Assembly: GCA_014384025.1 (NCBI GenBank)
Contig: JACNGQ010000079.1
Location: 1-33,711 of the forward strand
Direction: 5' to 3'
From: Planctomycetota bacterium
Lineage (GTDB): Bacteria > Planctomycetota > Phycisphaerae > Sedimentisphaerales > Anaerobacaceae
DNA: 33,711 nt
The position numbers and the translations under genes were made by a program. Shown piece by piece: positions 1-33,711 of this stretch. Within the stretch, counting starts at the first letter, position 1. Each line of letters opens with the position of its first letter. Below the pieces are notes generated by a model that saw only the letters and a program-made list of their open reading frames with translations, was not told the DNA's origin and did no database searches.

Positions 1-825
1 CTTTACGGGATCCAGGATGTCCGCGAAAGCCAGAAAGACAACGAATGGTTCACCGAGCACATTATCGTAAGGGGTAAACACGTTGTCACCAAGGTCAACG
101 GCAAGACCACAGTTGACTGGACCGAGCCGGAAGACTGGACAAACCCCGGCCGTAGAATTTCCAGCGGAACCTTCGCCCTGCAGGGACACGACCCCAAGAG
201 TGTCATATTCTACAGAAGCGTAAAGGTAAAACCACTGTCGGATGAGGCAGAAGAGGACGGCTGGATAGAGCTTTTCGACGGTAAGACTTTCGAAGGCTGG
301 AGAGTTAACGAGGAGAATGCAGACACTTTCAGTGTTCGTGATGGTATGATAGTAGTCGATGGCCCCCGCAGCCATATCTTTTATGACGGTCCTGTCAACA
401 ACGCCGACTTCAAAAATTTCGAGCTGAAAGTGGAGGTTATGACCAGGCCCAGCGCAAACTCCGGCATATATTTCCATACCGCTTATGAGAGGTCCGGCTG
501 GCCCTCCAAAGGTTTTGAGGTCCAGGTCAACAACACACATAGCGATTGGCGAAAGACCGGCGGGCTTTACGCTGTCCAGGATGTTCGCGAAAGTCAGAAA
601 GACAACGAATGGTTTACTGAGCATATTATCGTAAGGGGTAAGCACGTCGTCATCAAGGTCAACGGCAAGACAACGGTTGACTGGACTGAGCCGGAAGGCT
701 GGACGCCGCCGAACGGAATGCCCGGCCGTAAAATCTCCAGAGGCACCATCGCCCTGCAGGGTCACGACCCCAAGAGCGTCATATTCTACAGAAGCGTAAA
801 GGTAAAACCACTGCCGGATGAGGAA
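1..825 (+). repeat. In-frame tandem duplication of the DUF1080 coding unit (period 564 bp)
   Basis: Bases 1-246 match 565-825. By hand count there are 15 differences in the first 139 aligned bases, many of them synonymous. The later copy carries four extra codons (around 705-724, encoding PNGM). Both copies end with the same segment before diverging after GATGAG. The window cuts the earlier copy, so the total number of copies is unknown. Confidence 0.85.
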
Positions 826-1479
826 AAGATTAAGGTGGTGGTGCTTACAGGCGGACACGACTTCGAACGAGAGCAGTTCTTTAAGCTGTTTGAAGGCTAT
901 GATGATATCGAGTACAAAGAGTTCCAGCTCAAAGATCACAGCGAGATATTCGAGGATGTAAGCGACTGGGATTACGATGTGATAGTCCTGTACAACATGT
1001 CAAAGGAAATATCTCGGGAGCGGCGAAGAAATTTCGCCAATCTTCTCAGAAATCAGGGTGTCGGCCTGGTGGCTCTACACCATATGATGGGCGCCTACCC
1101 CGATTGGTCCCGATATAGCAGAATAACCGGCGCTAAATACTTCCTGAAAGAAACAGATGGACACAGAGGCAGTACTTATAAACACGACTTGGATTTGAAT
1201 GTGCATATCGAGGACGCCTCGCATCCTATTATGAGAGGCATGAGCGATTTTCAGATACACGATGAAGGATACAAGTACTGCGGTTTTGAGGACGACAATC
1301 ACGTACTCTTTACGACCGAGCATCCGGATTGTGACAAGACAATCGGTTGGGTCAGAAATGTCGGCAAGGCCAAGGTCTGCGGTATCATGCTCGGCCACGA
1401 TCACTACGCCTACGAAAATCCGAACTTTCGTAAATTAGTCGCACGCGCTATAAGATGGACCGCCGGCCGACTTGATTAA
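1..1479 (+). CDS. Tandem DUF1080 (3-keto-disaccharide hydrolase-like) + ThuA-like protein, 5' truncated
   Basis: The reading frame is open from base 1, so the gene starts outside the window; the Met at 346 is internal and not a start. 492 residues are visible. Residues 1-80 are the end of one DUF1080 (PF06439) domain, about 84-275 are a complete second one (opening with WIELFDGKTFEGW), and about 276-492 are a ThuA-like domain (VVVLTGGHDF, GLVALHHMMG, GIMLGHDHYAYENP). DUF1080 proteins are jelly-roll proteins annotated as hydrolases of 3-keto-glycosides; ThuA belongs to trehalose use through 3-keto sugars. The fusion therefore suggests a protein acting on 3-keto-glycosides, probably exported, but the N-terminus with any signal peptide is missing. 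The two DUF1080 copies are near-identical. Domain calls are firm; the substrate is unknown. A strong terminator follows the stop codon. Confidence 0.85.
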   Translation, partial: LYGIQDVRESQKDNEWFTEHIIVRGKHVVTKVNGKTTVDWTEPEDWTNPGRRISSGTFALQGHDPKSVIFYRSVKVKPLSDEAEEDGWIELFDGKTFEGWRVNEENADTFSVRDGMIVVDGPRSHIFYDGPVNNADFKNFELKVEVMTRPSANSGIYFHTAYERSGWPSKGFEVQVNNTHSDWRKTGGLYAVQDVRESQKDNEWFTEHIIVRGKHVVIKVNGKTTVDWTEPEGWTPPNGMPGRKISRGTIALQGHDPKSVIFYRSVKVKPLPDEEKIKVVVLTGGHDFEREQFFKLFEGYDDIEYKEFQLKDHSEIFEDVSDWDYDVIVLYNMSKEISRERRRNFANLLRNQGVGLVALHHMMGAYPDWSRYSRITGAKYFLKETDGHRGSTYKHDLDLNVHIEDASHPIMRGMSDFQIHDEGYKYCGFEDDNHVLFTTEHPDCDKTIGWVRNVGKAKVCGIMLGHDHYAYENPNFRKLVARAIRWTAGRLD

Positions 1480-1499
1480 CTTCGATTAACATTTTTGAA

Positions 1500-1553
1500 C
1501 GGAGTGAAGAATCTTGTTGATACCAAAGATGGGATTCTTCACTCCGCTTTTTT
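1500..1553 (+). terminator. Rho-independent terminator after the DUF1080/ThuA gene
   Basis: A perfect 14-bp stem (CGGAGTGAAGAATC at 1500-1513 pairing with 1533-1546) with a 19-nt loop is followed by C and six T (1548-1553). It starts 20 bases after the stop codon and ends this transcription unit before the BlaI gene. Confidence 0.9.
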
Positions 1554-1664
1554 GCGCTCAAATTGAAAAGCAGCGTTATCTTCCTGTTGAAAAAAGTGCC
1601 TGCAGCGGCATCTGAGACGGGGCTGATAATATATTTGGAATTTTTTTATTTTTTTCTTGCTATC

Positions 1665-1678
1665 TTTACAAATGTAGA
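1665..1678. promoter_or_regulatory. Candidate BlaI/MecI-type operator upstream of the BlaI gene
   Basis: TACAAATGTA at 1667-1676 has the TACA/TGTA half-sites known for BlaI/MecI repressors. The dyad extends outward as CTTTACA/TGTAGAG with one mismatch. It lies 37 bases upstream of the BlaI ATG, downstream of an AT-rich tract, where it would cover the promoter. This fits autorepression of the blaI-M56 operon. The exact -35/-10 is not clear (TTTACA at 1665-1670 is one possible -35). Confidence 0.6.
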
Positions 1679-1713
1679 GTAGTCTCGACATAGTTAATGA
1701 TATGGAGGTTTCT

Positions 1714-2115
1714 ATGGCAAAGAAAAAATATGAGCTTACCGGCGCCGAATGGGCGATCATCCAGGCCGTCTGGGAAAACGAGCCGTGTGCCGCCCCGGCC
1801 GTTCAGGAGAAGCTCGAAGCCCAAAAGAACTGGACCTACAGCACCGTCAAGACCCTGATGGACCGGATGGTAACCAAAGGCCTGCTGAAAACAGAGAAAT
1901 TCCGCAATCTCATCCTGTATCGCTCGGTTGTAACCAAATTGCAGGCGCAAAAAAGCGAGGTTAAGCGCACGGTAAAAAGGGCCTTCGACGGGGCCCTTAC
2001 ACCGATGATGCAGTTCATGCTGGACAACCATGCTCTTTCGCAAAAGCAGCTTAATGAGCTTGAAGCGCTAATTAAGAAAAAACGCATTAAAAGCCGCTCT
2101 GCCAAAAAAAAATAG
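1714..2115 (+). CDS. BlaI/MecI-family transcriptional repressor
   Basis: 133-residue winged-helix repressor of the BlaI/MecI/CopY family. It opens with YELTGAEWAIIQAVW, contains the recognition-helix region WTYSTVKTLMDRMVTKGLL, and has a basic C-terminal dimerisation part ending in a Lys-rich tail. Family members bind TACA/TGTA dyads as dimers and are inactivated by cleavage once a partner M56 metalloprotease senses a signal. The start is set at 1714 because GGAGG at 1704-1708 sits 5 bases before it; the in-frame ATG at 1702 overlaps this ribosome binding site. The M56 gene follows 53 bases later, so the two form a repressor-sensor operon. No beta-lactamase gene lies nearby, so the regulon is probably something else. 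Confidence 0.9.
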   Translation: MAKKKYELTGAEWAIIQAVWENEPCAAPAVQEKLEAQKNWTYSTVKTLMDRMVTKGLLKTEKFRNLILYRSVVTKLQAQKSEVKRTVKRAFDGALTPMMQFMLDNHALSQKQLNELEALIKKKRIKSRSAKKK

Positions 2116-2168
2116 TTTCGCTGTAACAAAAGTTCGATACGTCCGTCTTATTAGATGGAGAACATATC

Positions 2169-5100
2169 ATGAATGCGATATTGGAGCAGATAAATTCGGC
2201 GGCTTTGAAGTTTGTGGAATTCGCCCTGCCGATGTTCGTTCAATCCGTCGTTCTGATTGTAATTTTGCTGCTGGCCGATTTTGTGCTGCGCAAAAAAGTC
2301 CGTGCCGTCTTTCGATACTGGATATGGCTGTTGATTCTTGTAAAGCTTGTCCTGCCGACCTCGCTGTCATCGCCTTTGAGTCTGGGATACTTCTTTGGCG
2401 ACCGACTAACCTATGCGGACACAAACGAAACACCCGCAGAGACGCAGGCAAGTCTTGCCGAGCCGGCGCCGGTTAATATTCCACCATTTATCGACCTGAC
2501 GAATATAGAAGCCGACAGATTCACACCGGCTGCGCCACCGATTATACCGGAAGTAAAACCGGTGCAGGCAAGTCCGGCTGATACGCCGGCTATCTCGGTT
2601 ACACCATTATCCTGGCAGGGGGCTGTATTTCTGATATGGCTGACAGTCGTAATGGCAATGATATTATTGTTATTACAGCGTGCGATTTTTGTGAGAGGCC
2701 TTGTCGCACAGGCCAAAGAGGCAAACGATGTTATGGCCGATATGCTTGAATCCTGCCGCAGCTCTATGTCGGTAAAAAGAAAACTCGGCTTAAAAATATT
2801 CGCCAACGCTGCCAGCCCCGCGGTCTGCGGATTATTCAGGCCTGTGATTTTGGTTCCGCAAAATCTGGCATCGAGTCTGACTGTCGGCCAGCTAAGAGCG
2901 GTCTTGCTACACGAGCTTGCTCATATTAAACGCGGCGATTTATTTGTGAATCTGGCGCAGACCGTTTTGCAGATTATCTATTTCTATAATCCCCTGCTCT
3001 GGCTCGCCAATTGCATTATTCGCAGAATTCGCGAGCAGGCGGTCGATGAAATGGTGCTGGTGGCGATGGGCGAAAATGCCCCACAATATCCGCAGACTCT
3101 GGTAAGCGTCGCTAAGCTGGCCTTTAAGCGCCCGGTTTTGTCTTTGCGGTTGATAGGCGTTGTCGAATCCAAAAGCGCGCTGGCCGGCCGAATTAAACAC
3201 ATCCTCAATCGCCCGATGCCTAAAAAAGCGAAACTCGGAATCATCGGCTTGCTGGTAATTATCATCATCGGAGCAATCCTGCTGCCAATGGCAAGTTCTA
3301 TGCCCGGCCCGCCTGGGCTGGTTATCAAAGGAGTAGTCAAAGATGCTCAAACGGGTGAGCCGATAGCAGGTGCGAGAGTCTTTGACGATGGCTACGGCCC
3401 CGAGCCACTTTGGGAGCAAATCCGCCCCGACGAGCGTTACCAGTGGGGGGCAATTACAAACTCCGCCGGCCAGTACAGCTTCCTTACCTGGCCGGAACAT
3501 CATTCCATAAAGGTTGAAGCTCCCGGATATAAAGCCCAGCGCCGAAGCCTTTACACCGGCCATTTTGTTTTTAGTAGAAAAGACCAGGAAGTTTTCGACT
3601 TCACACTCGAACCCGAAAAAATTACAGGCTCATCAGAATTCAAAACTACACTCCCCAACGGCGTTACAGTTGAGTTGATTGGTATCTGTGAGCATCCCAG
3701 CGAAAGCAAACAATGGTGGCGACCTGATGGTGATATATTGAGTTCAGGCCATGTTCCATCTGACCATTCACGTATGACGGTTGAACCGGATGAAACTGAG
3801 CAGGCTCGAGAGCTGGCCTTGCGTTTTTCCAGCCCCAATATTGAGTACATGTCTTTCAGGTGGAAAATAGATAAGGCCACGCGAAGTTCCTCACATCCGT
3901 TTTATATGACCGAAAAACGAGAAAGACTAAAGCCTCAACGCAATATTGTCTTTAAGTTACCTCGAAATATCGAAACTCTCGACTTTAATGTTGGCGTTGC
4001 TGTCGGTGAATGGAAAAGAGTAGCCTCTGGAGGTGATGGAAGGACAATGAGTGGCACTAACGATTCTCTGACAGATAGTTCTGTCATCTTTCATGAGGCA
4101 ATCAAAGAAAAAGATACGGTAAGACTGAGTGCGACTCATTTACTTGGTGGTGATTATGACTGTCGCATTATAGTTGTTGATAAAGATGATGAACTTCACG
4201 AACCTGCAAGAAGCTCCAACAGTGGAAGTGACATGCGACTTTGCACGGGATTTTTTGATTTACCATCGAATCAAATCAAATATATTCTGCTTCAGGCTCG
4301 GCCATACCAATGGGTAGAATTCAAAAACGTCTCTCTAAAGCCGAAATTCAAAACCGATGCACAGATCGATGTTACGGGAAGGTCTCCTGAGATTAAAGTG
4401 CCGGCGGCGATGATTGGCACGTGGTTTTTTGAAAATCCTGATGGTGATGATGAACAGATGTCTGTCTTTCCTGCTCCTGACGGTCGTGTCGTTGTCTTAT
4501 ACTCTAATGGGCACAGAGACGAAAGCCGCTACACCGACGGTTTTATAGGGTTATCTGAATCTGAGGGAAAGTATAAAATGACCCTCGATACAAACGGTAC
4601 GCTCGTAGAATACTTCGATTCAGGTGGAAGTTTGCTGATTGGCAAACGGTGGAAACGCATCGACCCTCAACCCAGCAATAATCTTCTAAGAGTACTGACA
4701 GGCCCTAATAGCGGTAAACCTGTTCACCATGTTAAATCTGAAATAGACTGGGTAATCGAAGATTACGGCCAGACAAGGCTCATACCGCCAAAAGAGTCGC
4801 ACAAAACTGATAACTGGGTTTCGGTTGTAGCATCGACTGTGAAAAACAATGGCCGCTATCTTGTGCCTGACAGGGGATTGACCTTGAAGGGCTTGATAAA
4901 AGCGGCAGGATATAACAGGGATAAACTTGCTGAATCCTATATAGATCTTTTAAGGTCAAGTCGACAAGGCAATATCACGGCACGTTTAATTTACACTCGC
5001 AACCTTAAGACATTATTCAGCGGCAGAGAATCAGACATCGTTATTAAGCCCCATGATGCAGTTTTAGGCGGTTATATCGAACCTTCGGCTAATGGTGTGG

Positions 5101-6725
5101 AATTCTGGAGTGGATATAGTTTCAGTGAAGTTGTGGAGATGACGGTCAATGATGACGGCGCAAAGGTAAATATGTTTGCCGACTTAGATAGCGGCAAGCT
5201 TATTACCCCACCTGATATACTCAACTTCGATGATGAGAATGCCGTCTTGAGATGGATTAAGGATAATGGAATTGATGTTATGGGGGAAACCGCGGCTGGC
5301 ATTCATGGGCTGGTCGGCTTTAACATGTATGCCGCAAGTGTGGATAATTTTTTCTGGGATGCTGACCCCCTGGAATTTACTGACAGACTTATGGTAAGAA
5401 TCGATGATCCTGTTCTATTGAGCGTCGAAAATCTTCTGCCTGTAACTTATTTAATAAAAACCTCTGAGTATAAAATGGGAATTCTTCAAATTCTTGGTTT
5501 TGTTGAAAATTCCAAAGGCATCAAAATCCGTTACAAACTGCTCAATAAAGAAGCCGCATCTAAATCCGATGTGCAAGTTGCCCCTGAGTATGTATCCGGT
5601 AATTGGCAGTACGTCGGCCAGTCCATACCGCCCGATTTCAACGATATGATGATCCTTGCAGAGCACATAAACCTCGGCTCCATCGGACACGATGCGGAAG
5701 GAAAGACATTCATTACATTTGTTCGGGATGGGCAAGAAGCTCAAAACAGCCAATACAGATTCGTGCTTTTTACAAAAGATGGAGATATTCTTGAGCCCGA
5801 TGGACATGTAGTTTTGGACTACGGCGAAAGATTAGAGGAAAAATTTACTTTCGATGAGCCGTTTATTACCAGGCGATTAAAAGGTTTCAGATTCCAGAGC
5901 AGACCCTTACCTCCTTCCGGATTTGATAATATTTCATCGATATTGCAGAAGGTTGCTCCCGAGGTTGTTAAGGCTGAAACATTTTTGCCTTCTAATCTGG
6001 CTCCGCCCGGCCGATATGCTATAGAGCTTGATGGCGTCGATGACTATCTGCTGGTGCCGGACAGCCCCAGCCTGAGATTAGAGCCGCCCTTTACAATTGA
6101 GATGTGGATAAAAACAAAACTGCCCCCTGATGCTTCCGAATATCGCGGTGGCTGGGCCTTAATTTCCAAGGGTTTCACGGTCGGCACTCCCAGGGCTTAC
6201 TTAACCGGTTTCGGAGTAAATCTTGATCGTCGTCCAAATGAACCTTCGAAGTTGTGCATAGATTTCTGCAAATCAAATAACAGCGGTACATACACAACTA
6301 TGTATGTTGGTTATCCGCTGACAAATGGTGTTTCCGATTGGATACATATTAGTCAAGTCTTCGACGGTGATCACTACAAATCTACGCCCGGCCATCCGCT
6401 GGTAATGGGTAAATTCTTATTTCCAACAAATAATCCGTTCAAGGGCCTGATCGGAGAGGTGCGCCTCTGGAACGGCGCTCGAACCCGCCAGGAACTCCGC
6501 CAATACGAAAATGTCGCCCTTATAGGAAACGAACCTCACTTGGCCGCATGCTGGACCTTCGAACAAACCGAAGGTCAATATGCATATGATATCAGCGGTA
6601 ATAATAATCACGCGCGCCTTGGTAAGTTTACAGGCCCCGATGATGCCGACCCCAAATGGGTTGACCTGCAAGCGCCTTCACCTCAGGCTAACCTTCAAAC
6701 CGACCTGCAGGCTGAGATCAAATAA
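2169..6725 (+). CDS. M56 (BlaR1-like) membrane metallopeptidase with carboxypeptidase-regulatory-like and LamG domains
   Basis: 1518-residue membrane protein. The N-terminal 375 residues are an M56 peptidase: helices near 15-40, 47-62 and 150-173, zinc motif HELAH at 248-252 (within HELAHIKRGD), REQAVDE at 288-294 with the likely third ligand E289, and a fourth helix near 352-372. In BlaR1 the outer part after the last helix is a penicillin-binding sensor. Here it is replaced by about 1140 residues: a carboxypeptidase-regulatory-like beta domain (about 383-470), a long stretch of unassigned regions, and a C-terminal LamG jelly-roll (about 1282-1500, YAIELDGVDDYLLVPDS). The likely role is to sense a ligand outside and cleave the co-encoded BlaI protein. 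GGAG at 2157-2160 supports the start. The sensor ligand is unknown; LamG folds often bind carbohydrate or protein. Confidence 0.88.
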   Translation: MNAILEQINSAALKFVEFALPMFVQSVVLIVILLLADFVLRKKVRAVFRYWIWLLILVKLVLPTSLSSPLSLGYFFGDRLTYADTNETPAETQASLAEPAPVNIPPFIDLTNIEADRFTPAAPPIIPEVKPVQASPADTPAISVTPLSWQGAVFLIWLTVVMAMILLLLQRAIFVRGLVAQAKEANDVMADMLESCRSSMSVKRKLGLKIFANAASPAVCGLFRPVILVPQNLASSLTVGQLRAVLLHELAHIKRGDLFVNLAQTVLQIIYFYNPLLWLANCIIRRIREQAVDEMVLVAMGENAPQYPQTLVSVAKLAFKRPVLSLRLIGVVESKSALAGRIKHILNRPMPKKAKLGIIGLLVIIIIGAILLPMASSMPGPPGLVIKGVVKDAQTGEPIAGARVFDDGYGPEPLWEQIRPDERYQWGAITNSAGQYSFLTWPEHHSIKVEAPGYKAQRRSLYTGHFVFSRKDQEVFDFTLEPEKITGSSEFKTTLPNGVTVELIGICEHPSESKQWWRPDGDILSSGHVPSDHSRMTVEPDETEQARELALRFSSPNIEYMSFRWKIDKATRSSSHPFYMTEKRERLKPQRNIVFKLPRNIETLDFNVGVAVGEWKRVASGGDGRTMSGTNDSLTDSSVIFHEAIKEKDTVRLSATHLLGGDYDCRIIVVDKDDELHEPARSSNSGSDMRLCTGFFDLPSNQIKYILLQARPYQWVEFKNVSLKPKFKTDAQIDVTGRSPEIKVPAAMIGTWFFENPDGDDEQMSVFPAPDGRVVVLYSNGHRDESRYTDGFIGLSESEGKYKMTLDTNGTLVEYFDSGGSLLIGKRWKRIDPQPSNNLLRVLTGPNSGKPVHHVKSEIDWVIEDYGQTRLIPPKESHKTDNWVSVVASTVKNNGRYLVPDRGLTLKGLIKAAGYNRDKLAESYIDLLRSSRQGNITARLIYTRNLKTLFSGRESDIVIKPHDAVLGGYIEPSANGVEFWSGYSFSEVVEMTVNDDGAKVNMFADLDSGKLITPPDILNFDDENAVLRWIKDNGIDVMGETAAGIHGLVGFNMYAASVDNFFWDADPLEFTDRLMVRIDDPVLLSVENLLPVTYLIKTSEYKMGILQILGFVENSKGIKIRYKLLNKEAASKSDVQVAPEYVSGNWQYVGQSIPPDFNDMMILAEHINLGSIGHDAEGKTFITFVRDGQEAQNSQYRFVLFTKDGDILEPDGHVVLDYGERLEEKFTFDEPFITRRLKGFRFQSRPLPPSGFDNISSILQKVAPEVVKAETFLPSNLAPPGRYAIELDGVDDYLLVPDSPSLRLEPPFTIEMWIKTKLPPDASEYRGGWALISKGFTVGTPRAYLTGFGVNLDRRPNEPSKLCIDFCKSNNSGTYTTMYVGYPLTNGVSDWIHISQVFDGDHYKSTPGHPLVMGKFLFPTNNPFKGLIGEVRLWNGARTRQELRQYENVALIGNEPHLAACWTFEQTEGQYAYDISGNNNHARLGKFTGPDDADPKWVDLQAPSPQANLQTDLQAEIK

Positions 6726-6935
6726 CATAAAGTAGAAGTAAGATCGATTTGCTAATCAGAATTGTTAACAACCACGCGGGAGTAAAATATTTTCCTCATA
6801 CTAACAATCTCACATAGAACGTCTTTATAAACGGAGGGCTTATTATAACAGCGGCTCCGGAAAAAATAAAGGCGTCTTTATGTTGTGACTGGTGCGCAAG
6901 GTGTCTAAGCTTGTAAAATTGAAGGGAGCGGAAAA

Positions 6936-8384
6936 ATGAATACTCAAAAAATAAAAGATAAAATAAACAGGCGTAGTTTTTTGCATTCGGCGGCGGGTGT
7001 GGGAGCGGGTCTGGTGTTTTCGCCGATAGCTTCCAGCCAAGAAAAGAGTAGTAATAAACCGGATGATATAAACGTGGCCCTGCTCGGCGCCGGTGAACAG
7101 GGCTGGTGCCTTATGAATGTTTGTCTGAAGATTCCGGGCATTCGCTTCAAGGCCGTATGTGATATCTGGACGGCCTACAATCAAAAACGCGCATCAAGGC
7201 TTCTGAAGAAATATCGTTACGATCACAACACTTATACGGATTACCGGGACATGCTCGACAAAGAGAAGGATCTCGATGCGGTGATAGTCGCTACGCCCGA
7301 CTTCTGGCACTCGCCACACACTGTAGCCTGCCTCGAGGCCGGTCTGCACGTCTATTGTGAGACGGCGATGTCCAACACGGTCGAAGATGCTGCGAAAATG
7401 GTAAAAGCTGTCCGGAGAACCGGCAAGCTGTTACAAATCGGTTGCCAGCGGCGCAGCAATCCTCGATACCTTTACTGCTATGACAAACTCATGAAGGGCC
7501 GCAAAGTCCTCGGGCGGGTTGCCGCAGTCTCTGGTCAATGGAACCGGGTCGTCGGGGTACCTATGGGCTGGCCGCGGTTCGCTTCTCTTGATCGACCTAC
7601 TCTCGAAAGATACGGCTACGAGTCGATGGCTCAGTTCCGTAACTGGCGGTGGTACAAAGGGCTCGGAGGCGGCCCGGTTGTCTCGCTCGGATCGCACCAA
7701 ATAGATGTCATCAACTGGTTTCTTGGGACAAATCCCATCTCCGTTATGGCTAGCGGGCGCACCAGCTACCTCGACAAAAAGATGCACCAATGGTATGACA
7801 CCATGATGGCTGTTTACGAATACGAAACCGATCAGGGACCGATTTGTGTATACTATCAGATACTTAGTCACAACAGAAGCGACGGGTGCTTTGAAAGATT
7901 CTTTGGCGAACAGGGGACATTGGAATTATCAGAGACTGCCAATCGAGCAATTGTTTTTCCGGAATTGATGAATTCCGACAACAAGGTCTGGGCCAGGTCT
8001 GTCAAAGAAGGTTGCTTGGTTGGTCATGACGAGATGATGAAAATGATAGACAAGCTCACGGTTGAGCAGGTCGCAAGGATATTTTTTGTTGAGGAAAGTC
8101 TTCCCTTACCGCCGATCGACAATATCCACGATATGGCCAAAGGAATAATCCGGCATGCGAACCGTCGAGTTCTTACTGTACCTGTGGAGATGAACAAGCC
8201 GTTTCATCAACCGCACCTGGAAAACTTCTTTGACGCCATTCGCGGCAAGGCCAGGCTCAACTGCCCTGCTGAAGTTGGATATGAAACGGCTGTAGCTGTA
8301 CTGAAAGTAAACGAAGCCGCTGAAGCCGGACGAAAACTCGACTTCAAACCGGCTGAATTTAATCCCTGGCAAAATCCCGCATGA
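6936..8384 (+). CDS. Tat-exported Gfo/Idh/MocA-family oxidoreductase
   Basis: 482 residues. A twin-arginine signal (NRRSFL, R12-R13, then a hydrophobic stretch to about residue 33) is followed by a Rossmann NAD(P)-binding fold (VALLGAGEQG, 47-56) and the Gfo/Idh substrate domain (GGGPVVSLGSHQID, H254 and D257). Family members oxidise or reduce sugars and related polyols; exported planctomycete versions are numerous. The usual E-K-P motif, whose lysine is catalytic, reads YCETAMSN here, so E142 is kept but the lysine is Thr143. The protein may have altered chemistry or another lysine may serve. GGGAGCGG lies just before the ATG. It could work with the DUF1080/ThuA protein on 3-keto-glycosides, but the M56 gene lies between them, so this is inference. 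Confidence 0.88.
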   Translation: MNTQKIKDKINRRSFLHSAAGVGAGLVFSPIASSQEKSSNKPDDINVALLGAGEQGWCLMNVCLKIPGIRFKAVCDIWTAYNQKRASRLLKKYRYDHNTYTDYRDMLDKEKDLDAVIVATPDFWHSPHTVACLEAGLHVYCETAMSNTVEDAAKMVKAVRRTGKLLQIGCQRRSNPRYLYCYDKLMKGRKVLGRVAAVSGQWNRVVGVPMGWPRFASLDRPTLERYGYESMAQFRNWRWYKGLGGGPVVSLGSHQIDVINWFLGTNPISVMASGRTSYLDKKMHQWYDTMMAVYEYETDQGPICVYYQILSHNRSDGCFERFFGEQGTLELSETANRAIVFPELMNSDNKVWARSVKEGCLVGHDEMMKMIDKLTVEQVARIFFVEESLPLPPIDNIHDMAKGIIRHANRRVLTVPVEMNKPFHQPHLENFFDAIRGKARLNCPAEVGYETAVAVLKVNEAAEAGRKLDFKPAEFNPWQNPA

Positions 8385-8403
8385 AACACCGAGCTGTTTG
8401 TTG

Positions 8404-8676
8404 TTAACCGAAGTTGTAGTGTTTTTTTACGGCCTTGGCGACCTGCCACGTGCATTCGAGATCAACGGGGAAAAGCACAAGGTCGCCTACTCCAAAGCTT
8501 ACCGAGTCTTTGCCGTCTGTAACCGTTACCTCGCCTTCGAGCAGAAGGCACGTTTCTTTTTCCGTGTATGCCCAGTCGAACGTGCTGGGCTGGCACCTCC
8601 ATATAGGCCAGTTCTTGCAGGCCGCAGCCTCTTCTTCGGAAGGCTTTTTGACAATCACATCTTTTATGGTTGGCAT
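8404..8676 (-). CDS. Small cupin-fold protein (EutQ/DUF861-like)
   Basis: 90 residues making one cupin barrel. The first cupin motif region includes YTEKETCLLLEGEVTV and the second FGVGDLVLFPVDLECTWQV. It resembles the Cupin_3 (DUF861) group of small single-domain cupins, some of which act in sugar or ethanolamine metabolism. The usual histidine ligands are largely absent, so metal binding is doubtful. AAAGGAG 8-14 bases before the ATG (complement strand) gives a clear start. It converges on the Gfo/Idh gene with 19 bases between the stops and diverges from the HD-domain gene. The function is not known. Confidence 0.8.
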   Translation of the reverse strand: MPTIKDVIVKKPSEEEAAACKNWPIWRCQPSTFDWAYTEKETCLLLEGEVTVTDGKDSVSFGVGDLVLFPVDLECTWQVAKAVKKHYNFG

Positions 8677-8690
8677 ATTATTTACTCCTT

Positions 8691-8719
8691 TTGACTATTA
8701 TCCATTTAGACGGTATTAT
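8691..8719 (+). promoter_or_regulatory. Promoter for the HD-domain gene; its -10 overlaps a - strand -10
   Basis: TTGACT (8691-8696), a 17-base spacer and TATTAT (8714-8719) match the sigma-70 consensus at 5 of 6 bases in each hexamer. The same bases read on the - strand give a perfect TATAAT (8720 to 8715) that would face the cupin gene, though its -35 (ATTCCA) is weak. If both are used, the two genes compete for one promoter region. Confidence 0.6.
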
Positions 8720-8736
8720 ACCTCACGCAGACTATT

Positions 8737-9576
8737 TTGGAATACACAGCAGGAATTTTTATTATAAGTCGGGACGTTTTGGAGCAAACACAGTTAGACA
8801 AGTTCAGAATCTGGTTCGATGATTATGTTGCAGGCTTTTATGGCGATGATGAAACCGTCAATGCTAATATAAAACTCAAAGACGACCACAGTCACCGGAC
8901 CTGTAAAGAGATGCTTTATTTAGCTGGTGAGCTGGGCCTTGATGAAAATCAAAAGCTCATAAGCGAAACCATAGCCCTTTTGCACGATGTTGGACGGTTC
9001 GAGCAGTTTATTAAATACCGCATGTACAGCGACGCCAAAAGTGTGGACCACTGCCTGCTGGGCCTGGAAGTTTTGGAAAAGAATCGGGTGCTTGATGAAG
9101 TTGAACTTCAGGAAAAGCTGTTAATTCAAAAAGCGATTGAATACCACGGACGCAAAGAATTGCCTCCCGGTTTGGACGGCCAGTGCCTGCTGTTCTCGAA
9201 ATTGATACGCGATGCTGATAAGCTGGATGCGTACTATGTGTTAATGAAATACTACAAACAATACCGGGAGAATCCACAGAACTTCAAGCTGGGTATGGAG
9301 CTTTCGGACGAGCCCGGGTATTCGGCAGATGTGATTAGTGAGCTGCTGAGCGGTCGGTGTGTGGATAACAAAAAAGTAAGGAAATTGAATGACCTGAAGC
9401 TTTCTCTGCTCTGCTGGGTCTATGATGTTAATTTCATATCCACGCTGAAACGAATAAAACGGTGCGGATATCTGGAAAAGCTGCTTGGTTTTTTACCTGC
9501 TGATGAAGATACTGAAAAAGTCCGAGAAAAAATATTAGGATATGTTGATTTTAGAATAGACCAGGACGGAAAATGA
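8737..9576 (+). CDS. HD-domain protein (putative phosphohydrolase)
   Basis: Up to 279 residues. HD-superfamily metal-binding signatures are present in order: DHSHRTCKEM (first His), ALLHDVGRFEQF (the HD pair), a downstream YHGR, and RDADKLDAYY (final Asp). Such proteins hydrolyse phosphate esters, often nucleotides or cyclic nucleotides; the substrate cannot be read from the sequence. The start is uncertain. TTG at 8737 gives the longest frame but has no ribosome binding site and lies only about 10 bases after the predicted transcription start. An in-frame ATT at 8761 has AGGA 6 bases upstream, and TTG at 8779 is also possible. Conservation seems to begin near LDKFRIWFDDYV, so all three would give a whole domain. 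purC follows after 70 bases. Confidence 0.8.
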   Translation: MEYTAGIFIISRDVLEQTQLDKFRIWFDDYVAGFYGDDETVNANIKLKDDHSHRTCKEMLYLAGELGLDENQKLISETIALLHDVGRFEQFIKYRMYSDAKSVDHCLLGLEVLEKNRVLDEVELQEKLLIQKAIEYHGRKELPPGLDGQCLLFSKLIRDADKLDAYYVLMKYYKQYRENPQNFKLGMELSDEPGYSADVISELLSGRCVDNKKVRKLNDLKLSLLCWVYDVNFISTLKRIKRCGYLEKLLGFLPADEDTEKVREKILGYVDFRIDQDGK

Positions 9577-9605
9577 TTGATTATTGGCTGCTTATCATCG
9601 ATAAT
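9577..9605 (+). promoter_or_regulatory. Candidate promoter for purC
   Basis: TTGATT (9577-9582), a 17-base spacer and GATAAT (9600-9605) resemble a sigma-70 promoter (4 of 6 and 5 of 6). It starts just after the stop codon of the HD gene and ends 41 bases before the purC ATG. Confidence 0.4.
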
Positions 9606-9646
9606 TTGCACATTACAGTGCGAACTATAAATTGAAAGGATTTTTT

Positions 9647-10546
9647 ATGGAGACGGTTTTACAGACAAATATAGCAGGTTTTCAGCCGAATCGAGGCAAG
9701 GTTCGTGACATATATGATTTGGGTGATAAGCTCCTCATAGTTGCTACCGACAGAATCAGCGCCTTTGATGTGGTCATGGCTAACGGCATACCCGGCAAAG
9801 GAATTATTCTTACACAGATTTCGAAGTTCTGGTTCGATTATCTAAGTCCGGACATCGAGCATCATTTAATAAGCGATGATGTGGCCGCTTTCCCTGAGCC
9901 GTTTTGTGATAATTCCGAACAGTTGGCCGGGCGAAGTATGCTGGTTAAAAAAGTAGATGTCCTGCCGATTGAATGTGTTGTGCGTGGGTATCTGGCCGGC
10001 TCCGGGTGGAAAGAATACAGCCAAAGCGGAACCGTTTGCGGACAGAAGCTGCCTTCCGGCCTGATTCAGTGTCAGAAGCTGCCCGAGCTGATTTTTACCC
10101 CGGCCACAAAAGCCGAAAGGGGTGAGCACGATGAAAATATCAGCTTTGAACGCTGTGTCGATATAATCGGCGAAGAAACCGCAAATTATGTACGGGATAA
10201 AAGTACGCTGATTTTCACAAAGGCCAGCGAATATGCCCGGAGCAAAGGGATAATCCTTGCCGATACTAAATTCGAATGGGGTAGCGTCGAGGGTAAAATC
10301 ATTTTGATTGATGAGGTTTTAACGCCTGACTCTTCACGTTTCTGGCCTGCCGATAAATACCAGGCCGGTCGGGATCAGGAAAGTTATGATAAGCAGTTTG
10401 TTCGAAATTACCTTGAGAGTATAAACTTCGACAAATCAGGCCCGGGCGTCGAGCTGCCGGATGATATCGGAGCCAAAACCAGTGACAAATACATCGAGGC
10501 TTACGAACAGCTCACTGGTAACAAATTTGAGGTGCCAGTTAGTTGA
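9647..10546 (+). CDS. purC: SAICAR synthase (phosphoribosylaminoimidazole-succinocarboxamide synthase)
   Basis: 299 residues. It joins aspartate to CAIR with ATP, forming SAICAR in purine biosynthesis, in the cytosol. Clear family motifs: GKVRDIYDLGDKLLIVATDR near the N-terminus, SAFDVVMANGIPGKG, IECVVRGYLAGSGWKEY, and the C-terminal DKQFVRNYLE. The length fits the roughly 300-residue form of the enzyme. The start is set at ATG 9647 because AAAGGA (9635-9640) lies 6 bases before it; a TTG at 9632 would overlap this site. The MFS gene begins 3 bases after the stop codon, so the two are very likely co-transcribed. No other pur genes are in the window. Confidence 0.95.
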   Translation: METVLQTNIAGFQPNRGKVRDIYDLGDKLLIVATDRISAFDVVMANGIPGKGIILTQISKFWFDYLSPDIEHHLISDDVAAFPEPFCDNSEQLAGRSMLVKKVDVLPIECVVRGYLAGSGWKEYSQSGTVCGQKLPSGLIQCQKLPELIFTPATKAERGEHDENISFERCVDIIGEETANYVRDKSTLIFTKASEYARSKGIILADTKFEWGSVEGKIILIDEVLTPDSSRFWPADKYQAGRDQESYDKQFVRNYLESINFDKSGPGVELPDDIGAKTSDKYIEAYEQLTGNKFEVPVS

Positions 10547-10549
10547 TAC

Positions 10550-11767
10550 TTGAATAAAAGAGTCGCTACATTTTACTGGATGCAGCTTTTCGTGCTTGCA
10601 GGTGTTCATTTCCTGATTGATTTGTTCGCGAGTATGCTGCCAGCCATCCTTCCGGCAATCCGGGACGAATTTTCTTTAAGCCTGTCTCGTGCTGGCTTTG
10701 TTCTGGTTGTCCTGCTTTTGACATGTAATGCTGTCCAGCCGCTCGTCGGTCATATGCGCTCCCATAAGCGAACGCCATTGCTTTTGCATCTCGGTCTTAT
10801 TGTCGGTGCCAGTATATGCCTGCTGGGTCTTCTGCCGAGAGGAAACAGTGCCTTTGTGACAATGATTCTGCTCGCGATAGTAAGCGGTTTTGGGATAGCA
10901 ATAGTGCATCCGGAAGGATTGCGGGCGATTCATTCGCTTGGCCGGATTCCGCCGGCTGTCAGCACGGCTGTTTTTATGGCGGGGGGGTTTCTCGGATACG
11001 CAAGCGGCGGGGCAGTCTCCGCCTTTCTTGTCTATCACTTTGGTTTCAAGGGTTTGTACCCTCTGGCTCTTTGTCCGGTTGTCGGTATTTTATTGATTAT
11101 ATTCCTGAGAATCCGCCTGGTGGTCGAATCCAAAACGCACAATAAAAATGAAACACGAACGGATGACAATCGACTGCCTTTCCTGCTCATAATGATAATG
11201 GCAATACCCGCGGCTATCTCCACGACCATTCTTACATCACTTCTGCCGACAGTGCTAAATGAGCTTGGTTTTGAGCTTACCTTCGGCGGCCTTTCAACAA
11301 CTATGTTTGGTCTGGGAGGAACAGTGGGCGCATTTATATGGGCAGCCATTGCTCACAAAAAGGGTGAGTTGAGATGTTCAATTGCCGCGTTATTTCTCGT
11401 CATTCCTTTCCTTGTAATGTACCTCGTATTTATAGATAACAGAATGGCTATATGGCTGCTCTTTGGCGCTGGCTTCTGCGCAATGTCGGCTTACATATTG
11501 ATGATAACCTTATCAAGAAACGCCAAAGGATTGAAATTTGGACAGCGAATGGGCTTTATGGTGGGTGGCACCTGGGCTGTGGCTTTTATGGTCTTTTCGG
11601 CATTGCTGCCCGTCGCCGAACATTTCGGTACAGATGCCCTCTTTCGCTATGTACCTCTGGGTTATTTATTCTCGGCCTTGTTTGGTCTGTTTATTATATT
11701 CAAAGCCAAAAAGCCCCCCAATACACAATTACCCGCTCAACAGCCTGAGCTTGTATCGGAAGCTTAA
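10550..11767 (+). CDS. MFS transporter, fosmidomycin-resistance (Fsr)-like
   Basis: 405 residues with about 12 hydrophobic helices across the whole length, as in the major facilitator superfamily. The N-terminal segment (FYWMQLFVLAGVHFLIDLFA, PAILPAI) and IAIVHPEG in the fourth-helix region resemble the Fsr drug exporter group, where HPE is conserved. It would move a small molecule across the cytoplasmic membrane, probably outward by proton antiport; the substrate is unknown. The TTG start at 10550 lies 3 bases after the purC stop and has only a weak upstream GAGGTG, so translation is probably coupled to purC. An ATG at 10580 is the alternative but would trim the start of the first helix. Confidence 0.85.
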   Translation: MNKRVATFYWMQLFVLAGVHFLIDLFASMLPAILPAIRDEFSLSLSRAGFVLVVLLLTCNAVQPLVGHMRSHKRTPLLLHLGLIVGASICLLGLLPRGNSAFVTMILLAIVSGFGIAIVHPEGLRAIHSLGRIPPAVSTAVFMAGGFLGYASGGAVSAFLVYHFGFKGLYPLALCPVVGILLIIFLRIRLVVESKTHNKNETRTDDNRLPFLLIMIMAIPAAISTTILTSLLPTVLNELGFELTFGGLSTTMFGLGGTVGAFIWAAIAHKKGELRCSIAALFLVIPFLVMYLVFIDNRMAIWLLFGAGFCAMSAYILMITLSRNAKGLKFGQRMGFMVGGTWAVAFMVFSALLPVAEHFGTDALFRYVPLGYLFSALFGLFIIFKAKKPPNTQLPAQQPELVSEA

Positions 11768-11826
11768 AAACACATTTCAACTCAATGCCGCACAATATAA
11801 GCAGGCGTTGTTTTTTTCAAAATATA

Positions 11827-11855
11827 TTTACACAAAATCAGTAGTCCGGTGTTAT
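11827..11855 (+). promoter_or_regulatory. Weak candidate promoter for ECF sigma gene 1
   Basis: TTTACA (11827-11832) and TGTTAT (11850-11855) are 17 bases apart. A TGT-TATTAT extended -10 overlaps it (11850-11858). It lies in the 141-base gap before the sigma gene; other arrangements are possible. Confidence 0.3.
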
Positions 11856-11908
11856 TATCTTGTGAAAGCTGAAAATTTTCAGGTTTGTTACCAAAGTTTG
11901 GAGCATAA

Positions 11909-12421
11909 ATGATGAATTATTCGAAGCGGGCGGAGCTTTTCAGGCAGCTAAGAACGAAATATGCCGGTTTTCTGGCGTCGGTTCTCTGGAAGCTCACGCA
12001 CGATAGAGAGCTTTTTACTGAGGCAATGCAATATGCTCTTTTGGGAATGTGGCAGAATATCGAGAAGCTCAACGGAAAAAAAGCCGGCGCTTATATATAC
12101 AGAATTGTCCTGACGGCTAATTCCAAAGCCTGGAGGGACAGAATCGGCAAAAACGGGCATTTTAATAAAATCCGGCTTGATATCCAGCAAAGCCCCGAAG
12201 AGAAGCTCGGCACCTCTGAGCTGACCGAAATGGTAAGGCGGGAAATAAGCCGCCTCCCCGACCAGCAGGCAAGGGCAATTGTAATGAGGTATCTGGAACA
12301 GCAGGATTATGAAAATATTGCTCAAGAGCTGTCTTGCACACAAGCGGGGGCAAGGTCGCACGTTTCCAAGGCGGTCGCAGCTTTGAAAAGCAAATTAGCG
12401 GCTTTAGCCCGACAGGAGTAA
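11909..12421 (+). CDS. ECF-type sigma-70 family sigma factor (module 1)
   Basis: 170 residues. Region 2 is recognisable although divergent (LFTEAMQYALLGMWQNIEKL, then AGAYIYRIVLTANSKAW), and region 4 is clear: ISRLPDQQARAIVMRYLEQQ followed by the helix-turn-helix YENIAQELSCTQAGARSHVSKAVAAL. Such factors direct RNA polymerase to a small regulon and are usually held by a membrane anti-sigma factor. GGAG at 11900-11903 sets the start (a second ATG follows at once). The next gene begins 4 bases after the stop and has its own binding site, CAGGAG, inside the end of this gene. Coupled translation and partnership with that membrane protein are therefore likely. Confidence 0.85.
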   Translation: MMNYSKRAELFRQLRTKYAGFLASVLWKLTHDRELFTEAMQYALLGMWQNIEKLNGKKAGAYIYRIVLTANSKAWRDRIGKNGHFNKIRLDIQQSPEEKLGTSELTEMVRREISRLPDQQARAIVMRYLEQQDYENIAQELSCTQAGARSHVSKAVAALKSKLAALARQE

Positions 12422-12425
12422 TAAA

Positions 12426-14627
12426 ATGGAAATGAATAATATTGAAGACATCCTGAAAAGTATCGGCGCCGAAGATATACCCGCCGATGTTCGACAGATT
12501 GCCGAACAGGCTTCGATGGATTTTACAAAAACTCTCACACAGTCAAGAACACCCGGACGGCATGTTCTTTTCGAGTATCTTGCAAAGAGCCGGATTACAA
12601 AACTGGCCGCTGCTGCTGTGATAGTAGTCGGAATACTTTTTGCAACGAATATCATTGGAGACGGTGGTGTCGCCTGGGGCGAGGTCCTCGACAATATCCA
12701 TAAGATCGGGGCTTTTGCATACCGTATGAAACTCAATTTAGTGGGGATGGTCGAAGAAAAGGAAAGTTTAGAACTGGAAGTTGAAGGCTGGATTTCCGAA
12801 GAAAATGGCATCCGAACAAATACATATAAAAAAGGCAGGCTGTACAGCATAGGCTATCTTTCCATTTCGGACCAGGTGGCCGTAACGTTAATACCCGATA
12901 AAAAAACATATTTACGTATGAGATTGACTGATGAGCTTTTCGAAAAACTGCAGAGGGAATTTTATGACCCGAGAAAGCTGGTCGAAGAGTTTATGAAGTA
13001 TGACTACAAAAAACTGGGACGCAGAACAATCGACGGTATTGAGGCTGAAGGTATCGAGTGCAGTGATCCTAAAATTGCTAAAGGTGTATCCGCCGAGATT
13101 GCAGGGGAGATGATTGGAAATGTAGTCGCGCGCCTTTGGGCCGATATCGAGAATGATTTGCCAGTCCGGCTTCAAATCGAAGTCTTTTCAGAAAATGGAG
13201 AAAAGATTTTCGATATGGTTACTTATGGGTACCAGTGGGATGTTAAGCTTGATCCGAGAGAGTTCGAGCCTGATATCCCTGATGATTATAAGCTGGTTGC
13301 CGATGTTGAACTTTCTGCAGATGAGCAAAGCGTCGTCGAAGGACTGGGCTTCTTCGCCGAGTATGTCGGCGGTAGATATCCGAGTGAAATGTCGGCTATG
13401 GCAATGGGGCGGGAACTTCGTGCTGGGCTGTTAGCAACATTCGGTGGCGACCCGCCCTGGCCTCCTAAACCGGGAGACGAGAAAAGAGTATTCGGCCTGG
13501 AGATGGCTATTCGGTTCTGCGCAGGATTGATAATGGAAGATAAAGACTTCGCATATTACGGAACCAAAGTAACAGCAGAGTTCCCCCACGCGGTCCTTAT
13601 GCGCTGGAAAATCGAAGATGACAGATACAGGATAATCTTCGCAGATTTAACTATGCGGGATGTTACCGCCGGGGAATTGGCTCAGCTCGAAGCTGTTCCC
13701 TTGAATACCAAACCAAAACCTGTTAAGCCGCAGCCGGCAGACAAGACAGAAGGTACGGCACTTACGGGATTGAAGCTGAGCTGGATTGGCGGCGCAGGCG
13801 ACGCCGGACACAAGGTTTACTTCGGTCCCAGAGCGGACCGGATGTCACTGCTGGATGAGGTAACAGGCGATTATGCCGAACTGCCCGAGTTGGAAAGAGA
13901 TACCACCTATTATTGGCGCATTGATGAGGTCCAGCCCGATGGCTCTGTTGTAACAGGGGATCTCTGGAGCTTTAATACAGGTCGGCTCGTCGCATGGTGG
14001 AAACTTGATGACGGCTCAGGCAATACTGCCGCCGATTACAGCGGCAACAACCGCAATGGCACGCTTGCCGGAGATGTAAGCTGGGTAGATGGAATAACAG
14101 GCGGCGCACTTACATTCGACGGAGACGGTGACTATGTTGATATGGGCAAAGATCCCGCCTTCGACATTAAAAATCAAATCACAGTCTCGGCCTGGATAAA
14201 AGTCAGCGCCTTTGATAAAGATTGGCAAACCATTGTCACCAAGGGAGACCGCGCCTGGAGGCTGCAAAGAAACTGGAATAAAAGCACGCTCGAATTTGCC
14301 TGCTCCGGACTCGTTGTCCCAGGCTCCGATTGGGGCCCAATCTACGGAAACATAGACGTTAATGATGGACATTGGCATCACGTTGCCGGAGTTTATGACC
14401 AGGAAAAAATCTATCTATATATTGACGGCAGCCTGGACGCCTCTACCACAGCCTCAGGGGCCATTCGTGTTAATGAAGAGCCGGTATATATAGGAGAAAA
14501 TTCGCAGATGACGAATCGTTTCTGGAACGGCATGATCGACGATGTCCGAATCTACAACTACGCCCTGAGTGCCGAAGAAATCTCGGAAATTACCCAGGAT
14601 GTACTAATGCGTTCGCTGCCCAAATAA
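12426..14627 (+). CDS. One-helix membrane protein with LolA-like and LamG domains, putative anti-sigma partner of module 1
   Basis: 733 residues. A short cytoplasmic part (1-55) precedes one membrane helix (about 58-77, TKLAAAAVIVVGILFATNII). Outside are a beta-rich region (about 80-300) resembling LolA/RseB-type folds (for example YGYQWDVKLDPREFEPDIPDDY), a middle region, a fibronectin-III-like segment (about 440-518, TYYWRIDEVQPDGSV), and a C-terminal LamG domain (about 520-720, LVAWWKLDDGSGNTAADYSG). Position and topology suggest an anti-sigma or sensor protein, but no canonical zinc anti-sigma motif is visible in the cytoplasmic part. LamG would be the sensing end. The helix motif TKLAxAAVI recurs in the partner of sigma module 2. 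Two start ATGs (12426, 12432) are possible. Confidence 0.75.
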   Translation: MEMNNIEDILKSIGAEDIPADVRQIAEQASMDFTKTLTQSRTPGRHVLFEYLAKSRITKLAAAAVIVVGILFATNIIGDGGVAWGEVLDNIHKIGAFAYRMKLNLVGMVEEKESLELEVEGWISEENGIRTNTYKKGRLYSIGYLSISDQVAVTLIPDKKTYLRMRLTDELFEKLQREFYDPRKLVEEFMKYDYKKLGRRTIDGIEAEGIECSDPKIAKGVSAEIAGEMIGNVVARLWADIENDLPVRLQIEVFSENGEKIFDMVTYGYQWDVKLDPREFEPDIPDDYKLVADVELSADEQSVVEGLGFFAEYVGGRYPSEMSAMAMGRELRAGLLATFGGDPPWPPKPGDEKRVFGLEMAIRFCAGLIMEDKDFAYYGTKVTAEFPHAVLMRWKIEDDRYRIIFADLTMRDVTAGELAQLEAVPLNTKPKPVKPQPADKTEGTALTGLKLSWIGGAGDAGHKVYFGPRADRMSLLDEVTGDYAELPELERDTTYYWRIDEVQPDGSVVTGDLWSFNTGRLVAWWKLDDGSGNTAADYSGNNRNGTLAGDVSWVDGITGGALTFDGDGDYVDMGKDPAFDIKNQITVSAWIKVSAFDKDWQTIVTKGDRAWRLQRNWNKSTLEFACSGLVVPGSDWGPIYGNIDVNDGHWHHVAGVYDQEKIYLYIDGSLDASTTASGAIRVNEEPVYIGENSQMTNRFWNGMIDDVRIYNYALSAEEISEITQDVLMRSLPK

Positions 14628-14629
14628 GC

Positions 14630-14649
14630 TTCATGACAGCTGTTATGAA
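14630..14649. other. Near-perfect 20-bp palindrome just after the LamG protein stop codon
   Basis: TTCATGACAG/CTGTTATGAA is a dyad with a single mismatched pair (G-T). It begins 3 bases after the stop codon. As RNA it could form a 7-bp stem with a 6-base loop, but no T-run follows, so it is not a typical terminator. Confidence 0.4.
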
Positions 14650-14722
14650 ATAAAGATTGAAGAAAATTGTGAGCTGGCCGTTTTATATTTAAGTAGATAA
14701 TCAAATACTAAAGGAGATTGAA

Positions 14723-16774
14723 ATGAATAACTTAAAGACCAAACCTTTGATATGCTTACTGGCACTTTTGATATTGGTTTCAGGAGGCTATCAGGCAGAA
14801 GCGGCCAAAGTCGAACCACAGACACTGTACTATGGCGTTGAAATAAACGGCGTCCTGTGCGGATACTCAGAGATTAGTGTTTCGCCTATGGTAAAAGACG
14901 GCAAAGATATGACTTTGCTGAAACAGAAACTCTTCGCGATGCTCTCTGCACTCGGTAGCAAATTCAATACGGAACTTGAGTTGACATATCATATTGACCC
15001 TCTAACCGGAAAGTTTACCTATCATGATAGCGACATTAAGCAAGGCCCAACGCAGTTAGGCTCGAAAATTTTTATCGATGGAAATACCGCCCGCTTTATC
15101 GGAATTCCGGGCAACAGAGAAACAACTATTACACTGCCGCCGGATGTGGTCTTCGAGAATACACTGTCCTTTCCCCATTTAGTAAGAGACTTTGTAGAGC
15201 ATAAGCTCACGGAAAAAAGTTATGAAATCTTTGAGGTAAGAGAAACTGAGGTCCAGAAATCAACATATACCAAAGTTACAACCGAAACGCTGGAGCTTGT
15301 GGGAAAAAGCTACAATGCCATCGTCCTCAATAAATTGAATTCCAAAACCGGCTTGAATGTTAAAATGTGGATTGATGTTGAAAATGGGTATATACTCAAG
15401 TCCACTGCTCCCGGTAACAGGATGAGCTATCTGGCCGATCCCTCCGTCGTCAACAGAATCAAAATGGCCGATGTGGACGACACCCTCTTTGTCAAAGTCG
15501 ATGTGGCGATTGCCGATGTGCAGGCCATATCCTACATGAAGATCAAAGCAACCGTTCACCCGACAGGCTTATGGGTAACTCAGGAAGGTCTTAATGTCCC
15601 GGGCCAGAGTTTTACCGGTACTATCAATGACAATCTGATTGAAGGGGTCTTTGAAATTGAGCATAAGCGGTATGACGGCTCGGACGCCCCGTCATATCCG
15701 GCCGATTTCAGCAAAGACGAATCCGTGAAAAAGTATCTCGAAGCCGAAGATTTCATCCAGTCGGACGACCCTGTCCTTATCGAAAAGGCACAGGAAATAA
15801 CCCGCGGCTCAAAAGATTCCTGGGAGGCGGCATGCCGCCTGAGCAAATGGGTTTCTGAAAATATCAGCTATGCCATACCCGGCGGCGTGACCGCCCGCAA
15901 TACATACGACCAAAAAGCCGGAGAATGCGGAGCACACTCAATTCTTCTGGCCGCTTTCTGTCGTGCCGTCGGAATACCTGCACGCGTTGTCTGGGGATGT
16001 ATGTATGTACCGAATTATGGCGGAGCCTTCGGACAGCACGGCTGGAGCGAAATATATATGGGCAAAGCGGGCTGGATAACCGTCGATTCCACTGCCTCTG
16101 AGATTGATTATGTCGATTCCGGCCACATCCGAATCGGTGAATATCAGTCAATGGTAACAGCGCTTAATCCCAAAAAAATGGAAGTGCTTGATTTCTCCGC
16201 CGGTTCTATGAAGATGGGGCAGGAAGAATCCGCCTCCGGGATGTATACTGCATACGTTGGTGAATATACCAATCCCACTACCAAAACTGTATTAAAAGTA
16301 TTTGTTCAGGGGGGCTCTCTGGCCGTTGATATTCCGGGAAAAGTAGTCTTGGCACTGAATGATGCTGACCAGGAGGGCCTGTGGTATTGTAAATTGTCGG
16401 ACCAGTTGTATTTCACGTTTAAGAGAAAATATCTTGGCTTCGGCAAAGTTGTTGAAATGCACTTACATCAAATTATCCCCGTGCCGAGGAAATCAGGCCC
16501 ACAAAACCTAAACAATAATGTTCCCGAAAATTTAAGACCTTATCTCGGTAAGTATTCACTTGCCGCACTTCAGGCCGAATTTACTGTGCTTTACAAAGAT
16601 GGCGGCCTGGCTGTCAACGACCCACTTGCCAAGAAGATAATTAAACTGCAATCCCCGAATGAAAAAGGAAGGTGGGTGGATGAATTTAATAAGAATTCAA
16701 TCTTCTTCGATATGGATAACAAGGGCAATGTGACGACAATGAAGATAGATTCGGTTGACAAATTCACCCGGTGA
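14723..16774 (+). CDS. Exported transglutaminase-like protein
   Basis: 683 residues. A signal peptide (1-27, core LICLLALLILVSGG, likely cut after AEA) shows export. About 28-330 is a beta-rich N-terminal region of unknown family. The transglutaminase-like core spans about 370-460 with a full catalytic triad: C402 in GECGAHS, H439 in QHGWSE and D455 in TVDST. The C-terminus has two related beta units (about 508-590 and 610-680, starting YVGEYTNP and YLGKYS) resembling DUF3471-type domains. Bacterial proteins with this core act as proteases, cross-linkers or amidases on peptides; the substrate is not readable. AAGGAG at 14711-14716 sets the start. It follows sigma module 1 after 95 bases and may belong to its regulon, which is inference. 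Confidence 0.85.
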   Translation: MNNLKTKPLICLLALLILVSGGYQAEAAKVEPQTLYYGVEINGVLCGYSEISVSPMVKDGKDMTLLKQKLFAMLSALGSKFNTELELTYHIDPLTGKFTYHDSDIKQGPTQLGSKIFIDGNTARFIGIPGNRETTITLPPDVVFENTLSFPHLVRDFVEHKLTEKSYEIFEVRETEVQKSTYTKVTTETLELVGKSYNAIVLNKLNSKTGLNVKMWIDVENGYILKSTAPGNRMSYLADPSVVNRIKMADVDDTLFVKVDVAIADVQAISYMKIKATVHPTGLWVTQEGLNVPGQSFTGTINDNLIEGVFEIEHKRYDGSDAPSYPADFSKDESVKKYLEAEDFIQSDDPVLIEKAQEITRGSKDSWEAACRLSKWVSENISYAIPGGVTARNTYDQKAGECGAHSILLAAFCRAVGIPARVVWGCMYVPNYGGAFGQHGWSEIYMGKAGWITVDSTASEIDYVDSGHIRIGEYQSMVTALNPKKMEVLDFSAGSMKMGQEESASGMYTAYVGEYTNPTTKTVLKVFVQGGSLAVDIPGKVVLALNDADQEGLWYCKLSDQLYFTFKRKYLGFGKVVEMHLHQIIPVPRKSGPQNLNNNVPENLRPYLGKYSLAALQAEFTVLYKDGGLAVNDPLAKKIIKLQSPNEKGRWVDEFNKNSIFFDMDNKGNVTTMKIDSVDKFTR

Positions 16775-16854
16775 AAGCCTATAACAATATAGGAATAGTA
16801 AAATGATAACGACAAAACCACGGGAAAACATTATTTAAGATAAGTATATGATAA

Positions 16855-17217
16855 ATGAAAAGAATTGTAAAAATAGGCTGGAAAATTTCTCTTATATTAC
16901 TTGGTGTCATTAGTTTATCAACAGGTTTTAGTAAACGACCTGGATTCTGGACGTCTTATGTCCTTGATATGGTAGGCCCGGCTTGGAATTATATTCTTAT
17001 TCGCGGTCAATATTCAGCGGAACAAACTTTTTTTTCCTTCAGATTCAATCCTGAATTTGCTTTGCTTCTTATCATGGGAATTTGTTTTCTTATAGAAACA
17101 AGTCAATTTTTCAAGTTCTATAAAGCGCATTTCGATCCGTGGGATTATCTGGCCTATATTTCAATATTGATTCCTTGTTATTTAATAGATAAATATATCA
17201 GCAGAAATAAATCATAA
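16855..17217 (+). CDS. Small membrane protein, VanZ/DUF2809-like
   Basis: 120 residues with three hydrophobic stretches: near 10-25, near 66-84 (FALLLIMGICFLIETSQFF) and near 96-112. The E-x-x-Q-F-F followed by HFDPWDYLAY recalls the small VanZ-like and DUF2809 membrane proteins, where a Glu/Gln in one helix and an Asp pair before the next are typical. The function is unknown. No good ribosome binding site precedes the ATG. The zinc-ribbon gene follows 35 bases later on the same strand. Confidence 0.55.
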   Translation: MKRIVKIGWKISLILLGVISLSTGFSKRPGFWTSYVLDMVGPAWNYILIRGQYSAEQTFFSFRFNPEFALLLIMGICFLIETSQFFKFYKAHFDPWDYLAYISILIPCYLIDKYISRNKS

Positions 17218-17252
17218 TAATTATTCAATGTAGATGAAAATAGAGGTGTATT

Positions 17253-17438
17253 ATGATTGCTTTTGAGAAAAATGAACAAGTCACGCCGGTCTGCCCGCAC
17301 TGCAAAAAAGAGCTTACAAAGGTATGGTTTCAGCAGGTAAAAGGCGACCTCGGCAAACGTTGTATCTTTTTCTGCCCTGAGTGTAAATCAACTCTTGGTG
17401 TTTCTCACCGGAAAGGAATTGCGCCATTTGGTTTGTGA
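17253..17438 (+). CDS. Small zinc-ribbon protein
   Basis: 61 residues with two CxxC knuckles (CPHCKKEL and CPECKSTLG), spaced as in a treble-clef or ribbon zinc site, plus a short C-terminal tail. GAGGTG just before the ATG supports translation. Such tiny proteins usually bind nucleic acid or protein; no specific role can be given. It sits between a small membrane protein and a creatininase homologue, with short same-strand gaps. Confidence 0.7.
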   Translation: MIAFEKNEQVTPVCPHCKKELTKVWFQQVKGDLGKRCIFFCPECKSTLGVSHRKGIAPFGL

Positions 17439-17496
17439 TAATTTATTAAGGTTTTTAACCCTTTGATGTGTTCTCGTAATTATAAGGAGAAAGGCA

Positions 17497-18501
17497 ATGA
17501 ACAGCAGATTCCCTAAGAAACAATTACCGGTTGTTTTGAGCAGGCTTCGTAGCGGAAGTTCGTTGTTTGGCCTTAAATTTCTGTTTTTGGTTGTTGCCTG
17601 CACTGCTTTGATTCTGATGATGTCACCTTCTCTTGAATCTGTTGAAAGGCAGGAAAGCTTGGACACCGCTGATATGCCGGTCGCTTCCGGCGGATATTCT
17701 ATCTTTCATGAGACGATGGTTGATATGAACTGGCCGGATGTGGAAAAAGCCGCCGAACAGGGCGCTATTATCCTGTTGCCGACTGCGGTTATTGAAGAGC
17801 ACGGCCCGCACATGTCCTGCGGCATAGATACATACGGAGCTTATCTTGTATGTAAGCTCACGCGGCGCGAGCTTGAGTCCCGGGGCATAAAAACACTTAT
17901 TGCTCCGCCATTTTATTGGGGAATCAACGGAACGACACACGTTTTTCCCGGCACTTTTACCGTTCGCAAAGAAACTATGAAGGCCCTGCTCCACGATATA
18001 CTTTCGTCGCTCAAAAGCTGGGGCTTCAACGATGTCTTTAACCTGAACTTTCACGGAGATGGTCAGCATTGCATCACGATTCTTGAATCTATCGTAGATG
18101 CCCGTGAAACACTCGGACTCAATGCCTATTGTGTTCTCTCGGAAATGGAAATCATGCGTTACGGACTGTCCGGAAACGAGCCGTTCATAGTCTCTCATAT
18201 GTCCCCTCCGTCCTATGAGCAGCCCCAGGAATTCCTGGATATTCATGCAGGAGCCGATGAGACCGGTATCGTGGCAGCGTTTTTCCCCGACCAGGTTGAT
18301 ACTGACCTCGCCCGAACACTTGAGCCAACTCGGATTACTTATCAACAAATTGCCCAATGGCTGACAGATGCAAGATCGGTAACTCCCCAGGGCTATCTCG
18401 GAGACCCGGCCGGTTTCGACGCCGAAGCAGCCAGAGAATATCTGGAAGCTGACTGCAAAATGATTGCCGATTCAATCGAAAAACAGATGATGGGAAAATA
18501 A
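17497..18501 (+). CDS. Membrane-anchored creatininase-family protein
   Basis: 334 residues. The creatininase family are metal-dependent amidohydrolases acting on small cyclic or formamide substrates. From memory of the Pseudomonas enzyme (E34, H36, D45, H120, E122), the ligands here line up with the same spacing: E100 and H102 (IEEHGPH), D111, H186 and D188 (NFHGDG); the last is Asp instead of Glu. HAGADETG matches the conserved HAG..E motif further on. Unlike the usual cytosolic enzymes, it starts with a basic segment and a hydrophobic helix (about 24-44), so it is probably anchored or exported. A good ribosome binding site (AAGGAG) precedes the ATG. The substrate is unknown. Confidence 0.85.
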   Translation: MNSRFPKKQLPVVLSRLRSGSSLFGLKFLFLVVACTALILMMSPSLESVERQESLDTADMPVASGGYSIFHETMVDMNWPDVEKAAEQGAIILLPTAVIEEHGPHMSCGIDTYGAYLVCKLTRRELESRGIKTLIAPPFYWGINGTTHVFPGTFTVRKETMKALLHDILSSLKSWGFNDVFNLNFHGDGQHCITILESIVDARETLGLNAYCVLSEMEIMRYGLSGNEPFIVSHMSPPSYEQPQEFLDIHAGADETGIVAAFFPDQVDTDLARTLEPTRITYQQIAQWLTDARSVTPQGYLGDPAGFDAEAAREYLEADCKMIADSIEKQMMGK

Positions 18502-18692
18502 ACTTCCCCAAAAACCTCAATCTTCAACAAAAAAAGCCGGATTTCTATCGTCAGACCTTCTTTATCTGCTAATAGTAGCGAATTTTTTCACTTTACATGA
18601 TTTTTTTCGGGACGTTTTCACCCCTGCATACGTTTATAATTACGATGATAGCTGGAACTGAGAAAAATTGGATAAAGAGGCAAAAGACATTC

Positions 18693-19265
18693 ATGTCAAG
18701 CAAAGCCGAAAATACCGACTTAATCAGGCAAGCGTGCAGCGATCCGGACGCTTTTGCACAGCTCTACCTCTTGCATTATAACGATGTATTTCACTATTGC
18801 ATACGCCGCTTGTTCGATCGCCACTCAGCTGAAGATGTAACTTCGACTGTATTCTTTAAAGTTATGCATAACTTAGGCTCTTTTGATGGAAAAGTAACTG
18901 ATTTTAGAAACTGGCTCCTTCAAATTGCAACCAATGCCGTTAATGACCACCTGCGAAATTCCAAAAGAAGAGCGGATGTAATTCAAAAAGTTGTTAAAAA
19001 TACCTGTACAGAATCTAACAGTGTAATCCCATCAAATGATAAACTGCTCGAAAAGAAGGTTCTATTAAAAAGGGCTCTTTTAAGCCTGAAACCGAAGTAC
19101 CAGACTATCATCACTTTACGTTTTTTTGAGAATATGAAGTTAACCGAAATAGCCGCTTGTTTGGAAAAAAATCCATCTATCGTGCGCAGCTTGCTCTCTC
19201 GAGCTACCGCCAAACTGCGCAAAAAGCTGAACGTTGCCACCAGAAATGAAGGGGCAATACTATGA
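18693..19265 (+). CDS. ECF-type sigma-70 family sigma factor (module 2)
   Basis: 190 residues with the start chosen here. Region 2: DAFAQLYLLHYNDVFHYCIR and AEDVTSTVFFKVMHNL, then WLLQIATNAVNDHLR. Region 4: LLSLKPKYQTIITLRFFENM and the helix-turn-helix LTEIAACLEKNPSIVRSLLS. The frame is open back to ATG 18597, but ECF factors normally begin just before the LIRQACSDPDAF segment. A TATAAT at 18635-18640 would also place transcription start after the earlier ATGs, so ATG 18693 (or less likely 18645) is preferred. The stop overlaps the next start as ATGA, so it is translationally coupled to the membrane partner. Confidence 0.85.
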   Translation: MSSKAENTDLIRQACSDPDAFAQLYLLHYNDVFHYCIRRLFDRHSAEDVTSTVFFKVMHNLGSFDGKVTDFRNWLLQIATNAVNDHLRNSKRRADVIQKVVKNTCTESNSVIPSNDKLLEKKVLLKRALLSLKPKYQTIITLRFFENMKLTEIAACLEKNPSIVRSLLSRATAKLRKKLNVATRNEGAIL

Positions 19266-20464
19266 ATGATAATGAAAAACACATCGAAGAGTTTGTAAAT
19301 GGTATTCCTTTTGATGCCCCGGATAACGAACATCGCGATGAGCTGAAAAAACAGCTCCTGAACTCCTTCCCCAAACATCGGCTCCAACCGACAGTTCAAA
19401 CTGTCAATGTATGGAGAAATATTATGAAAAGAAAAACCACAAAACTGGCCGTTGCTGCTGTGATAATAATCGCTGTAGCGATCTCAGTGAACATTTTGGA
19501 TAAATCAGTCACACCCGCATATGCAATCGAGCAAACCATCGAAGCTAACCGTGGTTTATGGTTCATCCATCTCAAATGTGAACCATCTACCAATGGACAT
19601 GTTGATGAAATTTGGGCTCAATTCGACGACAATAGGCAACTCACAAATTTACGTATGAATTACTTAAACTCGATGGATGGCCCAAAAGATGTAGTCTGGC
19701 ACGAAGGAAAAGCGGAAATCTGGTTTAAGGCAAGAAAAAGGATCGTGGTTCTTGGGGAGGAAGATATACCCGCTCAAATGAAATCCTATAAATCTTTTGA
19801 CCCGAAGCGGATCGTGGAAGAACTATATCAAGCACAAGACAGTGAAAATGTACAGATTAAAATACAGGAATCTTCTGCTGAGGGTGAACCAATTATTATA
19901 ACAATGACTCAGAAAGACTCACCTGACCTGCGGACTGTATATAAGGTTGACCCGGAAACTAAGCTGTTGCAACAAAGTGAAAGCTATAAGCTTAAGGAAG
20001 GAGAGTATAAATTCGTGGGTCGAATTAGATACCTGGATTACAACAATCCTGCTGATTTGGAAATATTCGTTCTGAAACCTCCTGCTGATGTATTCCGTGT
20101 TGATCCAACTCAGGAGATTGGCTTGGCAAAGGGAGAACTTAGTGATGATGAAATTGCTGTCGAGGTAGTTCGGCAGTTCTTTCAAGCCCTGATAGCTGAG
20201 GATTACACCAAAGCTGGTAGGTTATTTGGTGATGGTGTCATATCTGCCGACCAAATGCAGCAGATGCTCGGCCATACCAAGTTCCTTCGTATTGTTTCCA
20301 TTGAGCCGGCTGGTCCAAATCCCAATCTCGCAAAGAAAGGTTTAGTTGTACCTTGCACTGTTGAAATCGAAAAGGATGGGCAAATACACCAATGGAAGCT
20401 GGATCAGCTTAGAGTCTGGCAGGTTGATAATCAACCTGGCCGCTGGACGATGCGCGGGTTTTAA
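19262..20464 (+). CDS. One-helix membrane protein with LolA-like domain, putative anti-sigma partner of module 2
   Basis: 400 residues. A charged cytoplasmic part (1-58) leads to one helix (about 60-78, TKLAVAAVIIIAVAISVNI) and an outer part. The outer region about 85-290 is beta-rich with LolA/RseB-like features (VYKVDPETKLLQQSESYKL, then IRYLDYNNPADLEIF). About 305-400 looks like a separate small alpha/beta domain (DDEIAVEVVRQFFQALIAEDY), possibly NTF2-like. The ATGA overlap with the sigma gene and the same helix motif as module 1 suggest it restrains sigma 2, but the binding site is not recognisable. A terminator lies 34 bases after the stop. Unlike module 1, no LamG domain is present. Confidence 0.75.
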   Translation: MNDNEKHIEEFVNGIPFDAPDNEHRDELKKQLLNSFPKHRLQPTVQTVNVWRNIMKRKTTKLAVAAVIIIAVAISVNILDKSVTPAYAIEQTIEANRGLWFIHLKCEPSTNGHVDEIWAQFDDNRQLTNLRMNYLNSMDGPKDVVWHEGKAEIWFKARKRIVVLGEEDIPAQMKSYKSFDPKRIVEELYQAQDSENVQIKIQESSAEGEPIIITMTQKDSPDLRTVYKVDPETKLLQQSESYKLKEGEYKFVGRIRYLDYNNPADLEIFVLKPPADVFRVDPTQEIGLAKGELSDDEIAVEVVRQFFQALIAEDYTKAGRLFGDGVISADQMQQMLGHTKFLRIVSIEPAGPNPNLAKKGLVVPCTVEIEKDGQIHQWKLDQLRVWQVDNQPGRWTMRGF

Positions 20465-20497
20465 CAAAGCTACATGAGTAATTAGTAGTATGAGTAA

Positions 20498-20528
20498 AAA
20501 AGGCCGGGCTTATATGGCTCGGCCTTTT
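20498..20528. terminator. Bidirectional Rho-independent terminator between the two gene blocks
   Basis: A 12-bp stem (20498-20509 with 20517-20528, one G-T pair) encloses a 7-base loop. The + strand reads GGCCTTTT; the - strand reads GGCCTTTTTT. It lies between the last + gene of the left block and the converging - genes, so it can serve both. Confidence 0.85.
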
Positions 20529-20693
20529 GTATGCGTTTCTAAAAACCGAACAGTTTTATGTTTAGGTGAATTCAGGAAGATTTTTTTTCTTTAAAGCTGA
20601 ACGACTGTCCAAATTGTTATATTGGTAACAAACGTCTGTTACTGAACCGATTAGGCGGTCCTAATCCTGCAATAAATTGTGGCCTTTGAATGT

Positions 20694-20888
20694 CTATAAG
20701 TTCCAGGCCTTGGCGAAGGCCGTAAAGCTGCGGTCATAGCCTTTCTCAACGTCATTCGGAAAGCAGCACGCGGGCAGTTGCCTGCTCGACAGATGATAAC
20801 TTATACACTTACAGCATATCCCTTTTCTGTCACAGCCGGGATATGAGCAATTGCAATTTTTTAAATTTTGTTCTTTATTACATTCCAT
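20694..20888 (-). CDS. Small Cys-rich protein, DUF6485-like
   Basis: 64 residues with eight cysteines, several in close pairs (NCNCSYPGCDRKGICCKC and ACCF), which suggests a metal site such as zinc or Fe-S. The pattern matches the short DUF6485 family as I remember it; its function is unknown. The frame is open to a GTG at 20900, but ATG 20888 (MECNKEQ) is the conserved start and has AAAGGG about 11 bases upstream. It follows the TGS-GTPase gene on the same strand after 64 bases. Confidence 0.75.
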   Translation of the reverse strand: MECNKEQNLKNCNCSYPGCDRKGICCKCISYHLSSRQLPACCFPNDVEKGYDRSFTAFAKAWNL

Positions 20889-20952
20889 AATCAACAACAC
20901 CCTTTCTTGAAGAGTTTCTTCTCTTTTTTTCGAGGAGTATTGTAGTTAACAG

Positions 20953-21936
20953 TTACGAAAAATGCAACTCAATAACATCTTTATCGTTGAGGACATGGTT
21001 TCGCTGTGTGTTTTGCCCGTCATAGACTCCCGTGCCCCAGATTCTCGCGAACTTGAGTTTTTCGGCTAATTGCCGGTGAACAGTCGTGGCAAGGTCCATA
21101 ACAGTAGAGCCGACAGGAAGTGTGAACGGGTCTGTCATATCGGCGGGCTTGCCCGGCGGCTTTGAATAGATGCGGATTATTCCTAAAAGCCGAAAAAGTT
21201 TTTCCGACAATCCTTCAAGCCCGTCATCGGTCGCGGCTGAGACTTCGAAGAATTCGAAAGGATATGTACATAATTTCTTTAGATTCTCAAGGGCACCTGG
21301 CTTGGCAATATCGGATTTTGTACATATACAAAATGCCTTTTTTCCGAGCACATTGCCCTGGCTGTCGTGTTCAGGCGTTTCACTGCCAAGAAGCAGGCTG
21401 CGTGATTCGAGAAAATCCAGACAAATAAGCAACTGCTCCTCCACGTTTGCCGAAAGGTCTATCACAATGGCAATCAAATCACAGTTGCGATATGTCCCGA
21501 CCTGCCCCGGAGCGCTGTAGTCGGCCGTAATCGGTGGCATATCTACTAATTCAATCTTGATGTCCTCGAACTGAACCATCCCCGGAACCGGCGCGCCGCT
21601 CGCGAATGGAAAATCGGCGACGTGGACCTTCGCATTGGTCAGACCTCCAACAATGGAGCTTTTGCCGCAGTTCGGCGAGCCCAAAAGAACAATCTGACCC
21701 GCTCCACTCCGTGGAACGTGAAAAATGTCCACGTGCTTACCGGCCTTTTTTTGCGTCCCGCCCTCTTTGAGCTTGCTGAGCTTCTTCCGAAGGTCCGCAC
21801 GCAAATGGTCCGTCCCTTTATGTTTCGGCATCACGCGCAGCATTTGCTCCAGCGCCATAATCTTTTCGTCGTTTGACGTGGCGCTTCGAAACCACTTCTC
21901 AGCCTTGAAATATTCTGGTGTAAGATTAGCTGGCAT
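20953..21936 (-). CDS. TGS-domain GTPase (Obg/DRG-related)
   Basis: 327 residues. After an N-terminal helical region (1-75) comes a P-loop GTPase: G1 GSPNCGKS (86-93), G3 as DMPP (132-135) where DxxG is usual, G4 as TKSD (206-209) where NKxD is usual, and SAAT as G5. The C-terminal 70 residues are a TGS domain (FTLPVGSTVMDLATTVHRQL, ending HVLNDKDVIELH), known from Obg-like/DRG GTPases and linked to ribosome or RNA binding. DxPP and TKxD variants are typical of this bacterial/archaeal group as I recall it. Start chosen at MPANLTPEYF; a longer frame to 21978 only adds AT-rich, low-complexity residues. Confidence 0.85.
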   Translation of the reverse strand: MPANLTPEYFKAEKWFRSATSNDEKIMALEQMLRVMPKHKGTDHLRADLRKKLSKLKEGGTQKKAGKHVDIFHVPRSGAGQIVLLGSPNCGKSSIVGGLTNAKVHVADFPFASGAPVPGMVQFEDIKIELVDMPPITADYSAPGQVGTYRNCDLIAIVIDLSANVEEQLLICLDFLESRSLLLGSETPEHDSQGNVLGKKAFCICTKSDIAKPGALENLKKLCTYPFEFFEVSAATDDGLEGLSEKLFRLLGIIRIYSKPPGKPADMTDPFTLPVGSTVMDLATTVHRQLAEKLKFARIWGTGVYDGQNTQRNHVLNDKDVIELHFS

Positions 21937-21991
21937 CGTTACAAAATTAAAAAGATTAAAGTTAAAAGTAAAAAACAAAAAACAAACACTG

Positions 21992-22352
21992 TTATTTATT
22001 TCTTAGAGCGTTAATTGTGATTTTGGCTATAATCCTACAAATTTCATCTGATTCTTTGGTCAGAGAAGCTAAATTTATATTTTTCGCAATATTTGAGGCG
22101 ATGAGCAATCTCAGCCAATATTTTGTTTCACGAGCTTCCTTGAGAGCAATTTTGTATTTATGTATAAAATCAGCTTTACTCATCTGCTGCTTGCGCCTCC
22201 TCAACATTGGCCCCAATTGAAGTTCCTGCTCGTAAAAGCTGATTCGATAAAACCCTTGCTGAAGAAGAACTCTTGCTAAGTTCATCAGCCAATTTAAGAA
22301 TTCCCAGAGCAAACTCGAAAGTTCGCCCTGTAATATCTATTTTTTTCGACAA
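21992..22352 (-). pseudogene. Four-helix-bundle (23S rRNA intervening-sequence protein family) gene with a -1/+1 frameshift
   Basis: Two overlapping frames together rebuild one family member. Frame A, from TTG 22352, reads SKKIDITGRTFEFALGILKL and later SIGANVEEAQA, then hits a stop at 22178-22176 after 58 codons. Frame B continues with MSKADFIHKYKIALKEARET and YWLRLLIAS to the stop at 21992. Skipping one base in the GCAGCAG tract (about 22183-22190) joins them as EEAQAQMSKADF, the right length for the family. Frame B alone has an ATG at 22312, but its first 35 residues are out-of-frame nonsense. The family forms pentameric helical bundles; function is unclear. The gene lies between leuB (40-base gap) and the GTPase. 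It may be a dead gene, a sequencing slip, or a slippage site. Confidence 0.8.
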
Positions 22353-22392
22353 ATTCCTTTTACCTTTATAATTTATCCTTTGTACTTTTTAC

Positions 22393-23472
22393 CTATTCGC
22401 AGAGTTTCTCAACTACCAGATCACCTACTTCACTCGTCGAATAACCCATCCTCCCGGCCTGCATACTCTTGAGCTTATTGCCAGTTAGATACATCACCGT
22501 CTGCTCTATTTTGTCCGCCGCCTTCTCTTCTCCTAAAGTAGCCAGCATCATCTGAGCCGAGCATATAGCCGCCAGCGGATTGATTACCCCTTTGCCCGTG
22601 TACTTCGGTGCGCTGCCGCCGATAGGCTCGAACATACTGACGCCTTCAGGGTTGATATTTCCCCCGGCCGCGATACCCATACCGCCCTGAATCATCGCGC
22701 CAAGGTCCGTTATAATATCACCGAACATATTGCCGGTTACGATAACATCGAACCATTCTGGATTTTTGACCATCCACATACATGTGGCGTCAACGTGAAA
22801 ATATTCTCTCTCTATATCAGGATACTCGGCTTTGCCCATTTCGTGAAAAGCCCGTTCCCACAAATCATAAATATAAGTAAGCACGTTGGTTTTCCCGCAC
22901 AAAGCAAGGGTGTTCTTATCGCCTTTGCCCCGTGCCTTTTTGCCGTATTTGCGTGCATACTCGAATGCATACCTCAAACAACGGTCAACCTGAAAACGAT
23001 TATAAACCGCCGACTGAACGGCCACCTCGTTTGGCGTTCCCTTCATTGAAATCCCGCCCGTACCCGTATAGAGATCGCCCGTATTTTCGCGAACGACCAC
23101 GAAATCAATTTCATCCGGCCCTTTGTCTTTTATCGGCGTCTCAACACCCGGATATAGCTTCACAGGACGCAGATTTATATATTGGTCCAGCGCAAAACGG
23201 GCCTTGAGAAGAATACCCTTTTCCAGGATTCCCGGTGCAACATCCGGGTGCCCAATCGCACCTAAGAGGATTGTATCGAATTTGCGAAGCTCTTCGATAG
23301 CGCTGTCGGGCAGAGTCTCGCCCGTCCTTTTATATCTTTCACCACCGAAGTCGAACTCAGTCAAATCAACTTGGAAATTAAACTTCTCCGCGGCGGCTTT
23401 CAAAACCTTTACCGCTTCAACAGTCACTTCCGGCCCGGTCCCGTCGCCGGGTATCACAGCAATCTTGTACAC
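22393..23472 (-). CDS. leuB: 3-isopropylmalate dehydrogenase
   Basis: 359 residues. Oxidises and decarboxylates 3-isopropylmalate with NAD+ to 2-oxoisocaproate, the third step of leucine synthesis. Family features: [13 protein letters not shown] at the N-terminus, [10 protein letters not shown], the Mg-binding region with [17 protein letters not shown], and [15 protein letters not shown] near the C-terminus. The beta-decarboxylating dehydrogenases also include isocitrate and tartrate enzymes; leuA, leuC and leuD in the same window support leuB. Start is GTG 23472 with AAGGAG 8 bases upstream. It lies 45 bases after the sulfatase gene and may share its transcript. Confidence 0.92.
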
Positions 23473-23517
23473 TTTTTAGTCTCCTTGTCGCAAAAAAAAC
23501 TATATGTTATCCATACG

Positions 23518-25023
23518 TTATTGTTCCCTCGAAGTCTTCCATACCTCGAAATCATCCCGCGGCCCCGCCGCAGGCATTTTCGCATTCATTTGTTTTAGCC
23601 ACTTGCCTAACATCCCCTTAAGCTCCGCCGCCTTTTCCGGCATCTCTTTAGCCAGGTCATGCTTTTCGCCTATATCACTTTTCAGATTGTACAGCTCAAC
23701 ACTGTTATCTTCGTACCATTCTATAAGTTTATAATCCCCCGCCCGCACAGCACCGCTCGGCCTGTTGCCGCTGCCGTGATAGTGCGGATAATGCCAGTAT
23801 ATCGCCTTACGTTTCAGCCTTCCCGTCTTTTTCAAAAGCGGCATCAAACTCACACCGTCAATATGCTGCTCAGGCATAAGCCCCAGCCCCGCCATCTCCA
23901 GCATTGTAGGATAAAAGTCCGTACTGGTCACCGGCTCATCGCATACACTTCCCGGTTTCACCACCCCCGGCCACTTGATAAACATTGGCTCGCGAATGCC
24001 CCCTTCATACAGCCAGCCCTTGCCCGCACGCAGTGGAAGATTGGCCGTCGGCCCCTCACGCGGCACGGTGGACAACCCGCCGTTGTCGGACATGAATATC
24101 AAAGCCGTATTGTCCGCCACTCCTGATTCCTCTAATTTTTTCATCACCCGCCCAATGCTTTCATCCACACTCTGAACCATCCCCGCATATGCCGGATTGT
24201 CCTGAACGACTCTGGTATTATAACGACCATAAACACCCGCGAACCGTTGCCCATCTGGCGCCGGCAGTTTCTCCGCCTTGGTCCTATATTTGTCCGTAAG
24301 TGTCTGCTTGGATTCTATCGGCGTATGCACCGCGTAATGCGAAAGGTACAGCAGGAACGGCCTATTCTTATTGGCCTCGATAAACTTCAGCGACTCATCC
24401 GTCAGCCTGTCTGTCAGATACTCACCTTCCTCGCCCCCCGGTGGCATCTCCTCCAGGGCACGATTATTCTTTTTATAAGGATAGAAATAAGTCGGCGGAG
24501 CCCCCGACCAGTCTCCCCCGATATTGACATCGAAACCCTGCTTGTCGGGATAGAAATCCGCCCTGATGTCGGCTTCCCGTGGCGACAGGTGCCACTTACC
24601 CACAAAGCCCGTGGCGTAACCTTGCCCCTTCAATACCTCGGCTATTGTCACCTCCTCCAGTTCGAGCCTGTCCGCATATTCTGTCGGTTTCTGGCTGCCG
24701 CCTATCCACTGTGTTATCCCCAGCCTTGCCGGATACTTGCCTGCCATGATACTCCCACGCGTCGGCGAGCATACCGGACACGCCGCGTATGCCTCGGTAA
24801 ACCGCATACCTTCGCTTGCCAGCCTGTCGATGTTTGGGGTCTCATAGAAGCTGCTGCCGTAACAGCCCAAATCCGTCCACCCCAAATCATCGATAAGAAT
24901 AAAAACAAAATTAAGCTTTTTCTTCGGCCGGCTTGCCGCCTGCGAATTAATGCCCGCGCACCCCGGTACCGCCAGCGCCGCCGCGCCAAATCCTATTGCC
25001 TTGATAAATTCACGCCTGTTCAT
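23518..25023 (-). CDS. Exported sulfatase (formylglycine type)
   Basis: 501 residues. Alkaline-phosphatase-fold sulfatase: metal site in FVFILIDDLGWTDLGCYG (D45, D46), active-site C85 in CSPTRG, which is the CxPxR motif whose Cys is turned into formylglycine, and GKWHLS and IFMSDNGG further on. The N-terminus has a twin-arginine-like signal (NRREFIKA) and a hydrophobic stretch ending VPGC (C22), so it may be a Tat-exported lipoprotein. It would remove sulfate esters from glycans outside the cytoplasm; the specific sulfated substrate cannot be told. The maturase is not in the window. Ribosome binding site is weak. It diverges from the 25275 pseudopilin. Confidence 0.92.
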   Translation of the reverse strand: MNRREFIKAIGFGAAALAVPGCAGINSQAASRPKKKLNFVFILIDDLGWTDLGCYGSSFYETPNIDRLASEGMRFTEAYAACPVCSPTRGSIMAGKYPARLGITQWIGGSQKPTEYADRLELEEVTIAEVLKGQGYATGFVGKWHLSPREADIRADFYPDKQGFDVNIGGDWSGAPPTYFYPYKKNNRALEEMPPGGEEGEYLTDRLTDESLKFIEANKNRPFLLYLSHYAVHTPIESKQTLTDKYRTKAEKLPAPDGQRFAGVYGRYNTRVVQDNPAYAGMVQSVDESIGRVMKKLEESGVADNTALIFMSDNGGLSTVPREGPTANLPLRAGKGWLYEGGIREPMFIKWPGVVKPGSVCDEPVTSTDFYPTMLEMAGLGLMPEQHIDGVSLMPLLKKTGRLKRKAIYWHYPHYHGSGNRPSGAVRAGDYKLIEWYEDNSVELYNLKSDIGEKHDLAKEMPEKAAELKGMLGKWLKQMNAKMPAAGPRDDFEVWKTSREQ

Positions 25024-25274
25024 AAGATTGCTCTTTATCTTGTAACAATTGCCGTTTTTTTCTAATTGCCGATACTATACTCTCAATGAACCTGTTTTTC
25101 AAGTAAATCTACGGTTATAGGCCCCAAACGAAAAGAGTAGCTTTATGAATATTATAAGACCTCCACAAATAGAATTAACCAGCATATTTTATACCCAGCT
25201 TCGTCCTCAACTTAACCTCGGACCTAACCGATATGAATGTGCGATTAGTCCCCATTTTGGAAGAGAGATTTATA

Positions 25275-25589
25275 ATGCGGCCCAACAAAGGCTTTACACT
25301 TGTTGAATTGATGATTGTTGTTCTGATTCTTGGGGCATTAGCGACAATTGCTATTCCGAGGATTATGGGAGGTGCAACGATTGCCATGACTAATGCCTGC
25401 AGAACCAATGTTAAAGTGATGAATTCACAGATAGAATTGTACTACCAAAACGAGGGTGATTGGCCTAATAATTTTAACCAACTGACTAACGACCCTAACT
25501 ATTTCCCAGATGGTCGACCAGAGTGTCCATTTAAAGATTCATATAAAATAGATAGCTCGAATGACAGGATTATTGGGCACAACCACTAA
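25275..25589 (+). CDS. Type IV pilin/type II secretion pseudopilin-like protein
   Basis: 104 residues. The prepilin leader and helix are textbook: a short leader MRPNKG, cleavage before F, then FTLVELMIVVLILGALATIA with Glu at +5. After the helix is a small globular part with two cysteines, similar in size to ComGC-like and G-type pseudopilins. It would be cut and N-methylated by a prepilin peptidase and join a pilus or secretion pseudopilus in the inner membrane. ATG 25275 is used because AGAGAG precedes it; an upstream ATG at 25233 would add 14 residues to the leader. It is the only + gene in the right-hand block. Confidence 0.85.
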   Translation: MRPNKGFTLVELMIVVLILGALATIAIPRIMGGATIAMTNACRTNVKVMNSQIELYYQNEGDWPNNFNQLTNDPNYFPDGRPECPFKDSYKIDSSNDRIIGHNH

Positions 25590-25621
25590 CAAATAGAAAA
25601 TAACCAATAGTAAATAATAAA

Positions 25622-26470
25622 TTAAAAGCCTGTCTCTGCTTTTACGCCTCGCTGTACTCTAAGAAAGTCCTCAAGTTCGCCGTCTTGCCTTACGACCTGA
25701 CCGAGTTCATTAAAAATCTTCGCTTTGGCCCACCGCCAGTGCTCGGCGTGTCCGTCTGCGAAAGAGAAGTTGCCCCCCTGCGAATGCCGTCCGGCCGGAA
25801 GATCCCACCATTGTGGCTGTATCGATGCGAACATAGGGCCCCGGGGCGGAATACCGAAGTGCGAATCGAGAATGCTGTCCTCATGGACATCAACGAAGAA
25901 CAGCAGCTTCGATGGTGATGGCTTGTCGATATCTGTTTCTTTGGCGAAACTCGGCAGCACGGCCGAATCGGGTGAATAAGGCAGGCCGTTGACCGATTGG
26001 CTCATATTGTAGCTGCGCGTCCGTCGAATATTCAGGAACTTACCTTCTTCCGTTTGCACTCGCGACTTGTCCGAAGGACACCGATATATGTCTGTTGATT
26101 TATTGTAAGTAAAGAGCTTGCCTCGTTCGATATTCTCCGTAGTAGTATCGAAGGGCGCCAGCCCCGCACACCATGTCAGGTTGGGATCGAAACCTTCTGA
26201 GGGCCCCATGGTATTGATGTAATAAACGTTCCGGTTCGGCGGCAGGAAAAAGTCATTGTCCTGAGAATAGAGTTTTGCGCATATCTGAAGCTGCTTTAGA
26301 TTATTAAGGCAGACCACTTCTTCGGCCTTCCCCCTGGCTAATGAAAGCGCCGGTAGCAGAATCGCCGCCAGCAAAGTGACAATCGAGATAACGACCAGCA
26401 GCTCGATTAACGTGAACCCCGCTTGATGATTCCTCCCCTCCACTAACGGCCTCTGAGTTCGATTTCGCAT
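25622..26470 (-). CDS. H-X9-DG-type pseudopilin-like protein
   Basis: 282 residues. An 18-residue leader ending QAG is followed by FTLIELLVVISIVTLLAAIL, the prepilin-type cleavage and methylation helix. Near the C-terminus HSQGGNFSFADG fits the H-X9-DG motif of the large planctomycete pseudopilin family (DUF1559-related). The role of these abundant proteins is unknown; they are thought to be exposed at the cell surface or in a secretion pseudopilus. Start chosen at ATG 26470; ATG 26512 is possible and would lengthen the leader by 14 residues. It converges with the small pseudopilin gene, with 32 AT-rich bases between stops. Confidence 0.85.
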   Translation of the reverse strand: MRNRTQRPLVEGRNHQAGFTLIELLVVISIVTLLAAILLPALSLARGKAEEVVCLNNLKQLQICAKLYSQDNDFFLPPNRNVYYINTMGPSEGFDPNLTWCAGLAPFDTTTENIERGKLFTYNKSTDIYRCPSDKSRVQTEEGKFLNIRRTRSYNMSQSVNGLPYSPDSAVLPSFAKETDIDKPSPSKLLFFVDVHEDSILDSHFGIPPRGPMFASIQPQWWDLPAGRHSQGGNFSFADGHAEHWRWAKAKIFNELGQVVRQDGELEDFLRVQRGVKAETGF

Positions 26471-26578
26471 TTCAACACCAAACACCAAATCTTTGATCTC
26501 AAACCGTATCATATCATATTACTGTTGCTAAGCAAGCTATTTAATGTTTCCCCCACCAAGTTTTGCAAGCCGAAACAA

Positions 26579-26638
26579 CCGTCATTTTGAGCGAAGCCGA
26601 GAAATCTATTTGAAGAACTATCGTGCAGCGATTCCTCA
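26579..26638. repeat. Possible dispersed repeat of the GTCATTCTGAGCGAAG type
   Basis: The segment GTCATTTTGAGCGAAGCCGA followed by GAAATCT resembles a short non-coding repeat that I remember from many environmental bacterial genomes (GTCATTCTGAGCGAAG.. AATCT). Only one copy is seen in the window, so the call rests on memory and not on a second copy here. No matching inverted arm is intact. Confidence 0.4.
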
Positions 26639-26655
26639 ATTTTGCATTTTTCATT

Positions 26656-27141
26656 TTAATTTTTAATTTTCATGATGTGCTCTAGAAGTCCGCCGTCCTT
26701 GATAATCTCAAGCGCAAAATCCGGCAAAGGATTAAAGCTGATATCAATACCGGCTGTTTTGTTTTTAATCAGGCCATTTTTGTAATCGATCTCAACTTCA
26801 TCGCCGTCGTTGATTTTCTCAACTGCCTCCGCCGATTCAATCAGATAAAAGCCGTTATTGATGGCATTGCGATAGAAGATTCGCGCAAACGTTTTTGCGA
26901 TAACGTTCTGCACCTTCACCCCGCGAATGGCCCAGATCGCATGCTCTCTCGATGAGCCGCAGCCGAAATCATCACCTGCCACTATCACGTCACCTTCTTT
27001 GACCTTCTTAACGAACTCCTTGTCCAAGTTCTCAAGACAATGACTCGCCAATTCCATCTCATCATCAGTATTCAAGTATCTGGCCGGAATTATCTCATCC
27101 GTATTTATATGATCTCGTTTGTAAACATGCGCTACACTCAT
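26656..27141 (-). CDS. leuD: 3-isopropylmalate dehydratase small subunit
   Basis: 161 residues, normal for the stand-alone LeuD swivel subunit. It pairs with LeuC to isomerise 2-isopropylmalate to 3-isopropylmalate. Motifs: [16 protein letters not shown] at the N-terminus, [13 protein letters not shown] in the substrate loop, and [20 protein letters not shown] before the ATG (complement strand) supports the start. Unlike in most leu operons it is not next to leuC: a phosphatase and two small membrane protein genes lie between. The gap to the phosphatase gene upstream is 59 bases, so it may still be on the leuA transcript. Confidence 0.93.
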
Positions 27142-27200
27142 TTTTATAACCTCACCTAAAAGTTTAATTTCGTATTTCTTATTTTCTAATCATAGCCTAT

Positions 27201-28610
27201 TTATGGCCAATCCAGGTCTTTTTCTGTTAAAGTCTCACCTGTTGTCACCGGCATTATATCCCACAGTGGGCCGGAAGTTTTCGGTCTGAGCCTGTCGATA
27301 TATCTTAGATTTTCTTTCGGCACTCCGGTCACTCCGGCAGGACTGTCCAAAAGCCCGCGCAACGCACCTAATGTAGTATAGAGTATGCGTCGTCCTTGAT
27401 GAGGCTCACCGAGCCGGTCAAAAAACTCCAAACGTGCACTTGCCGGTTTTTTTATTGTATCTAAGGTAATCAGTCCGAAGCCCCGGGAATACCCTTTGTC
27501 ACGTTCCGCCTTGGTGTTCCAAAGCTGACCCGCCATCCACTCATGCAGGTCGTAGCCGCCCCACGATTCCTTTGGCCGCACCGCAATTTTACACGTGTGC
27601 TGGTCGCCGCCCAACAGAATAACACCGGGTACTTTGTTCGAAGCTATGTGTTTCACAAGAGCATCGTACTCGTATGTGAAGGTGTGGTTCCAGGCTTCCG
27701 GCCCACCGCAGTTCCAGCTGCTGCCGGAGACGGGGAACTTGAAAACCGCCTGCGAGCTTGCAATCGAACTCTTCAGCCAGGCGAGCTGTTCTCTGCCAAG
27801 CATCGTTTTAGCAGGCCCATCAGGGTCACTATTGACAGAGCGGTGATACCGAACGTCCATGAGGAAGAACTCGGCCCCTCCGACTGTAAAACGTGTCCAG
27901 ATACCGGGATTTCGTACGGCCTGTGATTTCGGGTTGGGCCAAATCTCGTTAAAGGTCTTAAGAGAACGCTCCTTGCCCGGCTGGGTGTGGTCTGAATTGT
28001 CTATACCGTAATCATGATCGTCCCAGACAGCGTAAATCGGTGTCGAAGCTCCGAAAGCGTGGAAATATCGATCTGCACGGTATTCAAGGTACATCCTGCG
28101 CTGCTTGGCAGGCTCGGTATTATCCGAGTAGATATTGTCGCCCATCAGGATAAAAAGATCGGGCTTCTTGGCCTCGACGGCTTTCCATATGTCCTGAGCG
28201 CCGCTCCCTCTCAAAGAATGGCCGAAGCCGACTCGAATAATACCCGGCTCCAAAGCACGGCTAAACGTAGTGATTTCCTGCCGAACGTCACTGCCCTGTT
28301 CCTTATTGTCCAGAAACACGCTATAGCTATAGGTGGTTTTGGGCGAAAGATCCCTTACCTCCGCGCTGCCGCAAAAGTTATTGTCCTCTACAAGGCGAAT
28401 CGTTTCTGAAACAATCGTCCTGCCCTTGGAGAAAAAGCGTACCTGCATCTTACACGGCCCGTCGGCCCGAACCCATATCCGGGTACTGGTATCTGTAGTG
28501 TGCCCGATCATAGGGCCGTGACTAAGCACATGTGCTTGCCCCGGCCAGGCTGGCACCATACAGAAAAACACCACCGCCGTAATTATATTTTTTTTATTCG
28601 TCATTTTCAT
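27201..28610 (-). CDS. Exported PhoD-like phosphatase/phosphodiesterase
   Basis: 469 residues. A signal peptide (about 1-26, IITAVVFFCMVPAWPGQA) is followed by an N-terminal beta domain (GPMIGHTTDTSTRIWVRA) and a PhoD-type metallophosphatase core: LFILMGDNIYSD, AVWDDHDYGIDN and GVILLGGDQHTC supply the metal-binding Asp, Asn and His residues. PhoD enzymes release phosphate from phosphomono- and diesters outside the cytoplasm. Substrate is not readable; relatives vary widely. It lies between leuC and leuD on the same strand with short gaps, but has no evident link to leucine synthesis. Confidence 0.85.
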   Translation of the reverse strand: MKMTNKKNIITAVVFFCMVPAWPGQAHVLSHGPMIGHTTDTSTRIWVRADGPCKMQVRFFSKGRTIVSETIRLVEDNNFCGSAEVRDLSPKTTYSYSVFLDNKEQGSDVRQEITTFSRALEPGIIRVGFGHSLRGSGAQDIWKAVEAKKPDLFILMGDNIYSDNTEPAKQRRMYLEYRADRYFHAFGASTPIYAVWDDHDYGIDNSDHTQPGKERSLKTFNEIWPNPKSQAVRNPGIWTRFTVGGAEFFLMDVRYHRSVNSDPDGPAKTMLGREQLAWLKSSIASSQAVFKFPVSGSSWNCGGPEAWNHTFTYEYDALVKHIASNKVPGVILLGGDQHTCKIAVRPKESWGGYDLHEWMAGQLWNTKAERDKGYSRGFGLITLDTIKKPASARLEFFDRLGEPHQGRRILYTTLGALRGLLDSPAGVTGVPKENLRYIDRLRPKTSGPLWDIMPVTTGETLTEKDLDWP

Positions 28611-28658
28611 AACAAACGAAAATCATGTTATCAACCTGCCCAAATATTCTCGCACTGA

Positions 28659-28817
28659 TTACCTTGATTCAGTCTGTTGATCAGTAGCAGGTGGCCCCCA
28701 GCTCTTATCCGGCCCGAGTGCAAAACCAAGAATTACAAGTAAAATGAATGCGGCTATGCAAGCAATCAATATGATATACTTGTACTTTCTGATTTTTCCC
28801 AAGAAAGACTTAGCCAT
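28659..28817 (-). CDS. Single-helix small membrane protein (52 residues)
   Basis: A short gene not found by length-based gene calling. It starts MAKSFLGKIRKYKY, has one membrane helix (about residues 15-36, IILIACIAAFILLVILGFAL) and a short polar tail ending TDQQTESR. GAGGTGAG directly before the ATG is a strong ribosome binding site. It follows the next small membrane gene by 31 bases and precedes the phosphatase gene by 48. No family is recognised; basic N-terminus and one helix suggest the N-terminus faces the cytoplasm. Confidence 0.7.
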   Translation of the reverse strand: MAKSFLGKIRKYKYIILIACIAAFILLVILGFALGPDKSWGPPATDQQTESR

Positions 28818-28848
28818 AACTCACCTCATCTGCTCTGATAATTCGGAT

Positions 28849-29100
28849 TTACTGATTATTCTTCTTTTCTTCTTCCAGCTTTTTTTGGACTTCGTATTTG
28901 ATATACCTCTGAGTATATTGATACCAGTTGCCAGACGCGCCTATTACCAGCAATAGTACCGTCAGTGCCTGAAACAGCATAAGACCCGTACTTGTTCTGT
29001 CGCCGATGATCATCAAAATCAAAGTCACAAGGCTGCACACCGCCGAAACGGTAAACAAAATCGCAAAAATGTTTGTTGGTTTCTTTTCTTTCTTCATCAT
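28849..29100 (-). CDS. Two-helix small membrane protein (83 residues)
   Basis: After a basic start (MMKKEKKPTN) come two membrane helices (about 11-33 and 40-58), then a charged C-terminal tail (KYEVQKKLEEEKKNNQ) likely to be helical. GAGGAAGGA just upstream of the paired ATGs favours a start at 29100; an in-frame upstream codon at 29127 would run through this site. Both ends probably face the cytoplasm. No family is recognised. It sits between leuC (176-base AT-rich gap) and the 52-residue membrane protein. Confidence 0.65.
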   Translation of the reverse strand: MMKKEKKPTNIFAILFTVSAVCSLVTLILMIIGDRTSTGLMLFQALTVLLLVIGASGNWYQYTQRYIKYEVQKKLEEEKKNNQ

Positions 29101-29276
29101 AAATCCTTCCTCATATAACCATTCCAATTTATTATTAAAAATCGAAACTCAAATTTATCTTTTCCCCTTAAATATTAATACGCATGAAACAAAAAAAAAT
29201 TCATACTGCCGTTTCTTTAAATCACTTTTGAATTTTACTTTGTCATTTTGCATTTTAATAGTTGATATTTAATTTC

Positions 29277-30539
29277 TCATAAATGCTTTCTTGGATCAGT
29301 TAACTTTCCTGCTATTGCGCTTGCCGCCGCCGTTGCCGGGCTGGCCAAATAAACCTTGCTCTCCGGATGCCCCATCCTTCCGACGAAGTTCCTGTTGGTT
29401 GTACTGACACACTTTTCACCGGATGCTAAGATACCCATAAATCCGCCTAAACACGCCCCGCACGTCGGGGCGGATATTACACAGCCCGCCTCGTAAAATA
29501 TATCGACCAGGCCTTCGTCTATCGCCTGCTTCCAGATAACCGGCGTCGCCGGCACAATCAGCGTTCGGATGGCCACCTGTTTACCTTTGAGTATTTTCGC
29601 CGCGATGCGAAGGTCTTCGATTCGCCCATTCGTACAACTTCCGATATACGCCTGGTCCATTTTTTTGCCGGCACATTCTCCGATAGGCACACCGCCGCTC
29701 GGCAAATGCGGCAGAGCAACCATCGGCTCGATGGCTGAGCAGTCAAACACTTCGGTCACCTCGTATTTCGCATCAGAGTCGGATTCATAAACAGTATAGT
29801 CTGTTTTATCTTTCAGGTGCTCGTCGAGATATTGTTTTGTAGTTTCGTCAAAACCGATTATACCGCTCTTCGCTCCGGCCTCGATGGCCATATTCGTTAT
29901 AGTCATTCGCGCTTCCATCGACATATCACAAAGGGCCGGCCCGACAAATTCCATCGCCTTATAAAGCGCCCCGTCCGTGCCGATTCGTGCGATAACCGCG
30001 AGAACAACGTCTTTGCTGTAAACACCCGCCCCGAGCGAGCCGTTAAGGACAAACTTCATTGAGGCCGGCACCTTGAACCATAACTGCCCGGTCGCTATCG
30101 CCGCCGCAGCATCTGTTGAGCCGATACCCGTGCTGAACGCCGCAAACGCCCCGTATGTGCATGTATGCGAATCGGAGCCGATGATAACTTCGCCCGGCCG
30201 GATATGACCCTGCTCCGGCAGCAGCGCATGACATACCCCGGCCCTGCCGAGCTTGTAGTAATATTTTATTTTGTGCCGTCTCGCCCAGCCGTCGAGCCGC
30301 TTATGAAGCTCAGCGCTTTTAATGTCCTTGGCCGGCTGAAAATGGTCCGGCGTCACAACGATTTTTTCCGCATCGAAAACCTTATCGATACCCTTTTCTT
30401 CCAGCATCGAAATAGCCGGCGGCGTCGTAACGTCGTGGCACATCACAATATCAATCTTAGCATCCACAAGCTCGCCCGGCATAACTTTATCTTTACCGGC
30501 CGACCTTGCTAAAATTTTCTCTGTTATTGTCATACCCAT
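29277..30539 (-). CDS. leuC: 3-isopropylmalate dehydratase large subunit
   Basis: 420 residues, the shorter LeuC/HacA type shared with archaea and many anaerobes. It carries the 4Fe-4S cluster of isopropylmalate isomerase: [19 protein letters not shown] and CGACLGG contain the three cysteine ligands. It works with LeuD, in the second step of leucine synthesis. It follows leuA by 38 bases, so both are on one transcript. Start at 30539 (MGMTITEK) or ATG 30533; ribosome binding site GAAAGAG is modest. The related homoaconitase function is less likely given leuA and leuB in the window. Confidence 0.93.
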
Positions 30540-30577
30540 AACTTTTTTACTCTTTCATTATTTGAAGTTCACAACTC

Positions 30578-32143
30578 TCAAAGTTCCACTTTTACTTCCG
30601 TCTCCGGGCCTTTATTCTGTGCCGAGACCATTTTGTTGATGGCATCGATATAAGCCTTCGCACTGCTTTCGATGATATCTGTCGAAATACCCCGGCCGAT
30701 GAAGGTCCTGCCGTCCTCTGTAATGCTGACGGTCGCTTCGCCGAGCGCTTCTTTGCCGCTTGTGACAGCTCTGATCGAATAATTTTCGAGCTTAGGCGAT
30801 AGACCCGTAGCTTCCCTTATAGCCTCATAAGCCGCATCCACCGGCCCGTCACCGCAGGCCGCCGCCTGCCGGGTTTCGTCTTTCGTCTTAATCTTGACGC
30901 TCGCGGTCGGCAGCGTACCGGTCCCGCAGGCCACGTGCAGATACTCCAGCTTGTAAATCTGCTCGACAATGCGGATTTCGTCGTTGATTAACACTGTTAA
31001 ATCTTCGTCGAAGACCTCTTTTTTCTTATCGGCTATCTCCAGAAATCTTTCGTACGCGTGTTCGATTTCCTGCCTGGTGAGCTTGAAGCCGAGTTGCTTG
31101 CATCTATCGACAAATCCGTGCCGGCCGGTATGCCTGCCTAGGACCATTCGCGAGCCGCCCAGCCCGATGCTCTCGGGCGTCATAATCTCATACGTCGTGC
31201 GCTCCTTCAAAACTCCATCGACATGTACTCCAGCTTCGTGAGCGAAGGCGTTGGCACCGACTATGGCCTTGTTCGGCTGAATGACAAAACCTGTAAGCCG
31301 CGAAACCATACGACTGGTGCGACAGATTTCCTTCGTATTGATATTAGTGGACAAACCGCCCGTAGTTAGCGATACAAAAAAGTCCGCTCTCGTGCGGATG
31401 CCCATAGCTATTTCCTCGAGCGCTGCGTTACCCGCCCTTTCGCCAAGGCCGTTCACCGTGCATTCGACCTGGCGGGCGCCATTTCGCACGCCGGCTAATG
31501 AATTCGCCACCGCCATCCCCAGATCGTTGTGGCAGTGCGTGCTTATAATGCATTTGTCTATGCCGGGCACGTCAGATTTGAGCTTCGCGATGATTTTGCC
31601 GTATTCGTACGGCAAAATATAGCCGACGGTGTCGGGTATATTCAGCGTCGTCGCTCCGGCTTCTATAACCGCCGCTAATACTTCAATCAGAAATGGCATC
31701 TCGCTCCTGCACGCGTCTTCCGGCGAGAATTCTACGTCATCGACGAAATTCTTCGCACACTGCACAGCGGCGACCGCCATTTTCAGGACCTCATCCGGCT
31801 TCTTTTTGAGCTTGTGCTCCATGTGGACTGGCGAGGTGGCGATAAATGTGTGTATTCGCTTGTTTTTGGCCGGGGCTACCGCCTTTCCGGCCGCCTCGAT
31901 ATCACCTTCGTTCGCACGGGCAAGGCCGGCTATCACCGGGCCTCGGACCTGCTCTGCAATGAGGCGGGTCGCATCGAACTGGGCCGGACTGGATACTGGA
32001 AAGCCCGCTTCGATGATGTCAACGCCCAAAATCTTCAATTGCTGGGCTATTTCGAGCTTTTCAGCTATCGAAAGAGAAGCGCCAGGCGACTGCTCGCCGT
32101 CCCGTAAGGTGGTGTCGAAAATTAATACTTTTTCTTCGGACAT
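30578..32143 (-). CDS. leuA: 2-isopropylmalate synthase
   Basis: 521 residues. Condenses acetyl-CoA with 2-oxoisovalerate, the committed step of leucine synthesis. N-terminal TIM barrel with LIFDTTLRDGEQSPG (metal and substrate site), STHCHNDLGMAVAN (His ligands) and VNGLGERAGNAALEE; the linker and C-terminal regulatory domain (from about residue 390, with GDGPVDAAYEAI and ISTDIIESSAKAYIDA) is present, so leucine feedback is likely. Start set at ATG 32143 with TTGGAG 9 bases upstream; the longer frame would begin at the TTG that overlaps this site. A 236-base leader with a Leu-rich ORF precedes the gene. Confidence 0.94.
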   Translation of the reverse strand: MSEEKVLIFDTTLRDGEQSPGASLSIAEKLEIAQQLKILGVDIIEAGFPVSSPAQFDATRLIAEQVRGPVIAGLARANEGDIEAAGKAVAPAKNKRIHTFIATSPVHMEHKLKKKPDEVLKMAVAAVQCAKNFVDDVEFSPEDACRSEMPFLIEVLAAVIEAGATTLNIPDTVGYILPYEYGKIIAKLKSDVPGIDKCIISTHCHNDLGMAVANSLAGVRNGARQVECTVNGLGERAGNAALEEIAMGIRTRADFFVSLTTGGLSTNINTKEICRTSRMVSRLTGFVIQPNKAIVGANAFAHEAGVHVDGVLKERTTYEIMTPESIGLGGSRMVLGRHTGRHGFVDRCKQLGFKLTRQEIEHAYERFLEIADKKKEVFDEDLTVLINDEIRIVEQIYKLEYLHVACGTGTLPTASVKIKTKDETRQAAACGDGPVDAAYEAIREATGLSPKLENYSIRAVTSGKEALGEATVSITEDGRTFIGRGISTDIIESSAKAYIDAINKMVSAQNKGPETEVKVEL

Positions 32144-32295
32144 CTGCTTTTTCTCCAAATTTTCTTATTGCTGACTAAAGCCAAATTATGCCCCAGACAG
32201 CGTAAAATTGCCACGAATTATTTATTTTAACGCATAATCCGAGCGGTTTGTGGTTAAAAACGAATGATTATAATAGATTTTTGTTGGGGGTATAT

Positions 32296-32379
32296 TTATT
32301 GCGCCTTGCGGCGCAGTAGCAGCAGGCTAAGGCTGATTGCCGTAGCAAAAGAAGAACGATTTATGCAAACTCTATTCAT
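32296..32379 (-). CDS. Candidate leucine leader peptide upstream of leuA
   Basis: A 27-codon ORF (MNRVCINRSSFATAI, then SLSLLLLRRKAQ, stop TAA) lies 152 bases before leuA. Five of six consecutive codons from CTT to CTG are Leu (CTT AGC CTG CTG CTA CTG), unlike nearby sequence. This is the hallmark of ribosome-mediated control of leu genes, as in enteric leuL. Its ATG begins 8 bases after a near-perfect -10, so the mRNA may be leaderless. A hairpin starts within the last Leu codon. A classical terminator between it and leuA was not found, so the mechanism is open. The frame extends upstream to 32550 without good support. Confidence 0.55.
   Translation of the reverse strand: MNRVCINRSSFATAISLSLLLLRRKAQ
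32300..32315 (-). promoter_or_regulatory. GNRA-type hairpin after the Leu codon run
   Basis: On the - strand TGCGCC-GCAA-GGCGCA forms a perfect 6-bp stem with a GCAA tetraloop. It begins in the last Leu codon of the leader ORF and ends one codon before its stop codon. A ribosome stalled on the Leu codons would block its folding. No T-run follows. Confidence 0.5.
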
Positions 32380-32386
32380 AGACATT

Positions 32387-32415
32387 ATTATATATCGGAT
32401 ATATCCTTTTGTAAA
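32387..32415 (-). promoter_or_regulatory. Sigma-70-type promoter for the leuA leader
   Basis: Read on the - strand: TTTACA (32415-32410), a 17-base spacer, and TATAAT (32392-32387). This is 5 of 6 and 6 of 6 to consensus. The expected start point (about 32380-32379) falls on the ATG of the Leu-rich leader ORF. Upstream 32416-32494 separates it from the zinc-ribbon membrane protein gene; nothing else is seen there, and the rest of the leader (32144-32295) holds only an imperfect hairpin at 32200-32233. Confidence 0.7.
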
Positions 32416-32494
32416 TCCTTTTTTTATAAAAATTTCCCAGAAATAAATAGAGTCAATCGGTAAACCACTGTAGTTTTTGAGTATTTGGTTCAGT

Positions 32495-33460
32495 TTAGCT
32501 GCTGCGCCAGGAGGCGGACAGGATTTCTTCCGGTTTTGGCTCGGGGGCAACTTGTTCGGGAGATTGTCCCTCGGGTATTGTTGTTAGCATTTCGATAGAG
32601 CGGTCCTTTGGGATAAATTCTTTTATAAAGTGGTTCGAATGGTACACGGTCAAAACTTTTTCGAGGGCCAGTATGATACCGAGTAATACCACTACGGGGA
32701 TATTTTCCGCTATGCCGGATATTGCGGCAATCGATGCGGTGATTACAAGAACCATCAGATAAGTTTCCGTTATGGCGTCAGCGATTCCGAGGAGAGGATG
32801 GCCGGTGTAAAAATAGCCGCCGCCTGGATAGATGACTGAAATCCTTCTGGTTTGCTCTTTGTTCTTGAAATCAAGTGAACAGGTCGGGCAGATGTACTGG
32901 TCTTTAATGAGTGTATTCGTGCAGCGAGGACAAAGGTGCGTCCTTTCTAATGTTGGGCTTGTCTGACCTTCGAGAGGCATCTGCTGGAGCATGGACTTGA
33001 TTTTTTTGTTTTCTGCGAGGTAGAAAAATTTCTCCTTTTTTCCATTTTTATATTCTGCCACGAGGTTGCGGCCTTTGATGATGATACTCCGGCAGTCGGC
33101 ATATAGTATCTGGGCTATCGAGTTTCGATATGAGATGTCGTATTTTGTTGGAATATGGAAAACGCGTTCGTTGGTGAAGATAAATAAGGAGCGTTTAAGA
33201 GAGTAGATAATCCAGCCTGTCAGGAACTGTTCAATGAGAGACGCCGGTGAGCAGCCGGTAGTGACGCAGAGGATTGTTTCATTCTCATGCAGGAACGGCC
33301 TGATAAACGATATTTTTTGCAGCAGCTTTCGCTGGCGTTTTTCTATGGATTGCTTGTAAATGTTCTTATGATTTGTGAACATGAGGTCAGTATTAACGGG
33401 AAGGTTGAACACATCCTGCCTGCTTGAGCTGCTCATTGTATTTTGCATTTCCTGTGTCAT
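32495..33460 (-). CDS. Membrane protein with PH-like, zinc-ribbon and TM2-like parts
   Basis: 321 residues. About 55-160 looks like a bacterial PH-like domain (ETILCVTTGCSP, SLFIFTNERVFHIP, ADCRSIIIKGRN). A zinc ribbon follows (C177, C180, C191, C194; CPRC and CPTC). Then VIYPGGGYFYTGHPLLG, similar to the TM2-domain motif, precedes two helices (about 229-250 and 254-272), and a Pro/Glu-rich tail ends the protein. No catalytic motif is seen, and the role is unknown; such proteins may sense membrane state. AAGGAG before the ATG sets the start. It lies upstream of leuA on the same strand but is separated by the leuA promoter. Confidence 0.65.
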   Translation of the reverse strand: MTQEMQNTMSSSSRQDVFNLPVNTDLMFTNHKNIYKQSIEKRQRKLLQKISFIRPFLHENETILCVTTGCSPASLIEQFLTGWIIYSLKRSLFIFTNERVFHIPTKYDISYRNSIAQILYADCRSIIIKGRNLVAEYKNGKKEKFFYLAENKKIKSMLQQMPLEGQTSPTLERTHLCPRCTNTLIKDQYICPTCSLDFKNKEQTRRISVIYPGGGYFYTGHPLLGIADAITETYLMVLVITASIAAISGIAENIPVVVLLGIILALEKVLTVYHSNHFIKEFIPKDRSIEMLTTIPEGQSPEQVAPEPKPEEILSASWRSS

Positions 33461-33616
33461 TTGATTTGCTCCTTAAAATTCTGATATTGTCAGTATTGGC
33501 ATTATCGGCAGCAATCCAACGCAGCTTAATTGAGACTTCGGAGGGGATTGAAATATGGCATAAGAACAGAGGTATTATGGGTCCCAGTGAGATACACTTC
33601 TTTTTTTTGCCCTTGA

Positions 33617-33702
33617 AATTGGGTTTGAATTGGGTTTGAATTGGCTTTAATTGGGTTTGTTTTGGCTTAAATTGGCTTTGAATTGGGTTTGAATTGGCTT
33701 TG
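33617..33702. repeat. Eight imperfect 11-bp tandem repeats, AATTGG(G/C)TTTG
   Basis: Units begin at 33617, 33628, 33639, 33649, 33660, 33670, 33681 and 33692; six have 11 bases and two have 10. The sixth or seventh base alternates G/C in the order G, G, C, G, C, C, G, C. The array ends nine bases before the window edge (TTTTTCCAC), so it may continue. The rest of the gap (33461-33616) has no gene that I can support. Confidence 0.85.
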
Positions 33703-33711
33703 TTTTTCCAC

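Follow-up and report, generated by a model that had tools for sequence, protein, structure and literature searches.

A leucine-run leader peptide probably regulates leuA in a planctomycete order that seems to have lost the leuA terminator of its sister orders

We propose that the 2-isopropylmalate synthase gene leuA in the order Sedimentisphaerales (Planctomycetota; Phycisphaerae) is governed by a leucine-sensing leader peptide, with Rho-dependent termination as the favoured output, and consider this explanation, taken as a whole, to be probable. That the leader senses leucine is inferred with high confidence. The comparison of relatives supports a translated run of Leu codons, a constrained promoter spacing, two hairpins (P1 and P2), a G-poor tract behind them, the loss of the terminator in the order and its presence in sister orders. 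What appears to be new is that the terminator has been lost across the order and the sensor retained. In the literature searched, most subscription papers being outside its reach, no account of a planctomycete leu leader was found.

The leader ORF and its leucine codons

The window is the whole stretch of DNA analysed, comprising 33,711 nucleotides of contig JACNGQ010000079.1. In it, leuA occupies 30578..32143 of the minus strand (relatives 50-87% identical) behind a Shine-Dalgarno (SD) motif, GGAG, read from the sequence (32153..32156, minus strand). It is followed on the same strand by leuC (30539-29277) and leuD (27141-26656), both named from their own sequences and probably also under the control of the leader. 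The two are separated by an ORF for a PhoD-like phosphatase/phosphodiesterase in the same orientation (28610-27201). Rfam covariance models of any family, the Leu leader models included, gave no matches at gathering score in the window.

Upstream of leuA, a leader ORF of 27 codons (MNRVCINRSSFATAISLSLLLLRRKAQ; 32296..32379, minus strand), closed by TAA (32298-32296), enters a run of four Leu codons, CTG CTG CTA CTG (32314..32325, minus strand), which are the proposed sensor codons; a further Leu codon, CTT, stands ahead of them at 32331. A sequence-only reading of this DNA had described a promoter, an ATG, this 27-codon ORF with its Leu codons and a hairpin on the minus strand, and all are found at the places it gave. 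We compared leuA upstream regions from 61 genomes of the genus, family and order of the window and from three named planctomycete MAG contigs (L007-L009); 53 leaders were picked with the P2 pattern, and the counts therefore describe that set and not all genomes.

In all 53 leaders a short ORF enters a run of Leu codons whose last member opens hairpin P2, and the reading frame of P2 relative to the ORF is identical throughout. The sequence-only reading had made its proposal depend on conservation of these codons in relatives, and the three codons before P2 do specify Leu in 48, 47 and 53 of the 53 leaders. The third bases of the codons vary freely (at position -1, CTA 16, CTG 9, CTT 8, CTC 7, TTG 4 and TTA 3), so that Leu is conserved while synonymous codons are exchanged. 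Conservation of the leader spans about 45 genera of the order and Leu-rich leader ORFs stand before leuA in other orders of the class as well, which supports the earlier claim of an attenuation-type leucine leader peptide in a planctomycete. Among leuA genes of other phyla, by contrast, a short upstream ORF with four Leu in six codons was present in only 4 of 42. Two members of one genus of the order (L163 and L164) and a further one (L126) have no Leu leader before leuA.

A covariance model built from P1, the Leu region and P2 (R1) gave a single strong hit in each genome, at leuA, through most of the order; in the rest of the class and phylum its hits were weak or absent. Viral contigs scanned with the pattern returned 57 raw matches. 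One contig labelled Gammaproteobacteria (L045:903-1060) has a leader ending in LSTLLLR*, a TGCGC..GCGCA hairpin and a G-poor tract before leuA, and no terminator there.

A conserved small protein with a function of its own, and no regulator, might also be kept across many genera, as these peptides are. However, their length ranges from 18 to 51 aa, their N-termini are divergent, and the only constant part is the Leu run with the Arg/Ala residues forced by P2; the leader is moreover always at leuA, with a single R1 match in most genomes. We regard such a protein as very improbable. Within the leader ORF, the motif ACAATTYGTTC (peptide T-I-R/C-S) at about +16 to +27 (about 32364-32353 in the window) is conserved in many genera.

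A promoter at leaderless distance

Promoter A (32387..32415, minus strand) consists of TTTACA (32415-32410), a 17-nt spacer and TATAAT (32392-32387), matches the consensus at 11 of 12 positions and is kept in relatives. The leader ATG at 32379 (minus strand) lies 7 nt past the -10 box, and a second, in-frame ATG is found at 32385. Sigma-70 matches in the region number 4 against 4.2 expected, so that promoter A alone is not above expectation and the case for it rests on the relatives. There, TTGCAA or TTTACA, 16-17 nt and TATAAT are the usual boxes before the leader ATG, and an in-frame ATG 6-9 nt (mode 7) past the -10 of a promoter with at least 9 of 12 matches was observed in 35 of 53 leaders, while shuffled upstream sequence gave a mean of 5 and a maximum of 8. 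From this spacing and sigma-70 geometry we infer that the leader mRNA is leaderless, with its 5' end at or adjoining the AUG. The Leu run, the frame and the -10-to-ATG spacing are all kept order-wide.

Two hairpins and a G-poor tract

The leader of the window folds into exactly two hairpins. P1 (32326..32346, minus strand) lies 5' of the Leu region and extends into it. Over the 53 leaders its sequence varies, but RNA at this site folds more stably than dinucleotide shuffles do (mean MFE z = -5.2); this shuffle test was used instead of pair counts from alignment A2, which are uninformative with columns poorly in register. P2 (TGCGCC-GCAA-GGCGCA; 32300..32315, minus strand) belongs to the MFE structure of the window and begins inside the last Leu codon. 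It is near-invariant as TGCGCC..GGCGCA in 47 leaders and takes the form TAGCCC..GGGCTA in the other 6, the latter group supplying compensatory changes at three pairs. No covariation was detected inside P2 within the TGCGCC group alone, because the hairpin is invariant there. In L118, L125, L142 and L151 the loop of P2 contains an insertion of a similar palindromic repeat of about 40 nt (CTGCCCCCGCG..CGGCGGGC), which leaves the leader ORF open.

Behind P2 the window contains a C/A-rich, unstructured tract (32262..32299, minus strand; 38 nt without G, MFE 0 kcal/mol), which is the proposed loading site for Rho. Across the 53 leaders, G makes up 1-5% and C 22-35% of the first 20 nt past P2, and G returns gradually beyond 40 nt. 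The longest stretch free of G past P2 measures 27 nt, where the background median is 13 nt, and C minus G over the first 40 nt has its median at the 96th percentile of the leader's own locus. Regular spacing of C, a crude sign of Rho sites, occurs in 24 of 53 leaders against 26% of background windows, a modest enrichment. Full-length Rho is encoded in all 14 genomes searched, that of the window (G000) among them. A shorter second Rho-like protein of about 380 aa occurs besides it at G000:C47:32969-34069 and in several relatives.

Loss of the leuA terminator in one order

A scan for hairpins with a U-tract between P2 and leuA identified an intrinsic terminator in none of the 53 leaders of the order, whereas the identical scan, run on the DNA before leuA in other families of the class, found one in 16 of 17 cases. 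The absence of a visible U-tract terminator, seen by the sequence-only reading in the window, thus extends over the order's leaders. In the sister orders a leader ORF rich in Leu mostly precedes the terminator. Many of these ORFs have a promoter spaced for a leaderless start, and often a GGG-containing segment past the ORF stop is able to pair with the 5' arm of the terminator. In two leaders from other orders (L206 and L209), a P2-like hairpin (TACGCC..GGCGTA in L209) occurs alongside an antiterminator and a terminator, which suggests that P2 may descend from the first hairpin of a classical attenuator.

The notion that the order simply does without U-tract terminators is rejected on two grounds, their genome-wide excess (29 sites in 200 kb, where 8.8 are expected) and the attenuators at trpE. 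In the genome of the window, a Trp-run leader, MKQINRKNTRYWWWPEG, and a normal intrinsic terminator come before trpE (L301, G000:C258:13100-14100). The same combination is present in relatives (L298, L300, L302 and L303), and the trpE leaders are apparently leaderless too. A quick look at ilvB upstream regions showed no clear branched-chain leader. Since the order has no terminator at leuA, the sister orders have one and the order uses terminators elsewhere, it would seem to have kept the leucine sensor of the attenuator and replaced the output stage. A more detailed history, in which the leaderless ORF and first hairpin of an ancestral leucine attenuator were kept, terminator and antiterminator were deleted, and a Rho-loading tract evolved along with a second promoter-like element, is put forward tentatively, its chances being clearly less than even.

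A second promoter-like element

This second element, B (TGGCAA-17-CATAAT; 32185..32213, minus strand), can be aligned gap-free across 40 of the order's genomes, with the consensus TRGCAA-17-CATAAT, a fixed spacer of 17 nt and extra conserved bases. It lies about 65-80 nt past P2, and farther where repeats have been inserted. Among six genomes searched, the strict consensus occurs once in four and is absent in two, every occurrence being at leuA. A weak inverted repeat lies in its spacer (z = -2.6); several species lack the repeat or have one of less than 1 kcal/mol. Element B may, because of the repeat, be something other than a plain promoter. It resembles a second promoter and might give rise to leuA mRNAs without the leader, which is the chief reservation here, because a bypass promoter would limit the control exerted by the leader.

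Element B might even be the working leuA promoter, in which case the unit of promoter A would be separate, acting in trans through a leaderless small RNA or peptide or by transcription interference on B. The gapless alignment and fixed spacer of element B, the likeness of its TRGCAA box to the TTGCAA of promoter A, its restriction to leuA where the exact consensus is present and the tolerance of repeat insertions between P2 and B all fit this arrangement. The inverted repeat in the spacer speaks against a plain promoter, however, and the sister-order terminators, located at leuA and mostly behind a Leu-rich leader ORF, speak against a separate unit, as does the pattern, typical of a cis leader, in which conservation is confined to Leu codons, hairpins and frame while length and N-terminus vary. 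We therefore judge this arrangement unlikely.

A non-canonical intrinsic terminator, formed by P2 or by an element B hairpin followed by TAAT and lacking a normal U-tract, seems less likely still. The P2 stem is very stable and invariant, many species have the inverted repeat in element B, and a U-rich stretch occurs 30-40 nt past P2, but the RNA directly after P2 is rich in A and C rather than U. The faintness of the B repeat in several species and the normal U-tract terminators that the order has elsewhere argue against it too, and a translating or stalled ribosome would cover P2.

The output of the leader

We looked for pairings that could serve as a replacement output. Complementarity of the leuA SD region was not above shuffles, either with the Leu region (z = +1.0) or with the G-poor tract (z = +1.2), and no conserved downstream partner for the 3' arm of P2 was found against shuffles (z = +0.85). 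These null results remove both the base stem of the actinobacterial LEU element and a classical antiterminator, and the two candidates were dropped. They also bear on translational control of the kind proposed for the LEU element, in which the leuA SD would be sequestered by the Leu run or by RNA close to it and freed by stalling. Actinobacterial leuA leaders are very alike in being leaderless, with a Leu run and no terminator (PMC8079986), and the LLLLRR peptide motif recurs in the leuA leader of C. diphtheriae (PMC5784534). Against this stand the SD complementarity, no higher than in shuffles, and the variable distance between leader and leuA, about 93 to 288 nt among relatives, and we hold translational control to be distinctly improbable. 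The sequence-only reading had offered Rho, translation coupling or an uncommon structure as outputs; none of them is proven, and neither SD sequestration nor alternative pairing of P2 rose above shuffles.

Among the outputs left, Rho-dependent termination at the G-poor tract is the one favoured, at odds somewhat short of even. The Rho step, with stalling protecting the transcript from Rho, is graded no higher because spaced C is modestly enriched and no RNA switch that would protect the tract on stalling was found.

Under the proposed leucine-sensing regulation, transcription from promoter A would yield an mRNA beginning at or beside the leader AUG, and a ribosome would translate the short ORF while RNA polymerase moves on downstream. 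With ample charged tRNA-Leu, the ribosome would pass the Leu run, reach the stop in or just past P2 and depart; P1 and P2 would then close, leaving the G-poor, C/A-rich RNA behind the polymerase bare. Rho would most likely load on the bare tract and end transcription ahead of leuA. Under a shortage of charged tRNA-Leu, stalling at the Leu codons would leave the ribosome covering P1 together with the 5' arm of P2, and transcription would continue into leuA.

Relation to known leaders and evolutionary meaning

The arrangement shares features with three kinds of leader. Like the classical leu and trp attenuators, it has a leader peptide with control codons, a promoter directly upstream and a hairpin at the control codons, but the order has neither the antiterminator nor the U-tract terminator (0/53) of those systems. 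Like the Rho-dependent leader attenuators of the tnaC and mgtL type (tna is cited in PMC1262725), it has a short ORF followed by an unstructured stretch with C in excess of G and no intrinsic terminator; unlike in these, no switch structure for the tract was found, and Rho dependence is here a proposal from sequence. The signal in systems of the tnaC and mgtL type is free Trp or Mg/Pro, whereas here it would be charged tRNA-Leu.

The third kind is the LEU element of Actinobacteria (Seliverstov et al. 2005, PMC1262725), where the base stem is formed by the Leu run paired with the nearby leuA SD; LeuL1 of S. lividans is leaderless (PMC8079986). Both types place a leaderless Leu-run peptide before leuA without an intrinsic terminator. 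In the planctomycetes, however, pairing of the Leu run with the SD is not above chance, leuA is 93-288 nt away, and P2 opens in the last Leu codon and is followed by the G-poor tract.

One planctomycete class thus shows both states, a leuA terminator being present in the sister orders and missing throughout one order, and offers a natural before-and-after comparison of an attenuator whose output stage was apparently replaced while the sensor was kept. If the proposal is true, the order would possess an amino-acid attenuator that depends on Rho and has charged tRNA as its signal. In Actinobacteria, leuA leaders lacking a terminator have been on record since at least 2005, and no mechanism for them is agreed (PMC1262725); the planctomycete leader would then be a possible model for them.
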